From: Elusimicrobiaceae bacterium
Lineage (GTDB): Bacteria > Elusimicrobiota > Elusimicrobia > Elusimicrobiales > Elusimicrobiaceae
Assembly (NCBI GenBank): GCA_017961295.1
Contig: JAGCXL010000037.1
Span: forward strand, 1-43,478
Length of the DNA: 43,478 nt
Direction of reading: 5' to 3'
Each line of letters starts with the position of its first letter. Positions within the stretch are counted from its first letter, which is position 1. The translations under genes and the position numbers were made by a program. Below the pieces are notes generated by a model. It worked only from the letters and a program-made list of their open reading frames with translations. It did no database searches and was not told the DNA's origin. This document shows positions 1 through 43,478 of the stretch, one piece after another.

Positions 1-1136
1 AGTTTGCGGTCTACAATTTTTACTAAGGCATAATGTCGGGCCGCCACAAAGCGTGCCGTATACGGGGAAGAGGTTGCGCGTTTGGTGGGTAGCGCAGCAG
101 CAGTACCTAAGGTAACATAGGTTACCCCGCGGGGGTGACTTTCGTCGTTACGTAGCGGGAAAGTGCGTTCATAATCGGTATCCCCGCCTTGCAATACTAA
201 GTGCACACGATACATTTCAAAAATTTTGACCCAAGCGTCCGCAATTTCCGGGCGGCTCCCTTTCATACCGCTGGAATAAGCAGGCGCGTTCATGACCACA
301 ATTTTCCATTTGTCCGCCGCGCTGGAAAGGGTAGTTTTAAGCCATTTGGTTTGGGCAGATTCCTCGTCAATTTCCGGGGCCCATACTGCCCCTTCCACCA
401 GGTTGGTATCCAGCACGATAAACCGGGCGTTTGCCGTATCAAAATAAAAATATTTGGGAGTGGCGTTGCTCCAGGGCATATCGTGGTAACGGGTATAATT
501 GTTGTACAAAAAGGGTTTGCTTTCCCGGTCTTGTCGGTCGGGCCCATATTCTTGCGGGCCAAGCGCGGCTATTAACGGCATTTTTTTAAAGACTTCCTCA
601 AAAGGTTTAAAAAGTTCTTTATCCGCATCGGCGTTAAGGCCGCTGAACGTTAAATTGCCGGTATGCAATACAAAATCCGCCCGTTCCCCGTTCATGAGGT
701 GGGCAATCGCTTGACGCGCTTGCGCAGAAGTGTCTTCGGCAGGGTTCAGGTCCAGCGGACTGCCGGTATTCCCCAGGGCTAAGAAGGAGACTACTTTGCG
801 TTCAGCCGAAAACAGCGTGCGGAAAGTACCGTTTATCGGCTCTTGTACTCCGTCACGGGCGGCATTGGAAACATACAAATGGTAGCAATAATCTTGATTG
901 GGAACTAGTCCATACAGGACTGCCTTATGATTATAGGCAGCCGGAGTTACCGTCATGATTTGGTTGCAACGCGGAACCGGCCCATATTCCAGCCAGGAAG
1001 CAGCCGGGACACTGGTTTGCCAACGAAGCGTCATTGACGTAGGGGTAGGGTTTTCCAAATACGGCCCTCGAATAATTTGGGCCGCATGCGCCCACCCTGT
1101 CAATAAGCAGAGGGTAACTAATAAAAAATTCTTCAC
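1..1136 (-). CDS. Secreted purple-acid-phosphatase-like protein, probable pseudoenzyme (C-terminus beyond window)
   Basis: Starts at a GTG (1134-1136) and runs off the left edge after 378 codons. A signal peptide (residues 1-18, ending AHA) is followed by a fibronectin-like N-terminal domain (about 20-110; IIRGPYLENPTPTSMTLRW) and a metallophosphoesterase-like domain, the order seen in purple acid phosphatases. The five family motif blocks are recognisable, but their metal ligands are replaced: GDxG is GNTG (122-125), GDxxY is GNLTF (160-164), GNHE is GPQE (193-196), the HxPxYSSG block is NAPAYSSG (283-290), and GHxHxYER is GGDTDYER (317-324). The fold therefore looks kept and the metal centre lost. 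No ATG is in frame upstream. A -10-like TACAAT lies 6 nt before the GTG. The fold is fairly certain; the lack of catalysis is inferred. It is single here, divergent from the next gene. Confidence 0.8.
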   Translation of the reverse strand, partial: MKNFLLVTLCLLTGWAHAAQIIRGPYLENPTPTSMTLRWQTSVPAASWLEYGPVPRCNQIMTVTPAAYNHKAVLYGLVPNQDYCYHLYVSNAARDGVQEPINGTFRTLFSAERKVVSFLALGNTGSPLDLNPAEDTSAQARQAIAHLMNGERADFVLHTGNLTFSGLNADADKELFKPFEEVFKKMPLIAALGPQEYGPDRQDRESKPFLYNNYTRYHDMPWSNATPKYFYFDTANARFIVLDTNLVEGAVWAPEIDEESAQTKWLKTTLSSAADKWKIVVMNAPAYSSGMKGSRPEIADAWVKIFEMYRVHLVLQGGDTDYERTFPLRNDESHPRGVTYVTLGTAAALPTKRATSSPYTARFVAARHYALVKIVDRK

Positions 1137-1142
1137 CCCCTT

Positions 1143-1151
1143 ATTGTAGCA
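1143..1151 (-). promoter_or_regulatory. Extended -10 (TGCTACAAT) abutting the phosphatase-like gene
   Basis: On the minus strand TGC-TACAAT is followed by six bases (AAGGGG) and the GTG start. Transcription would begin at or next to the start codon, giving a leaderless mRNA. No convincing -35 box is seen. The same 9-mer sits at the same place before two other genes in the window. Confidence 0.5.
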
Positions 1152-1218
1152 AAAATAAAGGGAATATTTCTCATAAAAAACTACCGAAAGTGCTTAAAAT
1201 TTTGTTAAATAAACTTAT

Positions 1219-2091
1219 ATGAAAAAAATTTTACTATTCGCAGTAATTTGGGGTTTAACCCCCGTTGCTTTATCCGCCGGCGAATTTACCGGCGCAGCCG
1301 AGTATATGGGTTCTTCGCGGTTTAATCAAGTCAAAGCGCGCGGAATATGGCAGTTTGGACTTAATTGGTCTACCGGATTAGAAGGGAAATATGCCAAAGA
1401 AGACGTGTTTAAAGATCCTGTTTTTGCTTTAAAAGCGCCGCTTTCGTTTTCAAATGACTTGGTGACTTTTTCGATTTCTCCTTTTTATTACTTTAAAAAT
1501 AAAAGTGATCCGCAACAGTCTTATCAAGCGTTTGGAGTGTCCGGTAAATTGATTATGACGTTGGAAGATGACTCCGTCAACGAGCTTTATTCCCATGCTT
1601 ACGTTGGGGCTGCCTTCGCCCGCCAAAGAGGCGTTTTGTTCCTGGAAGATAATAGTGTAAACAATCAGTATTATTCTCAAGCCGCCTATACGGTGGGGCT
1701 ACATAAAAATTTCTTTCGGGCGTTTAGTTTTGAAGCAATCGGTACGGTTTTCCAATACCCAGATGGTATTTCTAAAGTGACTGACTTCCGGGGTATTTTG
1801 GACCAGCACGATTTGGCCTTTTTACAAAGTTACGATATTGTGCACGAGTTGCCCAAATATACCGTGGGCGGCCGGTTAACCCGCTTGTGGGCGGATCGTC
1901 GGGCTACGTTGTACGCTAGTTACCGTTTCGGTGAGTTCTATACCGCCGATCCGGAACACTCGGTAGTAGTGGGTAACAGCTTTGCATTGGCAGAGTGGGC
2001 CTCGTGTGATGTTGCTTACAACCATATTCGTACCGTACATAATCAGGACAAACGCGATATCTTTTACGCGCAAATGCGTTTTGTATTTTAG
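1219..2091 (+). CDS. Outer-membrane-type beta-barrel protein, unrecognised family
   Basis: 290 residues with an N-terminal signal peptide (MKKILLFAVIWGLTPVALSA, cleavage near residue 20). The mature part is rich in alternating polar/aromatic stretches that look like beta strands, such as FSISPFYYF, ATLYASYRF and FYAQMRFVF. It ends in Phe, the usual C-terminal residue of outer-membrane barrels recognised by the BAM machinery. I do not recognise a named family. No Shine-Dalgarno is visible and an AT-rich -10-like TAAATA lies 7 nt upstream of the ATG. It heads a run with a histidine kinase 8 nt downstream, a helical protein and an AI-2E permease, so a surface role linked to signalling or export is possible but unproven. 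Confidence 0.6.
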   Translation: MKKILLFAVIWGLTPVALSAGEFTGAAEYMGSSRFNQVKARGIWQFGLNWSTGLEGKYAKEDVFKDPVFALKAPLSFSNDLVTFSISPFYYFKNKSDPQQSYQAFGVSGKLIMTLEDDSVNELYSHAYVGAAFARQRGVLFLEDNSVNNQYYSQAAYTVGLHKNFFRAFSFEAIGTVFQYPDGISKVTDFRGILDQHDLAFLQSYDIVHELPKYTVGGRLTRLWADRRATLYASYRFGEFYTADPEHSVVVGNSFALAEWASCDVAYNHIRTVHNQDKRDIFYAQMRFVF

Positions 2092-2099
2092 GAAGATTT

Positions 2100-2840
2100 A
2101 TGACAGAGCACGAAGCATTATCCGCCAAGGCATTAACGTTAATTTCACATAAATTACGTACACCGCTTTCCATTATCAACGGATATTCCGAAGCGGTGTT
2201 GTCTCAGGCGCAAAAAGAGAAGTTTTCTCCCTTTACTACTAAAGCATTGGGGGAAATCCACAAACAGGGAAGCCGTATGTCAGTATTATTAGAAAAGCTG
2301 ATGGCTTTTAACCAAGTGCTTTGTGCCCAACCGGAAAATTTGGAAAAACAGACCGTTCCCTTAAAGGAACTGATTAAAGAGTGTGCCTCCAAGGCTATTG
2401 CTCAGGAAGAAACCGATACCGGGCTTCCCGCACAACCCAACGGAGGAGTGAAAAAGGGTACGTTTATTGAGATTGATTGTTCCGGTCAACTCACGTTGCA
2501 AGCAAACGAAAACATGCTTAAGTTGTGCGTGTCTGAGTTATTGACCAACGCCATTAAGTTTAATAACAAAATGGAAAAAATTATTAAAGTGCAAGTGGCT
2601 AATCACGGGGATAGTATTTCGATTGCGGTGCGGGATTACGGGGTAGGGATTCGCCCGCAGGACGTATCTAAAATTTTTGAACCTTTTTATCAGGTAGATG
2701 ATTATTTTACAGGCCAAATCAGCGGGTGGGGTTTGGGGCTACCGATGGTACAGCGTGTGTTAAATTTACACAACGGTTCCATTAGCGTTGTATCGGACCG
2801 GGGATTAGGGTCCATTTTTACACTTTCTTTTCCGTTATGA
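2100..2840 (+). CDS. Stand-alone soluble sensor histidine kinase
   Basis: 246 residues consisting almost only of the kinase core. The HisKA dimerisation helix carries SHKLRTPL with phospho-acceptor His17. The HATPase_c domain shows the N box (ELLTNAIKFNN), G1 (DYGVGI), F box (FEPFYQ) and G2 (GWGLGL). There is no transmembrane segment and no PAS, GAF or HAMP region before the H box, so the signal must come from a partner protein. The start follows AGGAAG at 2091-2096. The gene overlaps the next one by 4 nt (ATGA). No response regulator lies next to it, so it is an orphan kinase. Kinase identity is certain; the stimulus is unknown. Confidence 0.9.
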   Translation: MTEHEALSAKALTLISHKLRTPLSIINGYSEAVLSQAQKEKFSPFTTKALGEIHKQGSRMSVLLEKLMAFNQVLCAQPENLEKQTVPLKELIKECASKAIAQEETDTGLPAQPNGGVKKGTFIEIDCSGQLTLQANENMLKLCVSELLTNAIKFNNKMEKIIKVQVANHGDSISIAVRDYGVGIRPQDVSKIFEPFYQVDDYFTGQISGWGLGLPMVQRVLNLHNGSISVVSDRGLGSIFTLSFPL

Positions 2841-3358
2841 ACGCACAAGAGTTATTAGAAAAAATTTCCGCTCAATGTGATGCGCTGCGCGATTTGTTGC
2901 AGGAGCAGGCACCTTTGCTGCGGGATTTTAGCCGTCGGCTGTTACAAATTAGCCAGCAACTTCGCAAAAATATGGAAGTGCGGGATGTGGATTTTGCCGG
3001 GCAATTTAATGAATATGTTGCAAATTTACGCCGTACGCTGGATGAAATAGAACCCTCCTGGACTGAGTTGCGCGGTGCGGTGCGGCAAGTTCCTGCGAAG
3101 GACTGGACGGGGGATTTAGCACTGGCTGCCAAAGGGCTTAACAGCCGGGCCAAAGCACTCTCGCGGGCGTGTGATGAATTTGTCAGCGAATATGAATCTT
3201 TTTGTAAACAATACAAAAATTTTACGGCAGCCAAACTGCAGGTCTGGTTGTTGACTTCTTGCCAAAACGATGTAGTTAGTTTAACCGATAAGGTGCTTTT
3301 TTTGGCGCGTGAACTGGCCCGTAAAACGGACGAAAACAGGGAGCCTATATCTTTATGA
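2837..3358 (+). CDS. Helical (coiled-coil-like) cytoplasmic protein, unknown function
   Basis: 173 residues, almost entirely predicted helix, with many Leu/Ala/Glu/Arg heptad-like stretches (ELLEKISAQCDALRDLLQEQ; RRLLQISQQLRKNMEVRD). No signal peptide or membrane segment is visible and I recognise no family. It is translationally coupled on both sides: its ATG overlaps the kinase stop, and its own stop overlaps the start of the AI-2E permease (ATGA at 3355-3358). The position suggests it works with the kinase or the permease, for example as an adaptor, but nothing in the sequence proves this. Confidence 0.6.
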   Translation: MNAQELLEKISAQCDALRDLLQEQAPLLRDFSRRLLQISQQLRKNMEVRDVDFAGQFNEYVANLRRTLDEIEPSWTELRGAVRQVPAKDWTGDLALAAKGLNSRAKALSRACDEFVSEYESFCKQYKNFTAAKLQVWLLTSCQNDVVSLTDKVLFLARELARKTDENREPISL

Positions 3359-4371
3359 GAGATAAACCACTTTATTATTACTCTAAAGCCAGTGCTATTT
3401 GTTTAACGATTATTGCGGCTGGGATTGTAACGGCGTTCTTAGTTTATACCAAAGCGGTATTGATTCCGCTAGTCATTTCTATTTTTTTCTATACCATTTT
3501 GGTACAAATGACGTTGTTTTTGCGGCACAAATTTTCCTTTCCTCGGTGGTTGGCATTAAGCGTGGCGATTTTGTCATTTGTGGCGTTTTTTGTGGGAATC
3601 GTTTGTTTCACGGTAAATTCGGTGGGCGATTTTCTAAAAGGGGCTGATTTGTACCGCCAAAACTTGATTGCTACAGTATCGGATTTGTTAACCCGTTTAC
3701 AAGCCCACGGCATCAACATTAACCAGACGCTTATTGAGAATTATTTGCACGATTTGCCTGTTTTTAACTGGGTGCGTAACTTGGGGGGGAGGCTCTTTAG
3801 CATTTTTTCCAATTTTGTAATTATTTTACTGTTTATGATTTTCTTTTTGTTCGGTAGCAAAAAAACGCCTCCGATTACCAATCCGGCCATTAAAGAAATG
3901 CTTTCTACGGTGTCGGCCTATTTGTCTATTAAGCTCATGGCTTCTATTGTAACTGGGGTTTTGGTAGCGGTTGTACTGCTGGGATTTAACGTGAAATTGG
4001 CTTTGGTGTTTGCCGTATTTGCGTTTCTGCTTAACTTTATTCCCAGTGTGGGGTCTATTACCGCAGTATTGTTGCCGATTCCGGTGCTGTTTTTACAGTT
4101 TGGAGTGGGGCCGGATTTCTTTATCATCATTGGGTTACTTAGTGCCATTGAGTTTGTTATTGGGAATTTGGCAGAGCCCCGTTTTTTGGGGGAAGACATG
4201 GACTTGCACCCCGCAGTGGTGATTGCTTCCCTCGTATTTTGGACGTTGGTATGGGGGGCACCGGGTGCATTTTTATCGGTACCGCTTACAGGGTCCATTA
4301 AAATTGTACTTAGCAAAATTAAGCACACTCGTCCGGTAGCGGAGTTTTTAGCGGGGCGTTTGCCCCATTAG
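3355..4371 (+). CDS. AI-2E family transporter (PerM/YdiK/TqsA superfamily)
   Basis: 338-residue polytopic inner-membrane protein, normal for the family. Two N-terminal hydrophobic segments (about 14-35 and 38-52) and a third near 65-85 precede a soluble stretch (about 88-140) and then the membrane-rich C-terminal half. The conserved family region is visible as FLLNFIPSVGSI followed by LAEPRFLGEDMDLHP and FWTLVWGAPGAFLSVPL. Members export small molecules or ions: TqsA affects AI-2 export, and others are Na+/H+ antiporter-like. The substrate cannot be assigned here. Last gene of the 1219-4371 unit; the start overlaps the preceding stop. Confidence 0.88.
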   Translation: MRDKPLYYYSKASAICLTIIAAGIVTAFLVYTKAVLIPLVISIFFYTILVQMTLFLRHKFSFPRWLALSVAILSFVAFFVGIVCFTVNSVGDFLKGADLYRQNLIATVSDLLTRLQAHGININQTLIENYLHDLPVFNWVRNLGGRLFSIFSNFVIILLFMIFFLFGSKKTPPITNPAIKEMLSTVSAYLSIKLMASIVTGVLVAVVLLGFNVKLALVFAVFAFLLNFIPSVGSITAVLLPIPVLFLQFGVGPDFFIIIGLLSAIEFVIGNLAEPRFLGEDMDLHPAVVIASLVFWTLVWGAPGAFLSVPLTGSIKIVLSKIKHTRPVAEFLAGRLPH

Positions 4372-4385
4372 GGGTGGCTTAAGGG

Positions 4386-4415
4386 TTGAATTGCAATTTG
4401 CGAAAATTGTACACT
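4386..4415 (+). promoter_or_regulatory. Probable greA promoter
   Basis: TTGAAT (4386-4391) and TACACT (4410-4415) are 18 bp apart, with the start codon 22 nt downstream of the -10. It fits a sigma-70-type promoter between the permease stop and greA. Confidence 0.5.
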
Positions 4416-4437
4416 GTTAGAAGCAAGGAGTTGTATT

Positions 4438-4911
4438 ATGTCAGAAGTGTTTTATGTAAGCCGTAAAAAATATGAAGAGCTATTGGAAGAGCTCAAAAAT
4501 TTAAAAGAAGTAAAAGCCCAGTTGGCCGAGGAAATTGGTACGGCTGCTGCCCAGGGTGACCTTAAAGAAAATGCCGAATATCATGCTGCCAAAGAAAAGC
4601 AAGCCCAAACCTTGGAACGTATCAATATGTTGGAGCTTCGCTTGCGCAATGCCCAAATCACCGATGATTTAACGGTGGATAAAAGCGAGGCCCGCATTGG
4701 GGCTACGGTTACGATTGTGGATCAAGCGGTAGATTTAGAATTTACCTATACCTTGGTGGGGCCTTCCGAGGCAAACCCGGACAAAGGGCTCTTATCGGTC
4801 AAGTCTCCGCTTGCTAATGCGGTACTGGGTAAAAAAGAAGGGGACGTATTTGAGGCGCAGCTTCCCCGCGGGCCGCGTAAATATAAGCTTGTAAAATTAG
4901 AATACAAATAA
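4438..4911 (+). CDS. greA: Transcription elongation factor GreA
   Basis: 157 residues, the usual length. The N-terminal coiled coil (about 1-75) carries the family blocks LKNLKEVKAQLAEEI and GDLKENAEYHAAKEKQ; the acidic tip residues and ENAEYHAAKEKQ are diagnostic of GreA/GreB. The C-terminal FKBP-like domain follows (GATVTIVD, YTLVGPSEANPDKGLLSVKSPLANAVLGKKEGD). GreA binds the RNA polymerase secondary channel and stimulates cleavage of backtracked transcripts. A good Shine-Dalgarno (AAGGAG) lies 7 nt before the ATG. It has its own promoter and a strong terminator, so it is probably monocistronic. Confidence 0.97.
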   Translation: MSEVFYVSRKKYEELLEELKNLKEVKAQLAEEIGTAAAQGDLKENAEYHAAKEKQAQTLERINMLELRLRNAQITDDLTVDKSEARIGATVTIVDQAVDLEFTYTLVGPSEANPDKGLLSVKSPLANAVLGKKEGDVFEAQLPRGPRKYKLVKLEYK

Positions 4912-4925
4912 ACCAATCATTACAA

Positions 4926-4954
4926 AAAAACCCCCGGCTATGCCGGGGGTTTTT
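4926..4954. terminator. Bidirectional terminator between greA and the convergent gene
   Basis: A perfect 13-bp stem (AAAAACCCCCGGC / GCCGGGGGTTTTT) with a 3-nt loop has a T run on either strand. It serves greA and the convergent gene ending at 4963. Confidence 0.9.
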
Positions 4955-4962
4955 ACTGACAA

Positions 4963-6225
4963 CTAGTGTAGATTTTGGTTGCGGATGCGCATAATTTCTT
5001 GGAACATACCGGACTCGTCTTTTTGACGCCAATATTGCAAACTGTCCCACAGGAGTTCTTCGTCTTCAAAGGGAACAAATCCTTCATTTGAGAAAGCGCT
5101 TGAGTGGAGCATTTCGGGATAGCTGCGTTTGGTTTGCTTTACAAAACGGGCAAATAAAGCCAGGGTATCTGCTTGAGACAAGACTGGCGGTTGTTGGGCA
5201 GAATCCCAAATTACCTGTATTTGCTTGCGATAGGAAATTAAGGGGTTAAATTTGTTAATTTCATCGTGTTGCACGATCCATTGGTATTCTTCCCACAGTT
5301 CCTGTTCCTGTTTGTTGCGGGTATTCCACTTGGGCAGGTAACCGCCGTTGTTGCGGATGAACGTATCCAAGCGCATGGCAAAGGCTTCGTAATAGACCGT
5401 TTGCAATTGGATAATTTCCGAGAATTTGGCAGCACTTAAGCGGCTTTGATATTGGTTGTGCGCTTCTTTAATGACAGCTCTGAAAGCACCGTATTCCTCT
5501 AAGGTGTTAAGGGAATTGGCATTTAAAAAGTATTTCAGACGCCCTTTAACCTCTTGGTCCACCAGCGGATTGTACATTAGGCGGCGCAAGTTTAAGTTCA
5601 TTTGATGCGGATGGCGCACGGTATAGTCAAAAGCGGAGTCTTCAAAGGATTTATCCAAACAGAAGTAGTCCGTCAAGTCCTGGGCCATAGCGTAGATGTT
5701 TAATTCTTCCAGGTTATTTAGCAAGGTTTGGCGCAGATAGTGGCTCTTGATGTTTGCTTGGATATCCTGCGCTAGGGACGAGATGCCCTCTTCGCTTAGT
5801 ACGGTAATATTTAAGATATTGTTGCGAATAGCGCGCGCGGCATCAATTTCCGGTTTGTAAAAAAGATTTTCGTCGCGCATTTTTACTAAAATTTCTTTTT
5901 CCACCGGTTGGCCGGCTACTAATAAGCTGGAATTTTTAAACTCCTGTTGTGGAAATTGATTATAATTGACAACGGGAAGTAGTTGTTCAGCCGCTTGGGT
6001 AGAAGTGCGGTTGAGTACTCCGGCGGCGATGGCACGTTGGATTTTGTCTGTGGTAGGACGGGAAAAAACAAAACGTTGCGTAACGCCGCGGGTAGTACGC
6101 GGGGCGTGAAAGAGGGCATGGCCCCCCTTGACAATTTCTTTACCGCCACCGGCAAATGCGGCAACGGCAGTGCTTGCGCAGAGTACAGCTACAGCCAATT
6201 TTTTACAGGTTAGTGATATCTTCAT
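4963..6225 (-). CDS. Exported protein of unknown function
   Basis: 420 residues with a clear signal peptide (MKISLTCKKLAVAVLCASTA, cleavage near AFA/GGG, residues 23-26). The mature protein is mostly helical and polar, with no transmembrane segment, no lipobox and no cysteine cluster; I see no catalytic motif. A basic stretch after the signal (HAPRTTRGVTQRF) precedes a long helical body rich in Asn, Gln and Tyr. I recognise no family. It stands alone between the greA terminator and the GH57 terminator. No Shine-Dalgarno is seen; a TATAGT box lies 6 nt before the ATG, suggesting a leaderless message. Confidence 0.75.
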   Translation of the reverse strand: MKISLTCKKLAVAVLCASTAVAAFAGGGKEIVKGGHALFHAPRTTRGVTQRFVFSRPTTDKIQRAIAAGVLNRTSTQAAEQLLPVVNYNQFPQQEFKNSSLLVAGQPVEKEILVKMRDENLFYKPEIDAARAIRNNILNITVLSEEGISSLAQDIQANIKSHYLRQTLLNNLEELNIYAMAQDLTDYFCLDKSFEDSAFDYTVRHPHQMNLNLRRLMYNPLVDQEVKGRLKYFLNANSLNTLEEYGAFRAVIKEAHNQYQSRLSAAKFSEIIQLQTVYYEAFAMRLDTFIRNNGGYLPKWNTRNKQEQELWEEYQWIVQHDEINKFNPLISYRKQIQVIWDSAQQPPVLSQADTLALFARFVKQTKRSYPEMLHSSAFSNEGFVPFEDEELLWDSLQYWRQKDESGMFQEIMRIRNQNLH

Positions 6226-6231
6226 ATTTAT

Positions 6232-6237
6232 ACTATA
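6232..6237 (-). promoter_or_regulatory. -10 box (TATAGT) six nt before the exported-protein start
   Basis: On the minus strand TATAGT-ATAAAT-ATG. The spacing puts the transcription start at the start codon. The same arrangement and nearly the same bases (TATAGT-ATAAGT-ATG) occur before the PpiC lipoprotein gene at 23153. Confidence 0.45.
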
Positions 6238-6304
6238 TGAATATTTGGGTAGAAAAACGAGGGCCTTTAGGCCTAGGAGTGCCTAGGTCTTTAGTACTAT
6301 ATAA

Positions 6305-6333
6305 AAGGGGCCGGCATGCATGCCCGACCCCTT
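6305..6333 (-). terminator. Terminator of the DUF4912-GH57 operon
   Basis: AAGGGG (6305-6310) pairs with CCCCTT (6328-6333) around the palindrome GGCATGCATGCC. The A run at 6303-6306 becomes the U tract on the minus strand. Just beyond it, 6261-6287 holds two more short palindromes (GGCCTTTAGGCC and a CCTAGG pair) whose role is unclear. Confidence 0.7.
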
Positions 6334-6340
6334 AGCAAGA

Positions 6341-7963
6341 TTAGTATTTAGCGAGGACCGCTTCTTTGGCGGCGGTGGAATAGACGCGGTAGTCCATTTG
6401 TTGAAAGATCGAATCGCGCATTTCCAAATTAAATACGTAGCCCTCATCAATACGGTTACCGATAATCTGTTCGTAGAGTTCGTTGAAGCGTTTGATGTGG
6501 TCTTTAGTGCGTTTGGTGGAATATTCTTTAGCCGTTCCGGTAGTCATCAAAAAGGCCCAATCGGACGATTGCATCAGCACCAGTTCGCGTGCCAATTGAT
6601 TTAAGGCACGGCGCAAAAGACCCTGCGCATCCGGGAAGCGGTTGGCCAGTTCCATCATGCGCTCAGCCGATTTAATAAGATGCCGGTAAATCCAATCATT
6701 GCCACTATTAAGCCACACATCATGATATCCTTTGTCGCCCCAAGAGGACATGGACGGTTGCACCACTTGGTTTTCCGGATACATTTGCAAATATTCCATG
6801 GGGGTAATGAGTTTGATTTCATCTTGGTCGTAATAGATTTTTTTGAATAAGAATTCCAAAAAATCAATTCCTTCGTACCACCAGTGTCCGTATAATTCGG
6901 CATCATACATGGAAACGACAAGCGGCTTGCGGTCAATAATGGTGCTTAAATATTCAATCTGTTTTTGACGGTTGAACATAAAGTTGCCTGCATGTTGGGC
7001 GGCCACATCGCGTGCTTCTTGCGGGTAATAGGCCTGTTTTTGGTTAAGAGGAACTCTACCCGTAATTTTGTGGTACTTCATGCCGATATTGCGGCGCACA
7101 CCGTCGGAGTGTAAGTAAGGTTTAATGTAATCGTAATCGGAGTCGTAGCCCAGGTCTCGGTAGAACTCGCGGTAACGGTAGTCGCCGGGATAGCCGGACT
7201 CGGCACTCCACACTTGTTGGGCCGATTCCATGTCGCGCGCAAAAGCCGCTACACCCGTTTCCGGGCAATACACCGGTGCATATACGCCGTATTTGGGGCG
7301 CGGGGTACCGTGTAAAATGCCGTGCGATTCGGTAAAGAAAAAACGGATCCCTTCCTCGCGTAAAAATTTATCATCCCCGGGGTTATAGGCGCACTCGGCC
7401 AGCCAAATTCCGCGCGGGTTTTTGCCAAAACGGCTGCGGTAATCGTGCGCGGCAATTTTAATTTGGGCGTTGACGCTTTCTTTATGCACCATTAAGGGCA
7501 AATACCCGTGCGTAGCGCAACAGGTAATAATTTCCAGCTTGCCCATATCCTGAAATTTTTTAAAACCTTGCAACACATGTCCGTGATAGCGGTTTTCAAA
7601 CAAATCTTGGTAGCGGCGGAATTTGTCGTAATACATGTGGGCAACACTGGCAAATTCACTATTGCGGGTGCGCTCAATTTCTTTGGCGGAAAGTTCCACG
7701 CGTTGGTTTAAATAATGACGGAAACGCTCAATTAAAAGCGGGTCCTCCATCATGTTGCAAAGCGGCGGAGTCAAGGACATGGTCAAACGGAAATCACATC
7801 CTTCGTCTGTGAGTTTTTCAAACACACTGAGAAGGGGAATATAGGTTTCCACCATGGCTTCGTAAAACCAGTCTTCTTCTAAGAAGTCCGGATATTCCGG
7901 GTGTTTAATAAATGGCAGATGCGCGTGTAGCACAAGCGCTAAGTAGCCTTTTTCGTTTCCCAT
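6341..7963 (-). CDS. GH57 family 1,4-alpha-glucan branching enzyme
   Basis: 540 residues, typical of archaeal/bacterial GH57 branching enzymes such as TK1436. The N-terminus carries the family block LALVLHAHLPFIKHPE. The catalytic nucleophile is Glu190 in WLAECAYNPG and the acid is Asp354 in SMYDAELYGHWWYEG, at the expected places for this subfamily. The C-terminal region (about 410-540) is the helical domain (SSWGDKGYHDVWLN; ELVLMQSSDWAF). It transfers alpha-1,4 glucan segments to alpha-1,6 positions in glycogen synthesis. It is 3 nt downstream of the DUF4912 gene, so the two are co-transcribed. Branching rather than hydrolytic activity is inferred from the family. Confidence 0.92.
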   Translation of the reverse strand: MGNEKGYLALVLHAHLPFIKHPEYPDFLEEDWFYEAMVETYIPLLSVFEKLTDEGCDFRLTMSLTPPLCNMMEDPLLIERFRHYLNQRVELSAKEIERTRNSEFASVAHMYYDKFRRYQDLFENRYHGHVLQGFKKFQDMGKLEIITCCATHGYLPLMVHKESVNAQIKIAAHDYRSRFGKNPRGIWLAECAYNPGDDKFLREEGIRFFFTESHGILHGTPRPKYGVYAPVYCPETGVAAFARDMESAQQVWSAESGYPGDYRYREFYRDLGYDSDYDYIKPYLHSDGVRRNIGMKYHKITGRVPLNQKQAYYPQEARDVAAQHAGNFMFNRQKQIEYLSTIIDRKPLVVSMYDAELYGHWWYEGIDFLEFLFKKIYYDQDEIKLITPMEYLQMYPENQVVQPSMSSWGDKGYHDVWLNSGNDWIYRHLIKSAERMMELANRFPDAQGLLRRALNQLARELVLMQSSDWAFLMTTGTAKEYSTKRTKDHIKRFNELYEQIIGNRIDEGYVFNLEMRDSIFQQMDYRVYSTAAKEAVLAKY

Positions 7964-7966
7964 GTG

Positions 7967-8833
7967 CTATTTCCCCGGTTCGCGTACAGCTTTGATGTCC
8001 ACGCGGCGTGTTTTGTCGCCTTTGGCGTTGCGGGCGTGAATGGGCAAATCTACAACATCACCCGCCGATAAGTGACGATGAATCGTAAATTTACCGTCTT
8101 TAAGTTCAATTTCTTGACCGTTAATGGTAACAATTGCATTTTTGGAAGCAGAACCGTAGATGGTAATTTCGCAATCGGCGTTGAGCCAAATATCTTCGTC
8201 TTCTTGTACTTTATCTAAATGCAGGGCAAACGAGGACCAGGACGACGGCGCACCGGAAGGGGTTAATTCGGTAAGTTTCCAACGTTGACCTACCACTTGC
8301 ATCAGTTCGCTGGCACCCAGCCCGATGTAGTCGGCCCCGGATAATTTTAAGAGTTTTTGGAAATCGCCCTCTACAATCATCCACTTGTCGTCAATTACGT
8401 TAGATACACGGCCGGGCGGAATAGTCGTAACGTTGGAACGGGTGACCAAAATAAAACGTCCGTCGTCGGTTAAGTAACCCAGGTCGGCAATATACGCGCG
8501 GCCCGATTCGGGGGCATTGATATACCAGCTTTTGGCCTCAAAAATCACCGGCATATCATAGTATTTTACGGAATTGGAACCGTTAAAAAGGGAAATTCCG
8601 GTTACATCATGCAAACGAATAATGGTACGCGCCACATTTAAGGTTGCTCCATATTGGTTTTTTAAATAATCTAGGGTGCTTTGAGTAATTTCCCAAAATA
8701 AAAACATCCAAGCCGGATCTTTGGGTAAAAGATAGCTTTCCGTTTTGCCGTAACCCGACGGAATATCCGCTTCGGTTTGGCGGTCCCGCACGAGCGGTTT
8801 AATGAATGACGCTGATGATAAATTAGTTGCCAT
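7967..8833 (-). CDS. DUF4912 domain protein, partner of the GH57 enzyme
   Basis: 288 residues, no signal peptide. The DUF4912 signature is clear: ESYLLPKDPAWMFLFWEIT (about 33-51), then IIRLHDVTGI, SWYINAPESGRAYIADLGY and GRFILVTRSN. This module resembles a carbohydrate-binding fold and is often found beside GH57 enzymes. The C-terminal part (about 215-288) looks like a short beta-sandwich (CEITIYGSASKNAIVTINGQ). First gene of the two-gene unit. The direct link to glycogen metabolism is inferred from context. Confidence 0.8.
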   Translation of the reverse strand: MATNLSSASFIKPLVRDRQTEADIPSGYGKTESYLLPKDPAWMFLFWEITQSTLDYLKNQYGATLNVARTIIRLHDVTGISLFNGSNSVKYYDMPVIFEAKSWYINAPESGRAYIADLGYLTDDGRFILVTRSNVTTIPPGRVSNVIDDKWMIVEGDFQKLLKLSGADYIGLGASELMQVVGQRWKLTELTPSGAPSSWSSFALHLDKVQEDEDIWLNADCEITIYGSASKNAIVTINGQEIELKDGKFTIHRHLSAGDVVDLPIHARNAKGDKTRRVDIKAVREPGK

Positions 8834-8880
8834 AACCCTGTTTTCCCCTAGTTTTAAGATATGAACGTAAAATGGTGCAA

Positions 8881-8886
8881 ATTATA
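8881..8886 (-). promoter_or_regulatory. -10 box of the DUF4912-GH57 operon
   Basis: TATAAT on the minus strand, 47 nt before the start codon. A second candidate, TGCTAAAAT, lies slightly upstream. No consensus -35 is clear. The 8834-9062 gap is the divergent control region for this operon and the pilin gene. Confidence 0.45.
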
Positions 8887-9062
8887 CCATCTACATTTTA
8901 GCATATTTGGGGCGAAAACAAAGTGAAAAAATTAGTTAGTTTTTAAATTGTAATTTAGTAAAGCTAAAGTAGGGGTGATATTCTAGATAGGACTTTATTT
9001 TTTGAAAGCAAAAATGTAAAATAAAACTTAAAGCAATTGAGTGTAAGTTGTTGGAGGCGAGG

Positions 9063-10376
9063 ATGAAAGTTGCTGGATTTACGTTGCTGGAACTTTTAAT
9101 AGTGATCATTATTTGCAGTTTATTAGTTATATTTGCCGTACCTCAATATAAACATGCTACCTATGCAAGCCGGTATAGTTCCTTGTTTCCCATTGCCAAA
9201 GCTATACACACCAGCAACGAGGTATTTTTTCTTTCCCATGGATATTATGCGGATTCTTTAGATAAATTGGCGGTTGACGTACCTGAATTGCATTCAAAAA
9301 AAATCAACGTTGAACTACATGATTCAAACGGGCTTTCTTATGTATTAACTACTCGGAACGGGCTTAATAGTAATTACGTCATGTATGCAAAAAACAGCCA
9401 AATGTTTCCTCATCAAACTCATTGCGAAGCGAAGGAGGGTGATTCTTTGGCTAATTGGTTTTGCTCGTCGAAGTTGCATGGGGTACAGTCAGAACATGGG
9501 AATTTAACTCAGGGTTATATTACCTACATTATAGATGGTGATGGAACAGGGGGGACCTTTATTACCCACTACGAAAATCAGTCCAACATCGTTTTGCATA
9601 GTGGAGATACCTGCACGGCAAGCCAAGCCAATGAATGTCAGCATTTGGAAGTATCAGATGCTGAGTGTGAGGCTATAGGGGTTAATGGCGGTTGTGCCAA
9701 TTCTTCCTACGATGAAGGAGCCGAGTGTAGTACAACAAACGGAGGGAAGCAGGGGTGTGCGTTCTCTGAATTTTCAAACAATTCCACTTGTACCGCTGGC
9801 CAAGCAGGAGGGAAAAGCCCGGTGGCAGGCTGTCAGCGAAGTATTTTTACAAGTGGATCTTTATGCGTTGTTAATCAAAATACTGCAAACGCAGCCGTTG
9901 ATACGGCGTGTGGAGGCAACAATAATGGCGGTAAGACGGACACTACGGGTGAAAATTCCGCACAGTACTATCATTCTGAATGTATTAACGAGTCCAACAG
10001 TAGCTTTGGTTGCGGACGCAGTTGGTATAAAGAAGGGTCCACCTGCACATCAAGTCCTACAAATGGCGGGTGCGGGAATTCTCTCTTTGATGCTTCGCGT
10101 TGTATAGGAAGAGGGGGAAATGCGTGCGATAAAAGCAACTTCACAAATGGGTCGGTTTGCGAGGCCCGGGCTTCGGGCACTTGCCCGACGTCCGGAAGTA
10201 CCTACGATTCACAATCTTATTGTGCGGGTGAAAATGGCGCCAGATATAGTTATTGTCCCGTTGGTACACCGGCCCCGCCGGCAACACCGGGTGGCTTAAC
10301 AACGGGAAGGAAATGGCGTAAATGTACGGCCCAAGATGATCCTCCCAAATCCGGCATGAGTTGCTACGACGATTAA
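9063..10376 (+). CDS. Large type IV pilin-like protein with Cys-rich repeat domain
   Basis: 437 residues from the ATG at 9063, which has GGAGG 5 nt upstream; an in-frame TTG at 9048 is less likely. The prepilin signal is MKVAG/FTLLELLIVIIICSL: Gly at -1, Phe at +1 and Glu at +5, with a hydrophobic helix to about residue 28. The next part (SRYSSLFPIAKAIHTSNEVFFLSHGYYADSLDKLAVDVP in outline) matches the other pilins in this window. The C-terminal half is Cys-, Gly-, Asn- and Ser-rich and holds six copies of a 12-13-residue Cys module, then a Pro-rich end. Ordinary pilins are 100-180 residues, so this is an extended, probably disulfide-stabilised pilus tip or adhesin-like protein. Function is inferred. 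Confidence 0.85.
   Translation: MKVAGFTLLELLIVIIICSLLVIFAVPQYKHATYASRYSSLFPIAKAIHTSNEVFFLSHGYYADSLDKLAVDVPELHSKKINVELHDSNGLSYVLTTRNGLNSNYVMYAKNSQMFPHQTHCEAKEGDSLANWFCSSKLHGVQSEHGNLTQGYITYIIDGDGTGGTFITHYENQSNIVLHSGDTCTASQANECQHLEVSDAECEAIGVNGGCANSSYDEGAECSTTNGGKQGCAFSEFSNNSTCTAGQAGGKSPVAGCQRSIFTSGSLCVVNQNTANAAVDTACGGNNNGGKTDTTGENSAQYYHSECINESNSSFGCGRSWYKEGSTCTSSPTNGGCGNSLFDASRCIGRGGNACDKSNFTNGSVCEARASGTCPTSGSTYDSQSYCAGENGARYSYCPVGTPAPPATPGGLTTGRKWRKCTAQDDPPKSGMSCYDD
9689..10160 (+). repeat. Six Cys modules within the pilin-like protein
   Basis: The translated units are GCANSSYDEGAEC, GCAFSEFSNNSTC, GCQRSIFTSGSLC, GCGRSWYKEGSTC, GCGNSLFDASRC and ACDKSNFTNGSVC. The shared pattern is [GA]-C-x2-S-x-[FYW]-x2-x-[SA]-x-C, separated by 5-40 residues of Gly/Asn/Ser/Thr linker that often begins and ends with further Cys. 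Confidence 0.8.
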
Positions 10377-10406
10377 AAATACCCCGGGGTAATGCCCGGG
10401 GTTTTT
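10376..10406. terminator. Terminator between pilin-like gene and convergent EamA gene
   Basis: ACCCCGGG (10381-10388) pairs with CCCGGGGT (10395-10402), followed by a T run on the plus strand and preceded by an A run, so it can act in both directions. Confidence 0.85.
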
Positions 10407-10412
10407 AATTTC

Positions 10413-11312
10413 TTATTTATTTTCTACCTTTTTTTGGATTAGCCACAAACTGATAAAAATAAGTATCATGCCCAACAGTTCCGCGCTATGCGGCATGCGC
10501 CCGCGGAACAGCATGTCGGTTCCCATGGCAATAATAGGGGAAAAATAGGTAACGGATGCCATGCGTGTGGCTCCCCAACGTTTAATTAGAGCAATCATGA
10601 GCAAAAATGCTACAGCTGATGAAAATACCCCGGCACTTAAAATAGAAAGTAGCAGTTTGGTATCAAATACAGCTAAAGTAGGGGTTGGCTCGGTAAGTAA
10701 TGAAACCCCGCACAAAATGATAGTAGCAAAAAGATATTGGTGGAACGTATTAGCTTCCCAGTTAAGCTGCGTATTATCCACCATGATTTTTTTGGTAAGC
10801 ACGTTGCCAAGCCCGTAGCATAGCGCCATAAAAAGCAGGGCCAGGTAACCCAATAAAGCCATTTTTCCGGCGGGTACCGTAAGAGCGGTCTGCCATTGCG
10901 GGCGCATAATAATTAAGAGCCCAGCCAGCCCGATTAAAACCCCGGCCGCGCGGCGCCAGGTAAAGCGGTCCACCCCTTTTAACAGGATAGCCCCGGCAAT
11001 AAAACTCCATATCGGCACGGTGCCGTTAAAAATGCCCGCCACGGTAGGCACGGTGTGCTGAATCCCCCAGGAAAGTGCTACAAACGGCAGTAAAATCAGC
11101 ATGGAGCTAATGGTCCAAGGGCGCCACAGTTCACGCGTTGGACACGTGAGTTTGGTGCGTCGCACGCCAAAGAAAATGATAAAAAATAATAACCCGGCCA
11201 GTACGCGGAAAAATGCCCCCCAATAAGGTGGCAATACGTCCACGATATTTTTGGACGCTAAAAATGCGGTGCCCCAACAAAGTGCTAAACAAAATGCTAA
11301 AAAGTAACTCAT
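10413..11312 (-). CDS. EamA/DMT family permease
   Basis: 299 residues with about ten hydrophobic segments in two EamA repeats, the normal size for drug/metabolite transporters. The N-terminal signature FCLALCWGTAFLASKNIVDVLPPYWGAFFRVLAG and the matching second half (ALCYGLGNVLTKKIM ... SVTYFSPIIAMGTDMLFRG) are typical. It sits in the inner membrane; the substrate (amino acid, metabolite or drug efflux) cannot be told. It has no Shine-Dalgarno: the six bases before ATG are AATTTT, preceded by TGCTACAAT, so a leaderless message is predicted. It is separate from the neighbouring pilin genes. Confidence 0.9.
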   Translation of the reverse strand: MSYFLAFCLALCWGTAFLASKNIVDVLPPYWGAFFRVLAGLLFFIIFFGVRRTKLTCPTRELWRPWTISSMLILLPFVALSWGIQHTVPTVAGIFNGTVPIWSFIAGAILLKGVDRFTWRRAAGVLIGLAGLLIIMRPQWQTALTVPAGKMALLGYLALLFMALCYGLGNVLTKKIMVDNTQLNWEANTFHQYLFATIILCGVSLLTEPTPTLAVFDTKLLLSILSAGVFSSAVAFLLMIALIKRWGATRMASVTYFSPIIAMGTDMLFRGRMPHSAELLGMILIFISLWLIQKKVENK

Positions 11313-11318
11313 AAAATT

Positions 11319-11327
11319 ATTGTAGCA
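11319..11327 (-). promoter_or_regulatory. Extended -10 (TGCTACAAT) abutting the EamA gene
   Basis: On the minus strand TGC-TACAAT-AATTTT-ATG. The six-base gap without any Shine-Dalgarno is the clearest leaderless arrangement in the window. Confidence 0.55.
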
Positions 11328-11354
11328 ATTTTGAAAGTAGGGCAGGGTAAGAAA

Positions 11355-11873
11355 CTAAGGGATATTCCACCAGTCGAGTCCCTGTGAGTCAGTACCCTTG
11401 TGTTGGGTACCGGGTATACTGTCGCAGAACCGGGCGGCGTGCGTATTAAGACGGGCGGCACATCGCCTAATGGAGCGATATTGACTGGTAGGCATATAGT
11501 ACAAAATATCGGAACCATCAGATAGCAGCATTTGTCCGATGACTCTATGATCGGAAGCTTCTAAACGAATATATTGTTTTTTTGAAGTATTTGAGGCAAT
11601 TTGTTTGTAACTGGCATTATCTTTGCTTGTAAATCCCTTTGGTAAATCTATAGCGAGATCTTCAAATTTTTCGGGCCATTTCCCGTTACCAAGGTAATAA
11701 ACGCTTTTAGCATCGGCCACTGCTTTTAAAAGCGGAATAAATGCTGCAAAACGTGTTTTATCTACGGCTGTTCTATATTGTGGTAAAGCTACTGCTGCTA
11801 AAATAGCGATAATCAATACGACGATTAACAACTCAATGAGCGTAAAACCCCGCCGGGTGTTTTGGTGTGTCAT
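11355..11873 (-). CDS. Type IV pilin-like protein (prepilin)
   Basis: 172 residues from the ATG at 11873, chosen because AGGAG lies 5 nt upstream; the in-frame GTG at 11879 overlaps that Shine-Dalgarno. The prepilin leader MTHQNTRRG is cut before FTLIELLIVVLIIAILAAVA, with Gly at -1 and Glu at +5. The helix continues into ALPQYRTAVDKTRFAAFIP and a globular domain (DAKSVYYLGNGKWPEKFEDLAIDLP). Two Cys near the C-terminus (RRCAARL, ARFCDSI) could form the D-region disulfide. No pilus assembly genes are nearby. Its message is predicted to have a long structured leader. Confidence 0.93.
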   Translation of the reverse strand: MTHQNTRRGFTLIELLIVVLIIAILAAVALPQYRTAVDKTRFAAFIPLLKAVADAKSVYYLGNGKWPEKFEDLAIDLPKGFTSKDNASYKQIASNTSKKQYIRLEASDHRVIGQMLLSDGSDILYYMPTSQYRSIRRCAARLNTHAARFCDSIPGTQHKGTDSQGLDWWNIP

Positions 11874-12127
11874 ATACACTCCTCATGTTGGGTTTTAATT
11901 TGTCTGTTTGGAGTGTGCATAAAAACGGCTGCAATGCATGAGCTTACTAACATGAGCCCAATAGAACAGCCGTAGTTTACCGTATTAAACGATAAACGTT
12001 CAACACAAAGCAAACGGGTAATTAGGCCGTTTAATTTGTGTTTGAAACGACTGTTTTGGTTGTTAGTAAACACGCAAGCGTGTCAGTTATACGAGTATAA
12101 CTCCAAAAACAGAAAAATTGTACTAAC
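11874..12127 (-). promoter_or_regulatory. Long hairpin-rich 5' leader of the pilin gene
   Basis: No gene is supported here. Successive inverted repeats are: 12085-12092/12095-12102 (AGTTATAC with GTATAACT), 12070-12075/12078-12083 (ACACGC with GCGTGT), 11999-12009/12035-12046 with an inner pair 12012-12017/12027-12032 (AAACGG with CCGTTT), 11975-11979/11986-11990, and 11925-11931/11967-11973 (ACGGCTG with CAGCCGT). A 9-mer at 11944-11952 (TTACTAACA) is complementary to 12061-12069, allowing an alternative long-range fold. It could be a regulatory RNA, or the two 12070-12102 palindromes could be operators. Confidence 0.5.
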
Positions 12128-12136
12128 ATTATAGCA
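12128..12136 (-). promoter_or_regulatory. Extended -10 (TGCTATAAT) for the pilin gene
   Basis: A consensus TATAAT with TGC extension on the minus strand; the predicted start near 12121 gives a roughly 248-nt leader. The -35 is not evident. Confidence 0.5.
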
Positions 12137-12167
12137 TAAGTTATAAAACGGTGTAGCTCAAAATTCG

Positions 12168-12173
12168 TATAAT
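12168..12173 (+). promoter_or_regulatory. -10 box (TATAAT) abutting znuA
   Basis: TATAAT-ATAGCT-ATG: a consensus -10 exactly six nt before the start codon, with no Shine-Dalgarno, predicting a leaderless znu message. No Zur-type palindrome was recognised. Confidence 0.5.
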
Positions 12174-12179
12174 ATAGCT

Positions 12180-13073
12180 ATGCGTAAGCACTTGTTTTCT
12201 ATTCTATTTTTGTTGGTAGCCGCGGCTATTTGGTGGGCCTCTATTTCTTCCACAGTGCGTAATCCGGTGGCAGATAATGATAACCCGGTGCTGGTAACCT
12301 CCGGCTATGTGCCATATACGTTGGCCAAACAGTTGGCGGGGGATTTTGTGAACGTGCTGATGCTACTTCCGCCCGGTACCGAGCCGCACTCGTTTGAACC
12401 TACCCCCGGAGCTCTTATCACCTTAAAACACGCCAACGCTTTTGTGTATTTATCTAATGAGTTGGAACCCTGGGCGGCCGATTTGGCCAAAGTGGTTCAA
12501 AATGCGCCGGTTATAAAATTGGCGGATAGTGTACCCGGTTCAACCGATCCGCATGTGTGGATGAATTTAGAAAATACAAAACTTTTAGCTGCACAAATAG
12601 AGCAAGTGCTTGTGAAAATTGACCCGACCCACGCGGCGACTTATCAAGCAAATTTGGCCAAACTAAATGCGGAAATAGATGAACTGGCACAGGAATTTCA
12701 AACGGTGCTTGCCAATTGTCAGTCGCGAGAGGTAGTGCACGTGGGACACTTGGCTTTTCAAAATTTAACGGATACTTACGGCCTTACATTAACTGCATTA
12801 GCGGGTACGAGTCATGACGGAGAACATTCCGCCCAAAGGCTGGCGGGTTTGGTGGACGGAATCAAAGCCAAAGGCGTGCGTACTATTTTTACCGAGGACA
12901 CGCTATCCCCCAAACTGGCGCGTGTGGTAGCCCAAGAAACAGGTGCGCAAATTTTGCCGCTCTACCCCATTGAACATATTTCCAAAAAAGATTTTAATAA
13001 TAACGTAACCTATGCTCAACTCATGCGGCGCAATTTGGAAAGTTTAAAACGGGGGTTGGTATGCCCAGCGTAA
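12180..13073 (+). CDS. znuA: Zinc/manganese ABC transporter substrate-binding protein
   Basis: 297 residues. An N-terminal hydrophobic segment (about 4-22) serves as signal or anchor; there is no lipobox Cys. Family motifs include the His ligand in GTEPHSFEPTP, DPHVWMN, the second-lobe HVGHLAFQNLTDTYGL, and the acidic ligand region IFTEDTLSPKLARVVAQETG. Helical backbone between lobes is visible around DPTHAATYQANLAKLNAEID. The protein captures Zn2+ (or Mn2+) in the periplasm for the ZnuCB pump. The usual His-rich loop of proteobacterial ZnuA is absent. Overlaps znuC by 13 nt. Zinc versus manganese cannot be settled by sequence; the operon with a His-rich ATPase tail favours zinc. Confidence 0.93.
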   Translation: MRKHLFSILFLLVAAAIWWASISSTVRNPVADNDNPVLVTSGYVPYTLAKQLAGDFVNVLMLLPPGTEPHSFEPTPGALITLKHANAFVYLSNELEPWAADLAKVVQNAPVIKLADSVPGSTDPHVWMNLENTKLLAAQIEQVLVKIDPTHAATYQANLAKLNAEIDELAQEFQTVLANCQSREVVHVGHLAFQNLTDTYGLTLTALAGTSHDGEHSAQRLAGLVDGIKAKGVRTIFTEDTLSPKLARVVAQETGAQILPLYPIEHISKKDFNNNVTYAQLMRRNLESLKRGLVCPA

Positions 13074-13870
13074 TTAAGGCCAAAAATTTGCGTTTTGCCT
13101 ACCGCCGCGTACCGGTGTTGGAAAACGTATCTTTTGAAGTGAGTGCCGGCGATTATGTGGGTATTATCGGCCCCAACGGCGGCGGAAAAACTACGCTGCT
13201 TAAATTGATTCTCGGTTTAGAAAAAGGCGACGGGCAAATCAGTTTGTGGGGTACTTCGGTAGAAGTATTTAAAGATTGGCAAAAAATCGGTTATTTAGCG
13301 CAAAAAAGCCCGGTTTCTCAAAGCCGATTCCCCATTTCCGCGCAGGAAGTGGTACTTATGGGTTTATCTCAACGTTTGGGCAGTAAGGTGGAAGTAGGGG
13401 AGCTTAAACAAGTCCACGCCGCTATGCAAAAAACACGCACGCGGGAATATGCCGGGAAGATTTTTCACGATTTATCTATCGGGCAGCAGCAACGGGTGCT
13501 TTTGGCGCGTGCGTTGGTCAGCAATCCGCAGCTACTTATTTTGGACGAACCTTCTACCGCGTTGGACGCGCAAAGCCGCGAGATGTTTTTTGACCTATTG
13601 GGGGAACTCAACCAAAAACATGGGGTTACTATTTTGCTCATTACGCATGATACCGGCGAAGTAGGTAAGCATATTTCCAAATTTATGTACGTAGATAAAA
13701 CGGTGGTGTTCTTTGGCACCAAGGAAGAATTTTGCCACAGCGAAGCCGTTGCCAAACAACTGGGCCCCTTTGCTCAACATACCATTGACCATATGCACAA
13801 CCATCATGGGCATTGTCCGTTAGGGGAAAATTGCGCAGAGTGCGGGCACGCGGGAGGAAAACATGCTTGA
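13061..13870 (+). CDS. znuC: Zinc/manganese ABC transporter ATP-binding protein
   Basis: 269 residues. Walker A is GPNGGGKTT, the signature LSIGQQQRVLLARAL, Walker B LLILDEPSTAL and the switch His LITHD, all intact. The family D-loop and Q-loop (LAQKSP) are also present. Beyond the normal ATPase end (about residue 235) there is a tail rich in His and Cys (DHMHNHHGHCPLG, CAECGHAGGKHA) that could bind metal ions and sense or buffer zinc. It powers the ZnuB permease. It overlaps znuA by 13 nt and znuB by 8 nt, indicating translational coupling. Confidence 0.95.
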   Translation: MPSVIKAKNLRFAYRRVPVLENVSFEVSAGDYVGIIGPNGGGKTTLLKLILGLEKGDGQISLWGTSVEVFKDWQKIGYLAQKSPVSQSRFPISAQEVVLMGLSQRLGSKVEVGELKQVHAAMQKTRTREYAGKIFHDLSIGQQQRVLLARALVSNPQLLILDEPSTALDAQSREMFFDLLGELNQKHGVTILLITHDTGEVGKHISKFMYVDKTVVFFGTKEEFCHSEAVAKQLGPFAQHTIDHMHNHHGHCPLGENCAECGHAGGKHA

Positions 13871-14669
13871 GTTTTTAAGCTATGGTTTTGTGCAACGCGG
13901 GTTAATTGCGGGTACGTTTGTGGCAGTAGCGTGTGCGATTTTAGGTGTGTTTTTGGTGCTTAAGCGGCTGTCTTTAATTGGCGACGGTATGAGCCACGTA
14001 TGTTTAGCTGGTGTAGCCGTTGCTCTTTTAACGTCCACTAGCCCGGTGTATATGTCAGTGCCGATTGTAATGGCGGCCAGCGCGGGGATTTTAAAAATTA
14101 CCGAGAAGTTTAAAATTTACGGGGATGCCGCTATCGGCATTGTCAGTGCGGTGGGGCTTTCCGTAGGGCTTTTGCTTACGGCATTAGCCGGCGGTTTTAA
14201 TACGGATTTATTGGGTTACTTATTTGGTAGCATTTTAACCGTTTCCGCCAGCGAAGCCGTACTATGTGGGGTATTACTAGCTATCGTGCTGTTGTGCCTT
14301 AAACTTTTTTATCGCTACTTGGTGTCGGCTTGCTTTGATGAGCCGTTTGCCCACACCCGCGGTGTGCCGGTATCAACCGTGAATTTGATTTTAGTGATGA
14401 TTACGTCCGTAGCGGTGGTACTGGCTTTTAAGGTGGTGGGAATCTTTTTAATTTCCGCCCTGCTCATTATCCCGCCGGTTTCGGCACTGCTCCTATCACG
14501 CACCTTTAAGCAAATTTTAGGGTTGGCGGCGTGTTTTGGGGCGGCTAGTGTATGGGGAGGAATTTGGTTTTCGTTTATGTTTAATATCCCTTCGGGGGCC
14601 ACGATTATTTTAGTCAATTTAGCCATTTTACTGGGCAGTTTTGTGTGGAGCAAGGTGTATGCCCACTAA
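13863..14669 (+). CDS. znuB: Zinc/manganese ABC transporter permease
   Basis: 268 residues with about eight hydrophobic segments, normal for the ABC-3 family. The characteristic start FVQRGLIAGTFVAVACAILGVFLVLKRLSLIGDGMSHV in outline, and the later FKVVGIFLISALLIIPPVSALLLSRTFKQ, match metal permeases; the former contains the family's DGMSHVCLAGVA block. It forms the inner-membrane channel driven by ZnuC. It overlaps nth downstream by 11 nt, so DNA repair gene nth is probably on the same transcript. Confidence 0.95.
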   Translation: MLEFLSYGFVQRGLIAGTFVAVACAILGVFLVLKRLSLIGDGMSHVCLAGVAVALLTSTSPVYMSVPIVMAASAGILKITEKFKIYGDAAIGIVSAVGLSVGLLLTALAGGFNTDLLGYLFGSILTVSASEAVLCGVLLAIVLLCLKLFYRYLVSACFDEPFAHTRGVPVSTVNLILVMITSVAVVLAFKVVGIFLISALLIIPPVSALLLSRTFKQILGLAACFGAASVWGGIWFSFMFNIPSGATIILVNLAILLGSFVWSKVYAH

Positions 14670-15294
14670 AAATGTGCCGGCGCTATTAAGAGCACTTAAA
14701 AAATTATACCCTACGCACGTCATTCCGCTACACCACAAAAGCGCGTGGGAACTGCTTTGCGCGGTGATTTTGTCGGCCCAATGTACCGATGCACGCGTAA
14801 ATACCATTACTCCGCATTTATTTAAAAAATATCCCACGGTGTATGATTTGGCAAACGCGGATATTAAAGACGTGGAAAAAATTATTCACTCGGCCGGCTT
14901 TTACCACAGTAAAGCCCTTTCTTTGATTGAAATGTCTAAGCGCATTTGTGAGGTGTACGGTGGTGAGGTTCCACAAAATATGGACGACCTTTTAACTTTG
15001 CGCGGTGTAGCCCGCAAAACCGCCAACGTGATGTTAGGCGATTATTTTAAAAAACCGGCCGGGATTGTGGTGGATACCCACGTTAAACGTTTGGCATTTC
15101 GTTTGGGGCTTACTAAAAACACAGACCCTGTTAAAATAGAGAAAGACCTAACTAAGATTATTCCTTACGAATATTGGGGTTGGATTGCGATTGCGCTTAT
15201 TTTACATGGGCGCAGTATCTGCTCCGCGCGCAAACCACAATGCGAAACATGTACGCTTAGCAAGTTATGCCCCAAGTGTGGGGTAAAAGCCTAG
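14659..15294 (+). CDS. nth: Endonuclease III
   Basis: 211 residues from the ATG at 14659 (GGAG at 14647-14650 upstream; an in-frame TTG at 14641 would add an unlikely MCGARC). The helix-hairpin-helix LRGVARKTANVMLG carries catalytic Lys120, and VVDTHVKR carries Asp139, equivalent to Lys120/Asp138 of the E. coli enzyme. The iron-sulfur cluster ligands are Cys188, 195, 198 and 204 (C-x6-C-x2-C-x5-C). It removes oxidised pyrimidines and cleaves the abasic site. It overlaps znuB and its last codon region overlaps the convergent GT8 gene by 4 nt. Confidence 0.97.
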   Translation: MPTKNVPALLRALKKLYPTHVIPLHHKSAWELLCAVILSAQCTDARVNTITPHLFKKYPTVYDLANADIKDVEKIIHSAGFYHSKALSLIEMSKRICEVYGGEVPQNMDDLLTLRGVARKTANVMLGDYFKKPAGIVVDTHVKRLAFRLGLTKNTDPVKIEKDLTKIIPYEYWGWIAIALILHGRSICSARKPQCETCTLSKLCPKCGVKA

Positions 15295-16214
15295 GCGTTT
15301 GCACGCAACACAAAGCGTACCAGATATAGCAAAAACTTTGCCGGATATTTCCCCGGATTGGGAGCCGCTTGAAAAAGTGGGTATTTTAGTAGCCCCCATT
15401 TTTGAAAAATCGGGAAATTATTTTGACAGGTTAAACCTGTTTCTTGCACCCACTCTTTATAAAAACGGTACCATTTATCAAAGTAATAATATTTCCAAAA
15501 TTTGCGGTGGCCTACCGCGTGTACCAAAACCGCTTTTTTAAGAGCAAAATAGTTGCGGCGTGCTTCACAATTATATTTTTCGTCCAAGGGGTCAATGGTA
15601 ATTGCAAAGTGCTGGCACATGAGTAGTAAAATTCCTTGGTCCGGAAATAGTAAATCTTTGCCGTAGCGGGCGGTGCTTTCATAACACCAATCGGCAAGTG
15701 TGTCTTTATCTTGCGTAAGCGCTTGGCTAATGCACATAATACCTGCATTAAAGTGTGGGGCCTGCATATCAAAGCCGGGAATATCCGCCGTAAAATTCAT
15801 GCGTACGCGCTCGTCGTAATACTCCCGCCGGAAACCAATCCCGTGCGGTATTTGCTTACGCATCCCGGAAATATCGCCCTCAATCAAAATATCGGCATCT
15901 AACCACAGTACATACTGATATTTTTTAAGATAGCGGAAACACTCGTAGCGTACAAAGGTCATGTCGCCATAGTCGTGCAGTACGTGCGCGGGCATATTTT
16001 CCATGTGCGGAAATTTGTAGAGAATAAATTCACAGGGGATTATTTTTTTAAGTGCCTGGCGTTGCGCTTCGTCCATGTTTTGATAATAAATAATTACGTC
16101 GGCCTCGTTAAGTAGCGCGGCATTGTATTTTTTTAACCCTTTGAGCACCACTCCTAAGGCAAAGGTCAAATTGCCGGTAGCGCCTAAAATAATAGCCGTA
16201 TTTTTAGTAGTCAT
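15291..16214 (-). CDS. Glycosyltransferase family 8-like protein
   Basis: 307 residues, no signal peptide. GT8/GT-A features are visible: a Rossmann-like start (NTAIILGATGNLTFALGVVLKGLKK in outline), the metal-binding DxD in VLWLDADILIEGD (about 102-114), FNAGIMCIS, FPDQGILLLMCQ and a late His in VHAVGHRKFW, corresponding to the family's HxxG..KPW block. It probably transfers a sugar from a nucleotide donor to a surface glycan; acceptor and linkage are unknown. It is monocistronic, with a TACAAT -10 box 7 nt before ATG and the oad terminator just upstream, and it converges on nth. Confidence 0.82.
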   Translation of the reverse strand: MTTKNTAIILGATGNLTFALGVVLKGLKKYNAALLNEADVIIYYQNMDEAQRQALKKIIPCEFILYKFPHMENMPAHVLHDYGDMTFVRYECFRYLKKYQYVLWLDADILIEGDISGMRKQIPHGIGFRREYYDERVRMNFTADIPGFDMQAPHFNAGIMCISQALTQDKDTLADWCYESTARYGKDLLFPDQGILLLMCQHFAITIDPLDEKYNCEARRNYFALKKAVLVHAVGHRKFWKYYYFDKWYRFYKEWVQETGLTCQNNFPIFQKWGLLKYPLFQAAPNPGKYPAKFLLYLVRFVLRANA

Positions 16215-16221
16215 ATAGCTT

Positions 16222-16230
16222 ATTGTAGCA
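16222..16230 (-). promoter_or_regulatory. Extended -10 (TGCTACAAT) abutting the GT8 gene
   Basis: On the minus strand TGC-TACAAT-AAGCTAT-ATG, seven nt from -10 to start, no Shine-Dalgarno. Third copy of the same 9-mer in this position. Confidence 0.55.
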
Positions 16231-16231
16231 T

Positions 16232-16258
16232 AAAAAACGGGCCGCTTGGGGCGGCCCG
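16232..16258 (-). terminator. Terminator of the birA-oad operon
   Basis: CGGGCCGC (16238-16245) pairs with GCGGCCCG (16251-16258), 8 bp; the A run at 16232-16237 becomes the U tract on the minus strand. Confidence 0.85.
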
Positions 16259-16276
16259 CTGGATGCGACAGATTTT

Positions 16277-17443
16277 TTATTTACCCAGTAAGGCGAGCAA
16301 AACACCGGCTGCTACCGCACTGCCGATTACGCCGGCCACGTTGGGGCCCATGGCGTGCATTAAGAGGTAGTTTTGCTTGTCATACTCTAAACCCACTTTG
16401 TTGGATACGCGGGCGGCCATCGGTACGGCAGATACGCCGGCAGAGCCGATAAGCGGGTTGATTTTTTCTTTGGATACGACGTTCATCAGTTTGGCTAAGA
16501 GTACGCCTGAAGCTGTAGCTACGGAGAAGGCGATAATACCCAGGGCCAAAATGCCGAGCGTTTCGGTAGTCAAAAAGTGGTCGTATTGTAGTTTGGAACC
16601 GACCGACAGACCGAGCAAAATGGTTACAATGTTGCAGAACTCGTTTTGCAAGGTTTTGGATAAGCGTTCCGCTACGCCGGATTCTTTGACGAGGTTGCCA
16701 AATGTCAAACAGCCAATTAGCGGCGCGGCAGAGGGCAACAGCAAGGCACACAAAATGAGAATCACCAGCGGGAACAAGATTTTTTCACGCTTGGATACCG
16801 GGCGCAGCTGCGTCATGCGGATTTTGCGTTCTGCGTCGGTCGTCAATAGCTTCATAATGGGCGGTTGGATAATCGGCACCAAGGCCATGTATGAGTAGGC
16901 CGCTACCGCGATAGCCCCCAAGAGTTGCGGTGCCAAACGCGAAGTTAAGTAAATAGACGTTGGACCGTCCGCACCGCCGATAATGCCGATAGACGCGGCT
17001 TCTTTAAGCCCAAAGGCAAACGGGTGGGAATCCCCAAACGTTACATAGGAAAGGCCGATAGCGCCGATTAGCGTGGCAAAAATACCAAACTGCGCCGCAC
17101 CGCCCAGCAAAGCCATTTTGGGGTTGGCAATTAACGGACCAAAGTCCGTCATGGCACCGACTGCCATAAAGATGAACAGCGGGAAGAGCCCGGTGTTAAT
17201 GCCGGCATTAAATACAATCCCCAAAAAACCGTTGGGGCCGGCAATCATTTCAGCAGGCGGCATGGGAATATTGGCCAAAATACCGCCAAAGGCAATCGGA
17301 ACTAAAAGCAAAGGTTCAAATTGCTTTTTAATCCCCAGCCACAACAAGAAACAACATACGGCAATCATCACTGCTTGCTGCCACACCATGGTGTAGAGTC
17401 CGGTGGTCTGCCAGATCTTAATAAAGGCTTCTGTAAAGTCCAT
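16277..17443 (-). CDS. oadB: Na+-transporting decarboxylase beta subunit
   Basis: 388 residues with about ten membrane segments, the family's usual size. Conserved blocks include [36 protein letters not shown] in outline, the ion-site region [17 protein letters not shown], and the C-terminal [18 protein letters not shown] and [21 protein letters not shown]. This subunit decarboxylates carboxybiotin and exports about two Na+ per turnover, making a sodium-motive force. Last gene of the birA-oadG-oadA-oadB unit, 8 nt after oadA and followed by a strong terminator. It could equally serve a related biotin decarboxylase (glutaconyl-CoA or methylmalonyl-CoA), but OadA beside it favours oxaloacetate. 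Confidence 0.95.
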
Positions 17444-17451
17444 GGGTCCCC

Positions 17452-19245
17452 CTATTTAATTTCCGCCAAGGTGTGACCGGTTTGCACTTGGTCGCCTTGT
17501 TTAACGCTAAAATGGATGACACCGGCCGCCGGAGCAGCAACGGGGGTTTCCATTTTCATCGCTTCTAAGACCACAATTTCTTGGCCTTCGCTCACGCGGT
17601 CGCCGTCTTTTACGCTAAAGCGCAGTACCGCACCCGGTACCGGGGCTTTGACCGTAGCACCGTTGCCGCTGGCGGCGGCAGCCGGAGCTTTGGCATCGGA
17701 AGCGGCGGTAGAAATATCGTAGCGTTTGCCGTTGACGGTGGCGGCGTTGTCGCCGTCAAAAATAACTTCATACGCTTGGCCGTTGACGGTTACTTTTACG
17801 GCTCCGCCTTCGGTGGCAGTGGGCTTTTTGGCATCAGCCGCCCAGCGGATACCGTTGACTTTGGCTTCGCCTTTTAAGAACAAAATACCTTTATCGGCAC
17901 AAGTAGCCACGATGAATTTATTTTCATCCGTAATAGGCAAGTTGTTTTCTTTGAGTTTTTGTTCCGCTACTTTAAGGCCCTTTTTGGGGTCTGCGTTATT
18001 GATTTCCAAAACAGTTTTCTTGGTCGGTTCTAAGCCCAGTTGTTCGCTGGCAATTTTAACGACTTTCGGGTCCGGTTCTACCGGTGTTTTACCGAAATAA
18101 CCCAGCACCATTTTGCCGTAGCCGGGGGTAATTTTCTTCCACGCGCCGGCCATTACGTTAGAGTAAGCTTGTTGGAAATAGAATTGCGAAACGGGCGTTA
18201 CGGACGTACCGAACCCGCCTAATTTGACACATTCACCCATGGCTTTGACTACTTCGGGGAATTTATCAAAGGTGCCGTTATCGCGCATCATTTGCGTGTT
18301 AGCTGTTAAAGCACCGCCGGGCAAAGGCGAGAACGGAATAATCGGGTTAACAGAAGTGGCCTCGGGCGGTAAGAAGTATTTGGCCATGCAATCTTTAAAG
18401 ACGTTTTCGGCTTCTTGGATTTTGTGCGGGTCAATGTCTAAGGTATATTCACTGCCGCGCAAGGCATGCCACATGGTTAAAATATCGGGTTGGCACGTAC
18501 CGCCGGAAACAGGTTGCATGGAAAGGTCCAAACTATCAGCTCCGTTTTCAATAGCCGCTAAACAGCAGGCAATGGAGTTGCCGGCCGTTTCGTGCGTGTG
18601 GAACACAATTTTGGTGCCTTTGGGGAGTAGTTTGCGCGCCATGGCCATCGTTTTACCAACGGTAGTAGGCGTGGAAGTGCCGGAGGCATCTTTAAAGCAC
18701 ACGGAATCAAACGGAACGCCGGAATCCAAAATTTGGCGTAAGATTTTTTCATAAAAAACCTCGGTATGGATCTTGCCGGTGTTATCCCAACCCGGGGCCA
18801 AGGACATCATGGTCACACATACTTCGTGTTTAAGGCCGGCATTGTGGATGCATTGACCGGAGTAAATGAGGTTGTTTACATCGTTAAGCGCATCAAAATT
18901 GCGGATGGTGGTGGTGCCATGTTTTTTAAACAGTTCAGCATGCGCTTTGATAACATCGGAAGGTTGGCTGTCCAAACCTACTACGTTTACACCGCGGGCG
19001 AGGGTTTGCAAGTTGGCATCGGGCCCGGCGGTTTTGCGGAAGGTATCCATCATAGCGAAAGCGTCTTCGTTGCAATAGAAATAGAGCGCTTGGAAGCGGG
19101 CCCCGCCACCAAACTCCATGTGATTAATGCCGGCGTGTTTAGCTGCCTCTACGGCGGGCATAAAGTCTTTGGTCAGTACGCGCGCTCCGTAGACGGATTG
19201 AAACCCGTCACGAAATGCGGTTAGCATAAAGTTAATTTTTTTCAT
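17452..19245 (-). CDS. oadA: Oxaloacetate decarboxylase-type alpha subunit with biotinyl domain
   Basis: 597 residues. The N-terminal carboxyltransferase TIM barrel (about 1-280) keeps the metal/catalytic residues: Asp in FRDGFQS, Lys in CFKDASG and the paired His of FHTHETAG. The conserved PYC/OADA domain follows (about 290-470), then a beta region and an Ala-rich linker, and the C-terminal biotinyl domain with EAMKMETP (biotin on Lys564). The usual DTTLRD start is MLTAFRD here, a divergent subgroup, so the exact substrate (oxaloacetate versus pyruvate/other 2-oxo acid) is not certain. Flanked by OadG and OadB, so it probably belongs to a membrane Na+ pump. Shine-Dalgarno GGAGACT precedes the ATG. 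Confidence 0.92.
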
Positions 19246-19253
19246 AAAGTCTC

Positions 19254-19469
19254 CTATTTACCTTGAAATTTTTTAGCGGCGGCAATCGCAACGGCGATTA
19301 ACGCATGGTCACTAGCGGCAGGTACAGTTTGCGGAAAATATTTTTCCAGTGCCTGTACAGCTACACCTAATCCCTTCATGAGTAACACAAGGATGATTAG
19401 GAATACGAACACAACGGACATCCCAATTAACGTAATGTTAACCGCTTGCCCGATTAAACTTTCACTCAT
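19254..19469 (-). CDS. oadG: Na+-transporting decarboxylase gamma subunit
   Basis: 71 residues with one membrane helix (about 10-33; ITLIGMSVVFVFLIILVLLM) and a short cytoplasmic tail, the pattern of OadG. This subunit links the alpha and beta subunits and helps assembly. Sequence similarity in the family is low, so the call relies on size, topology (the GMSVVFVFL block) and position. Its ATG overlaps the birA stop by 4 nt and it lies 8 nt before oadA. Confidence 0.85.
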   Translation of the reverse strand: MSESLIGQAVNITLIGMSVVFVFLIILVLLMKGLGVAVQALEKYFPQTVPAASDHALIAVAIAAAKKFQGK

Positions 19470-20170
19470 ACTAATAAGTCTCCTATTAAAATCTCCTGCG
19501 GGCCGTTTTTGGTTTGCAATAAAAGCGTACCGCTTGGGGATAAATCGTGTGCGATACCCGTTAAAGCCGAGGTACCGTTTTTAACAACAATTTGCTTGCC
19601 CAAAAAGGGAAAGCGTTCTTGGTAGGCCGGACGGATAACCGTAAAGCCTTCCTCTCTAACCGCCGGATAACTTTGGAAAAATAAGTCCAAAATATCTTGT
19701 AAAAAATCTTCTTTGGCAACGTTAACGCCTAACTCGCGCAAAGAAACAGCGGGTTGCCCCACGTGGGACAAATCGGCTTGTTCCACATTGACTCCCGCAC
19801 CGATTACAAGCCCGGCTATTTGACCGTTGTGAGTAACCACTTCACTTAAAATTCCGCAGAGTTTTTTGCCGGCTACTTGCACGTCGTTGGGCCATTTTAA
19901 ATTGGGCTCAATGGCGTATTTCTCAGCCGCTTGGCATACGCAAAGAGCCAAGAGTTGGGTAAAATTGGCCAAGAAATCAGTTTTTTGGAGTTTGAGTAAA
20001 ATGGAAAAATACAACCCGCCCGGCTCGCTAATCCATTTGCGGTCAAAACGGCCCCGTCCGGCCGTTTGGGTATTTGCAGTTACGACGGTCTTATCGTCTA
20101 ATTCTTTAAAGTGGTCTTTGAGGTACGTCTGGGTAGATTCTAACGTCTCAAAATACAAAATATTACTCAT
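19466..20170 (-). CDS. birA: Biotin--protein ligase (no DNA-binding domain)
   Basis: 234 residues, catalytic module plus short C-terminal domain. The biotin/ATP loop is GRGRFDRKW (about 39-47), with the family blocks GGLYFSILL, KWPNDVQVAGKKLCGIL and GLVIGAGVNV. There is no N-terminal helix-turn-helix, so this is a group I ligase that does not act as a repressor. It joins biotin to the OadA lysine. First gene of the oad operon and overlapping oadG, which ties the modifier to its acceptor. A TATAAT lies at 20189-20194. Confidence 0.96.
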   Translation of the reverse strand: MSNILYFETLESTQTYLKDHFKELDDKTVVTANTQTAGRGRFDRKWISEPGGLYFSILLKLQKTDFLANFTQLLALCVCQAAEKYAIEPNLKWPNDVQVAGKKLCGILSEVVTHNGQIAGLVIGAGVNVEQADLSHVGQPAVSLRELGVNVAKEDFLQDILDLFFQSYPAVREEGFTVIRPAYQERFPFLGKQIVVKNGTSALTGIAHDLSPSGTLLLQTKNGPQEILIGDLLV

Positions 20171-20221
20171 AAAAAACCTATCCTCTACATTATATAAAAT
20201 TTAAAGGATATACGGGGTTTT

Positions 20222-21139
20222 TTACTGGTGAGTAACGGCAAATAAAACAGCTTGAATCATACTGCGCGAATTGGCTTTGTTTTGGCCGGCTATGTCAAAG
20301 GCAGTACCGTGGGTGGGGGAAACCCGCAAGAACGGGAGCCCGGCGGTAATATGTACCGCGGGTTCTTTAGCAGCCAGTTTAAGGCCCAGGAGTGCCTGGT
20401 CGTGATACATACACAGGATGCCGTCGTACTTCCCACGGATGTGGGAAAGCCACGCGGCGTCAGTTGGTAGCGGACCTTGCACGTGAAACCCTTGCTTTTG
20501 CAAAGCTCGCACAATGGGAGCCAATACTTTATTTTCTTCGGTACCAAATTGTCCGTTATCGCTGGCGTGTGGGTTCAGCGCGCACAGCACAACGTGCGGT
20601 TTTTTGATTCCCATTTTGCGCAAAGCTTCTATAAAGTGTTGGGCTGATTTTTGTACGCGGGTTTTGGTTAATAGGTGTGGCAAATCGGCCACGGCAAAAT
20701 GCTCTGTAACGAGCGCACAGCGTATATTTCCGGCGCAAAACATCATAAGTCCGTCCGCCCCGGTGCGCGCGCGTAAGAGTTCGGTATGCCCGGTAAAGGG
20801 AACGCCGGCCAAGGCCCAGCTTTGTTTGGAAATGGGCGCGGTTATCAGCGGGCAACCTGTTTTAAGGGCTAGTTTAATGCCTGTTTCTACCGCTTGAAAA
20901 CTAACGCGTCCCCCGATAGCGGTTGGGCGTGGTGCACCGGACAAATTTTGGGGTATATCTATGGGGATAAGGGCGGCCAGATTTTCCGTAAACCCGGCTT
21001 TTTGTAATGATAAGGGTTCACCAATGACAACCGGGGTGCAAGCGTGTTGCACACGTGTATCGTGCAACGCTTTTACTACAATTTCGGGCCCAATTCCCAA
21101 GGGATCCCCGGCCGTAATTAAAACAGTAGGTTTAGACAT
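20222..21139 (-). CDS. pdxA: 4-hydroxythreonine-4-phosphate dehydrogenase
   Basis: 305 residues from the ATG at 21139; an upstream in-frame TTG (21160) is unlikely because it lies inside a terminator stem. Signature blocks are ITAGDPLGIGPEIV (about 7-20), ITAPISK, FTGHTELL, MYHDQALLGLKL and RVSPTHGTAFDIAG; the metal-binding His and Asp are in these. It oxidises 4-phosphohydroxy-L-threonine in the DXP-dependent vitamin B6 pathway. No other pdx genes are nearby, so it may instead belong to the PdxA2-like group; the match to canonical PdxA is good. Its apparent Shine-Dalgarno (GGGGGA) is part of the upstream terminator hairpin. Confidence 0.93.
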   Translation of the reverse strand: MSKPTVLITAGDPLGIGPEIVVKALHDTRVQHACTPVVIGEPLSLQKAGFTENLAALIPIDIPQNLSGAPRPTAIGGRVSFQAVETGIKLALKTGCPLITAPISKQSWALAGVPFTGHTELLRARTGADGLMMFCAGNIRCALVTEHFAVADLPHLLTKTRVQKSAQHFIEALRKMGIKKPHVVLCALNPHASDNGQFGTEENKVLAPIVRALQKQGFHVQGPLPTDAAWLSHIRGKYDGILCMYHDQALLGLKLAAKEPAVHITAGLPFLRVSPTHGTAFDIAGQNKANSRSMIQAVLFAVTHQ

Positions 21140-21141
21140 AT

Positions 21142-21168
21142 AAAAAAATCCCCCGCTCAAACGGGGGA
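21142..21168 (-). terminator. Terminator downstream of the PpiC genes, overlapping the pdxA start region
   Basis: TCCCCCG (21149-21155) pairs with CGGGGGA (21162-21168), with a 6-nt loop and the U tract 21148-21142 on the minus strand. The tract ends 2 nt before the pdxA ATG. Confidence 0.8.
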
Positions 21169-21178
21169 CACATAAAGT

Positions 21179-22348
21179 TTATTTTTTAACTTCGTCTTTT
21201 TTGTTTTCTTCTTTCTTGGCTTGCTCGGCGGCAATGGCTTTATCTACTTCAAATTCTTTCGTAATTTTGATGTCTGCCTTTTCAGCCAAGCCCGATAAGT
21301 ATTTGGCCTGCGCCTCTAAAATACGGGTTTGGGCAATATATTGGCCTAAATCGTTTTTAATTTCATCAAATTCAATGGTGCGTTCGGCGCGTTTTTCTTT
21401 GACCTTAATAATGTGGTACCCCAGGTCCGTTTTAATGGGGTCACTCACTTTGCCTACAGGTAAAGAGAAGGCTTTGGCATCAATTTCTTTGGGGGCCATC
21501 CCTTTGACCAAAATCATATCTCCGCCGGTTGCCAAGGCTTGTTGATCCTCGGTATAGTTTTTGACGGCAGTAGAAAAATCCATCCCGTTATTTAATTCTT
21601 GTTTAATTTTTTTAGCCAGTTCTTCTTTGGCTTTTTTATCTGCGGCAGACATATCTTGCGGTGTGGCTAAGAAGATATGCCCCACGCGTACTTGCTCGGA
21701 AGAGAGTTGTTTTAATTTGGTGGCAATGGCTTGAACTTCCAGTAAGTGTTGCGGGTCTTCTTTTTCCATTTCTTTAATCTTTTTGGTATTATTCTTTAAG
21801 ACGGCTTGTACTTCGTCAAACAAGGCTTTGGCGTCTGCTTCTTCTACCGGTTTAACGGTTTTTTTGAGTTCTTGCTCCAACAGTTTGCGGGAAGCAATTT
21901 CTTTAGAGAGTTTGGTCTTGTAAGTTTTAAGCGTCATCCCTTGTTTTTTAAGAGCTTCGTTGAAGCGTTTTTCGGCCCCTTTAGGGTCGGGTTGTCCGGT
22001 CTTTTCATCAATGGCAAAGCGGGTTTTAATTTCATTAAGTCCTTCGTCCAGTTCCGAATCTTTAACCGTGATTTTAGCCTCTTGGGCGGCCTGGTAGACC
22101 AGTTCCTTGGAAATTAAATCTTTTAGCACTTCTTTGCCCAACAAATCCTTTGCGTACGGACGGGCCAAAAATTGGGGGGCGGTGGCTTGGTATTGCTCCA
22201 CTACGCTTTGCAAGTAAGAATCATATTCCGAAGCGAGCACGGGTTTTCCGTTTACGGTAGCCACGGAAGACTCCATGACTTTGGCCTGCGCGCCAAACCC
22301 TAAGCATAACGCGAACAGGGCGATGAAGAATTTATTCGTTTTTGTCAT
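21179..22348 (-). CDS. Periplasmic PpiC-type peptidyl-prolyl isomerase/foldase (SurA/PrsA-like)
   Basis: 389 residues: a signal peptide (MTKTNKFFIALFALCLGFGAQA, residues 1-22), a SurA_N-like chaperone region (VATVNGKPVLASEYDSYLQSVVEQY in outline; about 28-180), a charged helical linker, and a PpiC/parvulin domain (about 215-330) with VRVGHIFLATPQDMS, FSTAVKNYTEDQQALATGGDM and TDLGYHIIKVKEKR. The C-terminus is a Lys/Glu tail. It assists folding of exported and outer-membrane proteins. It overlaps the PpiC lipoprotein gene by 17 nt and is the last gene of the PBP1A-mfd unit. Confidence 0.9.
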   Translation of the reverse strand: MTKTNKFFIALFALCLGFGAQAKVMESSVATVNGKPVLASEYDSYLQSVVEQYQATAPQFLARPYAKDLLGKEVLKDLISKELVYQAAQEAKITVKDSELDEGLNEIKTRFAIDEKTGQPDPKGAEKRFNEALKKQGMTLKTYKTKLSKEIASRKLLEQELKKTVKPVEEADAKALFDEVQAVLKNNTKKIKEMEKEDPQHLLEVQAIATKLKQLSSEQVRVGHIFLATPQDMSAADKKAKEELAKKIKQELNNGMDFSTAVKNYTEDQQALATGGDMILVKGMAPKEIDAKAFSLPVGKVSDPIKTDLGYHIIKVKEKRAERTIEFDEIKNDLGQYIAQTRILEAQAKYLSGLAEKADIKITKEFEVDKAIAAEQAKKEENKKDEVKK

Positions 22349-23153
22349 AAATAATAACCTCGTATTTGGTTTTAAGCGTATCCAACAGTTGGTCTAATTT
22401 TTGGTTAGCCAGTATTTGCCGGATACGCGGCTCAGCCTCTTTAAAGGAAAGGCGTTTTTCATTTGTTTTCATTATTATATGAAATCCTTGCGAAGTTTTA
22501 AAGAACCCTTCTACTCTACCGGTGGCGGAGTTAGCGGCAATAATTTCCAAACTTTCCAAATATTCCCCGGGCATAAAAGTAAGGGTTTGCAAACTTTCGG
22601 GGGCAATGGAATATTGCTGGGCAAATCCTTTCCAACGGCCGGGTGAACTTTTTAACGACCGTAGAATTTGGTCTGCTGTTTGGGCATTGTCCAAAATGAT
22701 TTGCTTAATGGTCATCTCATAAGGGTATTTTTCGTAATACTCTTTAATCTCTTTTTCCGTAGGTTCTAATGCCTTTATTTGGTTGTCGTACCACATCCGT
22801 ACCAACATTTGCTGGGCGTAGGAATCATAGATGCGGTCCAGTTCGGTACGTTTCTGTTCGAGTAGAGACACATAATCTTTTTGTTGATTCAGCCCTTGGG
22901 CCTCAGCGTCTGCCAAGATGAGTTTTTCCCGTGTGAGAATTTGTAAGAAATTTTGCTTACCTAGCGGAGTTTGGGCGAATTGGCGGTCCTTTTCACTCAG
23001 TAAATTCAGTCCGTCTTGCAAGTCCGTTTCGGTAATAGTTACACTGCCAACGCGTGCTTGTGCTTGTTCATTAGATACGGACACAGGAGCACTTTCTTTT
23101 TGGCAAGCGATCAGTCCTAAAGAGCATACTAAAAGTAAGGCAGTGTATCTCAT
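22332..23153 (-). CDS. PpiC-type peptidyl-prolyl isomerase lipoprotein
   Basis: 273 residues. The lipobox LIAC (Cys17) after MRYTALLLVCSLG marks a lipoprotein. A SurA_N-like part follows (VGSVTITETDLQDGLNLLSEKDRQFAQTPLGKQNFLQ in outline), then a PpiC-like domain (about 145-255) with TIKQIILDNAQTADQIL, WKGFAQQYSIAPES and SQGFHIIMKTNEKRLSF. It resembles the adjacent foldase and probably arose by duplication. The catalytic parvulin core is shorter than usual, so it may be mostly a chaperone. It begins 12 nt after mfd and has a TATAGT box 6 nt before the ATG. Confidence 0.85.
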   Translation of the reverse strand: MRYTALLLVCSLGLIACQKESAPVSVSNEQAQARVGSVTITETDLQDGLNLLSEKDRQFAQTPLGKQNFLQILTREKLILADAEAQGLNQQKDYVSLLEQKRTELDRIYDSYAQQMLVRMWYDNQIKALEPTEKEIKEYYEKYPYEMTIKQIILDNAQTADQILRSLKSSPGRWKGFAQQYSIAPESLQTLTFMPGEYLESLEIIAANSATGRVEGFFKTSQGFHIIMKTNEKRLSFKEAEPRIRQILANQKLDQLLDTLKTKYEVIIYDKNE

Positions 23154-23159
23154 ACTTAT

Positions 23160-23165
23160 ACTATA
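23160..23165 (-). promoter_or_regulatory. -10 box (TATAGT) between mfd and the PpiC lipoprotein gene
   Basis: TATAGT-ATAAGT-ATG on the minus strand, directly after the mfd stop; would give a leaderless internal transcript of the two foldase genes. Confidence 0.4.
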
Positions 23166-26100
23166 TCATTTTTGCGGGAAGAAAAGGCTGCTTAAGAATA
23201 TAAGCGTTTGTTGGGTCCACTTAAGCGGATCTGTATTCTCAGCACAGGCCAGGAGAAGCCCATACCCGTTTTTGGACTGTAAGAATTGGACCCCTTCCGG
23301 CCCGTACTTAAAGAGCAATTGTTCCGGTAAGTCGGGGGGGAGTGGGGCGTGTTTGGTAAAAGAAAGTTCTAACCCCGGGTGGACCCAGTCCAACTGATAA
23401 ATACCCAGTGCCCCGGCTTGATTAGCTAACGTAATTATTTTAACCAAGTTTTCAATTTCCGGCGGTATTGGGCCGCATTGGTCGGTCAGACGTGCCAAAA
23501 TGGTTTGGGTTTGGGCGGGATCGGCACTCATAAGCTCTTTATAAGTTTTGAGGCGTTCGGCTTCATCGGGTACATAATCCGGTGGGATGAATGCCGGTAG
23601 TGGCAGATTGACCTTGGTTTGCAGTTTGCGATTAGAAGGTTGGCCTTTTAATTTACGTACTTCGGCGGCAACTAAATCACAATAGAGCGTAAGGCCCACT
23701 TCATTGACGTAGCCGTGTTGTTTAACGCCTAGCAGTTCCCCGGCACCGCGGATTTCCATATCGCGCAAAGCCAGGCGAAAGCCGCTGCCCAGTTCCCCAA
23801 ATTCCATGAGTGCCGATAAACGTTCTTTGGCTTGGGCGGTGGGGTCTTTCTGTGGCGTTCGTTTTAAGTATACGGCTGCCAAATCGGCGTATGAATTATC
23901 TTCTTGCGGGGCTTTATTAAATAACCAGTCCGGGTGGAACAAATAGCAGTAAGCTTTTTGATTCCCGCGCCCGATGCGTCCGCGCAGCTGATAAAGTTGG
24001 GCCAGACCAAAGTTTTGTGCGTCTTCTACAATTAAAGTATTAGCATTGGTAATATCTATGCCCGATTCAATAATGGTGGAGGCTAGCAAAACGTCGTATT
24101 TCCCTTGATTAAAATCCCAAAGTGTTTGTTCCAATTCTTTTTCGTTCATCTGTCCATGGGCCATACAAATACGTGCCTGTGGAACAAGTTTACGCAAAAA
24201 AGCCAAGCGTTCTTGCATATCACGCACCGTGTTATACACATAATAAACTTGCCCGTTTCGGGCCAGTTCCTGATTGATGGCGGCGGCAGCCAGTTCGTCG
24301 TCCCACGCGGTAACAACGGTTTTAATGGGGGTCCGGCCGCGCGGGGGGGTGTCAATCAAAGAAATATCACGTAAAGACGAAAGCGATTGGTTTAGCGTAC
24401 GCGGAATCGGGGTGGCACTAAGCATTAAACAATGGACCCCTATACTAAGCGCGCGGATTTTTTCTTTTTGTTTAACGCCAAAGCGGTGTTCTTCATCAAT
24501 GATCACAAGCCCCAGTTCTTTAAAACCGATATCTTTGCTAAGTAAGCGGTGTGTGCCGATAATGATGTCACACAGTCCGCTTTTAAGTTCAGCCAGCACT
24601 TCTTTTTGCTGGGCCCTGGTTTGAAAGCGGCATAACATACGCACATTGAGCGGAAATCCCGCCATACGTTTGGTGAATGTTTTGTAGTGTTGGTCCGCCA
24701 AAATAGTGGTGGGGACTAATACCATAACTTGTTTGCCCGATAGAGCTACCTTTAAAGCGGCCCGCATGGCTACTTCGGTTTTGCCAAAACCCACGTCCCC
24801 CACAAGGACACGGTCCATGGGTTTGGGTAAATCTAAGTCGTTTAAGGTGTCTTTGATGGCTTGTTCTTGACCGGGAGTAAGCACATAGGGGAACGAATCG
24901 GCGAACTCTTGCTCTAGGCGCAAATCGCCCGAAATGACGGGGGCTCCGGCGGCTTGGCGTTTGGCTTCCAGTTTCAAAATTTCCCGGGCGGCTTTTTGGG
25001 CTTGCTCACTCACGCGTTTTTTCACTTCCTTCCAACTACTTCCCCCTAGTACGGCCAAAGTGGGGCGTTTGCCCCCGGCAGAGATATACTTTTGCACTTT
25101 TTTAAAGTCATACATGGGCACATAGAGCTTGCTGCCCCGGCGGTATTCAATGCGTAAACAATCAATCGGGTTTTCGGCCTCGTTCATCACTTCCAGGCCC
25201 AGGTAGCGGCCGATGCCGTAGTCCCGGTGAACGACGTAATCCCCGGCTTGTAATTCTTTAAAGCGTACACGTTTGGCATTTTCTACATCAAAATGCTTGA
25301 GCACGCGTGCGGTGCGAAAGCGCCGGTTTAAAATTTCGTTGGATGAAATATAGGCCACGTGGTTTTGTTCATCAATAAACCCTTGCGTAAGGGGAGAAAT
25401 GATAAATTCAACCTGTTTGAAAACGGGGTTCTCTTCCAAGAGTTCAGTTAAGCGGTTCAGTTCACCGCGGTTTAGACAGGTAATAAAAATGTGTAGGTGT
25501 TGCGCTATAAGCCGTTTGACTTCTTGTGCCAAAAGATTGGTATTTCCGCCGAAGGATAAGTTGGCCTTTAAATTACAGTTAGTAGCGTTTGCCGTGGGTA
25601 ATAGGGAAGTAACCGCATAGCAGGGGTAATTTTGCAGATCAAAATCAGCCGGGGGCTCATCAAAAATAAAGCGGGCGTTAGGTACAAAATCTACAAGGGT
25701 GCAGGGCTTTTTTTCAAATAAAAGCGGTAAAATGAGTGCCTCATCTACGGTGTTTTGTGTGTTATGCGTATCCACATCAAAGGCACTGATGGAATCCAAC
25801 CGGTTCCCCGAAAAATACAAACGCAGCGGACTTTCGTAATGCAAGCAGAAAATATCTACTACACTTCCGCGGGCCGCATATTCTCCGGGCGTTTCGGCAT
25901 AATCCGCGCGCGTGTAGCCGGCCGATTCTAATAGGTCTAAAAGTTCCTGGCGGCGCAGCGTATCCCCTCGGCGGAAAGTATGGGTACGGGCTTGAAAATC
26001 GGCCGGGTTGGGTAGTGGGGTTTGCAAAGACTCGTACGGTGCGCTAATTAAGACAGGCCCTTTTTTATGGTTTAGTAATTGGTGTAAAAAACGCATTTGG

Positions 26101-26306
26101 CCCGTGTCGGTAGCGGGAAAGGAAAGCAGAAGCATTCCGGCCGGAGCAAAGGTTTGGGCGGCTTGGTCAAAGTCATCTAAATCTTGCGCGCTGACAAAAA
26201 TAACCGGGCGGGTTGTATCCAATAAATTTTTACAGATATAGTACGCTTGGACCGCCCCATTGGGCAGCCCATAATAACGCGTAAAGGAAGAAGATTTGGT
26301 AGACAT
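23166..26306 (-). CDS. mfd: Transcription-repair coupling factor
   Basis: 1046 residues, about 100 shorter than the E. coli protein. The N-terminal UvrB-homology region is followed by the RNA polymerase-interacting domain (FKELQAGDYVVHRDYGIGRYLGL in outline), the RecG-like helicase with Walker A GDVGFGKTE, the DEEH box (VIIDEEHRFGV), motif III (LSATPIPRTL) and motif VI (QLRGRIGRGNQKAY), the TRG-type FRLALRDMEIRGAGELLG, and a C-terminal D7 region. It strips RNA polymerase stalled at DNA damage and recruits UvrA. It starts 5 nt after PBP1A stops, without a clear Shine-Dalgarno. Confidence 0.98.
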   Translation of the reverse strand: MSTKSSSFTRYYGLPNGAVQAYYICKNLLDTTRPVIFVSAQDLDDFDQAAQTFAPAGMLLLSFPATDTGQMRFLHQLLNHKKGPVLISAPYESLQTPLPNPADFQARTHTFRRGDTLRRQELLDLLESAGYTRADYAETPGEYAARGSVVDIFCLHYESPLRLYFSGNRLDSISAFDVDTHNTQNTVDEALILPLLFEKKPCTLVDFVPNARFIFDEPPADFDLQNYPCYAVTSLLPTANATNCNLKANLSFGGNTNLLAQEVKRLIAQHLHIFITCLNRGELNRLTELLEENPVFKQVEFIISPLTQGFIDEQNHVAYISSNEILNRRFRTARVLKHFDVENAKRVRFKELQAGDYVVHRDYGIGRYLGLEVMNEAENPIDCLRIEYRRGSKLYVPMYDFKKVQKYISAGGKRPTLAVLGGSSWKEVKKRVSEQAQKAAREILKLEAKRQAAGAPVISGDLRLEQEFADSFPYVLTPGQEQAIKDTLNDLDLPKPMDRVLVGDVGFGKTEVAMRAALKVALSGKQVMVLVPTTILADQHYKTFTKRMAGFPLNVRMLCRFQTRAQQKEVLAELKSGLCDIIIGTHRLLSKDIGFKELGLVIIDEEHRFGVKQKEKIRALSIGVHCLMLSATPIPRTLNQSLSSLRDISLIDTPPRGRTPIKTVVTAWDDELAAAAINQELARNGQVYYVYNTVRDMQERLAFLRKLVPQARICMAHGQMNEKELEQTLWDFNQGKYDVLLASTIIESGIDITNANTLIVEDAQNFGLAQLYQLRGRIGRGNQKAYCYLFHPDWLFNKAPQEDNSYADLAAVYLKRTPQKDPTAQAKERLSALMEFGELGSGFRLALRDMEIRGAGELLGVKQHGYVNEVGLTLYCDLVAAEVRKLKGQPSNRKLQTKVNLPLPAFIPPDYVPDEAERLKTYKELMSADPAQTQTILARLTDQCGPIPPEIENLVKIITLANQAGALGIYQLDWVHPGLELSFTKHAPLPPDLPEQLLFKYGPEGVQFLQSKNGYGLLLACAENTDPLKWTQQTLIFLSSLFFPQK

Positions 26307-26311
26307 ATCGT

Positions 26312-28450
26312 CTAGAAACTTTGCGGTTCAGTCCCGGTGATAAAGGCTTCCAAAATTTTATTGCGCTCGGCAGGGGTGGCTAATTTACCGGTTAAAGGAT
26401 TAATATAAGCAAAGGAAATCCCTTCCGGAACAGGGAAATCGTCATTAGGTTCGGTTTTTAAAATCTGTTCCATAATAGCCGTCCACCAGCGGGCAGTAGT
26501 ACTCCCGGTAAATTTAGCGCCTTCTTCGTGTGAAGTATCATCATCGTAGCCCATCCAAGCGGCAGCTGCAGTATGTGGGGTCATACCCACAAACCACATG
26601 TCGCGGTGGCTTTGAGTAGTGCCTGTTTTGCCGGCAATATTGCGGCCTAGGCGATTGACGTACGCCCCGCTTCCGCGCTGGACCACGCCTTTCATCATAT
26701 TGATCAGCAGATACGAATTTTGCGGAGTAAATTGAGCTTGTTCAATAGGGATATGTTGCTCTAAGATGCGTCCGTTGGCATCTTCTACACGTTCAATATA
26801 GTAGTTATCTGTATGGATACCTCCGTTAGCAAAGGTAGTAAGAGCAGCTAGATGTTCGTCCATTTGCAGCACGCTTACACCCAAAGCTAAAGCCGGAACG
26901 CGGGGCAAGTTGGCCGTAATCCCTGCTTTGCGCGCTACGCGGATTACATCCATTATACCGACGGCATCTATCAAATTTACAGCTACTAAATTTTTAGATT
27001 TTTCAAGCCCTTTGCGTAGTGTAATCCATCCTTCACTTTTACCGCCGTAGTTTTGCGGAACCCACACATTAAAATCTTTGCCGGCAATAAAAGACTGTTT
27101 GGCTAAATCTAAGGAATATAGGTCGGAATTTTCGTCAAAAGCGTGCCAATTCCGTCCGTCGTAATAGAACATGGTGGTCAAGTCTTTGACCAAGGTGGCG
27201 GGGGTGTACCCTTTTTGCAAAGCCGCCATCCACACATAAGGTTTAAAAGAAGATCCCGGTTGGCGTTTGGCCTGCGTGGCCCGGTTAAACTTGCTTTCAT
27301 CATACTCACGCCCCCCAATCATAACCCGTACAGCCCCGGTTTTCACGTCGCGTACCATAAAGGCACCTTGCAACCGGGGGGCTTTTTCGGAAGGATCTTT
27401 GGGGGTAGCTTCTTCGTCGGTTTCTTGGGCGGTTTCGGCTTCGCTGTCGTTGGGATCAAATTCAATACCCAACCCTTTGGCTACCTGTTCGTCAAAATCG
27501 TTTAGCCACTTATTCATGGTTTCTTCGGCCATTTTTTGCTGTTTAATATCTAACGTAGTGTAAATATTAAGTCCGGCTTTCCACAGCGTGTCCATACCGT
27601 ATTTGGGCTCCAAAATGCGGCGGACATGTTCGATAAAATAGCGTCCGGGTTTGTTGTCATCAGCTTGCGGTGGTTTAACCGGCATGGGTTCTTCTTTGGC
27701 TTTTTGGTATTCTTCATCTGTAATATAATTTTGCTCACGCATGACACTTAAAACCAAGTTACGGCGTTGGCGAGCCAAATTTGGATTAACAAACGGATTG
27801 TAACGCCCGGGGGCGGGGATCAGCCCAACGAGTAAGGCCGCCTCTCCGGTGGTGAGTTGGTCTAAATCTTTATCAAAGTATTTTTTAGCGGCGGCTTTAA
27901 CACCGTAAGAGCCGCTACCTAAGTAGATTTGGTTTAAATAGAGTTGCAAAATTTCGGGTTTACTAAATTGGTGTTCAATTTGAATTGCCAAGATAATTTC
28001 GCGGATTTTACGAATCAGTTTTTTCTCTTGCGTTAAAAATACGCCGCGGGATAGTTGCTGGGTAAGGGTGGAGGCCCCTTGCTGAGCCCGCCCGGTCACC
28101 ATATCGTTAAGTAGTGCACGCCCAATACCGCGCAGCGAAATGCCCGGGTGTGAGAAGAAGTTGCGATCTTCCATGGCCACCACGGCATTTTGTAAGTCCA
28201 CCGGGATTTCTTCCAGTGGCACCATCATACGCTTTTCAATGGAAAACTCATGGATCAGTTCATTGTTACGGTCATAAACTTTAGTAGTTAAAGAGGGAGT
28301 GTATTCTTCCATTTCGTAGACGGGAGGAAGCCCGGAAAAAATATAACGCATAAATACCGCAAAAGCTAAAATCAGTACAACAAACGCGGCCCCGACTGCC
28401 GTTAAAAAGAGGGGGGATTTGTACAAAGGAGTATGTTTGCGTTTAACCAT
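26312..28450 (-). CDS. Class A penicillin-binding protein 1A
   Basis: 712 residues. One N-terminal membrane anchor (about 14-35), a GT51 glycosyltransferase domain with catalytic Glu in VVAMEDRNFFSHPGIS, GASTLTQQLSRGVFL and EILQLYLNQIYLGSGSYGV, and a transpeptidase domain with SxxK in QPGSSFKPYVW, SxN in KSKNLVAVN and KTG in GKTGTTQSH. It polymerises and cross-links peptidoglycan at the inner membrane. The gene heads the PBP1A-mfd-foldase unit. A TATAAT box 8 nt before the ATG suggests a near-leaderless message; no Shine-Dalgarno is seen. Confidence 0.97.
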   Translation of the reverse strand: MVKRKHTPLYKSPLFLTAVGAAFVVLILAFAVFMRYIFSGLPPVYEMEEYTPSLTTKVYDRNNELIHEFSIEKRMMVPLEEIPVDLQNAVVAMEDRNFFSHPGISLRGIGRALLNDMVTGRAQQGASTLTQQLSRGVFLTQEKKLIRKIREIILAIQIEHQFSKPEILQLYLNQIYLGSGSYGVKAAAKKYFDKDLDQLTTGEAALLVGLIPAPGRYNPFVNPNLARQRRNLVLSVMREQNYITDEEYQKAKEEPMPVKPPQADDNKPGRYFIEHVRRILEPKYGMDTLWKAGLNIYTTLDIKQQKMAEETMNKWLNDFDEQVAKGLGIEFDPNDSEAETAQETDEEATPKDPSEKAPRLQGAFMVRDVKTGAVRVMIGGREYDESKFNRATQAKRQPGSSFKPYVWMAALQKGYTPATLVKDLTTMFYYDGRNWHAFDENSDLYSLDLAKQSFIAGKDFNVWVPQNYGGKSEGWITLRKGLEKSKNLVAVNLIDAVGIMDVIRVARKAGITANLPRVPALALGVSVLQMDEHLAALTTFANGGIHTDNYYIERVEDANGRILEQHIPIEQAQFTPQNSYLLINMMKGVVQRGSGAYVNRLGRNIAGKTGTTQSHRDMWFVGMTPHTAAAAWMGYDDDTSHEEGAKFTGSTTARWWTAIMEQILKTEPNDDFPVPEGISFAYINPLTGKLATPAERNKILEAFITGTEPQSF

Positions 28451-28458
28451 ACAACTCT

Positions 28459-28464
28459 ATTATA
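28459..28464 (-). promoter_or_regulatory. -10 box (TATAAT) abutting the PBP1A gene
   Basis: TATAAT followed by eight bases (AGAGTTGT) and ATG on the minus strand. A start of transcription at 1-2 nt before the codon is predicted. Confidence 0.45.
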
Positions 28465-28589
28465 TAAAACTTGAACCTAATGTGGCGTAATAACCCGGAC
28501 TGTTACTTGTGGATTCATTAATTATTTTTATGTATGGCTATAGTCAAGGTTAGGCAAAGTATAGTACAATATCACTATAGAGGCAGATT

Positions 28590-29699
28590 ATGTGTTCTAA
28601 GCCAATTTTCGCTCAAGCGGGAAAAGGCGGTAGTGCTTGCTCCGGTCCTCGTACAATTGGTAAGGGTAAAACAGGCAAAGTTGCCGGGCAGGGCGTGCCG
28701 CAGTTTTCTACGCAGGCATATCATACGATTTTACTTTTCAAGTTGCCCGCGTCTGCTGCGCAGGTGTGTAGTTGTTTGGCGCCTGAAATAGCGGCGGAGC
28801 TAACTACTCCGCGTGGATTGCACCAAACTTATTTACGCCAGGCCTTTGCTACTGCGCGCCCGAATAGTTATGAGTGGCAGGAAGGCATGCGGGTGCATCA
28901 AACAACTTTGTTGCCGCTTACAAACTGTGACGGAAAGGTGGGCGAAGTTTTGAGTGTAACACGCGATATTTCAACTTGGGGTACTCTGCGGCAGACAAGC
29001 GCAAGTTTTTTGCATGACGGCTCGGCCCCGCGGACATTTGCGCAAATGTTGCTGGCCGCGCGCGAAATTGAAAAGCGCGAAGTGGCTAAAGCGTTGCATG
29101 ATGAAATCGGCACTGCTTCGGTAATGTTGGCAGCACTTGTCAACCTAACCAAACAAAGTGTACAGAAAGGGAACACGCAGCAAGCCCTTAAAGATTTAGA
29201 ACGTTTGCAAATTCAAACGCAACACAGTATTGAGCGTTTGCGCAATATTATTGTTGCTTTGCGTCCCCCCAGTTTGGATACCGACGGGGCTTTGCGCGGC
29301 AGTATAGAAGAACTTGTTAAAGAAGTTTGTGAGCTGGGGCGGCTGACGTATCGGTTTGTGTGCTCGCAAAAAATGCCCGAAAAAGGTATTTGCGATCAGG
29401 TTAAAATTTTGCTTTATCGGTTGGTGCAAGAAGCCCTTAGTAATGTAGTTAAACACGCACAGGCTACGCGCGTGACCGTGCAACTAAAACGAATAAAAGG
29501 GAAACTTTTTTTAACGATAACCGACGATGGAATCGGATTTAAAAAAACACAACGTTGCTCCATTAATCATGTGGGGTTGCGCTCTATGCAAGATAGTGTC
29601 CGCCTTTTAGGTGGGGAATTAGAAATCTTAAGTACGCCGGGGAAAGGAACTCAAATTAAAGTTACTTGCCCTTGCTTTGTGTATGAGGGAAACCAATGA
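28590..29699 (+). CDS. NarL-family (HisKA_3) sensor histidine kinase with PAS-like domain
   Basis: 369 residues, no membrane segment. After a Gly/Lys-rich, poorly conserved start (about 1-40) comes a PAS-like region (about 42-128) ending in a PAC-type strand pair (HQTTLLPLTNCDGKVGEVL, SVTRDIS). The HisKA_3 domain carries His170 in EVAKALHDEIG, and the HATPase_c domain shows the N box (RLVQEALSNVVKHAQA) and DDGIGF plus NHVGLRSMQDSVRLLGG. It is a cytoplasmic sensor paired with the response regulator that overlaps it by 4 nt (ATGA). GAGGCAG precedes the ATG. The signal is unknown. Confidence 0.92.
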   Translation: MCSKPIFAQAGKGGSACSGPRTIGKGKTGKVAGQGVPQFSTQAYHTILLFKLPASAAQVCSCLAPEIAAELTTPRGLHQTYLRQAFATARPNSYEWQEGMRVHQTTLLPLTNCDGKVGEVLSVTRDISTWGTLRQTSASFLHDGSAPRTFAQMLLAAREIEKREVAKALHDEIGTASVMLAALVNLTKQSVQKGNTQQALKDLERLQIQTQHSIERLRNIIVALRPPSLDTDGALRGSIEELVKEVCELGRLTYRFVCSQKMPEKGICDQVKILLYRLVQEALSNVVKHAQATRVTVQLKRIKGKLFLTITDDGIGFKKTQRCSINHVGLRSMQDSVRLLGGELEILSTPGKGTQIKVTCPCFVYEGNQ

Positions 29700-30337
29700 T
29701 TAAAATTATATTAGCAGATGACCATGCCTTGGTACGCCAAGGGGTACGCATGATGTTGGAAACGAACAAAAAAGAATTTGAAGTAATTGGGGAAGTTTCC
29801 AATGGACAGGAATTATTGGAACTAGCCAAAAAGAAACCGGCTGACGTATATATTGTAGATATTTCCATGCCGGTACTTAATGGGGTAGAAGCAGTCAGTA
29901 AACTGCTGCGTCAGGATCACAAAGCCAAAGTGCTGATTTTAAGCATGTATGATGATCGCGTGTCTGTGGAAAAAGCCTTAAAAGCCGGGGCCAAAGGCTT
30001 TGTGGTGAAAGTTTCCCGCGCCGAAGAACTGCTAGAAGCCGTGCGGGAAGTAGCCGCCGGTCGATTCTATTTCGGCGGGAAAATATCTAAATTTTTAGTA
30101 CAAGGCTTTTTAGGTAAACGGGCTCCTAAAAAAGACGGAACCCATTTAACCAATAAAGAAAAAGAAGTGCTGCAACTGATTGCCGAAGGGTACAGCAGCA
30201 AGCAAATTGCCAAACATTTTACGCTTTCTTTAAACACGATTCACGTGCACCGCAATAATATTATGCGCAAACTGGGTATCCATAAACAGGCCGAGTTAGT
30301 GCGTTACGCGCTTAAAGAAGGTATTGCCCAACTATAA
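29696..30337 (+). CDS. NarL/FixJ-family response regulator
   Basis: 213 residues. Receiver domain (1-120) with the acidic pocket ADDH, phospho-acceptor Asp55 in YIVDISMP, the Thr/Ser position in LILSMYDD, and Lys in FVVKVSRAEEL. A LuxR-type helix-turn-helix occupies about 148-213 (LTNKEKEVLQLIAEGYSSKQ; KHFTLSLNTIHVHRNNIM). It is the cognate partner of the overlapping kinase and regulates transcription when phosphorylated. Because it begins a run that continues through rsmD to the proline genes, autoregulation of that operon is possible. Confidence 0.96.
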   Translation: MIKIILADDHALVRQGVRMMLETNKKEFEVIGEVSNGQELLELAKKKPADVYIVDISMPVLNGVEAVSKLLRQDHKAKVLILSMYDDRVSVEKALKAGAKGFVVKVSRAEELLEAVREVAAGRFYFGGKISKFLVQGFLGKRAPKKDGTHLTNKEKEVLQLIAEGYSSKQIAKHFTLSLNTIHVHRNNIMRKLGIHKQAELVRYALKEGIAQL

Positions 30338-30346
30338 GGAGTTTTT

Positions 30347-30931
30347 ATGCGTATTATTGCAGGTACCGCACGCGGCCGACGGATTTTTTCGGTTTCCAAA
30401 AATTTACCGGTAAAGCCTATTTCGGACCGGATCAAACAGTCACTGTTTGATATTTTGCGTCCGCGTATTACCGGGGCCAAATTTTTGGATTTATTTGCCG
30501 GTACCGGTAACGTGTCTTTGGAAGCATTAAGCCGCGGGGCCTTAAAAGCAGTGATGGTGGAAAAAGAACCCGCGTGTATTAAAAATATCCACCGCAACTT
30601 GGTTCATTTGGGTTTTGAAGAGCGTGCCAAGGTACTTCGCGGGGATATTTTAAAACCGCTTGATTGGCTGCTAGCCTATAGCGATAATGACGGTTATGAT
30701 ATTATTTTTATGGGCCCGCCTTACCGCGATATTAATAACAAGATGCTTTCTTTCTCAGAACCGTCTTTAAAAAACGTAGCCGATGCTAAACTGCTAGCTC
30801 CCAAAGGGCTTTTAGTAATTCAAACCCATAAAACCGAAGTGTTTGCCATCCCGGCCGGGTTGGAAGTTTTTCGCACCGAAAAATATGGGGATACGTTGGT
30901 ACGTTTTATCCGCCACACGCAGGAGTCCTAA
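30347..30931 (+). CDS. rsmD: 16S rRNA (guanine966-N2)-methyltransferase, altered motif IV
   Basis: 194 residues. Family features are the start MRIIAGTARGRRI, PISDRIKQSLFDIL (about 24-37), the SAM motif I FLDLFAGTGNVSLEALSRGA and motif II acidic VEKE. The catalytic motif IV, normally DPPY or DPPF, reads GPPY (residues 123-126, FMGPPYRD): the Asp that receives the exocyclic amine is Gly. Everything else fits RsmD. AAGGAG lies 5 nt before the ATG. It is 9 nt after the response regulator and 1 nt before the nuclease gene. Identity as RsmD is strong; activity is in question. Confidence 0.9.
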   Translation: MRIIAGTARGRRIFSVSKNLPVKPISDRIKQSLFDILRPRITGAKFLDLFAGTGNVSLEALSRGALKAVMVEKEPACIKNIHRNLVHLGFEERAKVLRGDILKPLDWLLAYSDNDGYDIIFMGPPYRDINNKMLSFSEPSLKNVADAKLLAPKGLLVIQTHKTEVFAIPAGLEVFRTEKYGDTLVRFIRHTQES

Positions 30932-30932
30932 T

Positions 30933-31661
30933 ATGTATAGCGACGTGCGCGAGCTTAATTATTCCAAAATCAAAACCTATAAAGAGTGTCCCCTCTTGTA
31001 CAAGTACAAATATATAGACGGCAAGCGCGAAGGGCTGGTACCGGCCTCTTCATTAGGCGTTTCTATTCACCGCGCGTTGGAAGCTTACCACGCCGAAAGT
31101 AACGACCCGTCCGAGTTACTCAACTACTATGATGATTGTTGGTTAGGGGCCGGGTACAGTAGCGCGGGCGAGCAAATGGAGTGGTACTTAAAGGGCAAAA
31201 AAATGATGGAAGAATATGCCCAGCGGGAGTATGAACGCAAAACTACGGTGGATAGTACCGAGCGTGAATTTATTTTTGAGTATGACGGGTGGACCTTGCG
31301 CGGAAAAATTGACCGTATTGATAAATACCCGGACGGCACGTGGGAAGTCATTGACTATAAAACCGGGACGGATGTGGATTTAAGTTTGCCGGTAACGGAC
31401 TCCTTGCAATTAGGCATTTACTGTGTGGGGGCCCGGCGTGCATGGAATATGCAAAAAGGGAAAGCCACCTTTTACTTTACAGCGTTTAACCAAACGCAAA
31501 GTGCTAATTTTGATGAATTTGACGAAACAAAAATTTTAAACACATTTATTGAAACAGGAAAGAAAATAGAAGCACAAGATTTTACCCCCAACACGCAGTA
31601 TTGCAGTGAGTGTGCATTTAAAAACGAGTGTGAATTTTCTTCTTGTAAAGAGGAAGTATGA
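30933..31661 (+). CDS. RecB/Cas4-like PD-(D/E)xK nuclease with probable 4Fe-4S cluster
   Basis: 242 residues from the ATG at 30933 (AGGAG 7 nt upstream); a longer frame from 30843 lies inside rsmD. PDDEXK_1 features: His46 in GVSIHRALE, Asp127 in GKIDRID, the DxK pair Asp141/Lys143 in VIDYKTG, and QxxxY at 159-163. Cys19 (YKECPLLY) and Cys224, 227, 233 (CSECAFKNEC) have the one-plus-three arrangement of the iron-sulfur cluster in Cas4 and AddB. It probably is a DNA exonuclease/endonuclease; no cas genes are present, so it is not a CRISPR Cas4. It overlaps proB by 4 nt. Confidence 0.85.
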   Translation: MYSDVRELNYSKIKTYKECPLLYKYKYIDGKREGLVPASSLGVSIHRALEAYHAESNDPSELLNYYDDCWLGAGYSSAGEQMEWYLKGKKMMEEYAQREYERKTTVDSTEREFIFEYDGWTLRGKIDRIDKYPDGTWEVIDYKTGTDVDLSLPVTDSLQLGIYCVGARRAWNMQKGKATFYFTAFNQTQSANFDEFDETKILNTFIETGKKIEAQDFTPNTQYCSECAFKNECEFSSCKEEV

Positions 31662-32803
31662 CACCGGCAGAAATTCTTAAAAAATCAAAACGCATTGTTT
31701 TTAAATTTGGGACTAATGCGTTAAGCACCGATAAAGGCGAGCTGGCGCTTTCGCGCTTGTACTCATTTATGGAAGATTTAGCAGCTTTGCGCGCACAAGG
31801 AAAGGAAATTATTGTGGTCACTTCCGGTGCGGTAGGTATGGGTAAACGCGTTTTGGGCCTTACGGATGCAGACGGTGTTTCTTTAAAACAAGCTTGCGCG
31901 GCGGTGGGGCAAATTGGGCTGATGAAATTTTATGAGCGCGGTTTTAAAGAGTTAGGCGTCGTGTGCGCGCAAGTGCTACTTACCGAGGACGATTTTGCCA
32001 GCCGCGCCCGTTACTTAAGTTTACGTGATACCTTAAACCGACTCTTGGAATTAGGATGTATCCCGGTGATTAACCAAAACGATACGGTATCTACTAATGA
32101 ACTGCGCGGTTATAAAGATAAAGGCGTCAAAGTTTGTTTTAGCGATAACGACAAATTAGCCGCTTTGGTAACGGCGGGCATGGACGCAGACTTATTATGT
32201 ATTTTAAGTGACGTGGAAGGCCTTTATAATGCCGACCCGCGCAAAAACAAACAAGCCAAGCGTTTGGAAATTGTGCGCAAAATTTCGCCCGAAATTGAAG
32301 CCTTGGGGTTTTGTGCTTCGTCGCGCGGGCGCGGCGGTATGAAAACAAAATTAGAAGCTGCCAAAATTGTGACCCGTTCCGGGGCGGCTATGGTCATTAG
32401 CTACGGGAAACAGACGGGGGCCATTAGTGCTTTGTGGGGGCCGCAGTATAAGGGAACTTTGTTTTTACCGACTGCCGATTTGCCGGGACGCAAATTGTGG
32501 TTGGCGTATGCGACCAACGTGTCCGGCGGAGTGCGTGTCAATGCCGGGGCGGTAAAGGCTTTGCAAGAGAAAGGTTCTTCGCTCTTGCCCATTGGTGTTA
32601 TCGGTGTAGCGGGAGAATTTGAACGGGGCGATGCTATTTCTATTTTGGACGAAAAAGACCACGAAATTGCCCGCGGGCTTAGCAATTACTCCAGCGAGGA
32701 GTGTGCTAAATTAGCCGGTTGCGCTTCGGCCGACATTGCTAAAAAAATCGGGTCCAAAAATTATGATGAAGTCGTCCACCGGGATAATATTGTACTTTTA
32801 TGA
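31658..32803 (+). CDS. proB: Glutamate 5-kinase
   Basis: 381 residues. The amino-acid kinase domain (about 1-260) shows VFKFGTNALS, VVTSGAVGMG, the glutamate/ATP region PVINQNDTVSTNELRGYKDK in outline and the GRGGMKTKLEAA block. The C-terminal PUA domain (about 285-381) includes VRVNAGAVKALQEKGSSLLPIGV in outline and AREISI-type GDAISILDE. It phosphorylates glutamate in the first step of proline synthesis and is usually feedback-inhibited by proline. It overlaps both the nuclease gene and proA by 4 nt. Confidence 0.97.
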   Translation: MTPAEILKKSKRIVFKFGTNALSTDKGELALSRLYSFMEDLAALRAQGKEIIVVTSGAVGMGKRVLGLTDADGVSLKQACAAVGQIGLMKFYERGFKELGVVCAQVLLTEDDFASRARYLSLRDTLNRLLELGCIPVINQNDTVSTNELRGYKDKGVKVCFSDNDKLAALVTAGMDADLLCILSDVEGLYNADPRKNKQAKRLEIVRKISPEIEALGFCASSRGRGGMKTKLEAAKIVTRSGAAMVISYGKQTGAISALWGPQYKGTLFLPTADLPGRKLWLAYATNVSGGVRVNAGAVKALQEKGSSLLPIGVIGVAGEFERGDAISILDEKDHEIARGLSNYSSEECAKLAGCASADIAKKIGSKNYDEVVHRDNIVLL

Positions 32804-34104
32804 ACGTTACAGAGTTGGCCCAGCGTGCCAAAAACGCCTCTTTTGTATTAGCTACGTTGCCTACCGAAGTTAAAGATACGGCTTTACGCAGCGTGGCGCA
32901 AGCGTTGCGCGCACATGCAGGCGAAATTTTGCAGGCCAACGCGCTTGATTTGCAAGCGGCTAAAACCGAAGTCGCCGCGGGACGCATGAAACAGGCTTTG
33001 TACGAACGGCTGAAACTTTCCCCAGAAAAACTGGAAACTACCGTACGCGGTATGGAGGAACTGCTTAACTTGCCGGACCCGGTGGGACTTATTTTAGAAG
33101 AAACGGAACTGGACGAAGGACTTGTTTTGCAAAAAATTTCTTGCCCTATTGGGGTACTGGGAATCATTTTTGAGGCCCGGCCGGACGTAATCCCGCAAAT
33201 TTGCGCGTTAGCCATTAAATCCGGCAATGCGGCTTTGCTTAAAGGGGGCAAAGAGGCACTGCACACCAATACGGCACTTATGGAAACCATTTTAAATGCG
33301 CTAGGCACGTTACCCGGTTATCCGCAAGGTGCGTTTGCGCTGCTTACCTCGCGCGAAGAATCTGCCCAAATGCTTCAAGAAGACGCCTCTATTGATTTAA
33401 TCATTCCACGTGGGGGAAATGCACTTTTGGCCTATGTGAAAGCCAACACGCGTATCCCCGTTTTAGGACATGCAGACGGGGTGTGCCATATGTATATTTC
33501 AACTACGGCGGACATAACCATGGCGTGTGCGCTGGCGGTAGATGCTAAAACGCAATATCCCGCCGCGTGTAATGCTTTGGAAACGCTTTTAATTAACGAG
33601 AATTGGCCAGTGAAAAATCAGCAAAGACTTTTACAAACCTTGGTGCAACATGGCGTCACTTTATATGGGGACGAACGTGTAGTTACGTTGGCCCCGGTAG
33701 CAGGGCCGGTGGAAGATTGGCATACGGAATATGGCGAGAAAAAGCTTTCAGTCAAATTGGTGTCCAATGTGCGGGAAGCTATTAGTCATATTAACCAATA
33801 CGGTTCCCACCATACCGATGCGATTGTCACGCAGGATTCCCAAGAAGCCGAACTTTTTTTAAATTTAGTAGATAGTGCCGGGGTATATCACAATGCTTCT
33901 ACCCGTTTTGCGGACGGATACCGTTACGGGTTTGGGGCCGAAGTAGGTATTAGTACCGGCAAAACGCATGCACGTGGACCGGTGGGGCTTAGCGGGCTTA
34001 CGATTTACAAATATAAATTGCGCGGCAAAGGGCAAAAAGTGGCGGATTATGTAGGTCCTCAGGCCAAGCCTTTTACGCACAAAAAACATGGAGGTTCAAA
34101 ATGA
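32800..34104 (+). CDS. proA: Glutamate-5-semialdehyde dehydrogenase (gamma-glutamyl phosphate reductase)
   Basis: 434 residues of the aldehyde dehydrogenase superfamily. Visible blocks: CPIGVLGIIFEARPDV, KSGNAALLKGGKEA, LIIPRGGNAL and the catalytic Cys region VDAKTQYPAACNALETLL; ends with FGAEVGISTGKTHARGPVGL. It reduces gamma-glutamyl phosphate to glutamate-5-semialdehyde with NADPH. Overlaps proB and proC by 4 nt each. Confidence 0.97.
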   Translation: MNVTELAQRAKNASFVLATLPTEVKDTALRSVAQALRAHAGEILQANALDLQAAKTEVAAGRMKQALYERLKLSPEKLETTVRGMEELLNLPDPVGLILEETELDEGLVLQKISCPIGVLGIIFEARPDVIPQICALAIKSGNAALLKGGKEALHTNTALMETILNALGTLPGYPQGAFALLTSREESAQMLQEDASIDLIIPRGGNALLAYVKANTRIPVLGHADGVCHMYISTTADITMACALAVDAKTQYPAACNALETLLINENWPVKNQQRLLQTLVQHGVTLYGDERVVTLAPVAGPVEDWHTEYGEKKLSVKLVSNVREAISHINQYGSHHTDAIVTQDSQEAELFLNLVDSAGVYHNASTRFADGYRYGFGAEVGISTGKTHARGPVGLSGLTIYKYKLRGKGQKVADYVGPQAKPFTHKKHGGSK

Positions 34105-34898
34105 AATTAGGGTTTATCGGTGCCGGCGAAATGGGGGGTGCGATTATCCGGGGCCTTTTAAAAACGGGTTTGAAAAAAGAGAATATTTTTGCTTCTGTGC
34201 GTACCCCCGAAAAAGCCAATTTACTGGCAGATACCTTAGGTATTGCCGTGTATACGGACAATATCCGCGTAATTACGGAGGCGGATTGTTTATTTTTAGC
34301 GGTTAAACCGGCCCAAATGCCGCAAGTCCTGGATCAAATTGCCGGGTGCAACGTGCCGTCAAAGCCACTTGTCAGTATGGCATTGGGGTGGAGTGTGGAC
34401 AAAATAGCAAAAGTTTTACCGCATTGGCCCATTATCCGTATTATGCCCAACACGCCGCTTGCACTTGGAGAAGGGGTTACCCTTTTCCATTTTGCAACAC
34501 AGGTACCGCAAGCGGTACGTACGGAAATTATGAAACTATTTGAAAGTATGGGCAAAGCCTATGAGATTCCTCTTGATGTATTTGACGTTGCAACGGCGGT
34601 TTCCGGTTCCGGACCGGCGTTTGTATATCATTTTATAGACGGCCTAGCCCGCGCGGGCGAGGTTCAGGGTTTAGACGAAAAAACCGCGCGTGAATTGGCA
34701 ATCCAAACAGTTATTGGGGCGGCCAAAATGGCCCAACACGAAGAGGCCACCCCCGCGCAGTTAGCGCAAAAAGTGGCCACGCCCGGTGGGTGTACCGCTG
34801 CGGGTATGGAAGTGCTGGTTACAAGTGACCTCAAAGAGGTTTTGCGCGAGGCAGTTGCCGCTACTACCCGCCGCGCACAAGAAGTAGCCAATTCTTAA
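34101..34898 (+). CDS. proC: Pyrroline-5-carboxylate reductase
   Basis: 265 residues. The N-terminal Rossmann motif is GFIGAGEMGGAI; family blocks LFLAVKPAQMPQVL, PIIRIMPNTPLALGEG, AVSGSGPAFVYHFIDG and VATPGGCTAAGMEVL are all present. It makes proline from pyrroline-5-carboxylate with NAD(P)H. It completes the full proline pathway in one operon. It is followed 1 nt later by the ZIP transporter. Confidence 0.97.
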   Translation: MKLGFIGAGEMGGAIIRGLLKTGLKKENIFASVRTPEKANLLADTLGIAVYTDNIRVITEADCLFLAVKPAQMPQVLDQIAGCNVPSKPLVSMALGWSVDKIAKVLPHWPIIRIMPNTPLALGEGVTLFHFATQVPQAVRTEIMKLFESMGKAYEIPLDVFDVATAVSGSGPAFVYHFIDGLARAGEVQGLDEKTARELAIQTVIGAAKMAQHEEATPAQLAQKVATPGGCTAAGMEVLVTSDLKEVLREAVAATTRRAQEVANS

Positions 34899-34899
34899 C

Positions 34900-35667
34900 A
34901 TGAATCACTTACTACTTGCTTTTATTCTCAGCTTTTTAGCCGGGGCCGCCAGTGCGGTGGGTGGGCTATTATCCTTTTTCATTAAAAAAGAAAATCTTTC
35001 TGCCTTAGCCATAGGACTTGGTTTTTCTGCCGGCGTGATGATTTATGTTTCTTTTATGGAGATTTTGCCGCACGCTCAAAATGCACTTACGTCTTTATAC
35101 GGTAATTATGGTCCTTGGTTTACCGTCCTTTTGTTTTTTGCAGGGATTGGACTAGCTTGGGGGGTGGACCGTTGTTTGCCGCCTTTACATGTGAAAGAAG
35201 ACACCTTAAAACAAACCGCTAAACTCAAACAAACCGGCATTTTTACTGCGGTGGCGCTGACACTGCACAATTTCCCCGAAGGGTTGGCAACGTTTTTCTC
35301 GGCACTAGATAGTGTAACGCTGGGGTTTTCTATTGCGTTGGCAGTAGCAATTCACAATATTCCGGAAGGAATTGCGGTGGCGTTACCGGTTTATCATTCT
35401 ACCGGCAGCCGCCAAAAAGCGTTTTGGGCCAGTGCCGTGAGTGGTATGGCAGAGCCGGTAGGTGCCGTAATGGGTTATTTTATTTTAAGTGCCGTATTAC
35501 ACGAAGCGTTACTGGGTGTTTTGTTTGCAATCGTAGCCGGGATTATGGTGTATTTGGCGTTAGATGAACTTTTACCCACCGCACACGATTACGGGCATGG
35601 ACACCAGGTAATTAGCGGTGTGATTGGCGGGATGGCTCTTATGGCGGTAGTGTTGTTGATTTTTTAA
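34900..35667 (+). CDS. zupT: ZIP-family zinc transporter (ZupT-like)
   Basis: 255 residues with about eight membrane helices. The metal-binding motifs of the ZIP family are in helices IV and V: ALTLHNFPEGLATF and AIHNIPEGIAVALPVY. The start (LAGAASAVGGLLSF), FSAGVMIYVSFMEILP and EPVGAVMGYF are also typical of ZupT. It imports Zn2+ and other divalent metals. Last gene of the kinase-to-proC run, 1 nt after proC. With znuABC it gives the cell two zinc uptake routes. Confidence 0.93.
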   Translation: MNHLLLAFILSFLAGAASAVGGLLSFFIKKENLSALAIGLGFSAGVMIYVSFMEILPHAQNALTSLYGNYGPWFTVLLFFAGIGLAWGVDRCLPPLHVKEDTLKQTAKLKQTGIFTAVALTLHNFPEGLATFFSALDSVTLGFSIALAVAIHNIPEGIAVALPVYHSTGSRQKAFWASAVSGMAEPVGAVMGYFILSAVLHEALLGVLFAIVAGIMVYLALDELLPTAHDYGHGHQVISGVIGGMALMAVVLLIF

Positions 35668-35675
35668 TCAATAAA

Positions 35676-35697
35676 AACCCCGCCTTTTGGCGGGGCT
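35676..35697. terminator. Terminator between zupT and the convergent membrane-protein gene
   Basis: CCCCGCC (35678-35684), loop TTTT, GGCGGGG (35689-35695). The A run 35673-35677 gives a good U tract on the minus strand; the plus side is weaker. Confidence 0.8.
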
Positions 35698-35712
35698 TGC
35701 CTAGAAATTGAG

Positions 35713-36465
35713 TTACAGTTGTGCCCACATAAAGGAAATAATCATCCCTAGCGTGTAACTGGTTACATTGGTCATAATACAAAGCGTAGCCGAATCTTTA
35801 AGCGAAATATCTTTATAGTTAATAAAACGTACAAGCATCGTTTCCAAAACTACGCAAGCAATCCACCATACGGCACTTTGTGGCACATAGTGTACCAAAA
35901 TTCCCCATGTTAAGGCCGCCGTTAACACATTGGCAATGGCTACCCCATACAAAATAGTAAAGCGTTTTTTGGTGTACCAAATCCAAGCGGCTGCACATAG
36001 TAATTCTAATACTAAAATCAAAACGAGTGCGCCCCATGCTTGCGGACGTTCCCATAAAAATTCTTGCGTTTGGTTTTCTGCCGGAACAATGTATAATCCT
36101 TGCGGACCGATAAATACGTTGAACCGGTTAATCAAATTTTCGTCTATTGGGAATACATTGCTAGAGACCGAGGTTCCATCTTCAAAGGTACTTACTAATC
36201 GGGCAAAAGGAGCAAAGTCATACGATACGGCGGTACAAGTTTGTTCATTGCAGGTCATACGTTGAGAGCCATACGTCCCCAGTGGGGTTTGTTCCAAACA
36301 CAAACGATCTTTACAAAGCAGCAATTCTGTAGCAGAATCTTTGAGCACATATGAGGATGCCGGGGGGTATAGAAGCGTAAACTGTGCCTCGGGTAAGGGA
36401 GCAACTTCGGCCCAAGCCGTGAGAAAAGAGAACACACAGATAGCAAAGAATAAAACTTTCTTCAT
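35713..36465 (-). CDS. Membrane protein with N-terminal exported domain, unknown function
   Basis: 250 residues. A signal peptide (MKKVLFFAICVFSFLTAWA) precedes a periplasmic beta-rich domain (about 20-140) with two Cys pairs (LCKDRLC and CNEQTC) that could form disulfides, then four hydrophobic helices (about 146-163, 170-190, 197-211, 230-247). The C-terminal helices resemble the membrane part of small integral proteins. I recognise no family. GAGG lies 7 nt before the ATG and a TATAAT on the minus strand sits in the divergent region shared with the M29 peptidase gene. Monocistronic, ending at the zupT terminator. Confidence 0.75.
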   Translation of the reverse strand: MKKVLFFAICVFSFLTAWAEVAPLPEAQFTLLYPPASSYVLKDSATELLLCKDRLCLEQTPLGTYGSQRMTCNEQTCTAVSYDFAPFARLVSTFEDGTSVSSNVFPIDENLINRFNVFIGPQGLYIVPAENQTQEFLWERPQAWGALVLILVLELLCAAAWIWYTKKRFTILYGVAIANVLTAALTWGILVHYVPQSAVWWIACVVLETMLVRFINYKDISLKDSATLCIMTNVTSYTLGMIISFMWAQL

Positions 36466-36520
36466 AAAAAACCTCGTTATTTGGTATTATAACATTAAAT
36501 AGACTTAAGGGGGAATAGAA

Positions 36521-37723
36521 ATGTTTAGTAATCTGCAACTTCAAAAATATGCGGATGTTTTAATTTGGGCTTTACATGCCGCGCGGCGTAACGGAAATTT
36601 TAAAAAGTATGATAGTGTGTTATTGCGTACGGATATGGCGGCTGCGCCGCTTGCCAAAGCTGTTTATACTAAATTGTTGGAACAACATTATAATGTACTT
36701 TTACGTTGGAACGCACCGGAAGATTTTACTACTGCTTTCTACGAGTTGGCGGATAACAAGCAACTTGCCTATTTGCCGGTGGGGGAAAAAGAGATCCAGG
36801 GTAACATTAACGGCCTAATTGCGTTGCACGCTCCGCAGGATTTGACCCATCTTAAAAAAATTAACCCGGCTAAACTTGCTAAGAGTGCCGTAGCACGCAA
36901 ACCCGTACGCGAAATTTTGGATGTGCGCGAGCAAAAAGGGCTGTTTTCGTGGACACTTTGCAATTATCCCACGCAAGAATTGGCTGCGCGGGCCGGATTG
37001 TCTGTTAAAGAATATGCCAATCAGGTAGCACGGGCGTGCTTTTTAAATGAAAAAGACCCTGTTAAAAAATGGCAGGAAGTCACCCGGCAAATTAACGAGA
37101 TTGGCAAGTGGCTTTCGGCACTACCGATTAAAACCTTGCGTGTGCAAACTAAAAATATGGACTTTGAGGTTTTGTTGGGTGAAAAGCGCAAATTTATTGC
37201 AGGCGGTGGGTGTAATATCCCGTCTTTTGAAATTTTTACCTCGCCGGATTGGCGCGGTACGCGCGGCATATATTTTGCCGATTTATCTTCTTACCGCAGC
37301 GGCAATTATGTAAAGGGTGTGCGCTTAGAGTTTAAAAACGGGCGTGTCATCAAAGCAGGTGCCGAGCAAGGGGCCGATTTTGTGCGCAAGATGCTTGCGA
37401 TGGATAAAGGGGCCAGCCAAATCGGCGAGTTTTCTTTGACAGACCGCCGGTTTTCCAAAATTACCAAATTTATGGCGGATATTTTATTTGATGAAAACTT
37501 TGGTGGAAAATACGGCAACTGCCACGTAGCGGTGGGGGCCAGTTATGCCGACACGTTTAGCGGCCCGCAAAGTAAATTAGACAAAAAGATGAAGGAAAAA
37601 TTAGGCTTTAATGATTCTTCTTTGCATTGGGATTTAATCAATACGGAAGATAAAACCGTTACGGCTACCTTAAAAGACGGTTCCAAAAAAGTCGTGTACG
37701 AAAAGGGACAATTTCGCTATTAG
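36521..37723 (+). CDS. M29-family metallo-aminopeptidase
   Basis: 400 residues, the usual size for the AmpS/PepS/aminopeptidase T family. Family landmarks are NLQLQKYADVLIWALHAARRNG in outline at the N-terminus and the metal-binding C-terminal blocks: the Glu in NIPSFEIFTSPDW, Glu in IGEFSLTDRR, His in GNCHVAVGASY and the HWDLI block (SSLHWDLINTED). A two-metal site removes N-terminal residues from peptides in the cytoplasm. AAGGGGG lies 7 nt before the ATG. It is followed by the first copy of the terminator-promoter repeat. Confidence 0.95.
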   Translation: MFSNLQLQKYADVLIWALHAARRNGNFKKYDSVLLRTDMAAAPLAKAVYTKLLEQHYNVLLRWNAPEDFTTAFYELADNKQLAYLPVGEKEIQGNINGLIALHAPQDLTHLKKINPAKLAKSAVARKPVREILDVREQKGLFSWTLCNYPTQELAARAGLSVKEYANQVARACFLNEKDPVKKWQEVTRQINEIGKWLSALPIKTLRVQTKNMDFEVLLGEKRKFIAGGGCNIPSFEIFTSPDWRGTRGIYFADLSSYRSGNYVKGVRLEFKNGRVIKAGAEQGADFVRKMLAMDKGASQIGEFSLTDRRFSKITKFMADILFDENFGGKYGNCHVAVGASYADTFSGPQSKLDKKMKEKLGFNDSSLHWDLINTEDKTVTATLKDGSKKVVYEKGQFRY

Positions 37724-37739
37724 AGAAAAAGACCTATAT

Positions 37740-37813
37740 AAAAGGCCCACCGTTTGATGGGCCTTTTGGCCTATGGTATTTTGGCTTTAAGTTCCCTATA
37801 CTATAAGTAAGAA
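37740..37813 (+). repeat. Terminator-promoter cassette, copy 1
   Basis: 74 bp identical, base for base, to 38458-38531. It starts with a terminator hairpin (AAAAGGCCCA / TGGGCCTTTT, loop CCGTTTGA, 37740-37767) and ends with a promoter-like TATACT-ATAAGT (37797-37808). It ends M29 transcription and drives the first exported paralogue. Confidence 0.9.
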
Positions 37814-37832
37814 GGCCCTAAGAGGATTGAAA

Positions 37833-38453
37833 ATGATGAAAAAAGTACTAGCATTGTTTGGTGTGATGTTGTTTTGCGCTAACGTGTTTGCCCTAAACGC
37901 TGTAGCGCTTTCTGGTGAAGGGTGTCAAGATCAAAAAGATAGGTTTGAACGGTTGGTGGACGGATTAGACAAAGATTCGTTCATTGTTCAAAATATCTTG
38001 ACCGACTTGGTTTACCCAATGGCAGGTATGACAGATGAACAAGCGCAGCCGCTAGCCGTTTGTTATACTTCGTTTAAAGTAAAAGGAGTGGCCTTGGTGG
38101 AATTTGTACGTAAAAATGCGGACATTTCCATTGGGGATGTAATCGGAAAAGAAAAAGCGAATTTGCTTGCCTTTGCTGCACGCGTGGAACAACTCAGCGA
38201 AAAGGCCGCTTTTGACCAGGTGGTTGTAAAAAATAACGATTTGGCAATTGTGGACTATGTTTTTGAAAATATGATTAACCCCATGGAGCAAATGAGCGAG
38301 CAGCAAGCTGCGGGTAAAGTGGCTATTTACAAGACGTACCAAGTCAAAGGCCGGCCACTAAGTGAATTTCTCCATGAGCAGTCTATACACTTGGATATGT
38401 ATGCTGAAATACGTTTAGATGGTTTCGCCAATAAAATAGACCCTACTAAATAG
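37833..38453 (+). CDS. Exported two-repeat helical protein, paralogue 1
   Basis: 206 residues from the ATG at 37833 (AGAGG 7 nt upstream; an in-frame TTG at 37827 is unlikely). A signal peptide MMKKVLALFGVMLFCANVFA is cleaved before LNAVAL. The mature part is two copies of a roughly 75-residue helical unit: SFIVQNILTDLVYPM..MTDEQAQPLAVCYTSFKVKG (about 47-122) and AIVDYVFENMINPM..MSEQQAAGKVAIYKTYQVKG (about 136-202). No family is recognised. It has its own promoter and terminator in the flanking repeats. Its paralogue follows in tandem. Confidence 0.8.
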   Translation: MMKKVLALFGVMLFCANVFALNAVALSGEGCQDQKDRFERLVDGLDKDSFIVQNILTDLVYPMAGMTDEQAQPLAVCYTSFKVKGVALVEFVRKNADISIGDVIGKEKANLLAFAARVEQLSEKAAFDQVVVKNNDLAIVDYVFENMINPMEQMSEQQAAGKVAIYKTYQVKGRPLSEFLHEQSIHLDMYAEIRLDGFANKIDPTK

Positions 38454-38457
38454 ATTC

Positions 38458-38531
38458 AAAAGGCCCACCGTTTGATGGGCCTTTTGGCCTATGGTATTTT
38501 GGCTTTAAGTTCCCTATACTATAAGTAAGAA
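38458..38531 (+). repeat. Terminator-promoter cassette, copy 2
   Basis: Identical to 37740-37813. The first half terminates paralogue 1 and the TATACT-ATAAGT part (38515-38526) starts paralogue 2. Similarity continues into the leader and about 85% identity over the signal-peptide codons, then falls away. Confidence 0.9.
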
Positions 38532-38553
38532 AGCCCTAAAAGGAGGGGAAATT

Positions 38554-39171
38554 ATGAAAAAAGTGATCGCGTTGTTTGGTGTGATGTTGTTTTCCGCTTC
38601 CGCGTTTGCGTTAAACGCTGTAGCGCAAGGTGACGAAGATTGTGCCAGCAGAAAGGAAGCTTTTGAGCAGTATGCGGCAGAACAAAAGGTTTCTTTTATA
38701 GAACAAAACATCTTAATGAATATGGCCGACCCGATGGTAGGCATGAGCGATGAACAGGCATTGCCTTTAGCCGCTTGCTATGCTACCTTTGAAGTAAAAG
38801 GTGTGCCGTTTGTTAAGTTTGTGCGTGCTAATGCAGGCATTTTCCCCGGTGATATTAACGGGAAAGAAAAAACCGAACTCTTAAACTTTGCCGATCGTGT
38901 GGAAAGATTAAGTGAACAGGCAAACATTAACCGTGTGGCGGATGGAAACAATTCTTCGTTCATTATGCAATATATCTTGCTCAACTTTGCCGATAAAATT
39001 GCGGATTTAGAGGATGCACAAGCTGAGCCGTTAGCTAAAGTGTACAAGGCCTGCAACGTAAATGGTAAACCTATGTTGCAATACGTAAAGGAACATTCGA
39101 ATGAGTTTTATTCCGGTGTGAAAGCTGAGTTTGATACGTTTGTCAACCGGGTAGAACAATTGACCAAATAA
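38554..39171 (+). CDS. Exported two-repeat helical protein, paralogue 2
   Basis: 205 residues, signal peptide MKKVIALFGVMLFSASAFA then LNAVAQ. It has the same two-unit architecture: SFIEQNILMNMADPM..MSDEQALPLAACYATFEVKG (about 45-120) and SFIMQYILLNFADKI..LEDAQAEPLAKVYKACNVNG (about 135-203). By eye the first unit is about 60% identical to that of paralogue 1 while the second is much less so. AGGAGGGG lies 5 nt before the ATG. Function unknown; likely a periplasmic or surface protein. Confidence 0.8.
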   Translation: MKKVIALFGVMLFSASAFALNAVAQGDEDCASRKEAFEQYAAEQKVSFIEQNILMNMADPMVGMSDEQALPLAACYATFEVKGVPFVKFVRANAGIFPGDINGKEKTELLNFADRVERLSEQANINRVADGNNSSFIMQYILLNFADKIADLEDAQAEPLAKVYKACNVNGKPMLQYVKEHSNEFYSGVKAEFDTFVNRVEQLTK

Positions 39172-39186
39172 GTATTTTAAGTAAAT

Positions 39187-39226
39187 AAAAAGCCGCCGCA
39201 AGTTTCAAACTTGCGGCGGCACTATT
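39187..39226. terminator. Bidirectional terminator between paralogue 2 and nrdG
   Basis: A perfect 14-bp stem: 39192-39205 (GCCGCCGCAAGTTT) and 39207-39220, with A run to the left and ACTATTTT to the right. It serves both convergent units. Confidence 0.92.
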
Positions 39227-39239
39227 TTGTGAAGAAGAA

Positions 39240-39863
39240 TTATAATTCTTCGTGCATTACTTTTAGAGTGGCTTTCTCTTTGGCTACCGGTAAACACTCT
39301 TGCACTTTGTAATTTTTCCCGTCTACAGGAGCAGAGATGGTAGCAATGTCGTTATCGTCTAATATCTCTTTGTCGTACGTGGTGCGAAATTGATACTCCA
39401 ACCCGCTTTGGCGGATAAGGTCTATAGACTGGCGGATTACCGTAGAATTAGCTTCCACTCCTGTAATGGCCGCGTACTTGGTAAGAGGGGCCTTTAGGTC
39501 CATGGCAATAAAATCTACCAGTTTTTTGTTAATAAGTTCTTTTAATACTTCGGGACGGGTGCCGTTGGTGTCTAGCTTAATTTTATAACCTAGGGCCTTA
39601 ATATCCGCCATAAAGCGGACTAAGTCTTCTTGCAAAGTTGGTTCGCCACCCGATACAACCACGCCTTCTAAGGTGCCTTGGCGGCGCTTTAAAAAAGCCA
39701 TGATTTCTTCTTCGGGCATAGGTTCCTCAAACAGATGGGGGTAAACTAACTCCGGATTGTGGCAATAGCGGCAACGAAAATTGCACCCTTGTGTAAATAC
39801 AATTGCTGCCGGTCTGCCGGGGAAGTCAATTAAGGTAAACTTTACCAATCCGCCCAACTTCAT
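39240..39863 (-). CDS. nrdG: Anaerobic ribonucleotide reductase activating protein (radical SAM)
   Basis: 207 residues. The radical SAM cluster is CNFRCRYC (C-x3-C-x2-C) in FTQGCNFRCRYCHNPEL; the GGEP motif is VVSGGEPTLQEDL. It is the longer NrdG2 type (about 200-230 residues) rather than the 154-residue E. coli form. It uses SAM and a 4Fe-4S cluster to place a radical on the glycine of the class III enzyme, here carried by the small protein encoded 28 nt upstream. The order is nrdD, small protein, nrdG. Confidence 0.95.
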   Translation of the reverse strand: MKLGGLVKFTLIDFPGRPAAIVFTQGCNFRCRYCHNPELVYPHLFEEPMPEEEIMAFLKRRQGTLEGVVVSGGEPTLQEDLVRFMADIKALGYKIKLDTNGTRPEVLKELINKKLVDFIAMDLKAPLTKYAAITGVEANSTVIRQSIDLIRQSGLEYQFRTTYDKEILDDNDIATISAPVDGKNYKVQECLPVAKEKATLKVMHEEL

Positions 39864-39891
39864 GAAACCTATGCCTTAGAAAGGGGGAGAA

Positions 39892-40116
39892 TTATTTATC
39901 GCTGGCGCATTCGCAACCGCAGCTGCAGCCACCTTCTACGTTTAAGGTTTTGCGCATGGAATATTCTTCCTTTTTGCCTTTATTCCAGTTTTGTACCGGG
40001 CGCAAGTAACCCACTACGCGGGAGTATACTTCACATTTGGAACCCTGTACTTTGCTCATTTCTTTTTTGAGGTCTGAAATTTTCGTTTCTACGGCTTGTC
40101 TTTCTTGTGCTGTCAT
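39892..40116 (-). CDS. Separate glycyl-radical domain of class III ribonucleotide reductase
   Basis: 74 residues. The middle, CEVYSRVVGYLRPVQNWNKG (about 28-47), is the C-terminal glycyl-radical segment normally fused to NrdD, with the radical Gly in RVVGY. NrdD here lacks it. The N-terminal helix has hydrophobic residues at Val9, Ile13, Leu16, Met20 and Val23, a regular 3-4 heptad. The C-terminus is a Cys cluster (GGCSCGCECASDK). It has its own strong Shine-Dalgarno (TAGGAGAC) and a TATACT -10-like box just upstream. The 80-nt gap from NrdD contains a hairpin (AGGGAG/CTCCCT). It is therefore a real separate gene, not a frameshift of one reading frame. Confidence 0.88.
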   Translation of the reverse strand: MTAQERQAVETKISDLKKEMSKVQGSKCEVYSRVVGYLRPVQNWNKGKKEEYSMRKTLNVEGGCSCGCECASDK

Positions 40117-40195
40117 AATTGTCTCCTATCAAGTATAATTTTTCAAGGGCAGGGAGCCGTGAAACTCCCTTTCCCTGGTGGCCCAAGGCCAAATC

Positions 40196-42256
40196 TTATT
40201 TGCTATAGAGCTGCTCTTCCAAAAGAGCAATCTTGCGTTGCAACTCTTGCATACGTTCGGCTTTACATTTGGGGCATTCAAAATGTTCTCCCGCAATGTA
40301 ACCGCATTTGGGGCATACACTAAACGTGGGTGTAATTGAGAAATACGGCAACGTATAGCGTTCACACACCGTTTTGATAAAGCGTTTCATAGCTTCCAAA
40401 TCTTTGATGCGCTCACCCGTGAAAATGTGCTGTACGGTACCGCCGGTGTATTTGGATTGAACTGTGCTCTGTAGATCCAACATTTCAAATACGTCGTCGG
40501 TATAGTTGACCGGGAGCTGGGAAGAGTTGGTATAGAACGGTTGGTGCCCTTGCTTATACAAAGCCTCGTTGGCGCAGATAATTTCCGGGTAGCGTTCTTT
40601 ATCCAACTTAGCCAAGCGGTAGGAAGTCCCTTCCGCCGGGGTTGCTTCCAAGTTGTAGTTATTGCCGGTTTCCTCTTGGAATTTAACCAGCGTTTCACGC
40701 ATAAAGGTAAGTGTTTTTTCGGCAAATTTTCGGCCTTTTTCCGTACCAATATCCTCACCGATTAAGTTAAGGGCGCACTCATTAAGCCCTACTAACCCAA
40801 TCGTAGAGAAGTGGTTCTTCCAAAATTCGCCAAAGCGTTGGCGGATGGAGCGTAAGTAAAAGCTCATATACGGATACAAGTTGCCTTTGGTAAAGCGTTC
40901 AATTACTTTGCGCTTAATTTCCAAACTGGTTTTGGCTACTTCCATGCGATCTTTAAGGTTGGCAAAGAATTCGTCTTCAGTTTTAGATAAATACCCCAAG
41001 CGCGGCAAGTTGATAGTTACTACGCCGATAGAACCGGTAAGCGGAGCCGAGCCAAATAAGCCGCCGCCGCGTTTACGCAGTTCGCGGTTATCAATACGCA
41101 AACGGCAACACATGGAACGGGCATCTTCCGGGTTCATATCTGAATTAATAAAGTTGGCAAAGTACGGGATTCCGTATTTGGCCGTCATTTCCCACAAGGG
41201 TTCTAATTTGGGGTTAGACCAATCAAAATCTTTAGTGATGTTGTAGGTGGGAATAGGGAACGTAAACACGCGGCCCTTGGCATCTCCGGCGAGCATAACC
41301 TCACAGAAAGCGCGGTTAAGCATATCCATTTCGTTTTGGAATTCCCCATAGGTTTTATCCTGCAATTTTCCACCGATAATGACCGGCTGGTCTTTATAGT
41401 AGGAAGGAACCGTTAAGTCCATGGTCAGGTTGGTAAACGGTGTTTGGAAACCCACGCGGGTGGGCACGTTTACGTTAAACAAAAATTCCTGTAAGGCTTG
41501 TTTCACTTCATCATAAGTGAGTTTATCGTAGTAGATAAACGGAGCTAAAAGAGTATCAAAGTTGCTAAATGCCTGCGCTCCGGCACTCTCGCCTTGCAGT
41601 GTATAGAAGAAATTGACTACCTGCCCTAACGCGGTACGGAAGTGTTTGGCCGGTTTACTTTCCGCTTTGCCGACTACCCCTGTAAACCCGCTAAGCAGTA
41701 AGTCTTGTAAGTCCCACCCTACACAATAGGCACCTAAGAGCCCCAAGTCATGCAGGTGGAAATCCCCTTCGCTATGCATACGGCGTACGTTTTCAGGATA
41801 AATTTTATTGAGCCAATACACTTTACTAATTTCAGAAGAAATATAATTGTTAAGCCCTTGTAACGAATAACCCATATTGCTGTTTTCGTTCACTTGCCAG
41901 TCAATCTTTTGCAGGTATTGGTCTACTAAATCTACGTTAAATTTAGAAGAAATCTCACGCATACGGGCGTGCTGGTCGCGGTACAAGATGTAGGCTTTGG
42001 CGGTTTTATGGTAATTAGAGGTTAAAAGTACATCTTCCACAATATCTTGCACGTTTTCCACATTGGGGATCGTGTCCGAATAGAGCTGTTGAATAATGTT
42101 TACCGCGCGAATCGTTAATTTTTTAGCGGTACTCTCATCAAATTCGCCGGTAGCCTCAGCGGCTTTGGTAATGGCGTTGGTAATTTTTTTAGCATCAAAG
42201 CGTTCGGTAGTGCCATCGCGTTTAACGATGTGCGTGATAACTTCTGCGTTTTCCAT
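40196..42256 (-). CDS. nrdD: Anaerobic (class III) ribonucleoside-triphosphate reductase, main subunit without glycyl-radical domain
   Basis: 686 residues from the ATG at 42256, chosen because TCAGGA lies 8 nt upstream; an ATG at 42265 overlaps it. The N-terminal ATP-cone (about 5-95; VKRDGTTERFDAKKITNAI in outline) is followed by the barrel with DFHLHDLGLLGAYCVGWDL, the MCCRLR segment (probable thiyl-radical Cys), TGSIGVVTINLPRLGYL and IGLVGLNECALNLIG. The zinc site is CPKCGYIAGEHFECPKC. The protein then ends with a helical tail of hydrophobic residues in 3-4 heptads (MQELQRKIALLEEQL) and has no RVxGY glycyl motif, which is in the next gene. It reduces NTPs to dNTPs without oxygen. Confidence 0.95.
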   Translation of the reverse strand: MENAEVITHIVKRDGTTERFDAKKITNAITKAAEATGEFDESTAKKLTIRAVNIIQQLYSDTIPNVENVQDIVEDVLLTSNYHKTAKAYILYRDQHARMREISSKFNVDLVDQYLQKIDWQVNENSNMGYSLQGLNNYISSEISKVYWLNKIYPENVRRMHSEGDFHLHDLGLLGAYCVGWDLQDLLLSGFTGVVGKAESKPAKHFRTALGQVVNFFYTLQGESAGAQAFSNFDTLLAPFIYYDKLTYDEVKQALQEFLFNVNVPTRVGFQTPFTNLTMDLTVPSYYKDQPVIIGGKLQDKTYGEFQNEMDMLNRAFCEVMLAGDAKGRVFTFPIPTYNITKDFDWSNPKLEPLWEMTAKYGIPYFANFINSDMNPEDARSMCCRLRIDNRELRKRGGGLFGSAPLTGSIGVVTINLPRLGYLSKTEDEFFANLKDRMEVAKTSLEIKRKVIERFTKGNLYPYMSFYLRSIRQRFGEFWKNHFSTIGLVGLNECALNLIGEDIGTEKGRKFAEKTLTFMRETLVKFQEETGNNYNLEATPAEGTSYRLAKLDKERYPEIICANEALYKQGHQPFYTNSSQLPVNYTDDVFEMLDLQSTVQSKYTGGTVQHIFTGERIKDLEAMKRFIKTVCERYTLPYFSITPTFSVCPKCGYIAGEHFECPKCKAERMQELQRKIALLEEQLYSK

Positions 42257-42566
42257 AGTCTGCATCCTGAGTAAAAAATTGCCGCATAACGCGGTAATAA
42301 AGATTAAAACATAAACAAACTAAAATTGCAAATCTTTTTGCAAGGGCTACATTTATCGTCGGTAAAACGGATGTATAGAACTTTTTCAAAAACCTGCAAA
42401 CAGCTTGTTAATAATAATTATTACTAATAAGCGCGCTTGTGTCAAATTTTTTGAGGACCTATATTTTTTTATATAAAAAATAAGCAAATTCAAATTTATC
42501 TGGGCCCTGCCCGTGGGGCATTGATTTTTAAAAATTATTTTTTACCGTCTAATACCATTTTCCCTC
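42257..42566. other. AT-rich divergent control region, no gene
   Basis: About 310 bp between nrdD and the DUF948-like gene. It holds the nrdD promoter and candidate operator (listed separately), a CCGC-ATAAC-GCGG hairpin in the nrdD leader (42282-42294), AT-rich near-palindromes around 42407-42428 and 42462-42482, and a GC-rich hairpin-like island at about 42503-42520. No ORF is supported. Confidence 0.5.
42303..42343 (-). promoter_or_regulatory. nrdD promoter with overlapping inverted-repeat operator candidate
   Basis: On the minus strand TTGCAA (42331-42326), 17-bp spacer, TTTAAT (42308-42303). The -35 lies within TTGCAAA-N4-TTTGCAA (42326-42343), a perfect 7-4-7 inverted repeat. Its geometry resembles Rex boxes (7-4-7) but the bases differ. 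No NrdR box was recognised. Confidence 0.5.
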
Positions 42567-42595
42567 TTGACGGAAAGAGTAAAAGTAATTACAAT
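42567..42595 (+). promoter_or_regulatory. Promoter of the DUF948-like gene
   Basis: TTGACG (42567-42572), 17-bp spacer, TACAAT (42590-42595). This is the closest match to a consensus promoter in the window. Confidence 0.7.
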
Positions 42596-42623
42596 AATAA
42601 AAAAGACCAAACGGGAGGGAACT

Positions 42624-42881
42624 ATGTTGGATTTGTACCAAATTTGTGCTTTGATTGCCACGGTAGCTTTTGTGGTAGTGGTGGTATTTGTAGTACGTGC
42701 CGTACTGCAAATTACCAAGACGGCAGAAGCCGCGGAGTATTTGGCGTTGACAACTGCTGAGAAAGTGGACAAAACGCAAAGCACTTTTGAACTATTGGAA
42801 AAAGCATCCACGTTTGTAGACAGTGGGGTATATAAGACGATTGCGATGGGAATTGATTTGTTTAAACGGTTAAAAAAATAA
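42624..42881 (+). CDS. DUF948-like small membrane protein
   Basis: 85 residues from the ATG at 42624, which has GGGAGGGA 4 nt upstream; an earlier in-frame ATG at 42567 overlaps the promoter. One N-terminal membrane helix (about 6-28; ICALIATVAFVVVVVFVVRAVL in outline) is followed by a helical region (TKTAEAAEYLALTTAEKVDK). This matches the short DUF948/YtxG type of protein, of unknown function and often near cell-envelope genes. It ends before a perfect terminator. The family match is tentative because the protein is short. Confidence 0.65.
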   Translation: MLDLYQICALIATVAFVVVVVFVVRAVLQITKTAEAAEYLALTTAEKVDKTQSTFELLEKASTFVDSGVYKTIAMGIDLFKRLKK

Positions 42882-42908
42882 TAACAAGCCATTAAGTTTT
42901 GGATTGTT

Positions 42909-42944
42909 GTGGGGAAGAAAAACGTTCTTATTTTTCTTCCCCAC
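42909..42944 (+). terminator. Terminator of the DUF948-like gene
   Basis: A perfect 14-bp stem, GTGGGGAAGAAAAA (42909-42922) and TTTTTCTTCCCCAC (42931-42944), loop CGTTCTTA, followed by TTATTTTTTG. Confidence 0.9.
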
Positions 42945-42992
42945 TTATTTTTTGTAGTTGTTGCCTTTTTGTTGCACCATCTTAATAAGCGC

Positions 42993-43020
42993 TTGACTTG
43001 TTTTTTTTTTTTGCTACACT
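42993..43020 (+). promoter_or_regulatory. Pilin promoter with a poly-T spacer
   Basis: TTGACT (42993-42998), 16-bp spacer, extended -10 TGC-TACACT (TACACT at 43015-43020). The spacer contains 12 consecutive T (43001-43012). The transcript would start near 43027 and have an 87-nt leader with a GCCC-GTTAT-GGGC hairpin. Confidence 0.65.
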
Positions 43021-43113
43021 TGGAACCTAAGGTGGGTTGGCAAATTTTAGCTGCCCGTTATGGGCTCTAATAGGCCGTAGGATTCGCTTTAAGGTATGGG
43101 GGGAATGATAAAA

Positions 43114-43392
43114 ATGGGAAACAGTCGTGCGTTTACGTTAGTCGAATTATTAGTGGTGGTATTAATTATCGGTGTTTTAGCGGCTGTGGCATTGCCGCAG
43201 TACCAAATGGCTGTATGGACCAGCCGTTACAGTACGATTAAATCTTTAGTTAGAACGATTGCCAATGCAGAGGAAGTATATTATTTGGCAAACGGCAATT
43301 ACACGGCAGATGTATCGCAACTGGACATTGATTTCCCTGTTCCGGATTCCAGTTCTGTTACACGTACTCTGGGCTTCAAGGAAATGAGGTAG
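43114..43392 (+). CDS. Type IV pilin-like protein, short or frameshifted
   Basis: 92 residues from the ATG at 43114 (GGGGGG about 10 nt upstream; ATGs at 43096 and 43105 are alternatives). The prepilin segment is [19 protein letters not shown] with Ala, not the usual Gly, at -1 and Glu at +5. Then [20 protein letters not shown] and [20 protein letters not shown] match the other pilins here. The frame stops at 43390-43392, while an open frame shifted by one base continues without a stop from about 43381 to the window end (DLNFAFRDLRFYSTAFSDGD). One extra G in AAGGAAATG would join them, so this may be a frameshifted gene, a sequencing error, or a truly short pilin. Confidence 0.75.
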
Positions 43393-43478
43393 GAACCTTG
43401 ACGGATTTGAATTTCGCCTTTCGCGACCTTCGCTTCTATTCAACGGCGTTTTCCGACGGCGATGCGAAGAAGTACGCC

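What the first reader, a model, noticed from the sequence alone, without database searches (positions are those of the whole stretch)
37740..39171. Two exported paralogues behind a 74-bp identical terminator-promoter cassette
37740-37813 and 38458-38531 are identical over 74 bp. Each holds a complete terminator and a -10 box. Identity is about 85% over the signal-peptide codons and drops in the mature proteins (about 60% in the first repeat by eye, lower in the second). A conserved expression and secretion cassette followed by divergent mature sequence suggests gene conversion or selection on the control element, and a way to expand or vary a surface/periplasmic protein family.
Basis: partly seen in the sequence, partly recalled or inferred. 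Interest (0 to 1): 0.6.

Follow-up and report, generated by a model that had tools for sequence, protein, structure and literature searches.

The report
Shared promoter for exported bacterial proteins
The identical 74-bp stretch in front of two secreted-protein genes is one version of a promoter that gut bacteria of the Elusimicrobium family place almost only before exported proteins, mostly of unknown function, which points to an undescribed secretion control network.

Summary
37740-37813 and 38458-38531 are 100% identical, and both sit before exported two-repeat helical proteins (A 37833-38453, B 38554-39171; 46-47% identical). Exact copies: two in this genome (MAG, 67% complete). The stretch is not mainly a terminator. 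It is a local version of a promoter/operator found across the family: two palindromes (RGGYC-N4-GRCCY), then TTG-N20-TATAAT. A profile of it finds a third copy in the window (6225-6306, minus strand), about 19 sites in this genome, and sites in 66/66 genus and 88/90 family genomes. Of 61 sites examined, 56 lead directly into a signal-peptide gene, against 39/129 genes at large. Most of these proteins match no known family. A and B are not a recent duplication: mature dS is about 2.2-2.5 against 0.4-0.7 for flanking genes between species. The mature-protein tree groups A with other species (A+B clade rejected, p-AU 0.025), whereas the cassette groups A with B. So recombination at the cassette, or homogenisation of it, placed the same promoter before diverged coding regions. 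A second species shows the same with 46 bp. Regulator unknown: CRP/FNR is disfavoured; a NarL-type response regulator is not distinguishable.

The parts
37740..37813 (+). Identical 74-bp promoter/operator cassette, copy A
   Evidence: model R1 hit 37740-37809, 41.7 bits
38458..38531 (+). Identical 74-bp promoter/operator cassette, copy B
   Evidence: model R1 hit 38449-38527, 44.2 bits
37759..37772 (+). Right palindrome GGGCC-TTTT-GGCCT of copy A (operator next to the -35 region)
   Evidence: sequence; conserved position in 94 sites
38477..38490 (+). Right palindrome of copy B
   Evidence: as copy A, offset 718
37797..37802 (+). -10 box TATACT of copy A
   Evidence: sequence; 20-21 nt after the palindrome+TTG/ATG in most sites
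38515..38520 (+). -10 box TATACT of copy B
   Evidence: as copy A
37833..38453 (+). Gene A: exported two-repeat helical protein, 206 aa
   Evidence: ORF with signal peptide and SD; no Pfam or NCBIfam family
38554..39171 (+). Gene B: exported two-repeat helical protein, 205 aa; orthologue in G033 (RUG11256) 76% identical
   Evidence: AlphaFold2 model pLDDT 84
36521..37723 (+). Upstream conserved neighbour: M29 aminopeptidase
   Evidence: PF02073 E 9e-106; adjacent to nrdG in about 44 of 66 genus genomes
39240..39863 (-). Downstream conserved neighbour: anaerobic RNR activase-like radical SAM gene (nrdG)
   Evidence: name from sequence features and position before the anaerobic RNR gene
39192..39220 (.). 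True strong hairpin terminator between gene B and nrdG
   Evidence: -25.4 kcal/mol, 13 pairs
6225..6306 (-). Third copy of the promoter/operator element in the window
   Evidence: R1 40.7 bits, E 7e-12
4963..6225 (-). Exported 420-aa protein behind the third element, start codon directly after the -10 region
   Evidence: no Pfam family

Best explanation
The 74-bp repeat is a promoter with an operator upstream: two tandem 14-bp palindromes (RGGYC-N4-GRCCY, mostly 23-24 bp centre to centre), the proximal one abutting a weak -35 (TTG), then 20 nt and a TATAAT-type -10. The same element stands before dozens of exported proteins across Elusimicrobiaceae. It probably binds one trans-acting activator (position about -42, and about -66), so these genes form a secretome regulon. 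At the locus between the M29 peptidase gene and nrdG the element drives a fast-evolving exported helical-repeat family. In this genome gene A came to stand behind the same cassette as B by recombination at, or homogenisation of, the cassette. Shown: sequence, spacing, genome-wide distribution, signal-peptide association, discordant trees. Inferred: activator binding, common regulation, mechanism of the exchange.
For: Element model R1: 3 sites in the window, about 19 in the genome, sites in 66/66 genus genomes (3-32 each at E<=1e-4) and 88/90 family genomes, with none in G089 as internal negative. 56 of 61 sites precede signal-peptide genes against 39/129 (Fisher 2e-16). In most sites 20-21 nt separate the proximal palindrome+TTG from the -10, and several start codons follow the -10 directly, which fits a promoter and not a leader RNA. 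A separate terminator lies upstream of the element in G033, G023, G035, G057, G031 and G046. Recombination: A-B mature dS 2.2-2.5, cassette 0/74 changes, B-G033 2/74; A+B protein clade rejected, cassette groups A with B; 46-bp analogue in G023, and no run over 29 bp between genomes.
Against: No regulator identified and no expression data. CRP/FNR-type regulators are not recognised in genomes rich in sites, and the NarL-type regulator does not track the element. Signal peptides were called with my own hydropathy rule, not a trained predictor. R1 was trained on the M29-locus elements. p-AU 0.025 is moderate and A is a long branch; the cassette tree alone does not exclude A+G012 (p-AU 0.077). Low 5'-end synonymous divergence also exists between single-copy orthologues (B-G033), so the gradient by itself does not prove conversion. 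Ten other tandem gene pairs at the locus show no shared cassette.
Confidence: 0.78

Rival explanations
1. Simple recent tandem duplication of one gene with its promoter, followed by fast divergence of the mature proteins.
For: Tandem position; identical 74 bp; the upstream flank of A matches the flank of the single G033 gene.
Against: Mature synonymous divergence A-B is saturated (2.2-2.5) while the species split from G033 is at 0.4-0.7; A+B clade rejected in the protein tree.
Confidence: 0.12
2. The hairpin is chiefly the intrinsic terminator of the preceding gene, kept identical because it is functional RNA.
For: Stable hairpin of -16 kcal/mol; lies after the M29 stop and after A's stop; compensatory-looking stems in several species.
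Against: Weak tail (UUUUGGCC); separate terminators upstream in several genomes; fixed 20-21 nt to the -10 in most sites; the third window copy folds no better than shuffles (z -0.5); association with signal-peptide genes downstream; no clear covariation among variable pairs; no Rfam family.
Confidence: 0.08
3. A small mobile repeat (MITE- or RU-like) inserted upstream of genes.
For: Many copies per genome, with inverted repeats.
Against: Site examples share one orientation toward the gene, a set spacing to the -10 and exported genes downstream; copies within a genome are diverged and the only long identical runs seen are between tandem copies.
Confidence: 0.03
4. Cassette identity is kept only by purifying selection (co-evolution with one regulator), without any recombination.
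For: Cassette changes 2/74 between orthologues while dS at flanking and repeat-1 sites is 0.43-0.73; a shared operator is expected to stay alike within a genome.
Against: The orthologues in G020, G056 and G012, at saturated synonymous divergence, differ from B at 18-21 of about 95 cassette sites; other operators in the same genome differ strongly from this one; 0/74 between A and B is then unlikely.
Confidence: 0.2

Closest known systems
PlcR regulon of Bacillus cereus (PlcR box; PMC2464732)
   Same: A palindromic box upstream of many promoters whose products are largely secreted.
   Different: Different box sequence (own knowledge: TATGNANNNNTNCATA) and a known PapR-dependent XRE-type regulator; here two palindromes at about -42 and -66 and an unknown regulator in another phylum.
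PEP-CTERM / PrsK-PrsR / RpoN-controlled surface proteins (PMC1569441, PMC9850573)
   Same: A shared promoter element marks a class of exported proteins.
   Different: Sigma-54 promoters there; here a TATAAT-type -10, and E. minutum lacks sigma-54 (PMC3162934). A C-terminal PEP motif was not looked for.
CRP/FNR class II activated promoters
   Same: 5-4-5 palindrome centred near -41.5, and a second site upstream.
   Different: Half-site RGGYC is unlike TTGAT or TGTGA, and most genus genomes have no CRP-type HTH over the Pfam cut-off.
NarL/FixJ-type response regulator sites
   Same: The site can be read as 7-2-7 (TAGGTCT-N2-AGACCTA); a NarL-type regulator (29696-30337) and a histidine kinase lie in this window.
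   Different: The regulator is conserved also in genus g6, which has no element sites.

Membership tests
CRP/FNR-controlled regulon | A CRP/FNR-type HTH protein in every genome with the element | tested here: not met
   PF13545: 10 of 90 family genomes over the cut-off; G009, 98% complete with 32 sites, has no match
CRP/FNR-controlled regulon | 5-4-5 palindrome centred near -41.5 | tested here: met
   Centre about 30 nt before the -10 hexamer in most sites; -42 is computed from an assumed start 7 nt after the -10
NarL/FixJ response-regulator regulon | Regulator present where, and only where, the element is | tested here: inconclusive
   Present in almost all genomes with the element but also in G089, which has none
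Sigma-70-type promoter | -10 hexamer near TATAAT at fixed spacing from a -35 | tested here: met
   TATACT, TACAAT and TATAAT are the commonest; 20-21 nt after TTG in 73 of 106 sites; -35 weak
Sigma-54 (RpoN) promoter | GG at -24, GC at -12; RpoN encoded | not tested
   By eye no -24/-12 motif; literature says E. minutum lacks sigma-54 (PMC3162934)
Known structured RNA (Rfam) | Match over gathering score | tested here: not met
   Only one chance-level sub-threshold hit, not at the cassettes
Intrinsic terminator | GC hairpin followed directly by a long U tract | tested here: inconclusive
   Hairpin yes, tail UUUUGGCC weak
Known protein family for A and B (Pfam, NCBIfam, PDB) | Significant profile match | tested here: not met
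   No Pfam or NCBIfam match over cut-off and no PDB sequence match
Armadillo/HEAT-like helical repeat fold | Clear structural match | tested here: inconclusive
   Best Z 8.2 over 78 residues, within the range of generic helical matches

The most novel reading that the evidence does not exclude
Elusimicrobiaceae have a dedicated secretome promoter: one unidentified regulator controls most of their lineage-specific exported proteins through a two-palindrome operator, and the operator also serves as a recombination site by which the exported gene between the M29 peptidase and nrdG is duplicated, swapped or replaced between species.
Probability: 0.3. Interest if true: 0.75.

Novelty: new member of a known kind. 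Interest (0 to 1): 0.6.

Why it matters
I found no regulon described for Elusimicrobiota in the open library searched. A sequence tag that predicts which uncharacterised proteins are co-controlled and exported gives a direct handle on how these gut bacteria meet their surroundings. It can be tested in a cultured member: genome G067, one contig of 1,643,562 bp, is by my recollection E. minutum Pei191. The M29-nrdG locus also offers a natural series of about 40 species for studying turnover of an exported protein family behind a conserved promoter.

Tried and rejected
Rfam at the locus: nothing. Viral contigs: no relatives of A/B. Plasmids: no DNA match. CRP/FNR as the regulator: disfavoured. 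NarL-type regulator in the window: not discriminating. RNA covariation: no clear preference among the variable pairs. Fold search: no clear relative; Foldseek best E 0.1, second-look best Z 8.2. A first, lenient signal-peptide test gave a 39% base rate and was replaced by a stricter one. Literature: no promoter or regulon work on Elusimicrobiota found in the open library; the E. minutum genome paper is not held.

Full report
Observation. 37740-37813 and 38458-38531 are identical over 74 bp. Identity ends at 37740 upstream and 37813 downstream. Gene A (37833-38453) and gene B (38554-39171) follow. Both have a signal peptide and two repeats of about 90 residues; they are 46-47% identical and match no Pfam or NCBIfam family. 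The exact cassette occurs only twice in the held genome, a 897-kb MAG estimated 67% complete. Named relatives are uncultured Elusimicrobium and Elusimicrobiaceae MAGs, one of them from roe-deer rumen.

The locus. The M29 peptidase gene (36521-37723) and the nrdG-like gene (39240-39863, minus) are neighbours in about 44 of 66 genus genomes. In about 40 the gap holds one to three exported genes, usually starting about 107-190 nt after the M29 stop; in five it is empty or nearly so. Most of these proteins are linked by profile comparison (window type to zeta 98.8%, zeta to beta 96.5%, beta to gamma, delta and eps 98.8% or more), and some look mosaic. AlphaFold2 gives gene B a confident all-helical two-repeat model (pLDDT 84) without a clear structural relative.

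The element. Aligning the upstream regions across species showed a shared architecture rather than a species-specific repeat: palindrome, about 10 nt, palindrome, TTG, 20 nt, TATAAT. In 94 well-formed sites the distance between the 14-mers is 10 nt in 63; in 106 sites the TTG-to-(-10) distance is 20 or 21 nt in 73. In the window's two cassettes the distal palindrome is degenerate and the proximal one is GGGCCTTTTGGCCT. The inverted repeat read as a terminator is formed by parts of these palindromes.

The set of genes. A sequence-only profile (R1) finds a third window site at 6225-6306 (-), before an exported 420-aa gene. It finds about 19 distinct sites in the genome, 3-32 per genome in all 66 genus genomes, and sites in 88 of 90 family genomes; genus g6 has none and g3 and g4 two each. 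Downstream genes were read for the window genome, for G009 and for seven genomes of two other genera. With a strict hydropathy and cleavage rule 56 of 61 sites lead into a signal-peptide gene, against 39 of 129 genes in control stretches (odds ratio 26). The control stretches centre on this locus, which makes the comparison conservative. Other signal-peptide-like genes in the window (for example 12180-13073, 21179-22348) have no site, so the element does not mark all exported genes. Of 30 downstream proteins scanned, most match no Pfam family; exceptions are M20 peptidases, an outer-membrane barrel, ankyrin repeats and an exported receiver-like domain.

Why a promoter and not a leader RNA or terminator. 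Several start codons follow the -10 region directly, as in leaderless mRNAs. In several genomes a separate terminator lies upstream of the element. The third window copy does not fold better than shuffles. Inference: an activator binds at about -42 and about -66.

History of the two copies. Mature A-B synonymous divergence is 2.2-2.5, signal-peptide codons 0.41, cassette 0/74. Between B and its G033 orthologue it is 0.73 (repeat 1), 0.06 (signal peptide) and 2/74 (cassette); flanking genes are at 0.43-0.66. In the mature-protein tree A groups with G012, G020 and G056, and an A+B clade is rejected (p-AU 0.025). In the cassette tree A and B group together (92/93) and with G033 (91/93), although A+G012 is not formally excluded (p 0.077). 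In G023 another tandem pair, with mature proteins 29% identical, shares a 46-bp identical stretch covering the operator; the longest run shared between genomes is 29 bp; the other ten tandem pairs share 11 bp or less. Recombination at, or homogenisation of, the cassette is therefore more likely than a recent duplication, but strong selection on the operator also contributes.

Regulator. CRP/FNR proteins over the Pfam cut-off occur in only 10 of 90 family genomes and none matches in G009, which has 32 sites. The NarL-type regulator at 29696-30337 is conserved in nearly all genomes, including G089 without sites. The regulator remains unknown.

Novelty. Palindromic boxes controlling secreted proteins are a known kind (PlcR, PMC2464732; PEP-CTERM, PMC9850573). 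I found no description of this one in the open library. Limits: MAG data, a home-made signal-peptide rule, a profile trained on one locus, and no expression data.

Noticed in passing
L115 1571-2602 (G000:C37): Exported 344-aa protein behind an element site carries a response-regulator receiver domain (PF00072, E 1.7e-8); a weaker one occurs in a G009 product (L152). A receiver domain behind a signal peptide is unusual.
   Followed up: no
window 28590-30337: Histidine kinase (HisKA_3) and NarL-type response regulator pair; the regulator is conserved across the family and is a candidate but unproven regulator of the element.
   Followed up: partly
L021 4916-6393 in M29-to-nrdG orientation (G033): At the position of gene A the closest relative has a different exported 184-aa gene without the palindromes upstream, suggesting gene replacement at this locus.
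   Followed up: partly
window 9048-10376, 11355-11879, 43096-43392: Type IV pilin-like genes (GFTLIELL-type motif) without the element; such genes also sit inside the M29-nrdG gap in G056, G023, G064 and G040.
   Followed up: no
G009:C1 34263-38888: Three element-driven exported genes lie close together, with partly alike cassettes.
   Followed up: no
L026 (G028:C28): nrdG orientation relative to the M29 gene is inverted and the anaerobic RNR gene lies between them, a local rearrangement.
   Followed up: no
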